Below, in pieces: positions 1-64,000 of a stretch of DNA of 64,000 nt (position 1 is the stretch's first letter; the number at the start of each line of letters is the position of its first letter). A program made the position numbers and the translations under genes. Below the pieces are notes generated by a model, which was not told the DNA's origin, searched no databases, and saw only the letters and a list, made by a program, of their open reading frames with translations. This stretch comes from an uncultured delta proteobacterium (lineage in GTDB: Bacteria; Myxococcota_A; UBA9160; JAFDET01), in contig CAMYLJ010000030.1 in assembly GCA_947259215.1 (NCBI GenBank), forward strand, positions 1-64,000. The letters run 5' to 3'.

Positions 1-69
1 CGTAAGAAACGGGGACGGTCCTAAGAAACTCCGCTGCGGAGTTTCTTAGGACCGTCCCCGTTTCTTACG
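1..69. repeat. REP-like perfect palindrome (34-bp arms)
   Basis: Positions 1-34 are the exact reverse complement of 36-69, leaving a single-base loop at 35. Each arm holds two copies of TAAGAAAC flanking GGGGACGGTCC. The element touches the window edge and may extend to the left. The 13-mer AGGACCGTCCCCG at 48-60 recurs at 3587-3599. Palindromes of this kind resemble REP sequences mobilised by Y1 (REP-associated) transposases, but no transposase is visible here, so the class is an inference. Confidence 0.75.
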
Positions 70-105
70 CTGGCGGCTGGGGTTGCCGTTCCGTAGAGTG
101 CGCCG

Positions 106-444
106 ATGCCTCGCGGACGCCTCCACACCGGCCTGCTCGCTGCCGCCACGCTGGCCGCCGTGCTGGCCGGCGCCATCGTGCCGTGCCCGCCGGCGTTCGC
201 CGCGGACGTCTCCGTCGTCGCCGCGGACGCGGAGCGCCCGGCGCCCCAGCTCCTGCCGCTCTGCCCGTGCGGGTGCAAGCACCGACCCGAGGCGGCCGGC
301 ACGCTGACGGGCGCCGGCTGGGCGCTCCTGCCCGCCGCGCAGCCGTGGGCCTACCCTGCGCAGGTCCGGGCGTTCTGGACGTCCGTGCCCATTCCCCGAG
401 AGGCGCCGGCCCGGATTCCCGACCCCGTCCCTCTCGTCGTCTAG
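106..444 (+). CDS. Small exported Cys-rich protein, putative metal-related
   Basis: A 112-residue protein with a Sec-type signal peptide: basic MPRGR start, hydrophobic stretch at residues 8-30 and a likely cleavage after AFA. The mature part carries a compact LCPCGCKH motif near residues 51-58 and ends in a Pro-rich tail. I do not recognise a named family. The Cys/His cluster and its place just upstream of a His/Met-rich barrel and a CusF-SCO protein suggest copper binding in the periplasm, which is inference from context. Codon use matches its neighbours. Confidence 0.6.
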   Translation: MPRGRLHTGLLAAATLAAVLAGAIVPCPPAFAADVSVVAADAERPAPQLLPLCPCGCKHRPEAAGTLTGAGWALLPAAQPWAYPAQVRAFWTSVPIPREAPARIPDPVPLVV

Positions 445-504
445 TCGCTCCCGCTCCTTCGATTCCACGAATCGCCCCGCGACTCCGGACGACTGGAGGA
501 GACC

Positions 505-1611
505 ATGTCGCGCGTGCTTCGCGCTCTCGTATTCCTGCTCGCGTTCGGTCTCGCCCCGCTGGCCCGTGCCGACGTCATCGAAGACTCCCACCGGGGGCAC
601 GACGCCCCCGAGCGGCGGCCCGTTCCGGAGGCCGACGCCGGCCCGATTCCGGTCCCCGACGCGACGGCTGACGGTCACGCGGCCCACGCGGCGCGCCCCG
701 ACGCCCACGCTCCCATCGGTGTGATGGGAGACCACATCCATCCTGCCGGCGAGTTCATGCTCTCGTACCGCTTCCACTTCATGCAGATGGTGGGCAATCG
801 GGACGGGACCGATCGCCTCTCGGCGGGCGAGGTGTTGAGGCAGTTCCCGGTCACTCCCACCAGCATGGACATGAGCATGCACATGTTCGGACTGATGTGG
901 GCGCCCCACGAACGCGTCACGCTCAGCGGCATGCTCCCGATCGTGCGCAAGCGCATGGAGCACGTCACCCGCGGCGGCCGCAAGTTCACCACCCGCAGCG
1001 ACGGGATCGGGGACTTCAAGCTGACCGCGCTGGTGAGCCTCTGGAAGAACGAGACCCATCACGTGCATCTGAACGCCGGGGTGTCGTTTCCGACGGGCGA
1101 GGTGGACGTGAGCGATCGCACGCCCCTGGGCGTGGTTCGCCTGCCGTATCCCATGCAGCTCGGGTCCGGCACCTACGACATCCTCCCCGGCATGACCTAC
1201 AACGGGCAGTTGGATGCTTTCTCCTGGGGCGCCCAGGCCACCGGTGTGGTTCGGACCGGGCGCAACGAAGAGGGCTACGCATTCGGAAACCGCTACCAGG
1301 TGACCAGCTGGGTGGCGCGCAAGTGGTTGCCCTGGCTCTCCACCTCCTTCCGCCTCGCCTACGACGACTGGGGCAACGTGCGCGGCCGGGACGACCTCCT
1401 GAACCCCCGCTTGATTCCCACCGCGGATCCGGACCTCCGCGCCGGTCGTCGCCTGAACGCGCTGCTCGGGATCAACTTCATCGTGACCCGGGGCTTCCTC
1501 AAGGGAAATCGCTTCGCCGTGGAGGCCGGCACGCCCGTCTGGCAGAACCTGCGCGGTCCGCAGCTCGAGACCGACTGGAACATCACCGCCGGCTGGCAGC
1601 TGGCGTTCTAG
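505..1611 (+). CDS. Outer-membrane beta-barrel with His/Met-rich N-terminus, putative metal transport
   Basis: A 368-residue protein with a signal peptide (residues 1-22, ending ARA). A His-rich stretch follows (DSHRGHD, DGHAAHAARPDAHA), then a GVMGDHIHPAGEFMLSYR block and a Met-rich PTSMDMSMHMFG block. The rest alternates short beta segments and ends in an aromatic residue (QLAF), as outer-membrane barrels do. A good GGAGGAGA ribosome site lies at 495-502, just before the ATG. Barrels of this type are usually annotated only as transporters. The metal-liganding residues and the SCO gene 9 bp downstream point to copper handling; the substrate is inferred. Confidence 0.75.
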   Translation: MSRVLRALVFLLAFGLAPLARADVIEDSHRGHDAPERRPVPEADAGPIPVPDATADGHAAHAARPDAHAPIGVMGDHIHPAGEFMLSYRFHFMQMVGNRDGTDRLSAGEVLRQFPVTPTSMDMSMHMFGLMWAPHERVTLSGMLPIVRKRMEHVTRGGRKFTTRSDGIGDFKLTALVSLWKNETHHVHLNAGVSFPTGEVDVSDRTPLGVVRLPYPMQLGSGTYDILPGMTYNGQLDAFSWGAQATGVVRTGRNEEGYAFGNRYQVTSWVARKWLPWLSTSFRLAYDDWGNVRGRDDLLNPRLIPTADPDLRAGRRLNALLGINFIVTRGFLKGNRFAVEAGTPVWQNLRGPQLETDWNITAGWQLAF

Positions 1612-1619
1612 GGGGCGCT

Positions 1620-2459
1620 ATGTTCATCTTCATGAGCCGAGTTGCAGCAGCCGTCCTGACCGTCGCGCTCGCGGCGTGCGGTGGATCCGGCCCGGATGTG
1701 TACCACGACGTGAACGGCGTGGTGCGCGACGTGAACCGCGAGTACGAGCAGCTCCTGATCGAGCACGAGGACATCCCGGGCCTGATGCCCGCCATGACGA
1801 TGAACTTCGACGTGGCGGATCCCGCCCTGCTCGACCTCGCCGAGAAGGGTGACGCGGTGATCTTCGAGCTGGAGCACGACGAGAAGGGCTATCGGATCCG
1901 CGCGCTGCAGAGCCTGGGGCCGGCCGCGAAGGGCGGCGACCAGGGCGCCTGGCTCCCCATGGACCGGGCGGCCTCCCTCGACGTGGCGCCGCCCTTCGAG
2001 CTGGTCGACCAGGCGGGAAGCTCGCGCTCCCTCGAGTCGCTGCGCGGGAAGGCGGTGGTGCTGGACTTCATCTTCGCCAACTGCCCGGGTCCGTGTCCCA
2101 TCCTGACCGGGATCCTGCGCGACGTGCAGCAGGCGCTCACGCCGGAGCTGCGCGAGCGCAGCCATTTCGTCTCCATCAGCCTGGACCCGGTGCGCGATAC
2201 GCCGGCGGCGCTCGCCGAGTACGCGCGCCGGCGCGACCTGGACACCTCCGACTGGTCGTTTCTGACCGGCGATCCCGACACGGTCGCGGCGGTGCTGGAG
2301 GCGTACGGCATCTCGGCGAAGCGCCAGCCCGACGGCAACATCAACCACCTGGTCGCGGTCTTCCTGATCGACCCGGAAGGCCGGGTGGCGGAGCGCTACA
2401 TCGGCCTCGAGACCGGACCCGACGAGATCCGCGCCGACCTGGAGCGGCTGCTGGCGTGA
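1620..2459 (+). CDS. CusF-like/SCO1-SenC fusion lipoprotein (copper chaperone)
   Basis: 279 residues. A lipobox LAAC (Cys20) predicts membrane anchoring on the periplasmic side. Residues about 25-97 form a CusF-like copper/heavy-metal domain with H49 and the LMPAMTM block. Residues about 122-279 form a SCO1/SenC thioredoxin fold with NCPGPCP (Cys155, Cys159) and the distal copper-ligand His243 in NINHL, so the metal site is complete. SCO proteins deliver copper to the CuA centre of cytochrome oxidase; CusF-type domains bind Cu(I). Fusing the two suggests periplasmic copper loading coupled to capture. A second in-frame ATG at 1632 is possible. The stop overlaps the next gene by 4 bp (GTGA), so translation is probably coupled. 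Confidence 0.88.
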   Translation: MFIFMSRVAAAVLTVALAACGGSGPDVYHDVNGVVRDVNREYEQLLIEHEDIPGLMPAMTMNFDVADPALLDLAEKGDAVIFELEHDEKGYRIRALQSLGPAAKGGDQGAWLPMDRAASLDVAPPFELVDQAGSSRSLESLRGKAVVLDFIFANCPGPCPILTGILRDVQQALTPELRERSHFVSISLDPVRDTPAALAEYARRRDLDTSDWSFLTGDPDTVAAVLEAYGISAKRQPDGNINHLVAVFLIDPEGRVAERYIGLETGPDEIRADLERLLA

Positions 2460-3580
2460 GCCGCCCGGACGTCCTCGTCGTCGGGGGCGGGGTGATCGGA
2501 TCCGCCGTGGCCTGGTCGCTGGCGAGGCGCGGCGCGCAGGTGACGCTCGTGGAGCGCGACGAGATCGCGGCCCATGCGTCCGGGGCCGCCGCGGGCATGC
2601 TCTCCCCCATCGTCGAGGGCGAGCCCGGGAGCGCCTTCCGCCTCTGGGCGCTGCGCGCGCTGGAGCGCTTTCCCGCGCTCTGCGCCGAGGTCGAGGAGAG
2701 CTCGGGCGTAGATCCCGAGTGGGTCCCGTCGGGTCTGCTGCGCGTGGCGCTGGACGCCGCGGAGGCGGAGCGCCTGCGGGCGCGCGCGGCGGCGGAGTCC
2801 GCGAACGAGGTCGGCTGGCTGGCGCCCGACGAGGCGTGCGCCGCGGCGCCGGGCCTGTCGCCAACCTGCGCCGGCGCCCTGTGGTCACCGCGCGAGGGCC
2901 ACGTGCGGAGTCCGCTCCTCACGCGTGCCTACGCGCGCGCGGCGGCGGCGCGCGGCGCTCGCGTCGAACGGGGCACCGAGGTGACCCGGGTGCGCCTGGA
3001 CGCGTCGGGCCGGCGCGCGATCGGTGTGCGCACCTCGGAAGGAGACGTCGACGCGGGCCAGGTGGTGCTCTGCACCGGCTGCTGGACGCCCGCGGCGTTG
3101 GCCCCGCTGGCAGCGGCGCCCGCTCTGCCCATCGAGCCCGTGCGCGGGCAGATCGTGTCCCTGGACGCGCCGAGCCCGGCTTTCGCGCCGATCGTGTGGG
3201 CGGGGGACACCTACCTGGTTCCGAAGCGCGATGGCAGCCTCGTGGTCGGCGCCACGGAAGAGCGGGTCGGCTTCGACTGTCGCGTGACGGCAGAGGGCGT
3301 GCGCGAGCTGCTGGCCGCCGCCACGGCGCTGGTGCCGTCCCTCGGCCGCACGAGCTTCCGCAGCGCCTGGGCCGGTCTGCGCCCGGCGACGCCCGACGGC
3401 CTGCCGTTCGTCGGGCCGGTGCCGGGCGTCGAGGGCCTGTGGCTCGCCGCGGGCCACCACCGCAACGGCGTGCTGCTCTCGCCCGTGACCGGCGAGCTCG
3501 TGGCCGACGCCGTCGAGGGCAAGGGCCTCCCGCCGGACGCCGCCGCATTCTCGCCGACGCGGTTCGGGGCCCGGGCCTGA
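2456..3580 (+). CDS. thiO: Glycine oxidase ThiO (FAD-dependent)
   Basis: 374 residues starting at a GTG that overlaps the SCO stop (GTGA). The N-terminal dinucleotide-binding motif VVGGGVIGSAVA (residues about 8-19) and ASGAAAGMLSP are hallmarks of the DadA/ThiO flavoprotein branch. The C-terminal GLRPATPDGLPFVGP and GLWLAAGHHRNGVLLSP blocks form the FAD/substrate end. ThiO oxidises glycine to iminoglycine for the thiazole half of thiamine. No other thi gene is nearby, so a related D-amino-acid or sarcosine-type oxidase cannot be excluded. Linkage to copper genes looks like opportunistic operon packing. Confidence 0.85.
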   Translation: MSRPDVLVVGGGVIGSAVAWSLARRGAQVTLVERDEIAAHASGAAAGMLSPIVEGEPGSAFRLWALRALERFPALCAEVEESSGVDPEWVPSGLLRVALDAAEAERLRARAAAESANEVGWLAPDEACAAAPGLSPTCAGALWSPREGHVRSPLLTRAYARAAAARGARVERGTEVTRVRLDASGRRAIGVRTSEGDVDAGQVVLCTGCWTPAALAPLAAAPALPIEPVRGQIVSLDAPSPAFAPIVWAGDTYLVPKRDGSLVVGATEERVGFDCRVTAEGVRELLAAATALVPSLGRTSFRSAWAGLRPATPDGLPFVGPVPGVEGLWLAAGHHRNGVLLSPVTGELVADAVEGKGLPPDAAAFSPTRFGARA

Positions 3581-3581
3581 C

Positions 3582-3607
3582 AAATCAGGACCGTCCCCGA
3601 TCTGACG
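3582..3607. repeat. Partial REP-like element sharing the AGGACCGTCCCCG core
   Basis: Immediately after the ThiO stop, AGGACCGTCCCCG at 3587-3599 repeats the core of the palindrome at 48-60. The flanks AAATC and GATCTG differ from that copy and no long second arm is present. It sits exactly where a start codon for the thioesterase-like frame below would be expected. Confidence 0.5.
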
Positions 3608-3608
3608 C

Positions 3609-4512
3609 GTCCGCTATTCTGCCGATGCGCTCGGGGGCGACTCGATCGATTACGGAGACGAAATTCGGCGCGCGGTCGATGGTGACCAGCTCACCGTCTC
3701 GCGCGAGTGGGAAGGCTTTCCGGGCCAGGCGTTCGGCGGCTTCGCCGCCGCAGCGGTGCTGGCTGCGGCAGCCTGGCAGACCGAGAAGCCGCGTCCCTTG
3801 AGCCTCTTCGCGCGCTTTCAACGGCCGATCCCGGTAGCCAAGGCGGTGACGTTGGCCTTGCACGCCGAGCGGCGCGGCCGATCGGTGGACACGATGGCGG
3901 CGACGCTGCTCGACGACGACCGTGATCTAGCACGCTTCACCGCGTCCTTCGGGCGCGAAGGGGAATCCCCGCTTCGATCGCAGGCGGTCCCGTCCATGAC
4001 GCCGCTCCGCCAGCCGACACCCGTCTGGCGCTTCCTCGAGGAGATCGGGCTCGACCCGCCGCCCATCATGCGGCGGGTCGGCTATCGCGGGGAGCCGCTC
4101 GAGGCGGGGCTTCCGGACGTCGACGGACCGGATTGGCACCTGCGCAATCAGTGGCCGGCCACGGCGTCCGACGATCTCGCCATCCGCGCCGCCATGGCGC
4201 TGATGCCGATCGACGTCTTCGTGGCCCCGGCTGCGATCCGTGCGAACGCAGTCGACATCAACGAGCCGTGGCCCGTGATGATGCCGTCCCTCGACCTGAC
4301 GGCCTGGTTCTACGCACCCGAGTCACCGTCGGCGGACGCCGATGCGGAATCCCCGACCGGATGGCTCAGCTCGCGCACCTCGGTGCCGGTCAGCAACGCC
4401 TCCTACGCCGTGGGCCGTACGCAGGTGTGGTCCGGAGCCCGATTCAGCTCGCTGGGCGTCCCGCCCGAGCGGGCACGGCGCGAAGCGGCAGTCCAGTGTG
4501 CCGTGTCTGGCT
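3609..4512 (+). pseudogene. Decayed TesB/4HBT-type acyl-CoA thioesterase-like gene
   Basis: The frame opens after an in-frame TGA at 3603 and has no ATG, GTG or TTG until the GTG at codon 50, which would remove the first hot-dog strand. Translation without a start gives a convincing N-terminus (REWEGFPGQAFGGFAAAAVL) and LSLFARFQRPIPVAK, typical of the double hot-dog PF13622-like thioesterases. Near the end, SYAVGRTQVWSGARFSSLG matches the C-terminal hot-dog, but the expected stop is missing and the frame runs on to 4877, antisense to the next gene. A start-codon mutation or replacement by the adjacent REP-like fragment, with 3' erosion, is the likely history. An ATT start cannot be ruled out. 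Confidence 0.6.
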
Positions 4513-4566
4513 CGGATACGCGGCGCCGAATACGCCCCGCCATGGATTGCCGGGGTCGCGCGCCCC

Positions 4567-6609
4567 CTACTCGGGGGGATCGATCCAGATCGGCGATGAC
4601 CAGACCCGCTCGCGCAGGGTCGTGGGAACCCGCGGATCGGGCTCACGCCCCAAGCGTAGGGCGTCGTAGGTCGACCACCGGCAGGTGGGGTTCTGGAGGG
4701 CGCGGACGTAGTAGAACGCGCCCTGACTGGGATCGAAATCCGGGTCCTTCCAGACCGTCGTCAGCTGCATCGCGCCCGTGTCTCTCGTGGGCGTGCAGGT
4801 GGCGAGATCGACCGATGCACCATTGTCGGGACAGCGTAGGGTGTTCGGGTCGACCTCGAGGCCGTCGGCGCAGATGATGTCCTGGACCTTCTCATGGGTG
4901 TTCCCTTCCGCGTCGATCCAGCCCTTGATGATCTGGACGCGCTGGAGGGGAGCGCTCATCCAGTCGGCCAGTGCCCCGACGTAGAAGGTGGGGCTCTCGG
5001 TGTCGCCCTCGCCCGGGCGCAGCACGCCTCCCATGGGAACGCCGCCGGCGGTCGCGGCAGCGACGGGGTCCGACGCTTCGACGACGCTCTCGTCGAAGCC
5101 CCAGCCCGCGAAGAAGCGCAGGGTCATGCGCGGCCCCGATGTGGCGTACACCTCGCGGCGCTTCATGGCGGCGAAGATCGCGTCGCGCGTGTTCTCCTCG
5201 GCCCAGACCGCGGCCAGCCCTCCCGACGTGTGGAACTGCAGAATCGATTGGTAGGGCTTCTGGTCGGGCCCGGCGCCCGCCCGATCCCGCAGCCGCCGGA
5301 TCGCCGGGGAGCTGATCAAGCCGACCTTGCCCACGTAGTCCCACTCTTCGACGTCGCCGGGATTCCCGTTGTGGGTGTCGGTGGAGCCGACCATGCCGAA
5401 GGCCAGGGGGTTGAAGCCGAGCTCCCGGTCCAGCTCCAGGCCGATCTTGAGCCCCTGTCGGGCGAAGCCGGTCTCGAAGGCACAGCCGGTCTCCTGGCCC
5501 TGTTCGCAGGGCTCGAAGACCTGGCTGAAGGCGCACTCCTCGTCAGTGGCCCCGACGCCCAGGGCGCACTCGGACGCGCCCTTGATCTGGTACATCTCGG
5601 CGAGGGGCTCGCGACGCTTGCGCAGGCGCCATCCCTCGTCGTCGTAGCTCCCGCCGTCCCAGGTGTAGCGGCTGTAGAAGAGGCCCCAGCCCTTGTTCAT
5701 GTTGTGGGGGATCGTGAGGAAGTCGCAGTCGCCCGTGCAGGTCTCCTCCAGGCCGCGCCAGAGGTCGATCGCGTTGCCGACGTCGAGGGACGAGATCGCA
5801 TGCCCGGGCAGGTCCTCGCCTTTGAAGAGGACGTTACGGTGATGCTTGCCGGTATCGGGCAGGGTCGGCGAGTACTCGTAGGCGGCAAAGGTCGTCAACA
5901 CCCCGGGCTCGTTGTGGGCGTCGGCGAGGGCGATGTACCGCTCCCAGTCCGTTCGGGCGTCGCGCTCGCAGCGCTCCACGCCCCCTTCGCCCCGGGAGCA
6001 GATCGGGAGGGCGTCGCGGACCGGATGCTCGCGCGCCCTCGGTCGGTACACGCCGGCCGGGACATCGGGATCCGGCTCGAGCTCCTGGCTGCCCCGGATC
6101 CCCCGCGCCCGGATGTACGAGAAGACGAGGACGTTGGGCGTCTCCATCATCGAGCAGTTGGTGGACTCGAGCCAGCTGAGGCCCGCGTCGCCACAGCGCG
6201 TTCTCGTCCCGAAGCCCTCTGCGTGATCCGTGATCGCCACGAAGTCGAGGGGGCGCGAGAGCTGCATCCGCTCCCCGCCGTCGCTGCGAAGCGCTTCGCC
6301 CCGCGCAAACCGGTAGGCATCCTCGATGGTCAGGGTCGTGCCGAAGAGCGCCGCGTCGAAGCTCTCGTGGGTGTGGACGTGGGTGTCTCCCCAGTAGACG
6401 TTCTTCAGAGGGTTGGGCGGCTGCACGACCCGCGGCTCCGGAGGCGGGGCGCTGACCCGGGTGTCGTCCTGGAGCGCGTAGTCCGCCGGCGCGGTGTGGC
6501 GGCCCATGGCCTCGCGCATATCGTAGAGGTTCCGGCCGACCGTGAACCAGGCGATCGCGGCGCCGAGCACGATCAGGGCCAGGAAGCCAAGCAGGAGCTT
6601 CTTGAACAT
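4567..6609 (-). CDS. DUF3604 protein, membrane-anchored PHP-like metallohydrolase
   Basis: 680 residues with one N-terminal membrane helix (residues 4-24), so it is probably anchored with the body in the periplasm. The GDTHVHTHESFDA block (His77, His79, His81) and DFVAITDHAE are PHP-domain metal-binding signatures; further DUF3604 blocks are LTIPHNMNKGWG and GSTDTHNGNPG. Such proteins are large predicted phosphoesterases whose substrates are unknown. An AAGGAGGGGAG ribosome site precedes the ATG. The protein has several Cys pairs (CSRGEGGVERC, CTGDC, CEQGQETGC), consistent with disulfides in an exported domain. It stands alone, convergent with the thioesterase remnant. Confidence 0.85.
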   Translation of the reverse strand: MFKKLLLGFLALIVLGAAIAWFTVGRNLYDMREAMGRHTAPADYALQDDTRVSAPPPEPRVVQPPNPLKNVYWGDTHVHTHESFDAALFGTTLTIEDAYRFARGEALRSDGGERMQLSRPLDFVAITDHAEGFGTRTRCGDAGLSWLESTNCSMMETPNVLVFSYIRARGIRGSQELEPDPDVPAGVYRPRAREHPVRDALPICSRGEGGVERCERDARTDWERYIALADAHNEPGVLTTFAAYEYSPTLPDTGKHHRNVLFKGEDLPGHAISSLDVGNAIDLWRGLEETCTGDCDFLTIPHNMNKGWGLFYSRYTWDGGSYDDEGWRLRKRREPLAEMYQIKGASECALGVGATDEECAFSQVFEPCEQGQETGCAFETGFARQGLKIGLELDRELGFNPLAFGMVGSTDTHNGNPGDVEEWDYVGKVGLISSPAIRRLRDRAGAGPDQKPYQSILQFHTSGGLAAVWAEENTRDAIFAAMKRREVYATSGPRMTLRFFAGWGFDESVVEASDPVAAATAGGVPMGGVLRPGEGDTESPTFYVGALADWMSAPLQRVQIIKGWIDAEGNTHEKVQDIICADGLEVDPNTLRCPDNGASVDLATCTPTRDTGAMQLTTVWKDPDFDPSQGAFYYVRALQNPTCRWSTYDALRLGREPDPRVPTTLRERVWSSPIWIDPPE

Positions 6610-6782
6610 CTCCCCTCCTTGAGGGGCGACAGGGAGAGCCGCCTATGCGCAGTGTACGCCGCCCCGAAGGTCGAGGGCTCCCCGCACGGATAGGCAGAAC
6701 AAGCGGTCTTGGAGGACCGAGAACCTCCCCCTATGACGACTTCCGGGGCGATCTCAGGCCCGTAGGACCGTAGGCGGGGGAT

Positions 6783-7691
6783 TCAAGCCGGTCTCGGCCT
6801 TGCCGGAGCCGGCGCCAGGATGGCGATTGCGCCGGGCTCCACCTCGATCTCGACCGGCGTCGTGCCGCGGAGGTCGCCGTCGAGCTGGACCGGGACGGGC
6901 TCCGCGGAGTCGATCCGCACCCGACGCGCCTGGCGGAAGAGGACGGAGTCGCTGCGGGTCATGCCGCTTCCGAGGCCCGCTGCGAGGTAGCCGACGAGAT
7001 CGCGCTTCCGCGCCGGGCCGGCGACGACGTCGAGCAGACCGTCGTCCGGCGCGGCGGCGTGGGCCACGGTGAAGAGGCCGCCGTAGTTGCGCAGGTTGCT
7101 CACGATCGCGATGCCGGCCGGGATGGCGGCGTCGTCCTCCACCCGGACCTGGAGCTCCGGCTCCCGGTAGCGGGTCAGCACGTCGAGCATGGGTCGCGCG
7201 TAGGCGCGGAAGCTCAGGGTGCCGCGGCGGCCGCGCGCGATGGCCTCCACCACCATGGCGTCGTAGCCGACGCTGGCGTTCATCACGAAGCGGCGCTCGC
7301 CGGCGCGGCCCAGATCGATCCGGCGCACGCGGCCGCGCTCGACCAGATCCGCCACGCCTTCCGGAGTCCGTGGCAGCCCCAGCTCGCGCGCCAGCATGTT
7401 GGCGGTGCCTACGGCGAGCTGCGCCAGAGGCACGGCCGCCGCCACCGGGAGGGAGTTCACCAGGTCCGAGAGCGTGCCGTCACCGCCGACCGCCACCAAC
7501 AGCTCGACGCCGGCCAGGGCGTCGGGCAGGGCGAGCCGCTCCGCGATGGCGTCCGGGCCGTCGCTCAGGAAGCACTCCACCTCGTGGCCCCGGGCGCGCA
7601 GCAGGCCAGCCAGCGCCTCCGCCCGGGTGCGCCCGGCGCCGGCGCCCGCGATGGGGTTGGCCAGCACCAGGACGTTCAGAGGCGCTCCCAA
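6783..7691 (-). CDS. Diacylglycerol/lipid kinase family protein (YegS/DagK-like)
   Basis: About 300 residues. The N-terminal VLVLANPIAGAGAGR loop and the VAVGGDGTLSDLVNSL motif identify the DAGK catalytic superfamily, which phosphorylates diacylglycerol, sphingoid bases or similar lipids with ATP; GTANMLARELGLP is the next conserved block. The C-terminal beta domain contains GLFTVAHAAAPDDGLLDVV. The start is unusual. A TTG at 7691 has a GAGGG site six bases upstream; a CTG at 7679 sits in a CTGA overlap with the preceding stop. A GTG five codons later would cut into the first strand. It overlaps the BtuF-like gene, so the two are probably cotranslated. Confidence 0.85.
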   Translation of the reverse strand: MGAPLNVLVLANPIAGAGAGRTRAEALAGLLRARGHEVECFLSDGPDAIAERLALPDALAGVELLVAVGGDGTLSDLVNSLPVAAAVPLAQLAVGTANMLARELGLPRTPEGVADLVERGRVRRIDLGRAGERRFVMNASVGYDAMVVEAIARGRRGTLSFRAYARPMLDVLTRYREPELQVRVEDDAAIPAGIAIVSNLRNYGGLFTVAHAAAPDDGLLDVVAGPARKRDLVGYLAAGLGSGMTRSDSVLFRQARRVRIDSAEPVPVQLDGDLRGTTPVEIEVEPGAIAILAPAPARPRPA

Positions 7692-8596
7692 CCGCTGCCC
7701 TCGTGACCGAAGGCGCAGGCGTCCGGGTGCAGGATCTCCGCCAGGATCTCGAGGGACTCCACCAGCCGGGGTCCGGGCCGGTTGAAGTACTGGTTGCCGT
7801 CGGCCAGGTAGACGCGTCCGGCCGCGACGGCGGCGAGCGCGTCCCAGCCGGGCTGGGCCAGAAGCGGCGGCAGCTCGCGCCGGCTCCGCTCGCGGTCGAA
7901 GCCGCAGGGCAGGATCACCACGACGTCGGGCTCGGCGGCGCGAAGCGCGTCCCACGCCAACCAGGGCGAGTGCTCGCCCGGCTTGCCGAAGAGCGGCGTG
8001 CCGCCGGCCAGGGACACGAGCTCCGGCATCCAGTTGCCCGCGCCCATGAGTGGGTCGATCCACTCCACCAATGCCACCCGCGGGCGCGGGCCCAGGCCCG
8101 CGGCGCGCTCGCCGATCTCGTTCACGCGTTCCGTCAGGGTCTCGGCCAGGGCGCGTCCCCGCTCCGGGGCGCCGAGCGCCACCGCCACGCGCTCGAGATC
8201 GCCCCACACGTCGGCCAGGGTCTCGGGGGAGAGCGAGACCAGCCGCGGCGCGCCGCCGACCCAGTCGCGCACGGCGGCCTCCACATCCGCCAGGCTGGCG
8301 GCGCAGACCTCGCACTGGTCCTGGGTCAGGATCACGTCCGGCGCCAGCGCGCGCAGGCCCTCCGGGTCCACCCGGTAGATCGAGAGCCCGTCGCGGACGA
8401 AGCGCTTCACCGCGTTGTCGATGGCGCGGCTCGGCGCCTCGGGGTCGAGCTTGGGCTCGGTGCAGACGGGCAGGGCCTCCACGCCCGGCGGGAAGTCGCA
8501 CTCGTGGGAGCGGCCGACCAGCGCCTCGCGGAAGCCGAGCGCGCAGGCGATCTCGGTCGTGCTCGGGAGCAGGGAGACGATGCGCGAGGCGCTCAC
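7676..8596 (-). CDS. BtuF-like cobalamin/siderophore-binding fold protein without signal peptide
   Basis: 306 residues of the PF01497 periplasmic-binding-protein fold. SLLPSTTEIACALG at the start, VDPEGLRALAPDVILTQDQCEVC in the middle and LEWIDPLM-like VALVEWIDPLMGAGNW are typical of cobalamin-binding-like proteins. There is no signal peptide or lipobox: the beta strand RIVSLLP begins at residue 5. This cytoplasmic or unconventionally exported version occurs widely apart from any BtuCD transporter, and none is present here. The Cys-rich DQCEVCAAS may bind metal or cofactor. Upstream, only 37 bp separate it from the divergent helicase gene, leaving no room for a cobalamin riboswitch. Confidence 0.8.
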   Translation of the reverse strand: MSASRIVSLLPSTTEIACALGFREALVGRSHECDFPPGVEALPVCTEPKLDPEAPSRAIDNAVKRFVRDGLSIYRVDPEGLRALAPDVILTQDQCEVCAASLADVEAAVRDWVGGAPRLVSLSPETLADVWGDLERVAVALGAPERGRALAETLTERVNEIGERAAGLGPRPRVALVEWIDPLMGAGNWMPELVSLAGGTPLFGKPGEHSPWLAWDALRAAEPDVVVILPCGFDRERSRRELPPLLAQPGWDALAAVAAGRVYLADGNQYFNRPGPRLVESLEILAEILHPDACAFGHEGSGWERL

Positions 8597-8633
8597 GCGT
8601 CGATCCTAGCCTCTGCTACGCTGGCTCGCGCGC

Positions 8634-11600
8634 ATGGACCCTCGCGCCCCCCACGGCCTCTCCCGCGTTCCGCTGGACTGGCATCCCGCGGTGGTGCGCT
8701 GGTTCAACCGGCGCTTCGGCGAGGGACCCACCGCGCCCCAGGCGGCCGGCTGGCCGGAGATCGCGCGCGGCAGCGACACGCTGGTGGCCGCGCCCACCGG
8801 CTCGGGCAAGACCCTGGCGGCCTTCCTGGTCTGCATCGATCGCCTGCTGCGGGAGGGCGCCGGCGGAACCCTCCCCGAAGGCGTGGACGTGGTCTACGTC
8901 TCGCCGCTGAAGGCGCTGGCCGCGGACATCCAGAAGAACCTCGAGGCGCCGCTGGCGGAGATCGCGGCCGAGGCGCGGGCCGGTGGCGAGCGGGCGCCGG
9001 AGATCCGCGCGCTCCTGCGCACCGGCGACACGCCGGCGTCGGCGCGGGCGCGGATGCTGAAGCATCCGCCGCACATCCTGGTGACCACGCCCGAGTCCCT
9101 CTACCTGCTGGTCACCGCGGAGCGTTCGCGCGAGCTGCTGCGCGGCGTCCGCACCGTGATCGTGGACGAAATCCACGCCGTGGCGGGCAACAAGCGCGGC
9201 TCGCACCTGGCACTCAGCCTGGAGCGGCTCGAGGCGCTCTGCGACGCGCGGCCCGCGCGCATCGGCCTCTCGGCCACTCAGAAGCCGATCGAGACGGTGG
9301 CGGAGCTGCTGGTGGGGAAGGGCGCCGGCGGCGCCTGCACGGTGGTGGACCTCGGGCATCGCCGCAGCCTCGACCTGGCCCTGGAGCTCCCCGGGAGCGA
9401 GCTCGAGGCCGTGGCATCCCTCGAGCAGTGGGGCGAGATCCTCGACCGCATCGCCGAGCTGGTAGGCGAACACAAGACGACCCTGGTGTTCGTGAACACG
9501 CGCCGCCTGGCCGAGCGGCTGGCGCACCTGCTGGAAGAGCGGCTCGGCGAGGAGGCCGTCGCGTCGCACCACGGGAGCCTCTCCAAGGAGCGGCGTCTCG
9601 CCGTCGAGGACCGCCTGCGCCGGGGCGATCTGCGCGTGCTGGTGGCGACCGCTTCCCTCGAGCTCGGGATCGACATCGGGCCGGTGGAGCTGGTCTGCCA
9701 GATCGGCTCGCCGCGCAGCCTGGCCACGTTCCTCCAGCGCGTCGGACGCTCGGGACACACCCTGCGCGCCACGCCCAAGGGTCGGCTCTTTCCCACCTCT
9801 CGCGACGAGCTGGTGGAGAGCGCCGCGCTCTTGCGGGGCGTGCAGGCCGGGCGGCTGGATCGCCTGCGCGTGCCCGCGGAGCCCCTGGACATCCTGGCCC
9901 AGCAGATCGTCGCGGCCTGCGCCAGCGAGGCGTGGAAGGAGGACGAACTCTACGCGCTGGTCGCGCGCGCGGCGCCCTACGCCGAGCTGTTGCGCGAGGA
10001 CTTCGACGCCGTGGTGGAGCTCCTGTCCGAAGGCATCAGCACGGGTCGCGGCCGGCGCGCCGCCTGGCTGCACCGGGACCGGGTGAACGGGATGCTGCGC
10101 GCGCGGCGCGGCGCCCGCATCGCGGCCCTGACCTCGGGCGGCGCGATCCCGGAGACCGCGGACTACCGCGTAGTGGCGGATCCCGACGACACGTTCGTCG
10201 GCACGGTCAATGAGGACTGGGCCATCGAGAGCATGGCCGGCGACGTCTTCCTGCTGGGAAGCACCTCCTGGCAGATCCGCCGCGTGGAGCCGGGGGTGGT
10301 GCGCGTGCGCGACGCCCAGGGCAAGCCGCCGACCGTGCCCTTCTGGCTGGGCGAGGCGCCGGCGCGCACCGAGGAGCTGTCGCAGGAGGTCGCGGCCCTG
10401 CGCGCCGAGGTGGCCGAGCGCCTGGAGGCCGGCGGGCGCGCGGCCGCCGAGCGCTGGCTGGCGGACGAGGTCGGGCTGGCGGAGGCGGCGACGCAGCAGA
10501 TCGCCCGCTACCTGGACGCGGCGCGCCACGCCCTGGGCGTGCTGCCGACCCAGGCGGACGTGGTCTTCGAGCGCTTCTTCGACGAGACCGGCGGCATGCA
10601 GCTCGTGGTGCACGCGCCCTACGGCGGGCGTGTGAACCGGGGCCTCGGCCTGGCCCTGCGCAAGCGCTTCTGCCGTACGTTCGACTTCGAGCTCCAGGCC
10701 GCCGCCAACGACGACGCCGTGGTGCTCTCCCTCGGGCCGCAGCACAGCTTCCCGCTGGAGCAGGTGCCGCGCTTCCTCTCGTCCGAGCGCGTGCACGAGA
10801 CCCTGACCCAGGCGCTGCTGGCCTCGCCCATGTTCCAGGCGCGCTGGCGCTGGACCCTGGGATTCGCCCTCGCGGTGCTGCGCCAACGCGGCGGGCGCAA
10901 GAACCCGGCGGCGATCCAGCGCATGGAGGCGGACGACCTGATGGCCGCGGTCTTCCCGGCCTTCGCCGCCTGCCAGGACAACGCGCCGCCGGGCCCGATC
11001 GAGATCCCGGACCATCCGCTGGTGCGCCAGGTGGTGCGCGACTGCCTGACCGACGCCACCGACGCCGACGGGCTGGCCGCGCTGCTGGCCGGCATGGAGC
11101 AGGGCGGTGTGCGCGTGCACCTGCGCGACACCACCGAGCCTTCGCCAATGGCCCACGAGATCCTGAACGGGCGGCCCTACACCTTCCTCGACGACGCGCC
11201 CCTGGAGGAGCGGCGCACCCGCGCCGTGGCGCTGCGGCGCGGGCTGCCGGTGGAGGAGCGCGACCTCGGGCGGCTCGATCCGGACGCCGTGGCCCGGGTG
11301 CGCGAGGAGGCGCGCCCCGAGCCGCGCGACGCCGACGAGCTGCACGACGCGCTGCTGGGCCTCGGCCTGGCGCGCCCGGAGCCGGCGTGGCGCGTGTGGT
11401 TCGAGGCGCTGGTCGCCGAGGGCCGCGCTGCGGCGGCCGAGACGCGGGAGGGCGCGTTCTGGCTCTCGATCGAACGCCGCACGCTCGTCGAGGCGCTTCA
11501 CCCGGGCGCGCGCTTCAGCCCGGATCGGCCGCTCCCGCCCGCCTTGGCGGCTGAGCCCGCGCCCGACCCGGACGCCGCTGCGGCGACGGCGGTGCGCGGA

Positions 11601-12884
11601 CACCTGGAGGCGAGCGGTCCCGTCACGGTGCCCGAGCTCGTCGCCCGCACCGGCCTGCGCGCCAGCACAGTCGAGATCGCGCTGGCGGCACTCGAGGCCG
11701 AAGGCTTCGCGCTGCGTGGCCGCTTCGATCCCGCGCGCGCGGAGGACGCCGAGGAGTGGTGCGCGCGGCGCCTGCTGGCGCGCATCCACGCCTACACCCA
11801 GGAGCGTCTGCGGCGGGAGATCGAGCCGGTGACCGCCCAGGAGCTGATGCGCTTCCTGCTGCGCTGGCAGCACGTCGCCCCCGGCACCCGCCGCGAGGGA
11901 CGCCGCGGGGTGCTGTCGGTGGTCGAGCAGCTCCAGGGCTTCGAGGTCGCGGCCGGAAGCTGGGAGGAGGACGTGCTCCCGGCCCGGGTAGATGGCTACC
12001 GCCACGCCTGGCTCGACGGGCTCTGCCTCTCGGGCGAGGTGGCCTGGGGTCGCCTGGCGCCGCGGGCGCAGAGCGAGGCTCCGGCGCGCGGCGCCACGCC
12101 TTCGCGCTCGACGCCGCTCAGCCTGGCGGTGCGCGACGACCTGGACTGGCTGCTGGCGGCCGTGCGCGGCGACGCGCGTCCGCTCGATCCCGAGCCGGGC
12201 CCGGCGGCGGACGTGCTGGCCAGCCTGGTCGCGCGGGGCGCGCTCTTCTACCGCGAGCTCGTGGCCGAGACGGGCCGGCTGCCCGTCGAGGTGGAGGAGG
12301 GACTCTGGGACCTGGTCTCGCGCGGGCTCGTCACGGCGGATGGCTTCCAGTCGGTGCGGGCGCTGCTCGGATCGCGCGAGCGCTGGCAGCGAAGCCGCGG
12401 GGCGTCGGCGCGTCGGCGCATCCGCCGGCGTGCGGGCCGCCGCGGCGGCGAGGTCGGCGCCGAGGGCCGCTGGTCGCTGCTCCCGGCTCCCGGACCCCAC
12501 GACTCCGACGAGCTGGCCGAGGCCGTGGCCGAGCAGCTGCTGGCGCGCTGGGGGGTCGTCTTCCGGGACCTGCTGGTTCGGGAGAGCCTGTCGCTCCCCT
12601 GGCGCGAGGTGTGCTGGGCCCTGCGGCGGATGGAGGCGCGCGGCAGCGTGCGCGGCGGACGCTTCGTGACGGGCTTCACCGGCGAGCAGTACGCGCTGCC
12701 CGAGGCGGTGGACGCGCTGCGCCGCACCCGCCGCCTCGAGCGCACGGGCGAGCTGGTGCGCCTGTCGGCGGTGGATCCGCTGAACCTCGTGGGCATCATC
12801 GTGCCCGGTGCGCGGGTTCCCGCCGTGCGCACCCAGACCGTGGCGTACCGCGACGGGCTGGCGGTGGGGGATGACGCCGCCTAG
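8634..12884 (+). CDS. lhr: Lhr-type large DEAD/DEAH-box ATP-dependent helicase
   Basis: 1416 residues, the size of full-length Lhr proteins. Walker A APTGSGKT is at residues 53-60, DEIH at 178-181, and GLSATQKP follows. The second RecA domain has LVFVNTRRLAE, ATASLELGIDIG and QRVGRSGH. Beyond about residue 430 lie the Lhr winged-helix/beta-barrel region (DEAD/H-associated) and a long C-terminal extension with several winged-helix-like segments. Lhr proteins translocate 3'-5' on single-stranded DNA and unwind RNA-DNA hybrids, with roles in repair. The gene is monocistronic, divergent from the BtuF-like gene. Two basic clusters (RRIRRRAGRRGGE) near residue 1265 could aid nucleic-acid binding. 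Confidence 0.92.
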   Translation: MDPRAPHGLSRVPLDWHPAVVRWFNRRFGEGPTAPQAAGWPEIARGSDTLVAAPTGSGKTLAAFLVCIDRLLREGAGGTLPEGVDVVYVSPLKALAADIQKNLEAPLAEIAAEARAGGERAPEIRALLRTGDTPASARARMLKHPPHILVTTPESLYLLVTAERSRELLRGVRTVIVDEIHAVAGNKRGSHLALSLERLEALCDARPARIGLSATQKPIETVAELLVGKGAGGACTVVDLGHRRSLDLALELPGSELEAVASLEQWGEILDRIAELVGEHKTTLVFVNTRRLAERLAHLLEERLGEEAVASHHGSLSKERRLAVEDRLRRGDLRVLVATASLELGIDIGPVELVCQIGSPRSLATFLQRVGRSGHTLRATPKGRLFPTSRDELVESAALLRGVQAGRLDRLRVPAEPLDILAQQIVAACASEAWKEDELYALVARAAPYAELLREDFDAVVELLSEGISTGRGRRAAWLHRDRVNGMLRARRGARIAALTSGGAIPETADYRVVADPDDTFVGTVNEDWAIESMAGDVFLLGSTSWQIRRVEPGVVRVRDAQGKPPTVPFWLGEAPARTEELSQEVAALRAEVAERLEAGGRAAAERWLADEVGLAEAATQQIARYLDAARHALGVLPTQADVVFERFFDETGGMQLVVHAPYGGRVNRGLGLALRKRFCRTFDFELQAAANDDAVVLSLGPQHSFPLEQVPRFLSSERVHETLTQALLASPMFQARWRWTLGFALAVLRQRGGRKNPAAIQRMEADDLMAAVFPAFAACQDNAPPGPIEIPDHPLVRQVVRDCLTDATDADGLAALLAGMEQGGVRVHLRDTTEPSPMAHEILNGRPYTFLDDAPLEERRTRAVALRRGLPVEERDLGRLDPDAVARVREEARPEPRDADELHDALLGLGLARPEPAWRVWFEALVAEGRAAAAETREGAFWLSIERRTLVEALHPGARFSPDRPLPPALAAEPAPDPDAAAATAVRGHLEASGPVTVPELVARTGLRASTVEIALAALEAEGFALRGRFDPARAEDAEEWCARRLLARIHAYTQERLRREIEPVTAQELMRFLLRWQHVAPGTRREGRRGVLSVVEQLQGFEVAAGSWEEDVLPARVDGYRHAWLDGLCLSGEVAWGRLAPRAQSEAPARGATPSRSTPLSLAVRDDLDWLLAAVRGDARPLDPEPGPAADVLASLVARGALFYRELVAETGRLPVEVEEGLWDLVSRGLVTADGFQSVRALLGSRERWQRSRGASARRRIRRRAGRRGGEVGAEGRWSLLPAPGPHDSDELAEAVAEQLLARWGVVFRDLLVRESLSLPWREVCWALRRMEARGSVRGGRFVTGFTGEQYALPEAVDALRRTRRLERTGELVRLSAVDPLNLVGIIVPGARVPAVRTQTVAYRDGLAVGDDAA

Positions 12885-12949
12885 GGCCACCGCGCCCCGG
12901 GCGATCTGCGCACCAGCGGGCATTCGAGCTGGACGCCGAGGAGGGCGGT

Positions 12950-13816
12950 ATGCCGGAGCGGGTTGCATTCCTGTGCCTGGGCACCATGGGCTACCCCATG
13001 GCCGGCCACCTGGCGAAGGCCGGGCACGACGTTGCGGTCTGGAACCGCAGCGCCGCGCGCGCCGAGGCCTGGGTGGCGGAGCACGGCGGCCGCGCGTTGG
13101 GATCGCCGGCGCAGGCCGTGGGCGGCGCGCGCTTCGTCTTCATCTGCACCGGCGACGACGGCGACCTGCGCGATGTGGTCGGCGGGACCGAGGGCGCGCT
13201 GGCGAGAATGGAGGCGGGCAGCGTGCTGGTCGACCACACCACCGTGTCGGCGGAGGTGACCCGCGAGCTGGCGACCCGGGCCGCAGAGCGCGAGGTCGCA
13301 TTCCTGGACGCGCCGGTCTCGGGCGGCCAGGCCGGCGCCGAGAACGGCCAGCTCACGGTCATGGTGGGCGGCGACGCCGACGCCTTCGCTCGGGCGCAGC
13401 CGCTGATGCAGGCCTACGGCCGCGCGGTCACGCACCTCGGTCCCAGCGGCTCCGGGCAGCTCACGAAGATGGTGAACCAGATCTGCCTGGCCGGTTTGAT
13501 CCAGGGCCTGTCCGAAGGCCTGGCCTTCGCGCGCAAGGCGGGCCTCGATCCCGCCCAGGTGGTGGACGTCCTCTCTCAGGGCGCGGCCCAGTCCTGGCAG
13601 ATGGACCACCGCGCGGAGAGCATGCTCGAGGGCCGCTTCGACTTCGGCTTCGCCGTGGACTGGATGCGCAAGGATCTCCGCATCGCCCTGGCCGAGGCAC
13701 GGCGCAACGGCGCGCGCCTGCCGGTGGCCGCCCTGGTGGACCAGCTCTACGCCGACGTCCAGTCCCGCGGCGGCGGCCGCTGGGACACCTCGAGCCTGAT
13801 CGCCCTGCTGGACTAG
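12950..13816 (+). CDS. NAD(P)-dependent 3-hydroxyisobutyrate dehydrogenase-family oxidoreductase
   Basis: 288 residues. The Rossmann motif FLCLGTMGYPMAGHLAKAG (residues about 6-24), the substrate-binding DAPVSGGQAGAENGQL and the catalytic-lysine motif GSGQLTKMVNQI place it in the beta-hydroxyacid dehydrogenase family (HIBADH, tartronate semialdehyde reductase, GLYR1-like). The exact substrate cannot be read. A GAGGAGGGCGGT site precedes the ATG. It is 65 bp after the helicase stop, and its own stop overlaps the convergent molybdopterin enzyme stop by three bases. Confidence 0.85.
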   Translation: MPERVAFLCLGTMGYPMAGHLAKAGHDVAVWNRSAARAEAWVAEHGGRALGSPAQAVGGARFVFICTGDDGDLRDVVGGTEGALARMEAGSVLVDHTTVSAEVTRELATRAAEREVAFLDAPVSGGQAGAENGQLTVMVGGDADAFARAQPLMQAYGRAVTHLGPSGSGQLTKMVNQICLAGLIQGLSEGLAFARKAGLDPAQVVDVLSQGAAQSWQMDHRAESMLEGRFDFGFAVDWMRKDLRIALAEARRNGARLPVAALVDQLYADVQSRGGGRWDTSSLIALLD

Positions 13817-15978
13817 GCGGCGACCACCTCGACCGGGATGCCGTTCAGGACGGCGTTGCCCGAGAGGGCGTCGAGCCCCCGCTCGTCGGTGAGGAGGTTC
13901 GAGTTCACGCCGGGCTGGCGCGCCGCGACGGCGAGACGTGCATCGGGATCCGCGTGGCCGTGGCCGTGGGGCAGGCTCACGACGCCCGGCATCATCTCGT
14001 CGCTCACCCGCACCGGAGCCACCACCTCGCCCACGCGCGAGCGCACCCGGGCCTGCGCGCCGTCGGCCAGGCCGAGGCGCTCCGCGTCTTCCGGGTGGAC
14101 GAGCAGGGTGCAGCGGTCCTTCCCCTTGGCGAGGGCGTGCACGTTGTGCATCCAGGAGTTGTTGGAGCGCATGTTGCGGCGACCGACGAGCACCAGGCCG
14201 CCGTTCGCGGCGTCCGCCAGCGCGGCGCGCAGGCGCGGCACGTCGGCGGTGAGGAGCGGCGGTGCCAGCTCGAGTCCGCCGCTCTCCGTGGCCAGGATCC
14301 TGGGCAGGCGACCGCCCTCCAGCGGTCCGAGGTCGATGCCGTGGGGAGCGTCGCGGAGCGCCGCCAGCGACAGGCCGTCGTAGGGACCGCCGCGCAGCAT
14401 CAGGTCCAGCAGCCGCTCGGGACCGCGCGGGAGATCCGGGTCCACTTCCTGGCCGGTGGCGTGCTGGAGCCCCGCCAGCATCAGGTCGTCCACGGCCTCG
14501 CCGCCGCTGCCGTTCACGCGCCCGGCGATCTCGGCCAGGATCCACCACTGCTGGCGCGCGTCCGGGGGCGGCTCGAACACCTGGGGCGAAAGCTTGGCGT
14601 TGTTGCGCACCGACACGGTGTCGAAGACGAGGTCGTAGTTCATGCGCTCGAGCGGTCCCGTCGGGGGCAGGATCACGTCGGCGAAGCGCGTGGTCTCGTT
14701 CCGGTAGATGTCCACCGACACCATGAACTCGAGGCGCTCCAGCGCCCGCGCCAGGCGCGCGCCGTTCGGCGTGGAGAGCACCGGGTTGCCGGCCACGGTG
14801 ACCAGGGCGCGGACGCCCTCGCCATCGGGTCCCGGCGTGTCGATCTCCTCGGCCAGGGCGGCCACCGGCAGCTCGCCGGCGAACTCCGGCAGCCCGCGCA
14901 CGCGGCTGCGCCAGCGGCCGAAGGGGAATCTGCCGCGCTTGCGCGGGGTGTCGTCTGCCGGCGTCCCCGGGCCGCGCGGGAAGCAGGCCCCGCCCGGCCG
15001 GTCGAGGTTGCCCGTGAGGGCGTTCACCACGTCCACCAGCCAGCTCGCCAGGGTGCCGAAGGCCTGGGTGCAGGTGCCGATGCGGCCGTAGCAGACGGCG
15101 CGCTCCGCGCCGGCCAGCTCGCGCGCGACCCGGCGCACGTCGTCGGGCGCGATCCCGCTGGCCGGTGCCGTGGCCTCGGGAGCGAAGTCCTTTGCGAGGG
15201 TGCGCAGCTCGTCCAGGCCGTGGGCGAAGGGCTCCAGGTGGCCGAGCGCGACGAGATCCTCGGCGAAGAGCGTCTGCACCAGCGCGAAGAGGAAGAGGGC
15301 GTCGGTTCCCGGCCGGATGAAGAGATGGCGATCGGCAACTTCGGCGGTCTGGGTGCGGCGCGGGTCCACCACCACCAGGGTGCCGCCGCGCTCGCGCAGG
15401 GCGCGCAGGCGACCGGGCATGTCCGGCGCCGTCATCAGGCTGCCGTTCGAGACCAGGGGGTTGGCCCCGAGCACGAGCAGGTAGTCCGTGTGGTCCACGT
15501 CGGGCACCGCGAAGCGCCCCGGCGACCCGAACAGCTGGCTGCTCGACACCATCTTCGGCAGCTGGTCCACGCTGGTGGCCGAGAAGCGCCAGCGCGTGCC
15601 GAGCGCCTTCTGGAAGGTCGGGCCGTAGAGGATCGAGCCCAGGTCGTGGGCGTTGGGGTTGCCCAGGTAGGTGGCCAGGGCGTCGGCACCGTGCTGTTCG
15701 CGGATCCCGCCCAGGCTCTCGGCGACCAGGGACAGGGCCTCCTCCCAGCCGATTTCCAGCCAGTCCTGGCCGCGTCGCCGCAGCGGCCGACGCAGGCGGT
15801 CCGGGTCCTCGTGCAGGCCCTTCAGGCCGTAGGCCTTGGGGCAGAGGTAGCCGCGGCTGAAGACGTCGTGCTCGTCGCCCCGCACGCCGAGCACCGTCCC
15901 GGCATCGCGGTCCACCTCGACCGCGATGCCGCAGTGGGCCTCGCACAACGGACAGGTGCGGTGAACCACCTCGGCCAT
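13813..15978 (-). CDS. Cytoplasmic molybdopterin oxidoreductase (formate dehydrogenase/nitrate reductase superfamily)
   Basis: 721 residues. An N-terminal [4Fe-4S] motif is C9-x2-C12-x3-C16-x29-C46. It is followed by the MopB body (DALATYLGNPNAHDLGS, VLGANPLVSNGSLM) and a C-terminal molybdopterin-dinucleotide-binding domain (HPEDAERLGLADGAQARVRSRVGE, SLPHGHGHADPDARL). There is no Tat signal, so it should stay in the cytoplasm. I see no clear selenocysteine or cysteine Mo ligand at the usual formate-dehydrogenase position. It lies 2 bp after the ferritin-like gene, indicating an operon. The substrate is unknown; proteins of this branch are often annotated as generic molybdopterin oxidoreductases or acetylene-hydratase-like. 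Confidence 0.86.
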   Translation of the reverse strand: MAEVVHRTCPLCEAHCGIAVEVDRDAGTVLGVRGDEHDVFSRGYLCPKAYGLKGLHEDPDRLRRPLRRRGQDWLEIGWEEALSLVAESLGGIREQHGADALATYLGNPNAHDLGSILYGPTFQKALGTRWRFSATSVDQLPKMVSSSQLFGSPGRFAVPDVDHTDYLLVLGANPLVSNGSLMTAPDMPGRLRALRERGGTLVVVDPRRTQTAEVADRHLFIRPGTDALFLFALVQTLFAEDLVALGHLEPFAHGLDELRTLAKDFAPEATAPASGIAPDDVRRVARELAGAERAVCYGRIGTCTQAFGTLASWLVDVVNALTGNLDRPGGACFPRGPGTPADDTPRKRGRFPFGRWRSRVRGLPEFAGELPVAALAEEIDTPGPDGEGVRALVTVAGNPVLSTPNGARLARALERLEFMVSVDIYRNETTRFADVILPPTGPLERMNYDLVFDTVSVRNNAKLSPQVFEPPPDARQQWWILAEIAGRVNGSGGEAVDDLMLAGLQHATGQEVDPDLPRGPERLLDLMLRGGPYDGLSLAALRDAPHGIDLGPLEGGRLPRILATESGGLELAPPLLTADVPRLRAALADAANGGLVLVGRRNMRSNNSWMHNVHALAKGKDRCTLLVHPEDAERLGLADGAQARVRSRVGEVVAPVRVSDEMMPGVVSLPHGHGHADPDARLAVAARQPGVNSNLLTDERGLDALSGNAVLNGIPVEVVAA

Positions 15979-15980
15979 GG

Positions 15981-17084
15981 CTAGAGCTTCTTCACGATCT
16001 TCTTCTTGGTCTCATTGATCTGGCGCAGGTCGCGGATCCCCTCCTCCGCGATGTCGTCGCCGATCATGCGGTCGCCCTCGGCCTCGAGCTCCTTCATGTC
16101 GACCCAGGCGGCGTACACGTGACGGGTGCGGTCCGTGATGATGCCGGCCTTGACGAGGGTCTTGATCAGGACGCGGAAGATGCTGGTGGGGCGCTTCATC
16201 ACGTCGCGCCGGTCAGCGTCGCTGAAGACCTCCTTCATGGCGCTCATGGCCCACTCGGGGTCGATGTCGAACTGCCGGTAGACCTGCGCCTTCTGGTTGG
16301 CGCCCGCCAGGTTGTAGAGCAGGTTGCCGAAGCACTGGGCGGCCCAGTCCTCCACCTGGTTGCGCTCGTTCTCGGGCAGCTGGGAGATGGTCTTGTCCGC
16401 CCAGATCTTCCCGAACTTGTGGTGGAAGGCCTCGTCGGTCATGACGAGCTGGCAGGTGCGGCGCAGCAGCGGGTCGTGGGCGTTCACGTGCAGGCTGGCG
16501 AAGGCGCCCATCGCCAGGCCCTCCACCAGCATCTGCATGCCCACGAGCTTCTTGTACACCTCGGGCGCCAGGTAGATCTCGGTCATCATCTGGCCGAGGG
16601 TGGGGCCGACGGCGTAGGGCAGTCCGTCGAAGCGCGCCTTCATGTACTCGGTGAAGGCGGTCACGTGGCGCGCTTCCTCGCGCACCTGGTTCGAGGCGTA
16701 CTCGACGGCGCCCGGGTCCACCAGGATCTGGCACAGGCTGGTGGAGAGGGACAGCGCGCCCTGCTCGCCGTGCAGGATCTGCGACAGCATGAAGCGGGCG
16801 CTCTGGTTGGCAAACTCGATCTCGCGGCCCTGGAGCTTGCTGGCGACCTCGGAGGACAGCTCGCCCACGAAGTCGAGCGGGATCACGCACTCGTTCTTCA
16901 TGTCGAACGCCTGCCCGTAGTCGATGTAGTCCGGGTCGAGCGGGTTCCAGAAGTGCTCGTCGGTGCGGGCGATGATCTCGTCGAAGTCCGGGGAGCGCCG
17001 GGCGTAGCGCTCCACCTCGATCATGCTGGCGAAATCGTCGCGGTCGGTGGCGTCGTAGGCGGAATCCGCCTGGATCTGCTTCAT
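15981..17084 (-). CDS. Ferritin-like diiron protein, putative oxygenase/oxidase
   Basis: 367 residues, all-alpha. A complete four-helix diiron ligand set is visible: E107 (HGEQGA), E137-x2-H140 (EEARH), E189 (VEGLAMG) and E218-x2-H221 (DEAFHH). This is the arrangement of ribonucleotide reductase R2-like and AurF-like oxygenases rather than of iron-storing ferritin. The tail is basic (KKKIVKKL). The start is the ATG before KQIQADSAY; an upstream extension of the frame is low-quality shadow sequence. It is the first gene of a two-gene operon with the molybdopterin enzyme, suggesting sequential oxidation of one substrate, which is inference. Divergent from the lipoprotein gene by 109 bp. Confidence 0.8.
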   Translation of the reverse strand: MKQIQADSAYDATDRDDFASMIEVERYARRSPDFDEIIARTDEHFWNPLDPDYIDYGQAFDMKNECVIPLDFVGELSSEVASKLQGREIEFANQSARFMLSQILHGEQGALSLSTSLCQILVDPGAVEYASNQVREEARHVTAFTEYMKARFDGLPYAVGPTLGQMMTEIYLAPEVYKKLVGMQMLVEGLAMGAFASLHVNAHDPLLRRTCQLVMTDEAFHHKFGKIWADKTISQLPENERNQVEDWAAQCFGNLLYNLAGANQKAQVYRQFDIDPEWAMSAMKEVFSDADRRDVMKRPTSIFRVLIKTLVKAGIITDRTRHVYAAWVDMKELEAEGDRMIGDDIAEEGIRDLRQINETKKKIVKKL

Positions 17085-17193
17085 CGGGTGCCTCGCAGCT
17101 GGTTCCTGCAGGGTACCGGATTCGCAGGGGTCGGGCCTCCCGGGCGCCCGGAGCGTGGTACGGTTTTGGGCGTTCGCCACGGGAGGGAGAGGC

Positions 17194-17679
17194 ATGGGAA
17201 GCATCGCAACGCCGCTGGCGGGAATCGCGCTCCTGTCCCTGGGGCTGGGCTGCGGCTCGATCTCCGACTCGGTCACTTCGCCGTCGCGCTGGGCTGCGGA
17301 CTCGAGCCAGGCTGCCGCCGACAGCTCGGGCGCGAGCGCCGACAGCTCGCAGAACTCCTCGGCGAGCTCGGCCAGTTCGTCGGGCGACGACGAAGCGCCG
17401 CTCGAGAGCGCGTACCGCGAAGACGTGCGGGTGGCGACGCGCACCGCGTGTGCCTCCGGGGTGCCGGAGGCCGAACTCTCGCGCGAGCTCTCGCGCGTGG
17501 CGCAGCAGCACGGCATCAGCCACTGGGAGGGTCACGCGGGCACCTGGATCGCCATGGGTACGGGCCTGCGCGAGGCGGGCCTCTCCCAGGCCGACGTGGA
17601 GGTCGTGCTCGTGCGGCTCGGCGGCGTGGACACCCGGGAGCGCGACCTCGTGCTCGAGGGCTACGGCGCGACGCTGTGA
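17194..17679 (+). CDS. Ser-rich lipoprotein paired with DUF4105 gene
   Basis: 161 residues. The lipobox LGLGC places the modified Cys at residue 20. A Ser/Asp-rich linker (residues about 30-70) leads to a compact C-terminal domain (YREDVRVATRTACASG ... GLREAGLSQADVEVVLVRLGG). A GGGAGGGAG site lies upstream of this ATG; the earlier in-frame start at 17155 would bury the signal. The gene overlaps the DUF4105 gene by 4 bp. I recognise it as the small lipoprotein type found next to DUF4105 genes, but its function is unknown. Confidence 0.7.
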   Translation: MGSIATPLAGIALLSLGLGCGSISDSVTSPSRWAADSSQAAADSSGASADSSQNSSASSASSSGDDEAPLESAYREDVRVATRTACASGVPEAELSRELSRVAQQHGISHWEGHAGTWIAMGTGLREAGLSQADVEVVLVRLGGVDTRERDLVLEGYGATL

Positions 17680-19442
17680 TTCCGACCTGGGAAAGGCGCC
17701 TGGTTGCGCTCGCCACGGCCGCCGGCCTGGCGGGCGCGCTTCCCGCCGCCGGCGCGGAGCCGGTGCTGGAGCTGGTGCACGCCGAGGCCAACGTGGGCGG
17801 CGCCAGCGGTGGACACACGGCACTGCGGGTGGGTGACGCCGTCCATCACTTCCAGGCCGCGAGCGACGACCTGCTGGTGCTGGAGCGCGACCACTGGCAG
17901 GACTTCCGGTTTCGCTACAACGTGCTCCAGAACCGACCGCTGCTGTTCGCGTCGATTCCGGCGACCTCCGCCGAGCTGCGCGGGATCGCCGACGGCTTCG
18001 CCCGGGTTCGGCTCGCCCAGGGACGCCTGTTCGCGGCGCGCGACGACGCCGAGCGGGACGCGGCGCTGCTGGAGGCACTGGCCGGCGATCGTCCGGGCGT
18101 GCGCATCCGTGGAGCGGGACTCCTGGATCCGGAGCGATCCGGCTCCGAGGCCGGCCGGGCGCTGCGCGCCCGGGTCGCCGAGGCGCAAGGAGCGGGCTTC
18201 CTCGGCGAAGAGCAGGCCCGGCTCGACGCGGAGCTCGCGGACCCGGACCGCGCGCGTTCGGATCCCCGCGGCTACCGCGAAGCGTTGGCCGCGCGCGCGG
18301 CCGTGGCCGCGCTGGCAGGAGCGCACGCGCCCGGCCCGGACGTTCTCGTCACGCTGGAGGACGCCCCGCAGCTGGCGCCCGAAGAGCGCGTTGCGTTCGA
18401 GCGACGCCGGGTCGAGTTGGGGGAGGCCGTGTCGGTCCTGCTGCGCTCGCCGCGGCCGGACCGTGGGACGGCGCTCTTCGTGGCGACGGCCCGCTACCAC
18501 GCCGTCGCGCGCTCGCTCGCGGACGATCGCCTCTGGACCCTGGATCCGTTCCCGGACGAGGGGCCGCGCCTCGAGGGGCGCGCGCTGCGCAAGCGGCGGG
18601 ACGAGCTGAAGGTGGTGGCCGAGATCGCGGCGCGTCGGGTCGCGGCGGCGCGGCAGGCGTTCGCCGAGCAGCCGAGCGCGCGGCGCCACGCGCGCCTGGA
18701 GGAGCTGGCGGCGCGGGCGCGCGAGTACGCCGGCGGTGCGGAGGGACGCGCCGTGCGCGAGGGCGACCGGGCGCTCGTTCCCTCGCGCGGGCGCGTGCTG
18801 CCGCTCCCGCTGGCCATCGTCCCCGCCGAGAGCGTCTCGGAGCCGCTGGCCCGCGCCGGCGAACGGGCGCGCGAGGCGCAGCAGCAGCTGCGCGACGCCT
18901 GGAGCTACGACCTCTTCACGTCCAACTGCGTGACCGAGCTGGCGCTCACCTGGGCGGCGGCCGCCGGTCCCGAGACGCCGGTCCGGATCGACGCCAGCGA
19001 CGTCGGCTTCGTGCCCTTCGTCTTCTTCGAGCGGGTGGCGTCGCAGCTGCCGTCCGAGCGGGTGACGCGGACGCCCTCGTTTCGGCGCCGCAGCCTGGTC
19101 GAGCTCCGGGAGCAGGACGCTGCGCTGCCGGTGGCCCTGCGCGAGTCGAACGTCTGGACCGCGCGTCTCTACCGCCGGCGCGACGCCGACGGGAGCTTCC
19201 TGCTCTTCAGCGATGGCGGGGCCGCGCTGCGCCCGCTGGCCGGCATCCTGAACCTCGGCTACGCGACCCTCGACGGGGCGCTCGGGGTGTTGACCGCTCC
19301 CTTCGACCGCGGGGAGCGGCTGGTGAGCGCGGGCAAGGGGATCTTCTTCTCGCTGCCGGAGCTGGTCTTCGTGAACATCCGCAAGGGCTCCTTCGATGCC
19401 GCCGGCCTGCGGCGAGCCCGATCCGTCGTCGCCGAGCCGTAG
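17676..19442 (+). CDS. DUF4105 exported protein, putative papain-like (NlpC-type) fold
   Basis: 588 residues beginning at the GTG of a GTGA overlap. The signal peptide spans residues 1-26 (ending PAAGA). Near the start, GGASGGHTALRVGD gives a conserved His. Much later, YDLFTSNCVTELAL gives a conserved Asn-Cys pair; DUF4105 proteins share these. A charged, helical middle region (about residues 150-360) is rich in Arg and Ala. The permuted His/Cys pattern resembles NlpC/P60-like amidases or lipid-modifying enzymes, so a periplasmic envelope role is plausible but unproven. Coupled to the lipoprotein upstream. Confidence 0.78.
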   Translation: MIPTWERRLVALATAAGLAGALPAAGAEPVLELVHAEANVGGASGGHTALRVGDAVHHFQAASDDLLVLERDHWQDFRFRYNVLQNRPLLFASIPATSAELRGIADGFARVRLAQGRLFAARDDAERDAALLEALAGDRPGVRIRGAGLLDPERSGSEAGRALRARVAEAQGAGFLGEEQARLDAELADPDRARSDPRGYREALAARAAVAALAGAHAPGPDVLVTLEDAPQLAPEERVAFERRRVELGEAVSVLLRSPRPDRGTALFVATARYHAVARSLADDRLWTLDPFPDEGPRLEGRALRKRRDELKVVAEIAARRVAAARQAFAEQPSARRHARLEELAARAREYAGGAEGRAVREGDRALVPSRGRVLPLPLAIVPAESVSEPLARAGERAREAQQQLRDAWSYDLFTSNCVTELALTWAAAAGPETPVRIDASDVGFVPFVFFERVASQLPSERVTRTPSFRRRSLVELREQDAALPVALRESNVWTARLYRRRDADGSFLLFSDGGAALRPLAGILNLGYATLDGALGVLTAPFDRGERLVSAGKGIFFSLPELVFVNIRKGSFDAAGLRRARSVVAEP

Positions 19443-19448
19443 CGCTGT

Positions 19449-20801
19449 CTACTCTGCCGCCGTCGGGCAGTCTCCGCCGCCGACCACGCACCACTCGGCC
19501 AGGCGCTCCGCCGCCGCGCGGCCCGCGCGCACGTTGCCCGCATCGGAGAGGTGGGTGTCCTTCGTCCGGTACCAGCCGCTCTCGCCCTCGAGCGCGCCGG
19601 TCAGGTCGACTACCGGCACGCCCGGAAGCTCCCGGCCCACCCAGGTGGTCAGGTGATCCAGGTCCCGCGCCCACGACGGGAGGGGTAGCCGCCGCTGGAG
19701 ATCCGGATCGACGCGGATCCGCTCCGGGAAGACCACCACCACGAAGGGAACGCCGCGCTCGTTCGCCCGCGCGCGCATGCGTTCCAGGGCGGCGCGCACC
19801 TCGCCTTTCGCGATCCGCCGCTCCATGCCGTGGTTCGCCTCGAAGCGTCGCTCCACCAGGGCCCGCAGGTCGGGCGAAACCTCGCGCAGCGGCTCCGGCT
19901 CCTCGCGGCAAGAGCCCTCGATCCGCACCGCCATGTTGTGCTCCGGCACGCTCAAGGATGCAGCGGTGCCGACGAAGACCGCGTAGCGGAACGTGCGCGT
20001 GTTCAAGGGGTGGAAGGCGCGCAGGAAGCGCGACTGCGGGAAGCGGAAGTTGATGCCGGCGACCACCCGTCGCTCCGTGCGCGGCAGGTTGTCGCTGAAG
20101 TCGTTCTCGGGGAAGAGGTGGTAGACGACGGCGTCGAACTCCCAGCCTTCGGCGACCAGCAGGTCCAGCAGATTGGCGGCGTCCACGGGCCCGTAGCCCG
20201 CGACCCCGGCGCTCATTACCTGTACGGGCCGCCCGAGCCGGCGCGAGAGCTCCGCCTCCACCACCTGGGGATAGTTGCAGGGGAAGTCGCTGCCGCTCCC
20301 CTCCACGTAGGAGTCGCCCAGGAAGAGCAGGCGGGGCCGATCGGCACGCGGCGTGTAGGGCTCGGGCGAGCGGAAGCCCATGGCTGCCGTGCCCTTCTTG
20401 AGGAACACCCAGCGCCCAGCGACGCCCGGCCGCTCCCAGTACGGTCCGCCCAGCCGGGCCTCCGGGCTGCGGCTCACGAGCCCGCAGTCGAGGGCGCCGA
20501 CGGCGAGCTCCAGCAGCACGGCCGCCGCCAGGGCCCCCGGCAGCCAGCCGGCGCCGCGCAGGGCGCGGCCGCGCACGAGCTGTGCGGCACAGAGCGCGAT
20601 CCCGAGCAGGACGGCCGCCGCGGCCGCGTCCGAGAGCCGCGCGTAGGTCTCGCGGCCCGCGTTGAAGAGGCCGAGGGGGAGGGCGCCCGTGTGGTCCTGG
20701 ATCCAGAGGGCGATGCCGCACGCGGCGAAGAGCGCGAAGGCCAGGGTCGCGGTCAGCCGGGGCACGGGGCGCCGATGATACCCCAGCCAGAACCGGTACA
20801 T
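19449..20801 (-). CDS. Membrane-anchored SGNH/GDSL-type hydrolase
   Basis: 450 residues. Three hydrophobic segments (about 15-35, 57-75 and 86-105) precede a periplasmic SGNH domain. The nucleophile block is [11 protein letters not shown] (Ser164); the oxyanion Gly/Asn region is [16 protein letters not shown]; the Asp-His pair is in [15 protein letters not shown] enzymes of this layout act as esterases or O-acetyl transferases/esterases on polysaccharides or lipids; the substrate is not evident. The ATG lies only 7 bp from the start of divergent ettA, so the promoter must lie inside that gene. It converges with the DUF4105 gene. Confidence 0.82.
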
Positions 20802-20808
20802 TCCGCCC

Positions 20809-22482
<1,674 letters not shown>

Positions 22483-22506
22483 TTTCCTGGCTTCGGCCGC
22501 TGCGGC

Positions 22507-25233
22507 TCAGGGCTGGGGCGCGGCGGGAGCGGTCGCTTCGCGGGAGCCGGCGCGGATCTCCGCCAGCACCCGTTCCACGTTGGCCAGGTCGTCACGCGCC
22601 CGGCGCACGCTCGGGTCCTGGGGACCCAGGGCGGCCTCCAGGATCGCCAGCGACTCGCGGAACTCCGGCTCGGCCTGCTCGAAGTCGCCCTGGGCGGCGT
22701 GCACGAGCGCCAGGTCGTGGAGCAGCCGGCCCGCGTGGGTATCGCTGCGGCTCGTGTTCTGCTCGACGATCCCGAGGGCGCGCAGGTAGGCGGACTCGGC
22801 GTCGGCGAAGTTCTGCTCGGTGTGGTTCAGCACGCCGAGGCTGTGCAGGGTGGCCGCCAGCGCGGGATCGGCGGGGTTCCCGAAGCGCTGTCGCACCTCG
22901 ATCGAGCGCCGGTAGTGGAACGCGGCCTCCGGGGCGCGGCCCTCGGCGTGCTCGACGCGTCCCAGCTGGTCGTGGATCGCGGCCCAGTTCGAGGCGGCGC
23001 GCACGACGCGCGCGTCGTCCGCGCCGAGGCTCGCCTGCATGACCGGCACGGCCTCGCTGAAGAGGTCGGCGGCCGTCACCAGGTCGCCTGCCGACGCGCG
23101 GGCGGACGCCATGTTGGCCTGGGCCAGGCCGAGCTCCGCGTCGGCGGCGATCCCGGCGCGCCGGTACGTCTCCAGCGTCTGCGCGTAGAGGGCCTCCGCC
23201 TCGGCCGTGCGGCCGAGCTGCGTCTCCAGCCGGGCCAGCGCGAACTGCGTGCGCGCCACCGGGCGCGACGCCTCGCCGTACTGCTGGCGCTGGAGCGCGA
23301 GCACCTGCTCGAGCTGGGCGCGGGCCGCCGCGCGCTTGCCCTGGCGCTCGAGGGCCTGGGCCACCGCGGCCATCACCGTGATCCGCGTCTCGGGGTCGGC
23401 GTCGTCCGCCAGCTCGAGGGAGCGCTGGTAGCGCGCCACCGCCTCGTCGTACTCGCCCTGGGCTTCGTAGCCGGCCCCGGCCAGGCGCAGGGCGTCGGCC
23501 AGGGCGGCGGGGTCGGGCTCGGGCACCGCCTCCAGGATGGCGATGGCGCGCTCCGCCATCTCCACCGCATCGTCGGCGTCGCCGTGGCGCAGGCTCTGGC
23601 TGGCGAGGAACGTCAGGCCCCAGACCAGCTCCGGGTGGCCGGCGCCGAGTCCGCGCTCGCGCACCGCCAGCCAGCGGCGCAGGAGCGGCTCGGCCTCCGC
23701 GTAGCGCTTCTGGGCCACGTGCACTTCGGCCAGCACCGCCAGGGCCTCCACCGTCACCGGGTGGGTCTCCCCCAGGCCGTTCTGGGCCACCCGCAGCGCC
23801 CGGCGCGCGCGCTGCTCGGCGGCGTCGAGGTCGCCAGCCTGGGCCTCGTAGCTCGCCACCGCCAGCAGGCTCGTCACCAGGTCCGGGTGCTCGGGTCCGA
23901 GGGCCTGCTCCTGCATGGCCAGGGCGCGCTCGAAGAAGGCGACGTCCTCCTCCGGCTTGCCCATGCGCATGTGGACGGAGCCCAGGTTCTCGTAGAGCCG
24001 GGCCACGGCGAGGGAGTCGCGCTCGCCGGTCTGCTCGTAGGCCTCGATGGCGCGCGTGTAGAGGGTCGCCGCCTCGTCGAGCTTGCCCTGGCCCGCGAGC
24101 GAGACGGCCAGGTGCGCCAGGGCGGTCGCCACCGCCGGATGCTCCAGCCCGTAGGCGTCGAAGGCGATCGCCATGGCTTCGCGCAGCGGCGGCTCGGCGG
24201 TCGCAAAGCGCTGTCGCTCCAGGTCGAGTTCGCCCAGCGCCTGCAAGGTGGCGCCCACCTCCGGGTGGGTCGGGCCGAACACCATCTCCTGGATGCGGAG
24301 CGTGCGCTCGAGCAACGGCGCGGCCTGGGTGTAGCGCCACTGCTGCCGGTAGACCTGGGCCAGGTTGCGCAGGCTGTCGGCGACCCGCGTGTGCTCGCGA
24401 CCGAGCTTCTGCTCGCGCACCAGGAGCGCGCGCTCGAAGAGCTGCTCGGCCTGTTCCAGGTTGCCGGCGCGGAGCATCACGACGCCGAGGTCGTTCTGCG
24501 ACGCCGCGGTATCCGGGTGCGCGGGCCCGAGCACCTCGCTGCGGATCGCCAGGGCGCGCTCCACCAGCGCACGTCCCTCGCCCAGCCGGCCGTCGTCGGC
24601 GCGGATCAGGCCGAGGAGGTTCAGCACCACCGCCAGCTCCGGGTCCTTCTCCCCCAGCTCCGCCTCCCGGATCCGCACCGCGCGCTCCACCAGCGAGTCG
24701 GCCAGGACGTCGCGGTCGAGCAGACGGTGCAGCATGCCCAGGTTGGCCAACGTGGTGGTGGACTGGAGCGTGTCCGGTCCGATGCTCTTGCGGTAGACCT
24801 CGAGGCCGGCCTCGTAGAGCGCCTGGGCCTCGCTGTAGCGGCCGAGCTTGTGGCGGATGGCGCCGAGGTTGTTGATGCGATCGGCGGTGCGGGGATCCTC
24901 GGAGCCGACGACCTTGCGTGACAGCGCGAGGGCCTGCTCGTAGAAGGGCTCCGCGTCGGCGTAGCGTTCGTGCTCCTCGTGCACGCGGCCCATGCGGTCG
25001 AGCAGTGCGATGCGGCGCTCGCCGTCGAGATCGGCATCGCTCATGGAGAGGGCGTCCTCGAGCTGGGCGATGTCGTCCCAGCGCCCGTCCTGCCACGCCA
25101 GCTCGGACTGGAGCCCGCGCTCGAGCCCGCCCGTCCCGTCCTGCGCCTGCTCGTCGGCGTCCGGTCCGCCGAGGCTGCTGCACCCGATGGCCAGTCCCAG
25201 GCCCAGCACGGCGATCCGGCAAGGTCGGCGCAT
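22507..25233 (-). CDS. Giant TPR-repeat lipoprotein (kinesin-light-chain-like TPRs)
   Basis: 908 residues. The signal MRRPCRIAVLGLGLAIGC ends in a lipobox (Cys18). The rest is nearly continuous TPR_12/TPR_10-type repeats of about 42 residues, each with an LG-x2-HP or LGREH turn (VLGPAHPDTAASQNDLG, VFGPTHPEVGATLQALG, ALGPEHPDLVTSLLAVA), giving close to twenty repeats. Such arrays form a superhelical protein-binding scaffold, here tethered to the inner or outer membrane on the periplasmic side. No catalytic domain is visible. The tail is short (residues about 885-908). Monocistronic and convergent with ettA. The partner is unknown. Confidence 0.85.
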   Translation of the reverse strand: MRRPCRIAVLGLGLAIGCSSLGGPDADEQAQDGTGGLERGLQSELAWQDGRWDDIAQLEDALSMSDADLDGERRIALLDRMGRVHEEHERYADAEPFYEQALALSRKVVGSEDPRTADRINNLGAIRHKLGRYSEAQALYEAGLEVYRKSIGPDTLQSTTTLANLGMLHRLLDRDVLADSLVERAVRIREAELGEKDPELAVVLNLLGLIRADDGRLGEGRALVERALAIRSEVLGPAHPDTAASQNDLGVVMLRAGNLEQAEQLFERALLVREQKLGREHTRVADSLRNLAQVYRQQWRYTQAAPLLERTLRIQEMVFGPTHPEVGATLQALGELDLERQRFATAEPPLREAMAIAFDAYGLEHPAVATALAHLAVSLAGQGKLDEAATLYTRAIEAYEQTGERDSLAVARLYENLGSVHMRMGKPEEDVAFFERALAMQEQALGPEHPDLVTSLLAVASYEAQAGDLDAAEQRARRALRVAQNGLGETHPVTVEALAVLAEVHVAQKRYAEAEPLLRRWLAVRERGLGAGHPELVWGLTFLASQSLRHGDADDAVEMAERAIAILEAVPEPDPAALADALRLAGAGYEAQGEYDEAVARYQRSLELADDADPETRITVMAAVAQALERQGKRAAARAQLEQVLALQRQQYGEASRPVARTQFALARLETQLGRTAEAEALYAQTLETYRRAGIAADAELGLAQANMASARASAGDLVTAADLFSEAVPVMQASLGADDARVVRAASNWAAIHDQLGRVEHAEGRAPEAAFHYRRSIEVRQRFGNPADPALAATLHSLGVLNHTEQNFADAESAYLRALGIVEQNTSRSDTHAGRLLHDLALVHAAQGDFEQAEPEFRESLAILEAALGPQDPSVRRARDDLANVERVLAEIRAGSREATAPAAPQP

Positions 25234-25371
25234 GGCTCCCGGTCCTCTCCTGCACGGGGGTCCGTCCGCGGCGCGCGGAGCGCTCCCCTCCCCATCCCTG
25301 CTTATCGGCGGCCGGGGGCAGAACTGATGCAGGTAGGCCCGAAGACCCGTGCCCAGGCGGGCGTCTAGCCG

Positions 25372-25432
25372 GCCGACCCAGGACGTAGTCCTGGGTCGGC
25401 TTGCGCCGCAAACGGAGCCCTTCGGGCTCCGT
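25372..25432 (-). terminator. Tandem hairpins downstream of dapL
   Basis: Two perfect hairpins follow the dapL stop on the minus strand. The first, 25412-25432, has 9-bp arms with a 3-nt loop and is followed by TTT. The second, 25372-25400, has 13-bp arms (GCCGACCCAGGAC) with a 3-nt loop. T-tracts are short, so termination may be weak or Rho-assisted. Confidence 0.6.
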
Positions 25433-25435
25433 CAG

Positions 25436-26674
25436 CTAGGCGCCGAAGGCCCCGCGGATGCGGGTCACGGCCTCGGCCACGTTCTCACGCGAGTTGAAGG
25501 CCGAGATGCGGATGTAGCCCTCGCCGGCGGGCCCGAAGCCCGCGCCCGGCGTCCCCACCACGTGGGCCTCGCCCAGCAGGCGATCGAAGCACTCCCAGGA
25601 GCCCATCCCCGTGGGGGTTCGCATCCAGATGTAGGGCGCGTGGACGCCGCCGAAGAGCGTGAAGCCCGCCTCCCCGAGGCCTTCGCGCAGAACCCGGGCG
25701 TTCTCCAGGTAGTAGGCCACCTGCTCGCCGGTCTGCTTGCGGCCCCCGGGCGAGTAGACGGCCTCGGCCGCGCGTTGGATGGGGTAGGGCACGGCGTTGA
25801 ACTTGGTGGCGTGGCGCCGGGCCCAGAGCTGGCGCAGCGGCACGCGCCCGCCGCTCGCGTCGCGGCCGCTCGCCTCCGCCGGCACCACGGAGTAGGCGCA
25901 GCGCAGCCCCGTGAAGCCCGCCCGCTTCGAGAAGCTCCGCATCTCGACCGCGCACTCCCGGGCCCCGGGGATCTCGAAGATCGAGCGGGGCAGGGCGGGG
26001 TCGCTGATGAAGGCGTCGTAGGCGGCGTCGAATACCAGCACCGCGTCGTGCTCGCGCGCATAGGCGACCCAGCGCTCCAGGTTGTCGCGGTCCGCCACGG
26101 CGCCGGTCGGGTTGTTGGGCGAGCAGAGATAGACCAGGTCCACGGGCTCGGAGGGCGGGTCCGGGGTGAAGCCGTTGGCCTCGGTCGCCGGCAGGTAGAG
26201 CATGCCCGCGTAGTGGCCGGACTCCTGCATGGCGCCCGTGCGCCCGGCCATCACGTTGGTGTCCACGTACACGGGGTAGACCGGGTCGGTGACGGCGACG
26301 CGACAGCTCGTGTCGAAGATCTCCTGGAAGTTCCCGCTGTCCTGCTTGCTGCCGTCGGAGACGAAGATCTCGTCCCGGGCGATCTCGATGCCCCGGCTCG
26401 CGTAGTCGTGCTCGCGGATGGCGTCCAGCAGGAAGTCGTAGCCGCCGGAGTCGGGGCCGTAGCCGCGGAAGCCGTCGGCGGTGCCCATCTCGTCGGCGGC
26501 GGCGCGCAGGGCGTCCACCACCGCGGGCGCCAGCGGCAGGGTGACGTCGCCGATGCCGAGCCGGATGATCTTCGCCTCCGGGTTGGCTTCGGCGACGGCG
26601 GCCACGCGTCGGCCGATCTCGGGGAAGAGGTAGCCCGCGTGGAGCTTCCGATAATTCTCGTTGATCCGCGCCAT
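25436..26674 (-). CDS. dapL: LL-diaminopimelate aminotransferase DapL
   Basis: 412 residues, the standard DapL length. The start [20 protein letters not shown] is diagnostic for the family, as are [24 protein letters not shown] and [10 protein letters not shown]. The PLP lysine is K250 in [10 protein letters not shown]. DapL converts tetrahydrodipicolinate directly to LL-diaminopimelate in lysine and peptidoglycan synthesis, bypassing DapC/D/E. No Shine-Dalgarno sequence lies close to the ATG; a GGAGG occurs about 22 bases upstream at the foot of a hairpin. It is upstream of the tandem terminator hairpins and stands alone. Confidence 0.95.
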
Positions 26675-26700
26675 GGCCGCGGATCGTAGCAAGAGCCTCC

Positions 26701-26718
26701 GAGTCCCGCGCGGGACTC
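26701..26718. repeat. Perfect 18-bp palindrome in dapL leader
   Basis: GAGTCCCGC at 26701-26709 pairs exactly with GCGGGACTC at 26710-26718; with a one-base bulge the stem extends through flanking CTCC/GGGAG. It lies 27-44 bp upstream of the dapL ATG and could be the end of an upstream transcript or a leader hairpin. Confidence 0.5.
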
Positions 26719-26820
26719 GGGAGTTGAACGCCCGCAAGCCCGGCGCCACCGGAGCCCGAACGCCCTCCGAGGCGAACGCCGGGCGCGCAGCGGTCTCAGC
26801 GACAGCGCCAAGCAGGCTGG

Positions 26821-26842
26821 GAAGCCGGCTTTAGCCGGCTTC
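26821..26842 (+). terminator. Strong hairpin with pyrimidine tail
   Basis: GAAGCCGGCT at 26821-26830 and AGCCGGCTTC at 26833-26842 give a 10-bp stem with a 2-nt loop. On the plus strand CGATCTCTTTCTT follows. Both flanking genes are on the minus strand, where the tail is not T-rich, so a real terminator role is uncertain. Confidence 0.35.
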
Positions 26843-26970
26843 CGATCTCTTTCTTACCGAAGGCGAGCGAAGTCACGATCAATGAGAGCCACCCAAGCCC
26901 CGAGAACACCCCGAGCTCCGCGGCCCGACGAGCCCGAGCCTCCGCGCCCGCGCGCGAGCCTCCGGAGGTA

Positions 26971-27030
26971 GCCGCCCGCAAGCGCCGCCGCCCGGGGCGG
27001 CGCGCGCAGCCAGCCGCAGGCGAGCGAAGG
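26971..27030 (-). repeat. 60-bp dispersed intergenic repeat, copy 1
   Basis: Read on the minus strand, this segment matches 45334-45392 with about three substitutions and one gap over 59 bases. The shared backbone includes CTTCGCTCGCCT and CCCCGGGCGGCGGCGCTTGC. Both copies lie outside genes. A weaker relative of the first half occurs near 39090-39120. Confidence 0.7.
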
Positions 27031-27059
27031 CCGAGCCGCCGGGCGCAGCCCGGCGAAGG

Positions 27060-28676
27060 CTAAGGATCGATCAAGACCCCGGGGTTCAGTACGCCCGCGG
27101 GATCCAGCTCGCGCTTCGTCGCCTTCAGCGCCCGGGCGAAGGGCTCGGGTCGCTGGCGGTCGTAGCCCGGGCGGTGATCGCGACCGACGGCGTGGTGGTG
27201 GGTGATGGTGCCGCCGGCGCCCACCACGGCCTCCATGGCGGCGGCCTTGAGCTCGTCCCACTGCTCGAGCTCGCCGCCGCGGCGTCCCGGGGCCAGGATG
27301 CTGTAGTAGGGCGCCGGCCCGTCGGGGTAGGCGTGGGTGAAGCGGCAGGCCACCTGGCCCGCGCCGCAGACCCGCTTCACGGCGTCGCCGACGGCGCCCA
27401 TCACGTGGCCGTGAAAGTCCTCGAAGCGGTCCCACGGGATCGCGGTCTCGAAGGTCTCGGTCACCACCGAGAGTCGTGCCAGGGCGTCCCGCAGGTAGGG
27501 CGCTTGGAGGAACGCCTTGCGCCAGGCGCCGGCGGCGCCCTCGCGGCTGGCTTCCGCATCCCTGCGGGTCTTCAGCGCCGCGTCGGGGACGTGGCCGCCG
27601 TGGTCGCGGCAGAGCTCCGCGGCGCGCGCCATCCAGGCGTCGAGGTCGTGGTCCGCCGACTCGAAGCCGACGATCAGCACCGCGTGGCTGCCGTCGCCGG
27701 CGCCCGAGGTCTGCGCTTCGGTCGGATCGAGCAGCCGGCAGTTGGCCGGGAAGAGCCCGGCCTGGGACAGGGCGCGCACGCAGCCCGCGCCGCGCAGGAA
27801 GCCGTCGTCACCCTCGAAGGCCAGCGAGGCCGAGGCCCGGCGGGTGGGGCGGTCCTGGAGCCGCATCCAGGCCTCGCTGATGACGCCGAGGATGCCTTCC
27901 GAGCCGGCCAGCAGCCGGTCGGGACTCGGCCCGGCGCCCGAGCCCGGCAGCCGCCGCGTCTCGATGACCCCGGATGGCGTCACGGCGCGCAGGCCTTCGA
28001 CGAAGTCCTCGATGTGGGTGTAGAGCGTGGCGTAGTGGCCGCCCGAGCGGGTGGCGATCCAGCCACCGAGGGTGGAGAACTCGAAGGACTGGGGGAAGTG
28101 GCGCAGGGTCAGGCCGTGGGGACGAAGCTGGTCCTCCAGCGCCGGGCCGAAGACACCCGCCTGGATGCGCGCGGCGCGGGAGGTGCGGTCGATCTCCAGC
28201 ACCCGATCGAGCTTCGACAGGTCGAGCGACACGGCGCCGGCGTAGCCTGCGGGCAGCCGGGCTTCGACGCCGCCCACCACGCTCGAGCCGCCGCCGTACG
28301 GGATCGCGGCGGCGCGCGCGTCGGCGCACCAGTCGAGGATCGAAACCAGCTCGGCCTCGTCGCGCGGGAAGGCCACCCGGTCCGGCGCGGCGGCGAAGTC
28401 GCGGCGCAGGCCGCGCACCACGTCGCGGAAGGCCTTGCCGTAGGTGTGGCCCGCGCGCTGGTACGGGTCGTCGGAGCAGGCATGCGCCAGGCTGCCGGGC
28501 GGCGCGATGCGCGGCGCGGGGAGCTCGATCTCGGCGAGGGTCGGCGGGGCGAGCGGTGCGGGGATCTCACGGCCGAAGCGCTGGGCCAGGGTGCGGGCGA
28601 TCCCGGCCAGGGCCGCGTCGCCGGGGCCGGCGCCCTCGAGGCCCCAGCCCCAGAAGCTGCGCCGGGCCTCGCTCAC
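27060..28676 (-). CDS. FAD-linked oxidase, alkyl-DHAP synthase-like
   Basis: 538 residues from a GTG that overlaps the preceding F420-type gene (GTGA). A PCMH-type FAD-binding domain includes PYGGGSSVVGG and LGGWIATRSGGHYATLYTHIEDFVEGL. The C-terminal half carries TITHHHAVGRDH, equivalent to the His-rich active-site loop of alkyldihydroxyacetonephosphate synthase, and ends in LDPAGVLNPGVLIDP. In ether-lipid synthesis this enzyme swaps a fatty acyl for a fatty alcohol; bacterial homologues may instead be D-lactate- or glycolate-type oxidases. The upstream LLM partner hints at another redox role. It is followed by the repeat-rich intergenic region. Confidence 0.82.
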   Translation of the reverse strand: MSEARRSFWGWGLEGAGPGDAALAGIARTLAQRFGREIPAPLAPPTLAEIELPAPRIAPPGSLAHACSDDPYQRAGHTYGKAFRDVVRGLRRDFAAAPDRVAFPRDEAELVSILDWCADARAAAIPYGGGSSVVGGVEARLPAGYAGAVSLDLSKLDRVLEIDRTSRAARIQAGVFGPALEDQLRPHGLTLRHFPQSFEFSTLGGWIATRSGGHYATLYTHIEDFVEGLRAVTPSGVIETRRLPGSGAGPSPDRLLAGSEGILGVISEAWMRLQDRPTRRASASLAFEGDDGFLRGAGCVRALSQAGLFPANCRLLDPTEAQTSGAGDGSHAVLIVGFESADHDLDAWMARAAELCRDHGGHVPDAALKTRRDAEASREGAAGAWRKAFLQAPYLRDALARLSVVTETFETAIPWDRFEDFHGHVMGAVGDAVKRVCGAGQVACRFTHAYPDGPAPYYSILAPGRRGGELEQWDELKAAAMEAVVGAGGTITHHHAVGRDHRPGYDRQRPEPFARALKATKRELDPAGVLNPGVLIDP

Positions 28677-29554
28677 GAGGCGGCCGGCGCCAGCAGCTCG
28701 AGCAGCTCCATGTGCGGCACCGGCAGCCCGTCGGGATGCAGCGGCTGGATGCAGACGTGGTCGGCGCCCGCGTCCCAGTGCGCCTGGATGCGCGCGCGGA
28801 TGGCGTCCTCGTCGCCCCAGGCGACGATCGCGTCCACCAGCTTGTCCGAGCAGTCGCCGCTCCAGTCGCTCTCGTCGTAGCCGAGCCAGCGCAGGTTGTT
28901 CTGGTAGTTGGGCAGGCCCGCGTAGATCTTCATGGCCTGGCGCGCCACCGAGCGCGCCTGGGACGGGTCGGTGCAGAGCAGCACCTTCTGCTCCGGTGCC
29001 AGGATCGCGTCGGGCCCGAGGATCTCCCGTGCGCGCGCCGTGTGCTCCGGCGGCACGAAGTAGGGGTGCGCGCCGTCGGCCTTCTCCGCCGACAGGCGCA
29101 GCATGTTCTGGCGCAGGGCGCCGATCAGCACGGGGCCGCGCTCCTTGGCCGGGACCGCGCGGTAGACGGCGCGCTCCATCGCCTCCAGGTAGGCGCGCAT
29201 GGTGGCGACGGGCTTCGGGCTGTACTCGTGCTTGCGCACGCCGGCCACCAGGTGCGAGTGCGACACGCCGAGCCCGAGCAGGAAGCGGCCGCCCGAGAGG
29301 TCCGAGAGCGCTTCCAGCCCATGACGGGTCGTCACCGCGTCGCGCGCGTAGATGTTCGCGATGCCGGTGCACAGGTTCAGCCGCGTGGTCTGGCCGGCCA
29401 GGAAGCCCAGCAGGGCGAAGGGCTCGCGGCCGACCGCCTCCGGCACCCAGAGCGCCGAGTAGCCGAGCTCCTCGATCCGCTTCGTCGCGGCCACCGCGTC
29501 CGAGGGGGGCAGGGCATCGAAGAACGTCCACACGCCGAGTCGTCCGAGATTCAT
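28673..29554 (-). CDS. F420-dependent LLM-class oxidoreductase (TIGR03620-like)
   Basis: 293 residues, luciferase-like TIM barrel. MNLGRLGVWTFFDALPPSDAV, LGYSALWVPEAVGREPFALL, TGIANIYARDAVTTRHG and GGRFLLGLGVSH match the MSMEG_4141-type group of F420-using LLM proteins. These typically oxidise alcohols or reduce enones with coenzyme F420; the cofactor assignment rests on family resemblance and no F420 synthesis gene is in the window. The gene is coupled to the AGPS-like flavoprotein by a 4-bp overlap and is divergent (25 bp) from the pentaheme cytochrome gene. Confidence 0.82.
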   Translation of the reverse strand: MNLGRLGVWTFFDALPPSDAVAATKRIEELGYSALWVPEAVGREPFALLGFLAGQTTRLNLCTGIANIYARDAVTTRHGLEALSDLSGGRFLLGLGVSHSHLVAGVRKHEYSPKPVATMRAYLEAMERAVYRAVPAKERGPVLIGALRQNMLRLSAEKADGAHPYFVPPEHTARAREILGPDAILAPEQKVLLCTDPSQARSVARQAMKIYAGLPNYQNNLRWLGYDESDWSGDCSDKLVDAIVAWGDEDAIRARIQAHWDAGADHVCIQPLHPDGLPVPHMELLELLAPAAS

Positions 29555-29579
29555 GCCGGGCAGGGTACCATCGCCCCTG

Positions 29580-30179
29580 ATGCGACGCGCGGGGATGCTG
29601 GCAGTGGCGGCGGGGATCGTGCTGGGGCCCGTGGGCTGGCTGGTGAGCGACCGGTTGGAGGCGCGCAACGACTTCTGCAACGCCTGCCATCTGCCGTCGG
29701 GCGTGGCCCTGCACCGCGAGCTGCGCGACGAGTTCGACGCCCGCCCCGCCGCCTCGCTGGCCGCGCTCCACGCCGCGGCGGCCGTCGAGGGCCGCGAGGA
29801 CGCGGCCTTCCGCTGCATCGACTGCCACCAGGGCAGCGGCGCGGTCGGCCGCGTCCGGGTCAAGGCCCTCGCTGCCAAGGACGCCTTCTGGTACGTGGTC
29901 GGTCGCTTCGAGGAGCCCGACGGCATGCGCTGGCCGCTCTGGGACGCGGACTGCCGCAAGTGTCACCCGGGCTTCGCCTCGGAAGGCGACCTGGACGGGC
30001 CGGGGCCGGAGGCCTTCCACGCCCGGCCGGTGCACAACCGGAAACTCGGCGTGGGCTGTGTAGAATGTCACCTCGTGCACGGGCCGGGCGGCAACCCGGA
30101 CGCCTACTTCGTGCATCCGGAGCCGGTCCGGGCCCAGTGCGCACGCTGTCACTCGGAGTTCGAGGAGGAGTACGAATGA
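29580..30179 (+). CDS. Membrane-anchored pentaheme cytochrome c (NapC/NirT-like)
   Basis: 199 residues. One N-terminal helix (residues 3-23) anchors it to the inner membrane. Five haem c motifs follow: CNACH (33-37), CIDCH, CRKCH, CVECH and CARCH, each with possible distal His ligands in between. NapC/NirT proteins take electrons from quinol and pass them to periplasmic partners; the usual form has four haems, so this is an enlarged or cytochrome-c3-like member. The next gene overlaps by 4 bp (ATGA) and encodes a monohaem protein, a natural redox partner. Confidence 0.85.
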   Translation: MRRAGMLAVAAGIVLGPVGWLVSDRLEARNDFCNACHLPSGVALHRELRDEFDARPAASLAALHAAAAVEGREDAAFRCIDCHQGSGAVGRVRVKALAAKDAFWYVVGRFEEPDGMRWPLWDADCRKCHPGFASEGDLDGPGPEAFHARPVHNRKLGVGCVECHLVHGPGGNPDAYFVHPEPVRAQCARCHSEFEEEYE

Positions 30180-30985
30180 TCGCTCGATCCGCCGTCGCCG
30201 TGTTCGCCGCCGCGGGCCTCGCCACTGGCTCCGGGGCGTACCCGGGCGGGACGCCCGACTACCAGACCGACGTGGCGCCTTTCTGCGCGGGCTGTCACTC
30301 CTCGCTCGACGCAGAAGCACTGGCCGGAGCTCCGGAGGCGCGGGTGCAGAAGGAGCTGGCCGAGAACAAGCACTTGGCCCAGATCCGCGAGCCTGGAGAG
30401 CGGAGCGGCTACGCCAAGCTGTCGGAGTCCGACCGCTCCGAGCTGATCAAGCATATCCAGGCCGTCGACGCGAACGCCGAGGTCAGCCTGGCGGCGCCGG
30501 ACAAGGTGGCACCCGGGGCGGCCTTCACCGTCACGGTGGAGGTGAAGGGCGGATCCGGGCCGGTGGTGGGCGTCGGGCTGGTGGATCGCGCCCATCGCTG
30601 GTGGGCGCGGCCGGCTGCGTCGGCGGGCTGGCAGGTGGTGGCCGCGCCCGAGATCGTGGGGCCCGACGGCAATCCCCAGGACACGTGGCTCGGCAAGCGC
30701 GCCAAGGACGCCGGGCGGAGTCTCTCGTTCGTCAATGTCATGGGCGTGAAGTCGGACGCGGTCGCGGGGACCTGGTCCACCGCGAAGGTGCGCTTCAAGC
30801 TGCGAGCGCCGCTCGAGCCGGGCTCGGTTCCCCTGGCGGCGGTCTTTCTGTACGGCACCGAGAAGGCATCGCCCCTCGGTACCGTGACGAACGCCGTCGG
30901 GCGCAAGAGTCCGGTCGGCGGCTTCACGGGCGCTTCCGGGCGGGTCCGCTTCTCGGCGCTGAAGCAGATCGCGGTCGGTCCGTAG
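30176..30985 (+). CDS. Exported monohaem c protein with Ig/Reeler-like domain
   Basis: 269 residues with a short signal peptide (residues 1-20). A single CAGCH haem motif at about residue 39 is followed by a charged helical segment. From about residue 100 a beta-rich domain begins with SLAAPDKVAPGAAFTVTVEVKGG, the opening strand pattern of Ig-like or Reeler domains. No second haem is seen; a His or Met further along would be the other ligand. Coupled to the pentaheme gene, it probably accepts or donates electrons in the periplasm. I do not recognise a named family for the full length. Confidence 0.72.
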   Translation: MIARSAVAVFAAAGLATGSGAYPGGTPDYQTDVAPFCAGCHSSLDAEALAGAPEARVQKELAENKHLAQIREPGERSGYAKLSESDRSELIKHIQAVDANAEVSLAAPDKVAPGAAFTVTVEVKGGSGPVVGVGLVDRAHRWWARPAASAGWQVVAAPEIVGPDGNPQDTWLGKRAKDAGRSLSFVNVMGVKSDAVAGTWSTAKVRFKLRAPLEPGSVPLAAVFLYGTEKASPLGTVTNAVGRKSPVGGFTGASGRVRFSALKQIAVGP

Positions 30986-30998
30986 CCGCGACGCCCGC

Positions 30999-32465
30999 TC
31001 AGTGTCGGGCGAACTCGCCGGCGCGCAGGCGCGCCAGGTAGGAGTCCAGGTCGGCCTTGATGCGGCCCGACAGCAGGATCACGCCCGGGATGTTGGGGAA
31101 CGCCATCCCCAGGATCATCAAGTCCGAGAACTCGATCACCTGGGCCAGGGGCGAGACGGCGCCGAACCAGGCGAAGAGCAGGAAGAGCGCCTTGTAGTAG
31201 TTGCTGGTGCGCGCTCCGAACAGGAAGCTCCAGCAGCGCTCGCCGTAGTAGCTCCACGAGATCATGGTGCTGAAGGCGAAGAGCGTGGCCGTGATGGCCA
31301 ACAGCACCGGGAACCACGGGAAGACGCTGGCGAAGGCCTTCGCGGTCAGCTCGATCCCCGCCGTGCTGCCGTCGTTCACGTAGGCTCCGGTCACGACGAT
31401 CACGAGCCCGGTGGTGCTGCACACGATCACCGTGTCGATGAAGGGCTCGAGCAGCGCCACCATCCCCTCGCGCACCGGCTCGCGGGTGATGGCGGCCGAG
31501 TGGGCGATCGGCGCCGACCCGATGCCCGCCTCGTTGCTGAAGGCCGCGCGCCGCAGGCCCTGCACCAGCACCCCCATGAATCCACCCCAGGCGGCCGCCT
31601 CGGGCCGGAAGGCGCTGGTCAGGATGGTCGCGAAGGCGCCGCCGATCTGGTCGGCGTGGGTGAGGACGATCCACAGCCCGCAGAGCAGGTAGAGGCCGCA
31701 CATGAAGGGCACCAGCGCGGCGGCCACGTGTCCGATGCGGCGGATGCCGCCGATGATCACCACGCCGACGGCGGCGGCGAGGAGCGCGCCGAAGACCGCC
31801 GCCGCCAGCCTCGCCTCTAAGCCGGTGACCATCCCGACCATCTTCCAGGCCTGGTTGGACTGGAACATGTTGCCGCCGCCGAAGCTCCCGCCGATGCACA
31901 TCAGCGCGAACGCCACGGCCAGGAAGCGGCCGAGGCGCGGCCGTCCGATCTCGGCCAGCCCGCGCTCCAGGTAGTGCATGGGGCCGCCCGACACGCCGCC
32001 GTTGCCGTCGAGCACGCGGTACTTCTGGCCGAGGGTGCACTCGGCGAACTTCGAGCTCATGCCGAGCAGACCCATCACGACCATCCAGAAGACCGCTCCT
32101 GGACCGCCCTTGGACACGGCCACCGCCACGCCGGCGATGTTCCCGAGGCCCACGGTGGCCGAGAGCGCCGCCGACAACGCCTCGAAGTGGCTGATCTCGC
32201 CCGGATCGTCCGGGCTCGAGTAGCGGCCGCGCACGCAGTCGATGGCGTGGCGGAAGGCGCGGACGTTCACGAACTGGAAGCGCAGGGTGAAGAAGAGGGC
32301 ACCCAGCACGAGCCAGAGGACGACGATCGGGAGCTCGATCCCCTTGTCGTCGCCCACGTTGTCCCAGAACCAGACGTCCCAGAAGAAGACGGCGCCGAGC
32401 GGCGTCACCACCCAGCGCCCGAAGAGCGCCTCCAGCCAGTCCAGGAACGTGAGGAACGTCTCCAT
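30999..32465 (-). CDS. Alanine/glycine:cation symporter (AGCS family)
   Basis: 488 residues with about ten to eleven membrane segments. ALSATVGLGNIAGVAVAVSKGGPGAVFWM is split over the family signature region, GGPMHYLERGL and SNEAGIGSAPIAHSAA are further AGCS hallmarks, and the C-terminal FAWFGAVSPLAQVIEFSDLMIL completes the transporter. It imports alanine, glycine or a related amino acid with Na+ or H+. The N-terminus has an unusual Trp/Asp-rich stretch (FFWDVWFWDNVGDDKG) before the second helix. Divergent from the thiolase gene by 99 bp. Confidence 0.92.
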   Translation of the reverse strand: METFLTFLDWLEALFGRWVVTPLGAVFFWDVWFWDNVGDDKGIELPIVVLWLVLGALFFTLRFQFVNVRAFRHAIDCVRGRYSSPDDPGEISHFEALSAALSATVGLGNIAGVAVAVSKGGPGAVFWMVVMGLLGMSSKFAECTLGQKYRVLDGNGGVSGGPMHYLERGLAEIGRPRLGRFLAVAFALMCIGGSFGGGNMFQSNQAWKMVGMVTGLEARLAAAVFGALLAAAVGVVIIGGIRRIGHVAAALVPFMCGLYLLCGLWIVLTHADQIGGAFATILTSAFRPEAAAWGGFMGVLVQGLRRAAFSNEAGIGSAPIAHSAAITREPVREGMVALLEPFIDTVIVCSTTGLVIVVTGAYVNDGSTAGIELTAKAFASVFPWFPVLLAITATLFAFSTMISWSYYGERCWSFLFGARTSNYYKALFLLFAWFGAVSPLAQVIEFSDLMILGMAFPNIPGVILLSGRIKADLDSYLARLRAGEFARH

Positions 32466-32564
32466 CGCCCCCCCCGGCGCGATCGGGTCCGTCTGCTTGG
32501 CCTTCGGCGGCCCGGTCGCCTAGCATAAGCCGGCCGCTGGCCTCAGGAAAAGGAGAACCCCCCA

Positions 32565-33758
32565 ATGCGCGAAGCCGTCATCGTCGCGAACCGCCGGACC
32601 CCGCTCGCCAAGTCCTTCCGTGGATCGTTCAACATGACCCGCCCGGACGACCAGGTGGCCCACGCCATCCGGGCCTGCCTGGGCGACGTGCCGGCTCTCG
32701 ACCCCGAGGAGATCCAGGACGTCATCATGGGCTGCGGCCTGCCCGAGGGCCCCCAGGGCCAGAACGTGGCGCGGATCGCCATCCTGAACGCCGGGCTGCC
32801 GGCGTCGGTGTCCGCGACCACCGTGAACCGCTTCTGCTCGTCCGGTCTCCAGGCCATCGCCATGGCGGCCCAGCACGTGATCGTGAACGGAGCCGACGCG
32901 GTGCTGGCTGGCGGCGTCGAGTCCATCACGATGGTCCAGAACGACAAGATGCGGCTCGAGGGGATGGTGAACCCGAAGGTCCAGGAGGAGTGGCCGGGCC
33001 TCTACATGGGCATGGGGCAGACCGCCGAGATCGTGGCCGACCGCTACGGGATCTCGCGCGAGGACCAGGACGCCTACGCGCTGAGGTCGCAGCAGCTCAC
33101 CGCCGCCTGGCAGGAGAAGGGCTGGGACCGCGAGTGCATCGCGCCCATGACCGTGACGCGGATGACGAAGACCCAGGACGGCGAGCAGAAGCTGGAGGAG
33201 GGCGCCGTCGTCGAGCGGGACGAGTGCAATCGTCCGAATACGACGCTCGAGGGGCTCGCGAAGCTGCCGCCCGCCTTCAACCCCGACGGCGGCACGGTCA
33301 CGGCGGGCAACGCCTCCCAGCTCTCGGACGGCGCGTCCGCGACCCTGGTGATGTCGTCCGAGCGGGCGAAGCAGCTGGGGATCGAGCCCATGGGCATCTT
33401 CCGCGGCTTCCAGGTGGCCGGCTGCCGGCCTGAAGAGATGGGGATCGGTCCCGTCTTCGCCGTGCCGAAGCTGCTGAAGCAGACGGGCAAGACCCTGGAC
33501 GACATCGACGTGGTGGAGCTGAACGAGGCCTTCGCGTCCCAGCTCCTCTACTGCCAGCGGGAGCTCGGGATCCCCGACCAGAAGCTCAACCCGATCGGCG
33601 GCTCGATCTCCATCGGCCACCCCTACGGCATGACCGGGTCGCGCATGACGGGCCAGCTGCTGCGCCAGCTGGCGCGCACCGGCGGTCGCTTCGGGATCGT
33701 CACGATGTGCGTCGGCGGCGGCATGGGCGCCGCGGGGCTCTTCGAGGCCGCCTCCTGA
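32565..33758 (+). CDS. Thiolase, acetyl-CoA C-acyltransferase (FadA-like)
   Basis: 397 residues. The acyl-accepting Cys91 is in NRFCSSGLQA; NEAFASQ, the His motif SIGHPYGMTGSRM and the second catalytic Cys in CVGGGMG complete the active site. It cleaves 3-ketoacyl-CoA in beta-oxidation, or condenses acyl-CoAs in reverse. An AAAAGGAGAA site precedes the ATG. The stop overlaps the start of the acyl-CoA synthetase, so degradation to acyl-CoA and ATP-yielding release of the acid may be coupled. Confidence 0.93.
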   Translation: MREAVIVANRRTPLAKSFRGSFNMTRPDDQVAHAIRACLGDVPALDPEEIQDVIMGCGLPEGPQGQNVARIAILNAGLPASVSATTVNRFCSSGLQAIAMAAQHVIVNGADAVLAGGVESITMVQNDKMRLEGMVNPKVQEEWPGLYMGMGQTAEIVADRYGISREDQDAYALRSQQLTAAWQEKGWDRECIAPMTVTRMTKTQDGEQKLEEGAVVERDECNRPNTTLEGLAKLPPAFNPDGGTVTAGNASQLSDGASATLVMSSERAKQLGIEPMGIFRGFQVAGCRPEEMGIGPVFAVPKLLKQTGKTLDDIDVVELNEAFASQLLYCQRELGIPDQKLNPIGGSISIGHPYGMTGSRMTGQLLRQLARTGGRFGIVTMCVGGGMGAAGLFEAAS

Positions 33759-35908
33759 CCACGCTCTCCGAACGCGCCTCCAAGGCGCTCTGCTCGGAGT
33801 ACGGCATTCCGCTGGCGCGGGAGGAGGCAGCGCGCGACGCGGACGCGGCGGCCGCCGCCGCTGCCCGCGTCGGCTTCCCGGTCGCGCTCAAGCTCTGCGG
33901 CGACGGGATCGCGCACAAGACCGAGCGTGGGCTCGTGCGCCTCGGGCTCGCCGACGCGGACGCGGTGCGCGCGGCGGCGACCGGGCTGCTGGCCGCGGCG
34001 CGCCCCGAGGACGGCGAGGTGGAGCTGCTCGTGGCCGAGATGGTGCGCGGCGCCCGCGAGCTGATCGCCGGGGTGAGCCGCGATCCCCAGTTCGGCCCCT
34101 GCGTGGTGCTCGGCCTCGGCGGCATCCTGACCGAGGCCGTGGGTGACGCGGTCTCCGCCGTGGCGCCCCTCGAGCGCCGGGACGCCCTGCGCATGCTCGA
34201 TGGCCTCGGCGCGCAGGTGCTGCTCGGCCCTTTCCGGGGCGAGCCGCCGGTGGACCGAGAGGCCGTGGCCGAGCTGCTGGTCGCCCTCGGCCGGCTGGCG
34301 AGCGAGCGTGCGGACGTCGCCAGCGTGGACCTGAACCCGCTGATCCTGCGCGACGGTGCGCCGGTAGCGGTGGACGCGCTGGTCGAGATCCGCGAGGACG
34401 AAGCCGCGCCGGCGGAGCGCGAACGCGCCACCTTCGATCCCGCCGCGGTGCGCGAGCGCTTCCAGCCGCTCTTCCACCCGCGCGGGATCGTGGTGGCCGG
34501 CGTCTCCGGGCATCCAGGGAAGTTCGGCTTCGTGACCTTCCACAACCTGCTCGCCTGCGGCTATCGCGGCGAGATCTTCCCGCTGAAGCCGGACGGCGCC
34601 GAGGTGCTCGGGCGCAAGACCTACCGCGACGTGTCGGAGATCCCCGACGGCGCGGCGGACCTGGTCTTCGTGTGCACCCCGCTCTCGGTGAACCTGCCGC
34701 TGCTCGAAGCCTGCGCGGCCAAGGGCGTGCGCGCGGCCTTCGTGGCCAGCGGGGGGTACGGCGAGGCTGGGGACGAGGGCCGCGCCCGCGAGCGCGAGCT
34801 GGTCGAGACGGCCGACCGCCTGGGCATGCTGGTGGCGGGTCCCAACGGACAGGGCGTGATCTCCACCGCCGAGAGCATGTGCGCCCAGATCGTGGCGCCG
34901 TACCCGCCGCCCGGCCGCATCTCGGTCGCCAGCCAGAGCGGGAACCTGGTGTCCGCCTACCTGAACTACGCCGTCGAGTCCGGCGTGGGGGTGCGCGTCG
35001 CCATCTCCGCGGGGAACTCCGCGCAGACCAGCCTGGCCGACTACCTGGAGTACTTCGCCGCCGACGCCGAGACCGGCGTGGCGCTCACCTACCTGGAGGG
35101 CGTGGCGGACGGCGCGCGCTTCCTCGACGCCGCACGGGTGCTGACCGCCGCCAAGCCGCTGGTGCTGGTGAAGGGCGGTGTCGCCTCCGAGGGTCAGCGC
35201 GCCGCGGCGAGCCACACGGGATCCCTGGCGACCGACGACCGGGTCTTCGACGGCGTCTGCCGCCAGCTCGGCATCGCGCGCGCGCCGACGGTGGAGCACG
35301 CCTTCGAGTGGGCGGCGACCTTCGCGACCCAGCCGCTGCCGCGCGGCCGGCGGGTGGTGGTCTTCACCACGGCGGGCGGCTGGGGGGTGCTGGCCGCCGA
35401 CGCCTGCGTCGCCGCCGGCCTCGAGCTGGCGCCGCTGCCCGACGCCGTGCGCGCCGCCATCGACGGCATGGTCCCGGCGCGCTGGAGCCGGAGCAACCCG
35501 GTCGACCTGGCGGGCGGGGAGACCCGGGACACGGTGCCCGAGGTGCTGGACCTGATCTGCGGCCACCCGGACGTGGACGCGGTGATCCACCTGGGGATCG
35601 GGATCCAGGCCGGACAAGCGCAGCTCTTCCGCAGCGGCGAGTTCTTCCCGGACCACGGCCTGGAGCGGATCGCCGGCTTCCACGAGCGCCAGGACCGGCG
35701 CTACGCCGAGGTGGCGCGCGAGGTCTCCGAGCGCCACGCCAAGCCCGTCCTCACCTGCACCGAGCTCGCCGTCACCGACCGCCACTACGGCAACGCCGGC
35801 CCGCAAGGCGTGAAGGAAGAAGGCCGCTTCTGCTACCCCAGCGCCCACCGCGCCATCTCCGCTCTCGCGGCCCTCGTCCGCTACGCCGAGTTCAGAAACG
35901 GCCGCTAG
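33755..35908 (+). CDS. ADP-forming acyl-CoA synthetase (fused ATP-grasp and CoA-binding subunits)
   Basis: About 717 residues. An ATP-grasp domain comes first (EYGIPLAREE, FPVALKLCGDGIAHKTERG), then the CoA-binding and CoA-ligase domains (PRGIVVAGVSGHPGKFG, SVASQSGNLVSAYLNY). The phosphohistidine motif ASHTGSLATDD is intact. The enzyme interconverts acyl-CoA plus ADP and Pi with acid plus ATP. The start is unusual: the family N-terminus begins at TTLSERASKALCSEYG, exactly after a CTG in a CTGA overlap with the thiolase stop, with GAGG seven bases upstream. The only in-frame standard codon is a GTG at 33707, which would add an Arg-rich 16-residue leader. Confidence 0.9.
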   Translation: MTTLSERASKALCSEYGIPLAREEAARDADAAAAAAARVGFPVALKLCGDGIAHKTERGLVRLGLADADAVRAAATGLLAAARPEDGEVELLVAEMVRGARELIAGVSRDPQFGPCVVLGLGGILTEAVGDAVSAVAPLERRDALRMLDGLGAQVLLGPFRGEPPVDREAVAELLVALGRLASERADVASVDLNPLILRDGAPVAVDALVEIREDEAAPAERERATFDPAAVRERFQPLFHPRGIVVAGVSGHPGKFGFVTFHNLLACGYRGEIFPLKPDGAEVLGRKTYRDVSEIPDGAADLVFVCTPLSVNLPLLEACAAKGVRAAFVASGGYGEAGDEGRARERELVETADRLGMLVAGPNGQGVISTAESMCAQIVAPYPPPGRISVASQSGNLVSAYLNYAVESGVGVRVAISAGNSAQTSLADYLEYFAADAETGVALTYLEGVADGARFLDAARVLTAAKPLVLVKGGVASEGQRAAASHTGSLATDDRVFDGVCRQLGIARAPTVEHAFEWAATFATQPLPRGRRVVVFTTAGGWGVLAADACVAAGLELAPLPDAVRAAIDGMVPARWSRSNPVDLAGGETRDTVPEVLDLICGHPDVDAVIHLGIGIQAGQAQLFRSGEFFPDHGLERIAGFHERQDRRYAEVAREVSERHAKPVLTCTELAVTDRHYGNAGPQGVKEEGRFCYPSAHRAISALAALVRYAEFRNGR

Positions 35909-36693
35909 CCGAACGCGCCCGGCTCGACCTCCACCCCCGTCGGGCAATGATCCGACCCGGTCACCCGCGGTAGCACGAACGCGTTGGTCACGAAGCGCAT
36001 CGCCGCGGGCGAGGCCAGCACGTAGTCGATGCGCCAGCCGATGTTCTTCTTCCGCGCGTCGCCCCACTGGCGCCACCACGTGTAGTGGCCGGGCTCGTCG
36101 GGATGCAGCCGCCGGAATACGTCTACCCAGCCAGCCGCCGCCCAGCGATCGATCTCGGCGCGCTCCTCGGGCAGGAAGCCGCTGTTCTTGCGGTTGTCCT
36201 TCGGCCGCGCGAGGTCGAGCTCCGTGTGCGCCGTGTTGAAGTCGCCCACGACGAGCACCCGGTAGCCCCCCCGCCGCAGGCGCTCGACCCGTTCGAACAG
36301 CGCGCGATAGAAGGCGAGCTTGAAAGGGACACGGCTGTTGTCGCGTTCCTTGCCGCTGCCCTTCGGGAAGTAGCCATTCGCCACCACCAGCCGCCCGAAG
36401 CGCGCGAGCTGGAGCCGCCCCTCCCGATCGAAGCGGGGCTCCCCGAGCGAGGTCTCCACCGCGTCCGGCTTGCGCCGCGCGTAGATCCCGACGCCGGAGT
36501 AGCCGCGCCGCTCCGCCTCCACGAAGTGGGTATGCCAGCCCTTCGGCGCGCGCACGCGCGCGGGCAGGTCGGACTCCAGCGCCCGCACCTCCTGCACGCA
36601 CACGATCTCGGCGCCGCAGCGTCCGAGCCAGCGCGTGAAGCCCTTCTTGGCGCAGGCGCGGAGGCCGTTGACGTTCCAGGAGAGGATCTTCAT
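35905..36693 (-). CDS. xth: Exodeoxyribonuclease III (ExoA/XthA family)
   Basis: 262 residues. MKILSWNVNGLRA, VCVQEVRA (metal Glu), GDFNTAH, DYVLASP and the terminal GSDHCPTGVEV are the standard AP-endonuclease/exonuclease III active-site blocks. The enzyme cuts abasic sites in base-excision repair. Its ATG lies inside the stop of the upstream cyclase gene (ATGA), so it is the second gene of that unit. Its stop overlaps the convergent synthetase stop. Length equals the family norm. Confidence 0.93.
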   Translation of the reverse strand: MKILSWNVNGLRACAKKGFTRWLGRCGAEIVCVQEVRALESDLPARVRAPKGWHTHFVEAERRGYSGVGIYARRKPDAVETSLGEPRFDREGRLQLARFGRLVVANGYFPKGSGKERDNSRVPFKLAFYRALFERVERLRRGGYRVLVVGDFNTAHTELDLARPKDNRKNSGFLPEERAEIDRWAAAGWVDVFRRLHPDEPGHYTWWRQWGDARKKNIGWRIDYVLASPAAMRFVTNAFVLPRVTGSDHCPTGVEVEPGAFG

Positions 36694-39047
36694 GGGGTTC
36701 GCATTGCCAGCAGGTAGACGTCCTTGGCCTCGCGGCGTCCCCGGATGGGCACTTCGGGCCGCTTCTCGAAGTCGTGCGCGGCAGGCTGCGCTCTCGTCCA
36801 GGTCACGGCGTCGATCACCAGCGACGCATCCAGCTCTCGTGTCAGGCTCTGGAGCCGCGCGGCCAGGTTGGTGGTGTTGCCGATCGCGCTCCAGATCATG
36901 CGATCCGCCGCCTGGATGTTGCCCACGAACGCCGCGCCCGTGGCGATCCCCACGCCGACCGACAGCGTCTCTCCGCTCTCGACGGGAAGCGCGCCCACGG
37001 CGTCGACGATCTCGCGTCCCGCCTCGACGGCGGCCCGCTCCTTGTGGGCCAGCTCCCGGGGTGCGCCGAAGACCGTCATCATGCCGTCGCCGTTGAACTC
37101 CACCACGCTGCCTCCGTGCTTCTGCACGACGTGCGAGACCGTCTCCGTGTAGCGGTTCACCGTGGAGAAGATCTCCTCCGGCTTCCGGCTCTCTGCGAAG
37201 CCCGTGTAGCCGCGGATGTCGACGAAGAGCACCGAGACCTCGCACTCGCCGGAGCTGAGCTCGACCCCGCTCGCCAGCTGGTCGGCCACCGCGCCCGGGA
37301 CGTAGCGGCGCAGCGACTCCTGCATCGCCTGAGCCTGGCGGGTGGTCGCTTCCTGATCGAATCGCCGGAGCTGGTGGGAGACCGTCTCGGCGACCGCCGC
37401 CAGGAGCGACAGGTCCGTGGAGGTGTAGACGTCCCCCGATCGCTTCGGGCCGAGGCACAGGAAGGCCGCGAGCGCGTCGTCCTGCTGCACGGGCACCACC
37501 ACGTCCGCCTCGAGCGTCTCCAGCGCAGCGCGGTCGAACGGTCCGAGAGGGGCTTCGTCCGGGCGGCGCCCGGCGTCGCTGAGTGAGAGCGGCGCGCGGC
37601 GCCCGCGTAGCGTGCCGACCAGTGGGCTCGCCGCCTCGAATGCCGGCGGCACCGCCCGTCCCTCCGCGAAGACCGGCGCGTAGCTCTCCTCGACCCCGGC
37701 GTAGACCACGCAGGCCTCGGGCCGCAGCAGCCCGTGGAGGCCTTCACCCACCTTCTGCGTCAGATCCCGCGCGTCGCGGCAGCGGGTGAGCTCCGGCAGC
37801 AGCTCGGCGATCCCGTGGTCGAGGGCGTAGCGCTCCTTGAAGAACACGCGGTCGATTTGGGGGCGCAGGCGGCGATGCGCCGGAATCAGGACGGCGGCCA
37901 GCACCAGGGAGAGGGCGACCTGGCCGGCGCCCGGATCGATTCCCACGAGGCCCGACGCGGCCTCCGCGACGCGCGGCACGACGATGAGCGCGCCGGCGCC
38001 CAGCACCACGGCGAGGACGTTGTACGAGGCCGCAGCGGAGAGGATGCGGTCGATGTCGAAGAGGTTGAAGCGCAGAACCGAGATGACGAGAGCCAGGGGA
38101 AAGAGCGGCAGGGCCCAGAAGCTCACGAAGAAGAGCCAGCCGAAGCGAGGCTCGATGGCCGTGAGTGCAGCCGCGACCGCAAACGGAAGCGCGGCGCCGT
38201 AGACGCCGAACATGGCCCACTTCATCTGTCGGCGCGCGATCCGCTCTGCACGGTGGTACTTCCGGTTGGCAGTCACGAGCAGCGCGACGGCTCCCAGGGC
38301 TCCGATGGCCGTGCCGCCGATCTCTCCGATCGCAATCCGGCTCGAGAACTGAAGGAAGGAGAAGAGACCATTGACCGCGAAGAACCACGGCCAGATCCGA
38401 TACCAGCGGCCCTCCGGCGGGCGGTCGTCCGGAAATCGGAACAGGAAGCGGAACGTCAACGGCAGCATCAGGACGCCGCCGGCGAGGACGAAGCACATCC
38501 CGAACCACGGGTAGAACTGCGGCTGGCTTCCCGGGAAGGCGCAGTTCGCAAAGGCGAAAGCCATCCCCATGAGGAAGTAGGCGCGCACCGCCGGAGTGGG
38601 CCGCGCCCGAAGGAGCAGGAAGAGCGCCGACACAGCGAAGGCGAACGAGGTGGCCAGCAACGGACGCCAGGTCGCCGTGGAGGCCAGCTCGAGGGTGGTC
38701 TCGTGCCGCTGGCCGTCTCTCTCGAAGACGAGCGGGGCGCGCTCCGGCGCGTCGAGGCTGCGCGCGCAGAAGCCGCGGGTGCTGACCCCGAGGAGATCGG
38801 CGTCTCCCAGCCGGATCAGACGGTCGCCCGCACGCAGGCCGGCGGCGGCGAGCGGGTCCGATGCATGAGTGATGGAGGAGAACTCGCCCGTGAGCATGGG
38901 GTAGGTCCCGGCGTCCGCGACCGACAGCCCCAGATGCGCGGCCGTGGTGCCCCGAAGCTGCGTCCTCACGCCGAGGGCGAAGCACACGACCCATAGCGGC
39001 ACCAGGATCAGTACCAGCGCCTTGTCGAGCGGTGCGAGGCGGCTCAA
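36690..39047 (-). CDS. Membrane adenylate/guanylate cyclase with PDZ-like, multi-TM and GAF domains
   Basis: 785 residues from a TTG start, supported by GGAGGGAG nine bases upstream and no nearby in-frame ATG. In order: a first helix, a periplasmic PDZ-like domain (ITHASDPLAAAGLRAGDRLIRLG), about seven membrane helices (residues 130-400), a GAF-like domain (about 440-560) and a class III cyclase domain. The cyclase has both metal aspartates (VLFVDIRGYTGF and FNGDGMMTVFG) plus IGNTTNLAARLQ, so it should make cAMP or cGMP. The layout suggests that a periplasmic or membrane signal controls cyclic-nucleotide output. Coupled to exonuclease III. Confidence 0.9.
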   Translation of the reverse strand: MSRLAPLDKALVLILVPLWVVCFALGVRTQLRGTTAAHLGLSVADAGTYPMLTGEFSSITHASDPLAAAGLRAGDRLIRLGDADLLGVSTRGFCARSLDAPERAPLVFERDGQRHETTLELASTATWRPLLATSFAFAVSALFLLLRARPTPAVRAYFLMGMAFAFANCAFPGSQPQFYPWFGMCFVLAGGVLMLPLTFRFLFRFPDDRPPEGRWYRIWPWFFAVNGLFSFLQFSSRIAIGEIGGTAIGALGAVALLVTANRKYHRAERIARRQMKWAMFGVYGAALPFAVAAALTAIEPRFGWLFFVSFWALPLFPLALVISVLRFNLFDIDRILSAAASYNVLAVVLGAGALIVVPRVAEAASGLVGIDPGAGQVALSLVLAAVLIPAHRRLRPQIDRVFFKERYALDHGIAELLPELTRCRDARDLTQKVGEGLHGLLRPEACVVYAGVEESYAPVFAEGRAVPPAFEAASPLVGTLRGRRAPLSLSDAGRRPDEAPLGPFDRAALETLEADVVVPVQQDDALAAFLCLGPKRSGDVYTSTDLSLLAAVAETVSHQLRRFDQEATTRQAQAMQESLRRYVPGAVADQLASGVELSSGECEVSVLFVDIRGYTGFAESRKPEEIFSTVNRYTETVSHVVQKHGGSVVEFNGDGMMTVFGAPRELAHKERAAVEAGREIVDAVGALPVESGETLSVGVGIATGAAFVGNIQAADRMIWSAIGNTTNLAARLQSLTRELDASLVIDAVTWTRAQPAAHDFEKRPEVPIRGRREAKDVYLLAMRTP

Positions 39048-39386
39048 GTGGTCGATCTCCCTCCGGCTCTCCGCTCTTCATAGCATGACTCTGCTCGGCT
39101 TCGGCTCGCTGCGCGCGCCGTCTTCGGCGGCGCTCGCGGCCTCGGCGTCGGGTGGGTGTGCGGTCCCGGGTGCGGCTGGAGATGGTCTTTCTGCGTCGCG
39201 CGGTGACGGAGGCGTCGGCGTCCGGTACGGCGGTTCGAGGGCGGAGCGGGGGCTCGCGGAGCGACGACTGAGTGGAGCGCCGACGGACTCCGTCCTGGCT
39301 CGGGACTCTGTTGTGCGCGGAACCCCGGAGGAGCGCAGCGAGCCCCCGCTCCGCCCCCGCCCCGGACTCCGAACCGCGGTGGGGAC
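39048..39386. other. 339-bp intergenic region with nested inverted repeats
   Basis: No gene is credible. It contains the leader and ribosome site of the cyclase gene, a diverged relative of the dispersed repeat around 39090-39120, and two interleaved inverted repeats described separately. The GC-rich string GGAGCGCAGCGAGCC near 39330 has a counterpart near 56972. Confidence 0.55.
39239..39356. repeat. Inverted repeat, 19-bp perfect arms (loose member of the variable-arm family)
   Basis: GGGCGGAGCGGGGGCTCGC at 39239-39257 is the exact reverse complement of 39338-39356; the spacer is 80 nt. It holds the palindrome GACGGACTCCGTC at 39282-39294. An outer GCGGTTCG/CGAACCGC pair extends the stem imperfectly. 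Arm length and spacer size resemble the elements at 43977 and 56795, but the core geometry differs. Confidence 0.6.
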
Positions 39387-39396
39387 TCAGTCGTCG
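39262..39396. repeat. Second inverted repeat interleaved with the first
   Basis: CGACGACTGAGT at 39262-39273 is the reverse complement of 39385-39396. Its left arm lies inside the loop of the 39239/39338 stem and its right arm outside it, so the two stems can only coexist as a pseudoknot or alternate. The right arm overlaps the end of the speA frame. Confidence 0.55.
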
Positions 39397-41152
39397 CGCG
39401 AGAGGTAGGTGTACTCGCGCAGGCCTTCGGCGTAGCGCTTGCGCAGGCGGGCGGACTCTTCGAGGCTGATGCGGCCTTCGCGCAGCGCCTCTTCGACGGT
39501 GCGCCGCACCTTCTCGGTGAGGGCGCGCGAGTCGTACTGGACGTAGCGAAGCACGTCCGAGACCTCGTCGCCCTCGACCACGTGCTCCACCGTGTAGCCG
39601 CCGTTCTCGCCGAGGCTGACGTGGACGGCGTCGGTGTCGCCGAAGAGGTTGTGCAGGTCGCCCAGGATCTCCTGGTAGGCGCCCACCAGGAACATGCCCA
39701 CGAAGTAGGGCGCGCCGCTCCAGGCGTGCAGCTCGAGCACGCTCTTCACGTCGCGCTGGTCGATGAACTGGTCGATCTTGCCGTCGCTGTCGCAGGTGAG
39801 GTCGGCGAAGACGCCCCGGCGCGTCGGCTTCTCGTCCAGGCGCTGGATCGGCATCACCGGGAAGAGCTGCTTCACCGCCCAGTGGTCCGGCGCGGACTGG
39901 AAGACCGACAGGTTGCCGTAGTAGGTGTCGGCCAGGGCCTTCTCCAGATCCGCCAGGTCCTCGGGCACGTAGGGCAGCTCGCGCACGATGCGCAGGATCT
40001 TCTCGCTGCAGGCCCAGAAGAGCCGCTCCACCCGCGCCCGGGCCCGCAGGTCCAGGTAGCCGAGGGAGAAGAGCTGGGACGCCTCCTCCTTCAGCTGGAC
40101 GGCGTCGTGGTAGGCCTCCTGGACGTTCTTGCGCGAGACCGTCCCGACTCGGTCACGATGTCGGGATGCGGGACCCGGGCCTCATCGCACGCCTCCTGGA
40201 TCGACGCCACCACGTCGTTGGCGTACTCCTGGACGCTGTAGTTCATGGAGGAGTGGAAGTTCGTCTGGGAGCCGTCGTAGTCGACGCCGAGCCCGCCGCC
40301 GACGTCGACGATCCCGGGGCGTGCCCCCATGGCGTGGAGCCCCACGAACACCCGGCTCGCCTCGCGCAGCGCGTCCTTGTGGGCGCGGATGGCGGTGATC
40401 TGCGAGCCGATGTGGAAGTGCAGCAGCTCCAGGCAGTCGAGCATGTCCTCGGCGCGCAGACGGTCGACGGACTCCACCATCTCCTCCGCCGTCAGGCCGA
40501 ACTTCGAGCGGTCGCCCGTGGAGTCCACCCACTTGCCGGCGCCGCGGGTGGTGAGTCGGGCGCGCACCCCGATGCGGGGTCGGATCCCGAGCTCGCGGGC
40601 GGTCTTCAGGATCAGGTCGATCTCGTGGAAGCGGTCCACCACGATGATCGGCGTCCGGCCGAGCCGCTGCGCCAGCAGCGCCGTCTCGACGTAGGCCCGG
40701 TCCTTGTAGCCGTTGCAGACGATGAGCGCGCCGGGCGTGTCCAACAGCGCCAGCGCCACCAGCAGCTCCGGCTTGCTTCCGGCCTCGAGGCCGATCCCCG
40801 CCGGTGCCCCCTTCTCGACGATCTCCTCCACCACGTGCCGCTGCTGGTTCACCTTGATGGGATAGACGCCGCGGTAACGGCCCCGATAGCCGTACTCGTG
40901 CGACGCCTGGGCGAAGGCGTCGGCCAGCCCCTGGACCCGGCTGGCCAGGATGTCCGAGAAGCGGATCAGCAGCGGTGCGCGAATTCCGCGCCGCTCCAGG
41001 TCCTTCACCAGCTCGAGCAGATCGATGGCGGCGCCGTGGCGGCCATGCGGCCGGACCTCGACGTGCCCGTCGCCGTTGATCCCGAAGTGGCCGCCGCCCC
41101 AGGCGGGTACGCCGTAGAGCTCGAGGCTGTCCCGGATGGTCCATCCGCGCAT
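39387..41152 (-). pseudogene. speA: Biosynthetic arginine decarboxylase SpeA, interrupted by out-of-frame internal deletion
   Basis: The N-terminal part runs from the ATG at 41152 (WTIRDSLELYGVPAWGGGHF, PLP region GVYPIKVNQQRHVVEEIV, HFHIGSQI, VDVGGGLGVDYDG) to PHPDIVTESGR at about 40150. It then shifts into a nonsense tail that stops at 40091. The C-terminal part is intact in another frame: KNVQEAYHDAVQLKEEA through LREYTYLSRDD, stop at 39387. SpeA proteins normally carry ALVAHHSVLV and some 50-60 residues between these blocks; that stretch is absent. SpeA makes agmatine for polyamines. As written the gene cannot give a full enzyme. A real deletion or an assembly collapse are both possible. 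Confidence 0.85.
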
Positions 41153-41227
41153 TCGCCGGCTCGCTCCTCGGGGTGTGGCAGACCTATACCGCCTCCCCAG
41201 GGGTTTCGGGAGACGGAAGCCCGGTGT

Positions 41228-42505
41228 TTACCAGATTTTTTCGTCGTGTTCCTCGCCACTGGCCAGGTCGCGCACCTTCGCGACACCGCGGGCGGCCTCG
41301 TCCTCGCCGACGATCAGCACGCGTGCGGCTCCGATCCGGTTCGCGTGGGCCAGAGCGCGCTTGAGTCGGCCGGTGCCCAGGGCCAGCTCGACCGAGCGGC
41401 CCTCGCCGCGCAGACGCGCCGCCAGCCGCATGGCCAGGGGACGCCGGGCGTCGTCGAGCGGAACCACGAGGTCGTCTACCCCGCGGCCCGGCGACGGCAG
41501 GCGGCCGAGCTCGCCCAGGAGCTCGCTCACCACGACGTCGCCCATCCCGAAGCCCACGGCGGGCAGGCTCGGCCCACCGAGGCTCTCGATCAGCGCGTCG
41601 TAGCGGCCGCCGCCGCAGATCGAGCGCAGCGTGCCGGCCGTGTCGAAGCCCTCGAAGACGATGCCCGTGTAGTACGCCAGCCCCCGCACCACGGAAGCGT
41701 CGAAGTCCACCCGGTCGGCGATGCCGTAGGCGTCGAGCAGCTCGAAGAGGCGCCGGAGCGCGGCCAGGGCCGGCGAGTCCGGGGGAGCCGCGGACGCGGC
41801 CTCGTCCAGGCTGCGGGCCGACAGGGCGTCCACCACCCAGCGCGCGTCGTCCCGCGCGAGGCCGACCGGACCCGCCGGGTCGGCGAGCTGATCCAGGACG
41901 GCGTCGGCCCCGATCTTGTGGAGCTTGTCCACCACCACGCACAGCGGTGCGAAGGCCTCCTCGCGCCCGCGCAGCACGCCCCCTCGCAGGACCTCCTCGA
42001 GCAGCGCCCGGCTGTTCACCCGCAGCCGCACGGCCTCGCGGGGCAGGCCCAGGGCGTCCCACAGCGAGGTCAGCGCGGCCAGCGCCTCGGCCTCCGCCGT
42101 CACGTCGGGCTCGCCCACGATCTCCACGTTCCACTGGTAGTGCTCGCGGGTGCGGCCCCGGGTCATGCGCTCGTAGCGCCAGTTCTGGCCGATGGCGAAC
42201 CAGCGCACGGGCAGGCGCAGGCCGCCGGCCCGTGCGATCAGCATGCGAGCCAGGGACGGTGTCAGCTCGGCCCGCAGAGCCAGGTGGCGATCGTGAAGCT
42301 CGAAGTGATAGAGCTGGTCGACGATCTCCTCGCCGGCCTTGCGGATGAAGAGCTCCGCGTGCTCCACGATGGGCGCGTCCACCTCCTCGAAGGCGAAGCG
42401 CCGGGAGATCTCGCGGAAGTGATCGAAGAGCCAGCTCCGCAGGCGCAGGTCTTCCGGGTAGAAGTCGCGGGTGCCCCGCGGCGGCCTGAGCGCGTCCTTG
42501 CTCAC
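41228..42505 (-). CDS. hisS: Histidyl-tRNA synthetase
   Basis: 425 residues from a GTG start. Class II motifs are present: PPRGTRDFYPEDLRLR at the N-terminus, LRAELTPSLARML (motif 2 start), GQNWRYERMTRGRTREHYQWNVEI, then the HisRS-specific GLAYYTGIVFEGFD and motif 3 AVGFGMGDVVV. The C-terminal anticodon-binding domain ends in GEEHDEKIW. It charges tRNA-His and is essential. It lies about 75 bp downstream of the speA start on the same strand. A HisZ-type paralogue is unlikely because the HisA and HisB signatures are intact. Confidence 0.93.
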   Translation of the reverse strand: MSKDALRPPRGTRDFYPEDLRLRSWLFDHFREISRRFAFEEVDAPIVEHAELFIRKAGEEIVDQLYHFELHDRHLALRAELTPSLARMLIARAGGLRLPVRWFAIGQNWRYERMTRGRTREHYQWNVEIVGEPDVTAEAEALAALTSLWDALGLPREAVRLRVNSRALLEEVLRGGVLRGREEAFAPLCVVVDKLHKIGADAVLDQLADPAGPVGLARDDARWVVDALSARSLDEAASAAPPDSPALAALRRLFELLDAYGIADRVDFDASVVRGLAYYTGIVFEGFDTAGTLRSICGGGRYDALIESLGGPSLPAVGFGMGDVVVSELLGELGRLPSPGRGVDDLVVPLDDARRPLAMRLAARLRGEGRSVELALGTGRLKRALAHANRIGAARVLIVGEDEAARGVAKVRDLASGEEHDEKIW

Positions 42506-42594
42506 GGCGCACCGAGTAGCACGCCGCGGAGCCGGCTGCCTGTCGAGAACCCTCCGGGATTGCTACACAACCGGGTCCCCCGACAGGAGGTCCC

Positions 42595-43920
42595 ATGTCG
42601 CAACGGCGAATCGCCCCGATCCCCATCCTGGTCCTGATGCTCGGCGCCTCCGGCTGCGGCCAGGGCGACGAGGCCCCGGCCCAGGCCGCGCGCGAGCCGG
42701 CGGCGGCCGCGCTGCCCGAGGGTCCCCGCGAACTCCCCACGGGCCTGCTGCTCGCGATCTCGCCCTTCGAGGTCACGCCCCAGGGCAAGGTGAAGCCGAT
42801 CCCCCAGGACGCCCGGGTCGAGATGCTGCGCCTGCGCGACGGCAGCTGGGAGGTCTCCACCCTCGACGACCCGGAAGCCATCGTGTTCCACAAGGCCCTG
42901 GTCTACGGCGAGCCCGATGGTCGCATCCTGACCGCGGCGGGCGCCCGGCCGGGCGAGGAGGCCGCGCTCAAGCTCTGGACCCGGAGCGGGGACGCCTGGC
43001 AGGCGGAGACCCTCTGGGGCAAGCACTTCGGCGGCCGCTTCAGCCGCATGCGCGACGCCGAGGTGGCGGACCTCTACGGCGACGGCCAGCCGGCCATCGC
43101 GGTCGCCACCCACGACCAGGGCATCGTGGCCACGCTGCGTCCGGGCGCCGATGGCTGGCAGGTGAGCGAGCTCGACGCGGAGGAGGACACCTTCGTGCAC
43201 GAGATCGAGATCGGCGACCTGGACGCCGACGGCACGCTCGAGGTCTACGCCACGCCCAGCGAGCCGAACCGGCTCGACGGGACGCCCCAGCCCGGCAAGG
43301 TCGTGCGCTACGTGCCGAAGACCGGCGAGGGCCGGGTGGTGGTGGCCGACCTCGGCAACCGTCACGCCAAGGAGATCCTGGTGGCTGACGTGGACGGCGA
43401 CGGCACCGATGAGCTCTACGTGGCGGTGGAGGCGGAGGTGGAGGGCCGCGGCACCGACGCGCGGCTCGTGCATCCGGTGGAGATCCGGCGCTACGACGCC
43501 GGCACGGACCCGACCGCGGGCGTCGTGATCGCCACCATCGACGGCGAGCGCCTGACCCGCTTCCTGACCGCGGGCGACGTGGACGGCGACGGGAAGCAGG
43601 AGCTGGTGGCCGCGGCCTTCAAGAGCGGCCTCTGGCTGCTGCGGCCCGGCGACGACGCGCGCGCTGCCTGGGACATCCGTTCGATCGATCGCGACTCCGG
43701 CGGCTTCGAGCACGCCGCGATCCTGGCGGATCTGGACGCCGACGGCAGCGACGAGCTCTACGTGGCCAGCGACGACCACGCCGAAGTGCGCCGCTACATC
43801 TGGAACGGCAGCGACTTCGACCGCGAGGTCATCTACGAGCGCAAGACGGGCGGCCTCAAGGTCAAGGGCTCGGCGTTCACGTGGAACATCATGCCCGTGC
43901 CGGCGTCGATGCTGCCGTAG
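42595..43920 (+). CDS. FG-GAP/VCBS beta-propeller lipoprotein
   Basis: 441 residues with a lipobox LGASGC (Cys21). Four Ca-binding-like repeats are spaced along the chain: DLDADGTLEVY, DVDGDGTDELY, DVDGDGKQELV and DLDADGSDELY, plus DLYGDGQPAI. These are blade loops of FG-GAP/VCBS propellers, which bind calcium and proteins or glycans. An ACAGGAGGTCCC ribosome site precedes the ATG. The gene is 89 bp from divergent hisS. The role is unknown; surface or periplasmic binding is inferred. Confidence 0.82.
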   Translation: MSQRRIAPIPILVLMLGASGCGQGDEAPAQAAREPAAAALPEGPRELPTGLLLAISPFEVTPQGKVKPIPQDARVEMLRLRDGSWEVSTLDDPEAIVFHKALVYGEPDGRILTAAGARPGEEAALKLWTRSGDAWQAETLWGKHFGGRFSRMRDAEVADLYGDGQPAIAVATHDQGIVATLRPGADGWQVSELDAEEDTFVHEIEIGDLDADGTLEVYATPSEPNRLDGTPQPGKVVRYVPKTGEGRVVVADLGNRHAKEILVADVDGDGTDELYVAVEAEVEGRGTDARLVHPVEIRRYDAGTDPTAGVVIATIDGERLTRFLTAGDVDGDGKQELVAAAFKSGLWLLRPGDDARAAWDIRSIDRDSGGFEHAAILADLDADGSDELYVASDDHAEVRRYIWNGSDFDREVIYERKTGGLKVKGSAFTWNIMPVPASMLP

Positions 43921-43928
43921 CTCTCCCT

Positions 43929-43945
43929 GCGGGCCGAGGGCCCGC
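43929..43945 (+). terminator. Short hairpin after the FG-GAP gene
   Basis: GCGGGCC (43929-43935) and GGCCCGC (43939-43945) form a 7-bp stem with loop GAG, 9 bp after the stop codon. No T-tract follows, so it is at best part of a Rho-dependent or structural terminator. Confidence 0.4.
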
Positions 43946-43976
43946 GGGCGTTCCCGCCGTCGCTGCTGCGGGGCGG

Positions 43977-44090
43977 GGCCGGGTGGGGCCATGGCTGCGC
44001 GGCTTCGGTTCGCGCGCACCCCGGTGCGAGCCGAGCGCGGAGTCCGTCAGCGCGCTCACAGGCGCCGCTCCGCCATGGCCCCACCCGGCC
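43977..44090. repeat. Variable-arm inverted-repeat element, copy 1
   Basis: 43977-43995 and 44072-44090 are exact reverse complements (19 bp, GGCCGGGTGGGGCCATGGC). The 76-nt spacer contains CGGAGTCCGTCAGCGCGCT at 44038-44056, which is repeated with one mismatch at 56862-56880. The core starts about 48 nt after the left arm and ends 16 nt before the right arm, the same geometry as the 56795 element. The element sits between convergent genes. Confidence 0.7.
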
Positions 44091-44206
44091 TCGCGACGTT
44101 GGAGCGGCGGCGGTGGGTTCGCGCGGCTGCGCCGCCGCCTGCGGCGGCGACGGTCGCGGCGGGTGCTGGTGCGAGAAGTTCCAGGCGAACGAAAAAAGGG
44201 TGGGGG

Positions 44207-44545
44207 TCAGCCCGGCGGCCAGCCGAGAGGGCGGCCGCCGAGGACGTGGATGTGGAGGTGGAAGACGGTCTGGCCGGCGCCGGCGCCGTTGTTGACCACC
44301 AGGCGGTAGTCGTCGAGGCCTTCCTGGCGCGCGACCTGGTTTGCGACCTGGATCAGGTGGCCGACGAGCTCGTTGTCCGCGGGCGTGCACTCCGAGAGCT
44401 TCGCGATCGCCTGGCGCGGGATCACCAGGATGTGGGTCGGCGCCTGGGGGTTCACGTCGCGGAACGCCAGGGCGCGGTCGTCCTCGTGCACCAGCTCGGC
44501 CGGCAGCTCGCCGCGGGCGATCTTGCCGAAGATCGTGTCGCTCAT
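44207..44545 (-). CDS. HIT-family histidine triad nucleotide-binding protein
   Basis: 112 residues, standard for HINT-type proteins. SDTIFGKIARGELPAELVHEDD is split from the family start, FRDVNPQAPTHILVIPR is the middle block and QTVFHLHIHVLGGR is the active-site triad with the nucleophilic His. HINT proteins hydrolyse nucleoside phosphoramidates and acyl-AMPs. The ATG overlaps the phosphorylase stop (ATGA). Poly-T follows the stop on the minus strand but without a clear hairpin. Confidence 0.9.
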   Translation of the reverse strand: MSDTIFGKIARGELPAELVHEDDRALAFRDVNPQAPTHILVIPRQAIAKLSECTPADNELVGHLIQVANQVARQEGLDDYRLVVNNGAGAGQTVFHLHIHVLGGRPLGWPPG

Positions 44546-45324
44546 GCGTCCCTCGCGAGGGCCAGCATGGCGTCGCTCGCCACGTCGATGCAGCGGGCCA
44601 TGTTGCGGTCCAGGTCGAGCTCGGCGGGGCCGGGCCAGGGGGTCCGGTCCGACACCACGCAGATGCAGCCCGCCCGCACGCCGAAGATCTGGCCCAGGGT
44701 CAGCAGCACGCCGCTCTCCATCTCGCAGTTCAGCACGCGGGCCGCCCGCAACTCCTCGATCCGCCGCGCCCCGTCGGCGGGCCAGTAGCCGCCGACGCTC
44801 ATGGACGCCAGCGAGCCGTCTTCGGCGAGCACGGCGTTGCGCATGTAGAAGGCGTCGAGGGACCACGTGAGGCCTGCCCGCCAGCGGCCGCCTTGTCGCT
44901 GCGCCGCGTCTACCAGGGCGGCGACGAGCCGCCAATCGGCCACGGCCGGATATTCCGGGGCCACGTAGGCGCGCGAGGTGCCGTCGTCGCGGACGGCGCC
45001 GGTGGTGATGACGAGGTCGCCGAGCTCCAGGTCCGGCGCGAGGCCTCCGCTATTGCCGATCCGCAGGAAGCTGTGGGCGCCCAGTTTGACCAGCTCCTCC
45101 AGCAGGATGGCGGTGCTCGGCGCGCCGATGCCGGTGGAGGCGGCGGTCAGCTCGACGCCGTCGCGCCAGCCGGTCACCACCCGGTACTCGCGCGCGTCGC
45201 ACACGCTTCGGAGGTCATCCCAGCCGGCGGCGATCTTTTCCACCCGCGCAGGATCGCCGCACAGGAGAACGTGGGGGGCGACCTCGCCGGGCCGCAGGCC
45301 GGTAATGGGTTGGGAGTCGGTCAT
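44542..45324 (-). CDS. Nucleoside phosphorylase (uridine phosphorylase-like)
   Basis: 260 residues of the PNP/UDP family. HVLLCGDPARVEKIA holds the phosphate-binding Gly-Asp-Pro-x-Arg, ASTGIGAPSTAILLEEL and FLRIGNSGGLAPDLELGD are the sugar/phosphate blocks, and VLNCEMESGVLLTLG is the MEG-type ribose site. It splits a nucleoside to base and sugar-1-phosphate; uridine is the most likely substrate by resemblance. It is first in a two-gene unit with the HIT protein, a coherent nucleotide-salvage pairing. Confidence 0.87.
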   Translation of the reverse strand: MTDSQPITGLRPGEVAPHVLLCGDPARVEKIAAGWDDLRSVCDAREYRVVTGWRDGVELTAASTGIGAPSTAILLEELVKLGAHSFLRIGNSGGLAPDLELGDLVITTGAVRDDGTSRAYVAPEYPAVADWRLVAALVDAAQRQGGRWRAGLTWSLDAFYMRNAVLAEDGSLASMSVGGYWPADGARRIEELRAARVLNCEMESGVLLTLGQIFGVRAGCICVVSDRTPWPGPAELDLDRNMARCIDVASDAMLALARDA

Positions 45325-45655
45325 TCTTATGAACTTCGCTCGCCTTCGGCTCGCTGCGCGCGCGGCCCCGGGCGGCGGCGCTTGCGGGCGGCGGCCCCCG
45401 GAGGGTTCGCGGGCGTGGGTGGCTCTGCCTTCTGGCGCGGGAACCTACGTGGAATCGGCTGGTTTTCGCAACCGGGGCGGGGGCGGAGGGCACCCATCTC
45501 AAGTTTCCGGGCCGTTGCCCGACCGTGGGGGGCTCCGGGCTCCGCGGAACCCAGGTTGGACGGCCCGGCTTGTCAGCCCGGAAAGGGTGGGGTAGGAGTC
45601 GGGCCCTTCGGCACCGGCAGAGCGAACCCCCCTGGGGACAACGGACGGGAGCAGC
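45325..45655. other. 331-bp divergent intergenic region with dispersed repeat
   Basis: Lies between divergent phosphorylase and topoisomerase genes. It holds copy 2 of the 60-bp repeat (45334-45392) and a small inverted repeat CCGGGCCGT/ACGGCCCGG (45507-45515, 45560-45568). No coding frame looks real and I cannot pick a convincing sigma-70 promoter. Confidence 0.5.
45334..45392 (+). repeat. 60-bp dispersed intergenic repeat, copy 2
   Basis: This 59-bp segment matches the minus strand of 26971-27030 with about three substitutions and one gap. It begins 9 bp from the phosphorylase start codon, so it lies in that gene's leader or promoter region. The string CTCGCTGCGCGCGC at its centre also occurs near 39105. 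Confidence 0.7.
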
Positions 45656-48508
<2,853 letters not shown>

Positions 48509-48549
48509 CATCCAGCCGACACCCTGGTCAGCGGCCGCCTCCACCCGAT

Positions 48550-48576
48550 TCGGGTCTTTTTAGACCCGATCTTTTT
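48550..48576 (+). terminator. Intrinsic terminator of topB
   Basis: TCGGGTCT (48550-48557) pairs with AGACCCGA (48562-48569) across a TTTT loop, followed directly by TCTTTTT. Stem plus T-tract is the classic Rho-independent form and lies 41 bp after the topB stop. Confidence 0.85.
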
Positions 48577-48607
48577 CCCCCGCTCAAGTTCGACGCGCCG
48601 GATTCCG

Positions 48608-48637
48608 TTGTTTCCGCAGTGCGGTTCAGGGTATAAG
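48608..48637 (+). promoter_or_regulatory. Putative sigma-70 promoter of the DUF1302 gene
   Basis: TTGTTT at 48608-48613 and TATAAG at 48632-48637 are 18 bp apart. The -10 matches five of six consensus bases; the -35 three of six. It lies about 80 bp before the ATG at 48717, in an otherwise GC-rich stretch. Confidence 0.5.
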
Positions 48638-48716
48638 TGCGAGCGGGGGAAGGCGCCTTGCCGGTCCATGACCGCGCATGCGCTCGTCTTCACACGTGTA
48701 GAAGGAGGGGTGGGGT

Positions 48717-51700
48717 ATGCGCAGGGGTTTCGCCGCGTGCTTCTTGGGTCTCGTCGTTCTGGCGGGCCTGGCCATCGCAAGACCTGCAGCCGCCTTCGAG
48801 GCCTGGGACGGCCGACTCCAGATCCACGGCTTCGGCGAGACCATCGTCCGCGGCATGAGCTCGAATTTCACCGACCAGTGGGACCTGACCCAGTGGCAGT
48901 TCCTGCTGAACGTCGAGATCGAGCTCGACATCGCGCCCGACGGCTGGGGGCCCTTCACGGCGCTCTCCGCCTACAGCCGCCTCGAGGTCCGCTACGACTG
49001 CGTCTGGCGCCGGGGCTGCTCCCTGTTCGAGAGCGCGAACGCCTACGGCGACCGCTCGGTGGGCGGGCCCAACTGGTTCACGGACGGCGAGGACATCGGC
49101 GACCGCTACAAGGGCACCGCATTCGCCAACGGCAACAGCCCGCCGGAGGGCGGCCGCATCTCGCCCTCGACCAACTACGTGCCCTTGGGCGAGCACCCCG
49201 TCTTCGGCCTGGTGAACGACGCCGCGGGCGTGGACCAGATCGAGGGCACCGCGGACGACCCCGGCCCGATCATCCTTCAGGGGTACGGCGACTACACCCT
49301 CACCAGCCGCCGCGTCCGCGGCTCGTTCAACGGCGAGGGGCGCCAGGACTACGGCCCCTGGAAGCCCGAGCAGTTCATCTCGCCGATCGGGGTCCTGGCC
49401 AACCGCGGCAACTGCCTCAGCCCGATCGAGAAGTGCGTCGTCACCGGCGAAACCTTCCCCGGCCGGGACAAGCCCTTCCGCCCCTATCCCGTGCGCTCCG
49501 CCAAGGGCCCGTTCTCTCTTCCGACGGGCGACTTCGGCCTCGCCCAGCCTCCGAACCAGGCCCGGGGCATCTACCTCCCGAGCAAGGGCCTGATCGACTT
49601 CCTCAACGACGAGGACACCACCTTCACGTCCTTCGACCAGAACTTCACCCAGACCGATCTCGAGTGGAACATCGGCGCCAGCCAGAGCGACGAGCGCGAG
49701 CTGCGCGAGCTCTACCTGGACATGGAGTTCTTCGACGGCCGGCTCTTCGTGCGCCTCGGCAAGCAGAGCATCGTCTGGGGCAAGACGGAGCTCTTCCGCA
49801 CCACGGACCAGTTCAACCCCCAGGACGTTGGCCTCTCGACCCTGCCGAGCCTGGAGGAGTCGCGGGTTCCCCTGTGGGCGATTCGCGCCATCTACTCCTT
49901 CTACGACGTCGGCCCGTTGGAGGACGTGCGCCTCGAGCTGGCGGCCAACATCGACCAGTTCGAGCCCATCGACATCGGTCGCTGCGGCGAGCCCTACGCG
50001 CCGATCACGGCGGCCTGCAACAAGTCCTTCGGCCTCTTCGTCCACGGCTTCACGGGTCTGGGCCTCGCCGGCGAGATCCGCCCGCCGGCGCCCTGGGAGG
50101 ACATCCGGCACACCGAGTTCGGCGCCCGCCTCGAGTGGCGCTGGAAGCGCTTCAGCTTCGCGCTGACCGACTTCTACGGCTACCGGGACGTCCCGAACAT
50201 CGATCCGCTCTACACCTACACGCGCAGCGTCGACCCGCGCACCGGCCGGCCGCGATTCGGCTTCAACGAGGGCGGCTGCGACCCGGAGAACCTCTTCGAC
50301 GGCGACACCAGCGCCTGCCTGGGGGTCCAGCGCCCCCAACGCCTCCCGGCGAAGTTCCAGGGGCGGGTTCCGCCGGTGCAGTACGCCGGCGTGCCGGGGC
50401 TCTCGCCCACGCTCCCGCAGCCCGGGCGCATCACCGCGTCGCGCAACGACAACCTGAAGGGCCCCGTCTTCAACGACATCCGCGAGCAGCACCCGGGCAA
50501 CCTGCAGCTCTACAACTTCATCTGCGCCGGCACGGTGGGCTTCAGCAACCTCTTCCCGGGCCTCGAGAGCGAGTGCTCCTTCAGTGTCTTCGGGAGCGGC
50601 GTCCCGGTCACGTTGGGGCCCGTGGTGCTGCCGGTGGCCGAGGCCCTGGGCCAGATCTTCGGCGGCAGCAACAACCTGGCCGCGCTCCTGGGCGCGCCCG
50701 GTACGGGCATCGACCTGGTCCAGCGCCTGAATCCCGCCCTCCCGGGCGGCGGCTGCTGCATCTTCCCGCTGCTGCCGCTCAATACCCTCGACCGGCGCAC
50801 CGGCGAAGGCATGCAGGACAACGTGACCACCTCGGGGCTCCAGCTCCTGCCCCTCGGCAATATCTCCGCCGCCTTCACGCCCGAGCAGCAGGCGCTCCTC
50901 GGCTGCGGTGACTACTACGGCACGAGCTGCGACATCGACGGCTCGGACCTGATGAACGCCGAGGCCAGCGCGCTGCTCCAGGCGTTCCCGTCCTTCGACG
51001 GAACCCCGCTCTTCGGCTTCGACACCCGCTACGGGCCGCAGCCCGGGACCGAGGGCTTCGCGGGCGGACAGCCCTGCGGCCGCTACGAGCGCGGACACTT
51101 CTTCATCCTGCCCGGCTGCCGCGGCCCCGGCGACCCCGGCTACGATCCCGACGTCGACGGCGAGCCGTTCTTCAGCTACCGCGTCAAGACGGGGTTGTTC
51201 CAGCCGAGTGGTACGTTGCCGGGGGGGGTGCCGGACCCCGCCGGGTTCTCGAGCACGGACATCGAAAGGTTCAACGCCACCATGTCGACCCTGGCCTCCT
51301 TCGCCGGGACCCAGCCGTGCTCGCCGGTCACCGGACCCCAGGTTCAAAGGGGAGATCGGCGGCTCTTCCAACCGCTGACCTGCGCGCCCTTCAAGAGCGA
51401 GATGGCAGCGCTGTCCTGGAACTTCCTGATGGTCGCGATCATCTTCTCCCAGGACACCAGCGACCCGGACCTGAACAACCCGGAGAACTACGACGTCTAC
51501 GACCCGCAGCGGCCGTTTGCCAAGGGGCGCTGCTCGTTCGCGCAGCCGATGTACTGCTCGGTAGTGCGGGCGCTCTTCACCGCCACCGGCGTCGGGCGCC
51601 AGGACCTGAGGGCCGCCGGCAACCGGCGCTTCGGGCGCCGCGACTTCCTGTGGCACACCGGGCGCGAGTTCGTCGTCACCTACGACCGTCGCAACATCCT

Positions 51701-52280
51701 GGGCCTGTCCCTGGACTTCGCCGAGGACGTGTCCAAGACCAACTGGTCGATGGAAGCCACCTGGTTCTCCGACGTGCGCTTCACCGATCGCAACGCGCGG
51801 GACAACAACACTTCGACGGACGTCTACAATCTCACGATCTCGATCGACCGGCCCACCTTCGTGAACTTCCTGAACGCCAACCGGACGATCTTCTTCAACA
51901 CCCAGTGGTTCTTCGAGTACGCACCCAACCACACGGACGCGTTCAGCCGGAACGGGCCCGTCAACGTCTTGGGCACCTTCACGGCCCTCTCGGGCTACTT
52001 CCAGGACCGGCTGCTGACCGCGACGACCCTGGTCTACGATTTCCAGTCGAACTCCGGAGCGGTGCTGCCGAGCTTCACCTACCGCTTCACGGAGGCCTTC
52101 TCGGCGCAGGTCGGTCTGGCGTTCTTCTTCGGCGGCTTCGACATCCGCCCGCCGTTCCTGTTTCCGACGTCGGCGACGCAACGCGTGGGCAAGAGCGCCT
52201 ACTCGGACTTCGTCGAGAACGGGCTCTCCATCGTGCGGCAGCGGGATGAGCTCTTCATGCGCCTCCGCTACACCTTCTAG
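48717..52280 (+). CDS. DUF1302 family outer-membrane protein
   Basis: 1187 residues with a signal peptide (residues 1-25, ending AAA). The start FEAWDGRLQIHGFGETIVRG and internal blocks LYLDMEFFDGRLFVRLGKQSIVWGKTE, split here, TDQFNPQDVGL and VPLWAIRAIYSFYDVG are DUF1302 hallmarks; the protein ends LFMRLRYTF, an aromatic barrel terminus. GAAGGAGGGG precedes the ATG. It is longer than usual for DUF1302, owing to large loops with paired Cys (residues about 520-830). The family co-occurs with DUF1329 and RND exporters; handling of hydrophobic compounds across the outer membrane is inferred. Its DUF1329 partner is the next gene, but convergent. Confidence 0.87.
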   Translation: MRRGFAACFLGLVVLAGLAIARPAAAFEAWDGRLQIHGFGETIVRGMSSNFTDQWDLTQWQFLLNVEIELDIAPDGWGPFTALSAYSRLEVRYDCVWRRGCSLFESANAYGDRSVGGPNWFTDGEDIGDRYKGTAFANGNSPPEGGRISPSTNYVPLGEHPVFGLVNDAAGVDQIEGTADDPGPIILQGYGDYTLTSRRVRGSFNGEGRQDYGPWKPEQFISPIGVLANRGNCLSPIEKCVVTGETFPGRDKPFRPYPVRSAKGPFSLPTGDFGLAQPPNQARGIYLPSKGLIDFLNDEDTTFTSFDQNFTQTDLEWNIGASQSDERELRELYLDMEFFDGRLFVRLGKQSIVWGKTELFRTTDQFNPQDVGLSTLPSLEESRVPLWAIRAIYSFYDVGPLEDVRLELAANIDQFEPIDIGRCGEPYAPITAACNKSFGLFVHGFTGLGLAGEIRPPAPWEDIRHTEFGARLEWRWKRFSFALTDFYGYRDVPNIDPLYTYTRSVDPRTGRPRFGFNEGGCDPENLFDGDTSACLGVQRPQRLPAKFQGRVPPVQYAGVPGLSPTLPQPGRITASRNDNLKGPVFNDIREQHPGNLQLYNFICAGTVGFSNLFPGLESECSFSVFGSGVPVTLGPVVLPVAEALGQIFGGSNNLAALLGAPGTGIDLVQRLNPALPGGGCCIFPLLPLNTLDRRTGEGMQDNVTTSGLQLLPLGNISAAFTPEQQALLGCGDYYGTSCDIDGSDLMNAEASALLQAFPSFDGTPLFGFDTRYGPQPGTEGFAGGQPCGRYERGHFFILPGCRGPGDPGYDPDVDGEPFFSYRVKTGLFQPSGTLPGGVPDPAGFSSTDIERFNATMSTLASFAGTQPCSPVTGPQVQRGDRRLFQPLTCAPFKSEMAALSWNFLMVAIIFSQDTSDPDLNNPENYDVYDPQRPFAKGRCSFAQPMYCSVVRALFTATGVGRQDLRAAGNRRFGRRDFLWHTGREFVVTYDRRNILGLSLDFAEDVSKTNWSMEATWFSDVRFTDRNARDNNTSTDVYNLTISIDRPTFVNFLNANRTIFFNTQWFFEYAPNHTDAFSRNGPVNVLGTFTALSGYFQDRLLTATTLVYDFQSNSGAVLPSFTYRFTEAFSAQVGLAFFFGGFDIRPPFLFPTSATQRVGKSAYSDFVENGLSIVRQRDELFMRLRYTF

Positions 52281-52283
52281 GCG

Positions 52284-52331
52284 CACGCTCGCATGAGCGT
52301 GAGGGGCCGGATCGCGAGGCGATCCGGCCCC
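52284..52331. terminator. Bidirectional double hairpin between DUF1302 and DUF1329 genes
   Basis: CACGCTC/GAGCGTG (52284-52290, 52295-52301) is followed by a 13-bp stem GGGGCCGGATCGC (52303-52315) with 52319-52331, loop GAG. The pair fills the gap between two convergent stops and probably ends both transcripts, although T-tracts are weak. Confidence 0.65.
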
Positions 52332-52367
52332 GCTCGTATTCCCGTTCCGAAGCGCGGGTGCTTCTGG

Positions 52368-53816
52368 CTAGCGGCCGCGGGTGAGCTCGGAGACGGAGGT
52401 CATGCGGCCGCGCTCGTCCGGCGCGTGGGGCAGCGAGCGGATGTCGTAGGACTCGCGGCGCCAGCCCGTGCCGCCCTCGGCCGCCGTGTAGAAGGACTCG
52501 GCCACCGGGTCGAAGACGTGGGCCTTGCCGCCGGTCGGCCACTCGGGGTAGTGGCCCAGGTCGCCGCTGTAGCGGTGCGCCAGGATGCCCACGTCGAGGA
52601 TCAGCCCGTTCTTGCGCCGCGAGATGTAGTAGAGGGGCTGCTGGGTCTGGTAGTCCAAGTAGAGGGTCACGCCCGCCACGTTCTCGTTGGGCCGCTTGAG
52701 GACGCCGTCGATCACCACCGCCCGGCGCAGATCCCAGCGATCGCTGGCCAGGGAGAGCCCCGAAGGCCCGAAGTTGCGGTCCTCGTTCAGCGGGTAGCCC
52801 GTGCGTGACGCGTTCAGCGGCGCCAGCACGTCGCGCTCGCCGCGGTAGGTCCAGCGGTAGGCGTTGGGGCGGATCACCAGTCCCACGAAGCCCCGGCGGA
52901 TGTTCTCACTGGCGGCGGCCGAGACGCCCGCGGTGGGGTTGATGGCGCCCACCTGGTCGCCCACTCCGAACGGAACGCCGCCGCCCGCCTGGATCTGCTG
53001 GCTCGACGAGTAGCGGGGGGTGTAGAGTCCGTCGACCCAGGCCGTGGCGGCCCGCCGCGGCTTGCGCATGTCCGGCACGTAGACAAAGGTGCCGTCGCTC
53101 TCCTTGAACTGCTCCGCGGCCTTCTGCGGGCGCAGCTGGCGCCAGGCCAGGTGGCGGGCGTGGAACGGCTCGTCGAAGCGGCCTCCCGCCACGAACAGGT
53201 GCTTCGGCGCTTCGGGCACCCGGTAGGCGAGGTCCGCCAGGTCGGCGCGGTGCTGGGTGCGGAGCAGGAAGAAGGAGCCCTCGTAGGTCTCGACGGCGCC
53301 GATCCGGCTCGGCATGTCGGTCAGGCGGAAGCTGCCGCTCGGGCCCGCGCCGCGGTAGCGGTGCTCCAGATTCCAGGCCCAGCGCAGCGCGGCGTCGGGG
53401 GCGTCCGGATCCAGCCGGTCCGGCGGGAAGGGGAGCCCGGCGACGTAGCCCTCGAGGTTGCCGTCGTCGTCGAGGCGCACGCTCTCCCAGTGGATCAGGG
53501 TCGCCTGGGAGTAGAAGGGCGGCACCGGATAGCGTCGGTGGCACGGGCCGACTTCCATCCGCATGCCTTCGAAGAAGAACGCCTCCCGGTGAGCCCAAAC
53601 CTCGGGCGGGAAGAGCTGGCGCACGGCCAGCAGGTTGCCCAGGGCGATCCGCATGCCCTCCTGCAGCACGAAGGGAGCCACGTCGCCGCCCTCGGTGCCC
53701 GCCTGGGCGTCGCCCGACAGCGTGGGGCAGGTGCCCTCCGGCGGCGGCGCCGCGGAGGCGCTCGCCGCCAGCACGCAGGCGATCGAGATGGCGAGCCTCG
53801 TGGCGCTCGGGCGCAT
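52368..53816 (-). CDS. DUF1329 family exported protein (LolA-like fold)
   Basis: 482 residues with a signal peptide (residues 1-22, ASASA). The conserved C-terminal region holds YVPDMRKPRRAA, SLASDRWDLRRAVVIDGVLK, GVTLYLDYQTQQPLYYISRR and GWRRESYDIRSLPHAPDERGRMTSVSELTRGR, split here. GGAGGTCCC precedes the ATG. DUF1329 proteins have a LolA/LolB-like lipid-binding fold and almost always accompany DUF1302, so a periplasmic carrier for a hydrophobic ligand is likely. It is divergent (57 bp) from the sensor kinase gene. Confidence 0.86.
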   Translation of the reverse strand: MRPSATRLAISIACVLAASASAAPPPEGTCPTLSGDAQAGTEGGDVAPFVLQEGMRIALGNLLAVRQLFPPEVWAHREAFFFEGMRMEVGPCHRRYPVPPFYSQATLIHWESVRLDDDGNLEGYVAGLPFPPDRLDPDAPDAALRWAWNLEHRYRGAGPSGSFRLTDMPSRIGAVETYEGSFFLLRTQHRADLADLAYRVPEAPKHLFVAGGRFDEPFHARHLAWRQLRPQKAAEQFKESDGTFVYVPDMRKPRRAATAWVDGLYTPRYSSSQQIQAGGGVPFGVGDQVGAINPTAGVSAAASENIRRGFVGLVIRPNAYRWTYRGERDVLAPLNASRTGYPLNEDRNFGPSGLSLASDRWDLRRAVVIDGVLKRPNENVAGVTLYLDYQTQQPLYYISRRKNGLILDVGILAHRYSGDLGHYPEWPTGGKAHVFDPVAESFYTAAEGGTGWRRESYDIRSLPHAPDERGRMTSVSELTRGR

Positions 53817-53873
53817 GGGACCTCCCGGGACGATCAGCGGATGGTATCGTACCCTTGCCGATGGGAGGTTCCC

Positions 53874-54845
53874 GTGCCGCGTCGCTCCATCGGCTTTCCG
53901 CTCACGATCGGGATCGTGCTCACCGTGCTGGCGCTCGCGCTGGCCGTGGGCTGGCAGATCCTGGTCGTGTCGGACCTGGCGCCGGTGGCGCGGGGCCTGA
54001 CCGGGCTTCACTGGACCCTCCTCATCCTCGGCGGGGTCTTCTTCCTGCTGCTCATCGTGGGACTCGTGCTGCTGTGCGCGTGGCTGGTGCGCGAGATGCG
54101 CTTCAACCAGCGCCAGCAGGCGTTCCTCGACACGGTGACCCACGAGATGAAGACGCCGCTGGCGTCGTTGCGGCTCTACCTGGACACCCTGCGCGCCCGC
54201 GACCCGTCGCCCGAGCGCCGCGCCGCCTTCCTCGAGGGCATGGGGGAGGACGTGGAGCGGCTCCGGCGCACGGTGGACCTGGTGCTGGCGGCGGCGCGGG
54301 CGGAGCAGCGCGACCGGCGGCCGAGCCGGGAGCGCGTGGAGCTGGCGCCGCTGCTGCGCGCGTGCATCGACGAGGTGCGATCCCGGCACGAACTTCCGGA
54401 CGAGGCCGTGCGCCTCGAGTGCCGCGGTGCCGGCGCGGTCTGGGGCGACGCCTCCGAGTTCGAGCTGGTGTTCCAGAACCTGCTCGACAACGCCGTGAAG
54501 TACTCGCCGACCCCGGCGGAGATCCGGGTGCAGGTGGCGTCGGCCGGAGACGAGCGCGTCACCGTGGAGATCGCCGACCGCGGGATCGGCATCGCCCGGG
54601 GCGACCTGCGCAAGATCTTCGGCCGCTTCTACCGGGCCGGCCTGGACGTGCAGCGGCGCGCCGCGGGCCTGGGCCTCGGCCTGTTCATCGTGAGGAGTCT
54701 GGTGCTGCGCCACGGCGGCCGGGTGGTGGCGCGGAGCGAGGGAGCCGGGCGCGGCAGCCGCTTTGCGGTGACCCTGCCGGCCGCCCCGCTGGAGGTCGCC
54801 GCCCCGGTGGCCCTGGAGGCCCATGCCGAGAATCCTGGTCGTTGA
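53874..54845 (+). CDS. Sensor histidine kinase, two membrane helices
   Basis: 323 residues from a GTG with GGGAGG five bases upstream; an in-frame ATG at 53841 lacks such a site. Two membrane helices (about 8-30 and 47-71) enclose a very short periplasmic loop, so it probably senses the membrane or a partner. H90 in VTHEMKTPLASLR is the phosphorylated residue; NLLDNAVKYSP, DRGIGIARGDL and GLGLGLFIV are N, G1 and G2 boxes. It overlaps its response regulator by 23 bp. Divergent from DUF1329, which it may control. Confidence 0.92.
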   Translation: MPRRSIGFPLTIGIVLTVLALALAVGWQILVVSDLAPVARGLTGLHWTLLILGGVFFLLLIVGLVLLCAWLVREMRFNQRQQAFLDTVTHEMKTPLASLRLYLDTLRARDPSPERRAAFLEGMGEDVERLRRTVDLVLAAARAEQRDRRPSRERVELAPLLRACIDEVRSRHELPDEAVRLECRGAGAVWGDASEFELVFQNLLDNAVKYSPTPAEIRVQVASAGDERVTVEIADRGIGIARGDLRKIFGRFYRAGLDVQRRAAGLGLGLFIVRSLVLRHGGRVVARSEGAGRGSRFAVTLPAAPLEVAAPVALEAHAENPGR

Positions 54846-55524
54846 GGACGAGGTGCACCTGGCAGAGGGGTTGCAGTACAACCTCGAGGCGGAGGGACAC
54901 GAGGTGGAGCTCGCTGCGGACGGTCGCGCCGCGGTGGGGTGCCTGGCCGAGTCCGAGACGCCCTTCGACCTGGTGGTGCTCGACGTGATGCTACCGGAGA
55001 TGAGCGGCTTCGAGGTGGCGCGGCGGGTGCGGGCCGCGGGAAACTATGTGCCGATCCTGATCCTGACCGCCAAGGACGACGCCGCGGACCGCGTGCGTGG
55101 GCTGGAAGAAGGGGCCGACGACTACCTGCTGAAGCCCTTCGAGCTGGAGGAGCTGCTGGCCCGGGTGCGGGGGCTCCTGCGCCGCCGGCGCTGGGACGGC
55201 GTGTCACCGGAGGACCGGGCCCCGCAGACGGTCCGCTTCGGGGAGGTGGAGGTGCGTTTCGATCGCTTCGAGCTGGAGACGCCCCGGGGGACCGTGCAGC
55301 TCACCACGCGCGAGGCAGGCCTGCTGCGCGCGCTGATCGACCGGGAAGGAGATGCGGTGACGAGAGGAGACCTGCTGGAGGAAGTGTGGGGGCTGCGCGC
55401 CGAGACGCGCACGCGGGTGGTGGACAGCTTCGTGTCCCGCCTGCGCAAGTACATCGAACCGGATCCGTCACGCCCCCGTCACATCGTGTCCGTGCGCGGG
55501 CACGGCTACCGGTTCGTGCGATGA
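54823..55524 (+). CDS. OmpR/PhoB-family response regulator
   Basis: 233 residues. The receiver domain has the acidic pair E8/D9, phospho-acceptor D54 (VVLDVMLPEM), T82 and K104 (LLKPFE). The C-terminal winged helix (residues about 135-233) ends in RHIVSVRGHGYRFVR, the usual OmpR-type DNA-binding finish. It partners the kinase upstream (23-bp overlap) and shares an ATGA overlap with the CBS gene, making a three-gene unit. The regulon is not evident. Confidence 0.94.
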   Translation: MPRILVVEDEVHLAEGLQYNLEAEGHEVELAADGRAAVGCLAESETPFDLVVLDVMLPEMSGFEVARRVRAAGNYVPILILTAKDDAADRVRGLEEGADDYLLKPFELEELLARVRGLLRRRRWDGVSPEDRAPQTVRFGEVEVRFDRFELETPRGTVQLTTREAGLLRALIDREGDAVTRGDLLEEVWGLRAETRTRVVDSFVSRLRKYIEPDPSRPRHIVSVRGHGYRFVR

Positions 55525-55967
55525 AGGTCGTCGGCGACGTCATGAACCCCGGGGTCGTGTGCACGCGCCCGGACATGAGCCTGCGCGAGGTGGAGCGGCT
55601 CTTCACGGACCGCCGCATCACCGGGGCGCCGGTGGTGGACGAGGACGGGCGTCCCGTGGGTGTCGTCTCGCAGCACGACCTGGTGGCGAGCCAGGCCGAT
55701 CCCCCCAGCGCGGGGGATTCGGGTCGCTTCTACACCGACGTCGAGACGTATCGCGACATCGCCCGCGCGCCGATCGATCCTTCGGAGCTGCTGGTGTCGC
55801 GGGTGATGACGCCGGAGGTGGTGTCGGTCGATCGCGAGACGCCGATCGCGGAGGCGGCCCGCCTCATGCGCGATCGCCGGGTGCATCGCCTGCTCGTCAC
55901 ACGGAAGGGGGTGCTGGTCGGAATCGTGACGTCGATCGACCTGCTGGCCGCGCTCGACGACGTCTGA
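55521..55967 (+). CDS. Tandem CBS-domain protein
   Basis: 148 residues: two CBS repeats, VGDVMNPGVVCTRPDMSLRE to VGVVSQHDLVA and SRVMTPEVVSVDRETPIAE to GIVTSIDLLAAL. A stand-alone CBS pair of this size binds adenosine nucleotides or SAM and acts as an energy or metabolite sensor on partner proteins. Its ATG overlaps the regulator stop, so it may modulate the two-component pathway; that is inference. Confidence 0.9.
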   Translation: MKVVGDVMNPGVVCTRPDMSLREVERLFTDRRITGAPVVDEDGRPVGVVSQHDLVASQADPPSAGDSGRFYTDVETYRDIARAPIDPSELLVSRVMTPEVVSVDRETPIAEAARLMRDRRVHRLLVTRKGVLVGIVTSIDLLAALDDV

Positions 55968-56007
55968 GGCCCCTTGTACCCGGGTCGGGGTGTGTCACTC
56001 TTGGGGC

Positions 56008-56787
56008 GTGCCCGAAGAGCTCCGCATGCACGTGCGACCGACGCTGCGTGAGCCGACCCTGATCCTCGCCTTCGAGGGCTGGAACGACGCGGGCGAATCG
56101 GCGACGAGCGCAGCGCGCTACCTGGCCGACGCCGCGGCGGCCGCGCCGCTGGCGGAGATCGATTCCGAGGAGTTCTACGACTTCACGGTGCGGCGGCCGC
56201 AGGTCGAGATCGACCCGGGCAGTGTGCGTCGGATCGCGTGGCCCGAGAACCGCTTCGTCTACGGCAGCCTCGGCGGCGATCGCGACCTGGTCGTCGGGAT
56301 CGGCGTCGAGCCGCACCTGCGCTGGAAGCGCTTCGCTCGCCACGTGGTCGGTCTCGCCGAGGGACTCGGCGCGCGGCGCGCCGTGCTGCTGGGGGGCTAC
56401 CTGGCGGACGTGCTCTACTCGCGCCCCGTGGCGGTCAGCGGCTTCGCCCAGCCCGCCTCGTGGCTGGAGCAGCTGGGTGTGGCGGGCTCGGCCTACGAAG
56501 GCCCGACGGGAATCATCGGCGTGCTGGCCGACGCCCTCGGGCAGGCCGGCTGCGAGGTGCTGTCCCTGTGGGCCGCGCTGCCGCACTACATCAGCGCCCA
56601 GCCGAACCCGCGCGGCACCCTGGCCCTGCTCCAGCGGCTCCAGCAGGCGGTGAACGTCAAGCTCGACACGAGCCCGCTCGAGAAGGATGCGGCCGAGTTC
56701 GAACAGCGCATCTCCGCGCTGGTCGCGGCCGACCCGGAGCTCTCCGAGTACGTCCGTCAGCTCAAGCGGCGGGAGTTCGCGCAGTAG
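56008..56787 (+). CDS. PAC2-family (proteasome assembly chaperone-like) protein
   Basis: 259 residues if the GTG at 56008 is used (GTG 55990 and ATG 56026 are alternatives in frame). LILAFEGWNDAGESATSAARYL, VRRIAWPENRFVYG, DLVVGIGVEPHLRWKRFARHVV (split) and LGGYLADVLYSRPV are PAC2 signatures; ALPHYISAQPNPRGTLALL is the later block. PAC2 proteins outside actinobacteria have no settled role; they are often called ATP-grasp-like or carboxylate-amine ligase-like. It is likely the last gene of the plus-strand unit and is followed 8 bp later by an inverted-repeat element. Confidence 0.87.
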   Translation: MPEELRMHVRPTLREPTLILAFEGWNDAGESATSAARYLADAAAAAPLAEIDSEEFYDFTVRRPQVEIDPGSVRRIAWPENRFVYGSLGGDRDLVVGIGVEPHLRWKRFARHVVGLAEGLGARRAVLLGGYLADVLYSRPVAVSGFAQPASWLEQLGVAGSAYEGPTGIIGVLADALGQAGCEVLSLWAALPHYISAQPNPRGTLALLQRLQQAVNVKLDTSPLEKDAAEFEQRISALVAADPELSEYVRQLKRREFAQ

Positions 56788-56794
56788 TCCCTCC

Positions 56795-56921
56795 GGCCGG
56801 TGCGGGGGTCGGGGCCTCCCTGCGGCGATGTCCTCGCGCGCAGCGTTCTGCGAGGCATCGACGGATTCCGTCAGCGCGCTGCGGATTACGCCTCCGGGAG
56901 GCCCCGACCCCCGCACCGGCC
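56795..56921. repeat. Variable-arm inverted-repeat element, copy 2
   Basis: 56795-56820 and 56896-56921 are exact reverse complements over 26 bp; the spacer is 75 nt. The core CGGATTCCGTCAGCGCGCT lies at 56862-56880, 18 of 19 bases identical to 44038-44056, ending 16 nt before the right arm in both. Arms share only GGCCGG and GGGGCC with copy 1. The element fills the gap between a plus-strand stop and a convergent minus-strand gene. Confidence 0.72.
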
Positions 56922-57039
56922 TCGTGCTCCCGCGTGAAGCCGCGTCGCTCCGCATGAGCGTCCGGTGGGCGAGCGCAGCGAGCCGCGCCCAGCAAAGCTC
57001 CGATGCTTCCTACCTGGGACCGGTCCGGCGACCCGCGTG

Positions 57040-57294
57040 CTAGGCGGGCAGCTCGATCGATTCTTCGATGAGCATGACGGGAATCCCGTCGTCGACCGGG
57101 TAGAGGATCCGGCCGTCCTCGCGCAGGAGACCCTCTTGCAGCGGCTTCTTGACGGCTTCACCGCCGCGGTTGCGGAGGTCGCCCGCGGCGATCTGCTCGT
57201 TGAGGCGGGCGAGCACGTCGTCCGCGGCGGGCTTCACCGGCTGCTTGGTCTCGGGGCAGACCAGGATCTCGAGCAGGTCCGGGTTTACAGGCAT
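57040..57294 (-). CDS. Trm112-family protein
   Basis: 84 residues. PDLLEILVCPETKQPVK and ILYPVDDGIPVMLIEESI are the family ends; the middle loop (residues 25-55) is charged. The usual second zinc Cys after CP is missing (CPETK rather than CPxC), as in a known zinc-free subgroup. Trm112 proteins activate methyltransferases. It is last in the beta-oxidation operon, 14 bp after the acyl-CoA dehydrogenase stop. Confidence 0.88.
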   Translation of the reverse strand: MPVNPDLLEILVCPETKQPVKPAADDVLARLNEQIAAGDLRNRGGEAVKKPLQEGLLREDGRILYPVDDGIPVMLIEESIELPA

Positions 57295-57308
57295 GACGAA
57301 TCCCTCCT

Positions 57309-58547
<1,239 letters not shown>

Positions 58548-58555
58548 GGGAGTCC

Positions 58556-59644
58556 TCAGACCAGGGTGAGGGCTTCGAAGCAGGCGAAGCCCCGGGCGTT
58601 GCGCAGGTGCATCTCGGGCAGGTACTCGCGGGTGTAGCCGTGGCCGCCGAGCACCTGGACCGCGCCGTCGGTCACCTCCAGGGCGACGCGGCGCGCCTGG
58701 TCGATGGCCAGGGCGGCCTCGCGGGTGGCGTCGAGGCCCTGGTCGAGGCGCCAGGCGGCCTCCCACACCAGCAGGCGCAGGCCGTCGATCTCGATGGCCA
58801 TGTCCGCCAGCTTGAAGGCGATGGCCTGCTTGGCCGCGATGGGCGAGCCGAACGCCTCGCGCTGCTTGGCGTAGTCGCGCGCCACCTCGAAGGCCGCGCG
58901 GGTGACCCCGGTGGCCATGGCCGCCAGGCCGACCCGGCCTCGGCTGACGAGCGCCGCCACGTCTGCGCCGGCGTCGCCTCCCAGGCGCGCGCTGGCGGGC
59001 AGCTGCACGCCGGAGAACGTCAGCTCCACCGTCGGGAGCGCCAGCAGGCCCATGTAGTGGTCCGGCGTGGCGTCGAGGCCCGCGGCGTCGCGCGGGACGA
59101 GGAAGGCCTGGGGCGTTCCGTCGTCGTCGGCGAGGACCAGCACGAGCTCGCCCCCGTCCTGCCACGGCACCAGGCACTTGGCGCCGTCGAGGAGGTAGTG
59201 GTCGCCGTCGCGCCGGGCGCGAGTGCGCGGCCGCAGCGGATCGCTGTCGTGCCGGGGCTCGATGGCCGCCAGCGACCCCGGCACGTACGACTCCCCGCTG
59301 AAGCGGGGCAGGAGCTCCGCCTGCTGCTCCGGGCTGCCGAAGTCGGCCACGGGCAGCGCCAGCAGGGACGGGGACAGGGCGGCCAGGGCGATCGAGAGGT
59401 CGCCCCAGGCCAGCTCCTCCGCCACCAGCACGCCGGTCACCGCGCTGCGTTCGCCGCCGCCGCCGTGGGCCTCCGGCAGCGCGTTCGCCACCAGTCCCAG
59501 CTCGTGGAGGTGGGCCAGCACCTCGTCGGGGAGCTTCCCCGACTCGTCGCACTCCCGCGCGCGTGCGCGGATCTCGTTGCCCGCGAAGCCGCGCACCGTC
59601 TCGATGATGAGCTGCTGTTCTTCGCTGGGCGTGAAGTCGATCAT
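58556..59644 (-). CDS. Second acyl-CoA dehydrogenase-family protein, short C-terminus
   Basis: 362 residues. DFTPSEEQQLIIETVRGFAG is the typical N-terminus, AIEPRHDSDPLRPRTRARRDG replaces the usual TEP-AGSD loop and QVLGGHGYTREYLPEM is the C-terminal block. Aligned to the partner gene, the E of FACFEALTLV falls where YEGT has its catalytic Glu, and the protein stops four residues later. FAD loop residues look altered, so it may be a low-activity or structural partner that forms a heteromer with the neighbour. It lies 8 bp upstream of that gene. Confidence 0.85.
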   Translation of the reverse strand: MIDFTPSEEQQLIIETVRGFAGNEIRARARECDESGKLPDEVLAHLHELGLVANALPEAHGGGGERSAVTGVLVAEELAWGDLSIALAALSPSLLALPVADFGSPEQQAELLPRFSGESYVPGSLAAIEPRHDSDPLRPRTRARRDGDHYLLDGAKCLVPWQDGGELVLVLADDDGTPQAFLVPRDAAGLDATPDHYMGLLALPTVELTFSGVQLPASARLGGDAGADVAALVSRGRVGLAAMATGVTRAAFEVARDYAKQREAFGSPIAAKQAIAFKLADMAIEIDGLRLLVWEAAWRLDQGLDATREAALAIDQARRVALEVTDGAVQVLGGHGYTREYLPEMHLRNARGFACFEALTLV

Positions 59645-59688
59645 GTCCGCTCCCGTCGGGTCTCGAGGGCGCTCCCGGGCGAGCCGGG

Positions 59689-60921
59689 CTAGATGCGTTC
59701 GAGAATCGTGCTGATCCCCATGCCGCCGCCGATGCACATGGTCACCAGGCCCGTGGTCTGGTCGCGCCGCTCGAGCTCGTCGAGCAGCGTGCCGATCAGC
59801 ATGCCCCCGGTGGCGCCCAGCGGGTGCCCGAGCGCGATGGCGCCGCCGTTCACGTTGACCCGCTCGTGCGGGATGTCCAGGTCCTTCATCACCTTCAGCG
59901 GGATGGCGGCGAAGGCCTCGTTGACCTCGACCAGGTCGATGTCGCCGATCTCCATGCCCGCCTTGGCGAGGCAGCGCCGCGTGGCCGGGACCGGCGCCGT
60001 CAGCATGATGACCGGCTCGTCGCCCGCGGTGGCCATGGCGCGGATGCGGGCGCGGGGCTTCCAGCCCTGGGCGCGCGCGTACTCGGGGGAGGCCAGCACC
60101 ACGGCCGAGGCGCCGTCGACGATGCCCGACGAGTTGCCCGCGTGGTGGACGTGATTCACGCCTTCGATCTGCGGGTAGACCTGCTTCGCCTTCTGGTCGA
60201 AGGTGAGCGAGTCGCCCTTCTGGACGTAGCCGCCGAGCTTCTCGAAGGACGGCGACAGCTGCCCCAGGCTCTCCGCCGTGGTGCCGGGCCGCGGGTACTC
60301 GTCGCGCTCGAGGACCAGGTTGCCGTCGAGGTCGCGCACGGGCACCAGGCTGGGGTCGAAGCGACCCTCCTTCTGGGCCAGCGCGCAGCGCTCCTGGCTG
60401 GCGGCGGCGAAGCGATCGCAGTCCTCGCGGGAGAATCCCTCCAGGGTTGCGATCAGGTCCGCGGAGATTCCCTGGGGAACCAGGGGATGCTGCTCGCGCA
60501 GGTGCGGGTTGTGGCCATCCAGCCCCGACTTGTCGGCCCCCATGGGAAGCCGCGACATGGACTCGACGCCCCCGGCCACCACCAGATCCTGCTGGCCCGC
60601 CATCACGCCCATGGCGGCGAAGTTGACGGCCTGCTGGCCGGAGCCGCAGAAGCGGTTCAGGGTCACGCCGGTGGCCTCGTTGGGCCAGCCCGCCGCCAGC
60701 ACGGCCATGCGGGCCACGCAGCCGCCCTGCTCGCCGGTCTGTGTCACGCAGCCCACCACCACGTCCTCCACGTCGCGGGGATCGAGCTGCGTGCGCTCCA
60801 CCGCGGCGTTCAACGCCGTGGCGAAGAGCTCCTGGGGGTGGATGCCCGAGAGGGCCCCTGTCTCGGCCTTGCCGCGGCCGCGGGGGGTGCGGAGCGCGTC
60901 GATGATCCATGCTTCGCCCAT
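59689..60921 (-). CDS. Thiolase, acetyl-CoA C-acetyltransferase family
   Basis: 410 residues. Cys92 in [20 protein letters not shown], the His motif [11 protein letters not shown] and CIGGGMGIS are all intact. It belongs to the FadA-like group that completes beta-oxidation. It is the first gene of a minus-strand operon (thiolase, two acyl-CoA dehydrogenases, Trm112-like). No enoyl-CoA hydratase or 3-hydroxyacyl-CoA dehydrogenase is in the operon, so the remaining steps are elsewhere. Confidence 0.93.
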
Positions 60922-61257
60922 GATTCCGTGCCCTTCTCCTCAGCAATTGCGATTCCCGCCGAGGGCCGTGCGGGCGGGCGGATCCCCGTCGGGGATCGAC
61001 CAAGCGTAACGGGCCAGCATACCAGCTCGCCCCCGGGGTCGCACCGTGCCGCAACGCGTCGGACATTCCGCAATTCCCCCCGTAGACCGTCAAAAACGCG
61101 CGCCATCTTGACGCGACGCGGTTGACGTTCTAATCACCCGCACGTCACCGGGTCGGCCAGGGGTGGCGTTCCACCCGTCGGGGAGCGCGTCGCGCGCGCG
61201 CTCCGACCGGTCGCCAGGCGCCGAATCCGGCCCGTGGAAAGGATCGCGCTGGCAGTC
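60922..61257. other. Divergent regulatory region between thiolase operon and alternative complex III
   Basis: About 335 bp without a gene. It contains the palindrome GATCCCC-GTC-GGGGATC at 60981-60997, a possible operator for either side, and an AT-richer stretch (61075-61135) with the promoter candidate below. No other structure stands out. Confidence 0.5.
61108..61134 (+). promoter_or_regulatory. Weak sigma-70-like promoter candidate for actA
   Basis: TTGACG at 61108-61113 and TCTAAT at 61129-61134 match the -35 in five and the -10 in five of six bases, but the 15-bp spacer is short. The site is about 120 bp before the actA start. Confidence 0.35.
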
Positions 61258-62088
61258 ATGCTCCGCTCCCCCTTCCGTCGCGTCGTCTGGCTCGTTCCCG
61301 CCCTTGCGCTCGCCACCGCTGCGGTCCTCGCGTGGCCCGGATCCGATCGGGCCCGAGCCGCGGGAGAGGACGCTGCGCACGCCGGTCCCGCCCTGGTCGC
61401 CGGCAGCATCTGCGAGGCCCAGGAACTCAAGGCCCTGGCCGTCGAGCGACCGGACCTTCACGTCGAGATCCCGCCGGAGTTCGACAAGGCGTATCCGTCG
61501 CTTTCCGCATGCGTGTCCCACGACCTCGCCAGCGACCCCGACCTGCCCGGTCCGCTCCAGCCGATCCCCTTCAGCCACGCTCACCACGCCGGCGAGTACG
61601 AGATCTCCTGCCAGTACTGCCACGCGGGCGTCGGTCGTTCCCCGGCCGCCGGCGTCCCGTCCGTCGAGCTCTGCATGGGTTGTCACGCGCAGTTCTCGCC
61701 CGACTACGACCAGGAGTTCAGTGGAATCCGCACGCTGAAGGAGCACTGGGGCCACAGCTACGTCGAGCAGGACGGCAAGTGGAAGATCCAGCCGCGGGAT
61801 CCCGAGAAGGCCCGGACCATCGAGTGGCAGCAGATCCATCGCGTCCCGGAACACGTGCAGTTCAAGCACAATCGGCATGTCGCCGCCGGCGTCGACTGCA
61901 ACACCTGTCACGGCAACCTGCGCAGCCAGGAGCCCGTCTACGTGGAGGAGCTGCACAAGCTCTACCTGGTGCCGGACACGCGCTGGTGGCAGTACGGCCT
62001 GCCCACCCAGAAGCTGGAGATGGGCTGGTGCATCCAGTGCCACCGTCAGAACGGCGCCTCCCAGGACTGCCTCACCTGCCACTACTAG
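61258..62088 (+). CDS. actA: Alternative complex III subunit ActA (pentaheme cytochrome c)
   Basis: 276 residues from this ATG; a GTG at 61234 would add eight residues before the same helix. One N-terminal membrane helix (about residues 8-24) is followed by five haem motifs: CQYCH, CMGCH, CNTCH, CIQCH and CLTCH, the last at the very C-terminus. Five haems plus direct linkage to an ActB-like gene identify ActA of alternative complex III, a quinol:cytochrome c (or oxidase) oxidoreductase. It sits on the periplasmic side. ActB starts 20 bp downstream. Confidence 0.93.
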   Translation: MLRSPFRRVVWLVPALALATAAVLAWPGSDRARAAGEDAAHAGPALVAGSICEAQELKALAVERPDLHVEIPPEFDKAYPSLSACVSHDLASDPDLPGPLQPIPFSHAHHAGEYEISCQYCHAGVGRSPAAGVPSVELCMGCHAQFSPDYDQEFSGIRTLKEHWGHSYVEQDGKWKIQPRDPEKARTIEWQQIHRVPEHVQFKHNRHVAAGVDCNTCHGNLRSQEPVYVEELHKLYLVPDTRWWQYGLPTQKLEMGWCIQCHRQNGASQDCLTCHY

Positions 62089-62108
62089 GAACCTAGGAAC
62101 GACCCCCG

Positions 62109-64000
62109 ATGTCTGAACTCGACCGTCGAGACTTCCTGAAGCTGGTGGGCGTGGGCGCTGGAGCGGCCGCGGCCGCCGGCTGTTCGGATCCGGTCGAGAA
62201 GCTCATCCCCTACGTGGTGCAGCCGGAGGAGATCACTCCCGGCATCCCCGTGGTGTACGCCTCCACGTGTCGCGAGTGCGCGGCGGGCTGCGGCCTGCAC
62301 GTCAAGACCCGCGAGGCCCGCCCGATCAAGCTGGAAGGCAACCCCGACCACCCGGTCAACGCCGGCACGCTCTGCGCCCGAGGGCAGGCGGGGCTGGGCC
62401 GGACCTATCATCCGGACCGCTACGCGGGTCCGATGGAGCGCCAGGGAGACCAGCTGGTCGCCACCTCGTGGGACCAGGGCATCGCGAAGCTGGCCGAGAA
62501 GGTCCGCGCCAATCCGGGCGGCGTCTATGTGCTGGGCGGCGACGTCGGGCCGACGGCCAACGCCCTCGTCGACGGCTGGCTGGAGAGCGTCGGCGCCGGC
62601 GGGCGCGTGATCTACGACCCGCTGGCTCCGGAGGCCCTGCGCGAGGCCGCGCAGGGCCTCTACGGCGAGGCGCTGCTGCCCCGCTTCGACCTCTCGAGCG
62701 CGGACCTGGTGATCGACTTCGGCTCGGACTTCCTGGAGACCGGCCCGTCTCCGACGGAGCACGCGCGGCAGTGGGCCCAGGCACGCGACCTGGCCCGAGG
62801 GCAGGGCGGCGCGCGGCTCGTCTACGTCGGCCCGCGCCAGTCCATGACCGCGTCGAACGCGGACGAGTGGATTCCGGCCAAGGCCGGCAGCGAGGGCCTG
62901 GTGGCCCTGGCGGTCGCGCGCGCGGCCTGGGAGGCCGGAGGCCGTGGGGCGGACCTGGCGCCCTATCTGGCCGACGCCTCCGTGGAGGACCTGGCCACGA
63001 CCGCGGGCGTCGACGCCGCAACGCTCCGAAGCCTGGGACGCGCCGTGTCCGCCGCCGAGCGCGCCCTGGCCCTGCCGCCGGGCGCCGCGCTGGCCAGCCG
63101 GCGGGCCGTGGCGTCGGCCGCCGCGACGCTGCTGGTGAACGAGGCCGCCGGGTCGTTGGGAACGGCGGTGACGCTCGAGCCCGAGGCGCCCGGGCGCGCC
63201 CGCGCCAGTCACCGCGAGGTCCTGCGGCTGGTGGAGGCCATGAAGTCCGGCAAGGTGTCGGTGCTGATCGTGCACGACGCGAACCCGCTGTACTCGCTGT
63301 CGGAGACCACCGGCTTCGGCGAGGCGCTCGGCCAGGTGGACTTCGTGGTGGCGACCGCCTCGCTGCGCGACGAGACCTCCGAACGCGCGCACCTCGTGCT
63401 CCCGGACCACACCCCGCTCGAGTCGTGGGGCGACGCGGAGCCGCGGCCGGGCGTCCGCTCCCTGCTCCAGCCGACGGTGCGTCCGCTCCAGGACACCCGC
63501 GCGCTGGTGGACACGCTCCACGACACGGGTCGTGCCGTCGGCGCCTCCGTGCCGGCGGGGAGCTTCCGCACCCAGCTCGAGAGCGCCTGGGGCGCCGACC
63601 TGCGCCAGGATCTGGCCCGCGGCGGCCGCTTCGGGCCCACGCCCGCGTCGCGCCCGGCGCTGTCGGGTGCTGCGCTCAAGGTCGCGGAGCCGGCGTTGGA
63701 AGGGGAGGGCGAACTGACCCTCCTGGCGTTCCCGCATCCGCTGCTCTACGACGGCACCGGCGCCGCGCTGCCGTGGCTGCAGGAGATCCCGGACCCGGTC
63801 ACCAAGGTGGCCTGGCAGTCGTGGGCGGAGATCAGCAACGCCACCGCCGAGCGCCTGGGCGTCGAGGCGGGCGACGTGGTGCGGGTCGCGACCGGAGCGG
63901 GCGCGCTCGAGCTTCCCGCGCTGCCCCGTGGCGGCATCCGCGACGACGTGGTCGCCATTCCCCTGGGCCAGGGGCACACGGTCGGCCACTTCGCGTCGCT
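62109..64000 (+). CDS. actB: Alternative complex III subunit ActB (molybdopterin-like/iron-sulfur), truncated by window edge
   Basis: About 630 residues are visible and the frame is open at 64000. The Tat-like motif RRDFLKLVG with a following Ala-rich stretch and Cys (AAGCSD) marks export across the inner membrane. STCRECAAGCGLHVK and GTLCARGQAG resemble the iron-sulfur motif of MopB enzymes, and later blocks (HDANPLYSL, LVLPDHTPLESWGDAEPRPG) are typical of ActB, whose molybdopterin domain lacks cofactor. ActB1 is usually fused to an ActB2 part with three [4Fe-4S] and one [3Fe-4S] clusters; that part would lie beyond the window. actC-F should follow. Confidence 0.92.
   Translation, partial: MSELDRRDFLKLVGVGAGAAAAAGCSDPVEKLIPYVVQPEEITPGIPVVYASTCRECAAGCGLHVKTREARPIKLEGNPDHPVNAGTLCARGQAGLGRTYHPDRYAGPMERQGDQLVATSWDQGIAKLAEKVRANPGGVYVLGGDVGPTANALVDGWLESVGAGGRVIYDPLAPEALREAAQGLYGEALLPRFDLSSADLVIDFGSDFLETGPSPTEHARQWAQARDLARGQGGARLVYVGPRQSMTASNADEWIPAKAGSEGLVALAVARAAWEAGGRGADLAPYLADASVEDLATTAGVDAATLRSLGRAVSAAERALALPPGAALASRRAVASAAATLLVNEAAGSLGTAVTLEPEAPGRARASHREVLRLVEAMKSGKVSVLIVHDANPLYSLSETTGFGEALGQVDFVVATASLRDETSERAHLVLPDHTPLESWGDAEPRPGVRSLLQPTVRPLQDTRALVDTLHDTGRAVGASVPAGSFRTQLESAWGADLRQDLARGGRFGPTPASRPALSGAALKVAEPALEGEGELTLLAFPHPLLYDGTGAALPWLQEIPDPVTKVAWQSWAEISNATAERLGVEAGDVVRVATGAGALELPALPRGGIRDDVVAIPLGQGHTVGHFAS

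Follow-up and report, generated by a model that had tools for sequence, protein, structure and literature searches.

The window, a stretch of 64,000 nucleotides from an uncultured delta proteobacterium (contig CAMYLJ010000030.1), contains two pairs of genes placed back to back, one pair encoding flavin- and F420-type enzymes and the other haem proteins. The question raised by this locus is whether the four genes make up a single electron-transfer pathway, as the first-pass annotation had suggested, or two systems sharing a neighbourhood. The reading preferred here, with a probability of roughly 0.6, is that of two functionally separate modules in a conserved neighbourhood: a quinol-to-periplasm relay (c5 and c1) and a cytosolic F420/flavin pair, which would exchange no electrons directly.

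Gene layout

The AGPS-like FAD-linked oxidase gene (27060..28676, minus strand) has a GTG start and encodes 538 aa with PF01565 and PF02913 domains. It overlaps by 4 bp with the gene of a TIGR03620-family F420-type LLM oxidoreductase (28673..29554, minus strand; 293 aa; TIGR03620, PF00296). On the plus strand, c5 (29580..30179; 199 aa) encodes a NapC/NirT-like cytochrome, predicted to be membrane-anchored, with five CXXCH motifs and a PF03264 domain; it overlaps, also by 4 bp, with c1 (30176..30985; 269 aa), encoding a putatively secreted protein with one CXXCH and a C-terminal Ig-like domain. The four genes, their positions and both couplings agree with the first-pass annotation. The divergent gap (29555..29579, no strand), taken from the sequence, measures 25 bp given the c5 start at 29580, a start in agreement with the one in L040 and L041 (MRRA). 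Other in-frame ATGs for c5 lie at 29553 (the start in the ORF list) and 29595.

The conserved left neighbour is the LL-diaminopimelate aminotransferase gene dapL (25436..26674, minus strand; TIGR03542, 556.2 bits, cut-off 364.7), and the conserved right neighbour encodes an AGCS-family Na+/amino-acid symporter (30999..32465, minus strand; TIGR00835, 401.6 bits; PF01235). The conserved block ends with the gene of an ADP-forming acyl-CoA ligase-like protein (33707..35908, plus strand; PF13549, PF13607, PF13380). These three are recognized also by gene order in relatives. Only in the window and a few relatives is there an acyl-CoA thiolase gene (32565..33758, plus strand; TIGR01930, 428.7 bits) between those of symporter and ligase.

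Conservation of the block and separability of its halves

Within one order of MAGs (labelled Myxococcota/Deltaproteobacteria) the neighbourhood is conserved, with dapL-AGPS-LLM on one side of the divergent gap and c5-c1-symporter-acyl-CoA ligase on the other. Gene order was tallied at 84 loci (the window plus 83), nine genomes of the order (G005, G008, G020-G023, G030, G064, G067) and G045 having no locus in the tally. Of the 42 c1-bearing genomes of the order, 32 have LLM directly beside c5 or c1. The divergent layout is thus conserved, and it is old; because it recurs across dozens of genomes, chance is excluded. Such persistence is strong if the genes are unrelated; a common function or common regulation could lie behind it, which is a point against separate modules.

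Presence of the genes was compared in 2x2 tables covering all 79 genomes of the order (Fisher tests, kinship ignored). Of the 42 genomes with c1, 35 have c5, against 0 of the 37 without c1 (p = 8e-16); LLM is found in 39 of 40 genomes with the AGPS-like gene and in 28 of 39 without (p = 0.0015). The presence of c1 is independent of that of the AGPS-like gene (22/42 with c1, 18/37 without; p = 0.82); a kinship-aware pair test of these two had just three independent pairs on starred branches. The association of c1 with LLM is borderline over all 79 genomes (39/42 against 28/37, p = 0.057), which also counts against separate modules, and p is 0.67 in the 37 best genomes. In these counts G002, G056 and G064 were dropped for c5, their sole match being paralogue-type or partial; the AGPS-like gene was kept in 40 of 48 genomes, with a match of at least 62% identity; for LLM the list at E 1e-40 was used, in which paralogues from elsewhere than the block are counted too; and contig ends create false absences.

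Each half also occurs by itself. The enzyme half stands without cytochromes in many relatives, an LLM homologue is retained in 28 of the 37 genomes of the order that lack c1, and the cytochromes are cleanly absent between LLM and symporter in G002, G007, G044, G046, G047 and G048, among others. In the sister family, c5 and c1 are adjacent without LLM or AGPS in all five c1-bearing genomes, the AGPS-like gene and the LLM gene are found away from one another and from c5-c1, and none of 16 examined loci contains two of dapL, AGPS, LLM, c5, c1, symporter and ligase. Farther away, adjacent c5-c1 pairs without the enzyme half occur at 7 of 24 loci, three of the seven in the swapped order c1-c5; these distant pairs rest on tblastn, and gene calls there are rough (GC-rich shadow frames). 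The other 17 distant c1 loci have no c5 within the examined flanks, so a neighbouring c5 is not required by c1 in every case. Since either pair can be present where the other is missing, they are probably separate neighbouring systems and not one electron-transfer pathway; independent conservation of the halves, which the first-pass annotation had named as counting against its idea, is what the comparison shows.

Divergent gap and shared regulation

The conservation of the divergent arrangement in the order makes co-regulation of the two units possible. An explanation of the whole locus by a common promoter or operator, answering for example to one redox or growth condition and involving no electron exchange, is nevertheless unlikely. 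It would fit the divergent order retained in many families of the order, and the gap, which measures 25 bp in the window and 59-191 bp in 22 relatives. Against it, a promoter scan of 29400-29750 came up without a sigma-70-like site (other promoters may be in use in GC-rich organisms), and the gaps of the 22 relatives share no 6-mers or 8-mers above shuffles, which is a weak test. Either half is found without the other, and conservation is about as good for dapL, the symporter and the ligase, so that the layout may persist by inertia of the block as a whole.

The cytochrome pair

The CXXCH motifs of c5 are at residues 33, 79, 125, 160 and 187, and five further histidines outside the motifs are invariant in 29 of 29 aligned sequences and are predicted haem ligands. 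PF03264 is matched with 34.9 bits (gathering cut-off 24.1); the homologue L195 exceeds this cut-off (27.5) and L208 falls short of it (21.4). The most hydrophobic 19-residue stretch begins at residue 4, before the first haem, and AlphaFold places an N-terminal helix at residues 2-28 (pLDDT 81-87 over its first 20 residues). Proteins of the NapC/NirT/NrfH family usually carry four or five haems (PMC12285233). The domain, the N-terminal anchor and the haem sites with their ligands would make c5 a member, for which quinol oxidation is predicted. Assignment to NrfH proper was rejected: the TIGR03153 model gives 30.5 bits, far under its cut-off of 134.2, and the neighbours are c1 and LLM, with no nrfA. 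Comparison of the c5 profile with solved structures gave weak multihaem cytochrome matches, the best being nitrite reductase 6v0a (2.2e-4), and a sequence search of P0003 against solved structures gave no match.

The AlphaFold model of c1 is good (mean pLDDT 87.5). The single CXXCH is at residue 37, and an Ig-like fold of residues 96-269 is supported by the model and by generic Ig/adhesin fold matches (best Z 8.7). The best named family match is choice_anch_V (NF041895; residues 93-139), with 27.9 bits under a cut-off of 42. The fold search returned generic Ig folds, with no Reeler, choice_anch_V or haem-binding family named among the matches listed, and comparison of the c1 profile (alignment A1, 23 sequences) with solved structures gave nothing convincing. 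From the earlier description of c1 as Ig/Reeler-like, the Ig-like part is retained, and the Reeler-like part is not established.

In the proposed relay, c5 would be held in the inner membrane by its N-terminal helix and would draw electrons from quinol in the manner of NapC/NrfH-type proteins; the electrons would travel through the five c5 haems and then on to c1, which would deliver them to some periplasmic partner. This scheme is argued from family and motifs, because c5 has no confident model (overall pLDDT 51.8) and was kept out of the fold search. Tentatively, and at somewhat less than even odds, c5-c1 may be a respiratory module of two genes, so far undescribed and present in several phyla: its NapC-like quinol dehydrogenase with five haems would pass electrons to an Ig-domain protein with one haem, and this protein would either dock to a periplasmic or cell-surface acceptor or reduce the acceptor itself. 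A check at the level of titles, in literature on CymA/NrfH, Reeler plus cytochrome, and pentaheme plus monoheme, found no published c5-c1 pair.

The enzyme pair

The LLM protein matches TIGR03620 with 294.5 bits (curated cut-off 219.8) and also PF00296, and is probably a hydride transferase that uses F420. The first-pass annotation had made its idea depend on F420 synthesis in the organism, and the genes are present, all over cut-off: cofD (306.9), cofC (141.3), cofE (255.9), cofG (394.1) and cofH (466.9). They were checked one by one, since PF01933, rejected as a marker by itself, also matches E. coli and is no proof of F420 synthesis. A search for the function of the subfamily did not find the term TIGR03620 in the papers listed on F420 LLM enzymes.

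The AGPS-like protein (P0001) has the two-domain FAD fold of AGPS and, aligned to 4bby and 2uuu, keeps the AGPS-type residues R316, R398, Y459 and HHH 495-497, presumably catalytic. Its best match among PDB structures is Dictyostelium AGPS (2uuu, E 2.5e-60), the next non-AGPS match being 9qgz (4.1e-25). A true AGPS is encoded elsewhere in the genome (G000:C43; L279 4406-9928), in an operon with FAR/acyltransferase and epimerase; it scores 589 bits to 4bby, as against 187 for P0001, and the two proteins are 30% identical. The FAR reading is based on domain fusion and operon, because PF07993 matches all 14 controls. No such ether-lipid context (FAR, acyltransferase) accompanies P0001. In view of the separate true AGPS in an ether-lipid operon, P0001 is read as a divergent paralogue, of which acyl-DHAP is probably not the substrate. 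Lacking leaders, P0001 and LLM look cytosolic, and the cytochromes look periplasmic.

P0001 could instead be a 2-hydroxyacid-type dehydrogenase feeding the quinone pool, with c5-c1 as one outlet of that pool and quinol as an indirect link. It does match the GlcD model (124.8 bits, far under the cut-off of 567.9) and structures of D-lactate and D-2-hydroxyglutarate dehydrogenases, but AGPS structures match it much better, the AGPS-type residues are kept, and c1 and AGPS-like presence are uncorrelated, so that this explanation is quite improbable.

Direct flow of electrons from F420 or FAD chemistry to periplasmic haems agrees with the cof genes, the NapC/NirT-like character of c5 and the adjacency of the genes, but is very improbable in view of the lack of correlation between c1 and AGPS-like presence, the occurrence of either half without the other, the apparently different compartments, and the exchange of chains by AGPS, which is redox-neutral overall. 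In this exchange an acyl chain is replaced by an alkyl chain (PMC9131029). The first-pass reading thus stands as regards F420 genes and a conserved layout that permits co-regulation, and the electron flow it proposed is unsupported.

Two separate modules, as preferred here, are a caution that genes standing divergently side by side need not form a single electron pathway, the order-wide layout concealing modules that are gained and lost separately. Attention is also drawn to a cytochrome pair, uncharacterised and common to loci in several phyla, and, in an uncultured lineage that has F420 genes, to an AGPS-like/F420-LLM enzyme pair without assigned substrate.

Comparison with known systems

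With NapC/NirT/NrfH quinol dehydrogenases (PF03264), c5 shares the architecture of a multihaem domain behind an N-terminal membrane helix; it differs in having c1, not NrfA or NapA, as partner gene, and in a C-terminal half resembling doubled-CXXCH/c7 repeats. The c1 protein has the Ig-like fold in common with choice-of-anchor V/Reeler-like secreted proteins, whose NF041895 model it matches weakly and below cut-off. The LLM protein passes the curated cut-off of TIGR03620 F420-type oxidoreductases, and its host genome has the F420 genes. P0001 shares both domains, the HHH motif and the aligned Tyr and Arg with alkyl-DHAP synthase (AGPS; MXAN_1676, PDB 2uuu, 4bby), and departs from it in its lower score to 4bby, its low identity to the true AGPS of the genome and the lack of FAR/acyltransferase beside it, whereas the true AGPS lies in a Myxococcus-like ether-lipid operon.

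Gene layout and conserved neighbourhood

The four genes are real and lie where the first-pass annotation placed them, as judged by open reading frames, families and haem motifs. On the minus strand, the gene for an AGPS-like protein, P0001 (27060-28676), overlaps by 4 bp a gene for an F420-type oxidoreductase (LLM; 28673-29554) that exceeds the TIGR03620 cut-off. On the plus strand, a NapC/NirT-like cytochrome gene with five CXXCH motifs (c5; 29580-30179; PF03264 passed) overlaps by 4 bp the gene for a one-CXXCH protein with an Ig-like domain (c1; 30176-30985). Given the c5 start at 29580, the divergent units are 25 bp apart, whereas 22 relatives have 59-191 bp between them. No sigma-70-like site was found near the gap, and 6-mers or 8-mers common to the gaps of the 22 relatives did not exceed shuffles. 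Co-regulation of the two units is possible.

Among 79 genomes of the order, homologues were found in 67 for LLM (E 1e-40), 48 for AGPS-like (E 1e-60), 38 for c5 (E 1e-20) and 42 for c1 (E 1e-10); matching public contigs were deposited as Deltaproteobacteria, Myxococcales and Myxococcota MAGs, including isolate UBA9160. The common block in gene-order strings of 84 loci is dapL, AGPS-like and LLM on one strand, divergent c5 and c1, an AGCS-family symporter, and a divergent acyl-CoA ligase. Neighbour pairs (<600 bp apart, tallied per genome) were c5-c1 (33 genomes), ligase-symporter (32), LLM-AGPS (28), AGPS-dapL (26), LLM-c5 (25), c1-symporter (19) and LLM-c1 (8), and LLM adjoins c5 or c1 in 32 of the 42 c1-bearing genomes. 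G032 has a second block copy (L148, contig C61) with LLM, c1, symporter and ligase, without c5. One in-frame stop occurs inside each of the c5 matches of G018, G038, G039 and G040 and the LLM matches of G024, G028 and G063; for some of the c5 matches this stop could precede the real start codon.

Separability of the enzyme and cytochrome halves

The first-pass annotation had raised the possibility of electrons passing from F420 or FAD chemistry to periplasmic haems, a single-pathway inference. The two halves are separable in presence, gene order, a sister family and distant loci, which leaves that inference unsupported; the observed arrangement itself stands. Within each half the genes co-occur: c5 is present in 35/42 genomes with c1 vs 0/37 without (p = 8e-16), and LLM in 39/40 with AGPS-like vs 28/39 without (p = 0.0015). 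Between halves, c1 shows no association with AGPS-like (22/42 vs 18/37, p = 0.82) and a weak one with LLM (39/42 vs 28/37, p = 0.057; 19/22 vs 12/15, p = 0.67, when restricted to the 37 best genomes). A cytochrome-free junction, LLM beside symporter, occurs in G002, G004, G007, G011, G044 and G046-G053. In G002, which lacks the cytochromes, a sulfotransferase-like gene (L042 8221-8787, contig C226) lies between AGPS-like and LLM. On a dapL tree of 45 genomes, the minimum changes were at least 5 for c1, at least 8 for AGPS-like and at least 2 for LLM.

In the sister family, AGPS-like occurs in 7/11 genomes (E 1e-100), LLM in 9/11 (E 1e-80) and c1 in 5/11, with c5 directly adjacent to c1 in all five. 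None of 16 sister-family loci around AGPS-like or LLM, several near contig ends, held a second gene of dapL, AGPS, LLM, c5, c1, symporter or ligase; one had a weak thiolase match and another an exonuclease match, kilobases away.

The c5-c1 pair

The c5-c1 pair is itself of greater interest than the four-gene arrangement. Public contigs gave 63 c1 loci; in 24 of them c1 is not flanked by dapL, AGPS, LLM, symporter or ligase, and these 24 are, as far as matching could tell, outside the order and sister family. Five-haem c5 adjoins c1 in seven of these 24, labelled Deltaproteobacteria (L187, L191), Nitrospirae (L195), Eisenbacteria (L196, L208), Tectomicrobia (L209) and Proteobacteria (L213), MAG labels that may name the wrong organism. 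Since adjacency persists in swapped order, c1 then c5, in L191, L209 and L213, a functional tie outlasting rearrangement is suggested. In L209, LLM is also matched weakly (29% identity) at two places some 3.5 kb away.

According to PMC12285233, NrfH/NapC proteins are quinol oxidases that carry four or five haems and are anchored in the membrane. Across 29 aligned c5 sequences, paralogues included, five non-motif histidines (45, 64, 147, 152, 167) are invariant, a number sufficient for ligation of all five haems. K95 and D101 are invariant too; NrfH and CymA have a quinol-site Lys and Asp, of which these two residues may be the counterparts. In c1, C37, C40 and H41 are invariant and H66 nearly so (23 sequences), and a fold search with the AlphaFold model places the Ig-like domain at residues 96-269.

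The source genome has a second five-haem c5-type paralogue (L039 8374-9063, contig C14; 51% identical) without neighbouring c1; similar matches, likewise lacking an adjacent c1, occur in G002, G003, G029, G034, G035, G038, G056 and G063. At 61258-63998 of the window, a five-CXXCH QrcA-like gene precedes one for a QrcB-like molybdopterin protein, both under Qrc cut-offs, perhaps part of a Qrc/alternative-complex-III-type complex extending past the window edge.

The enzyme half

The F420 biosynthesis genes cofC, cofD, cofE, cofG and cofH are all present in the source genome, above curated cut-offs: cofD, cofC and cofE follow one another on contig C1 (L045 9244-11566), and cofG and cofH stand side by side on contig C4 (L249). 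These genes, with 22 LLM-type matches in the genome (E 0.001), make F420 use by LLM plausible. In PMC8498797, many LLHT enzymes are listed with role not known.

P0001 aligns best with AGPS structures. By hand-counted positions, its R316, R398, Y459 and HHH 495-497 align with R419, R515, Y578 and H615-617 of 4bby, which are AGPS-type catalytic residues. A closer AGPS lies on contig C43 (589 bits to 4bby vs 187 for P0001); after it come genes for a FAR/acyltransferase fusion and an epimerase-type protein (L279 4406-9928). Given this closer AGPS in an ether-lipid-type run, to which P0001 is 30% identical, P0001 probably represents a paralogue acting on a different substrate. The C43 run matches the make-up of the Myxococcus MXAN_1676-1674 ether-lipid operon, AGPS, FAR/acyltransferase and epimerase-type, as given in PMC9131029; by this resemblance, the lineage may make ether lipids.
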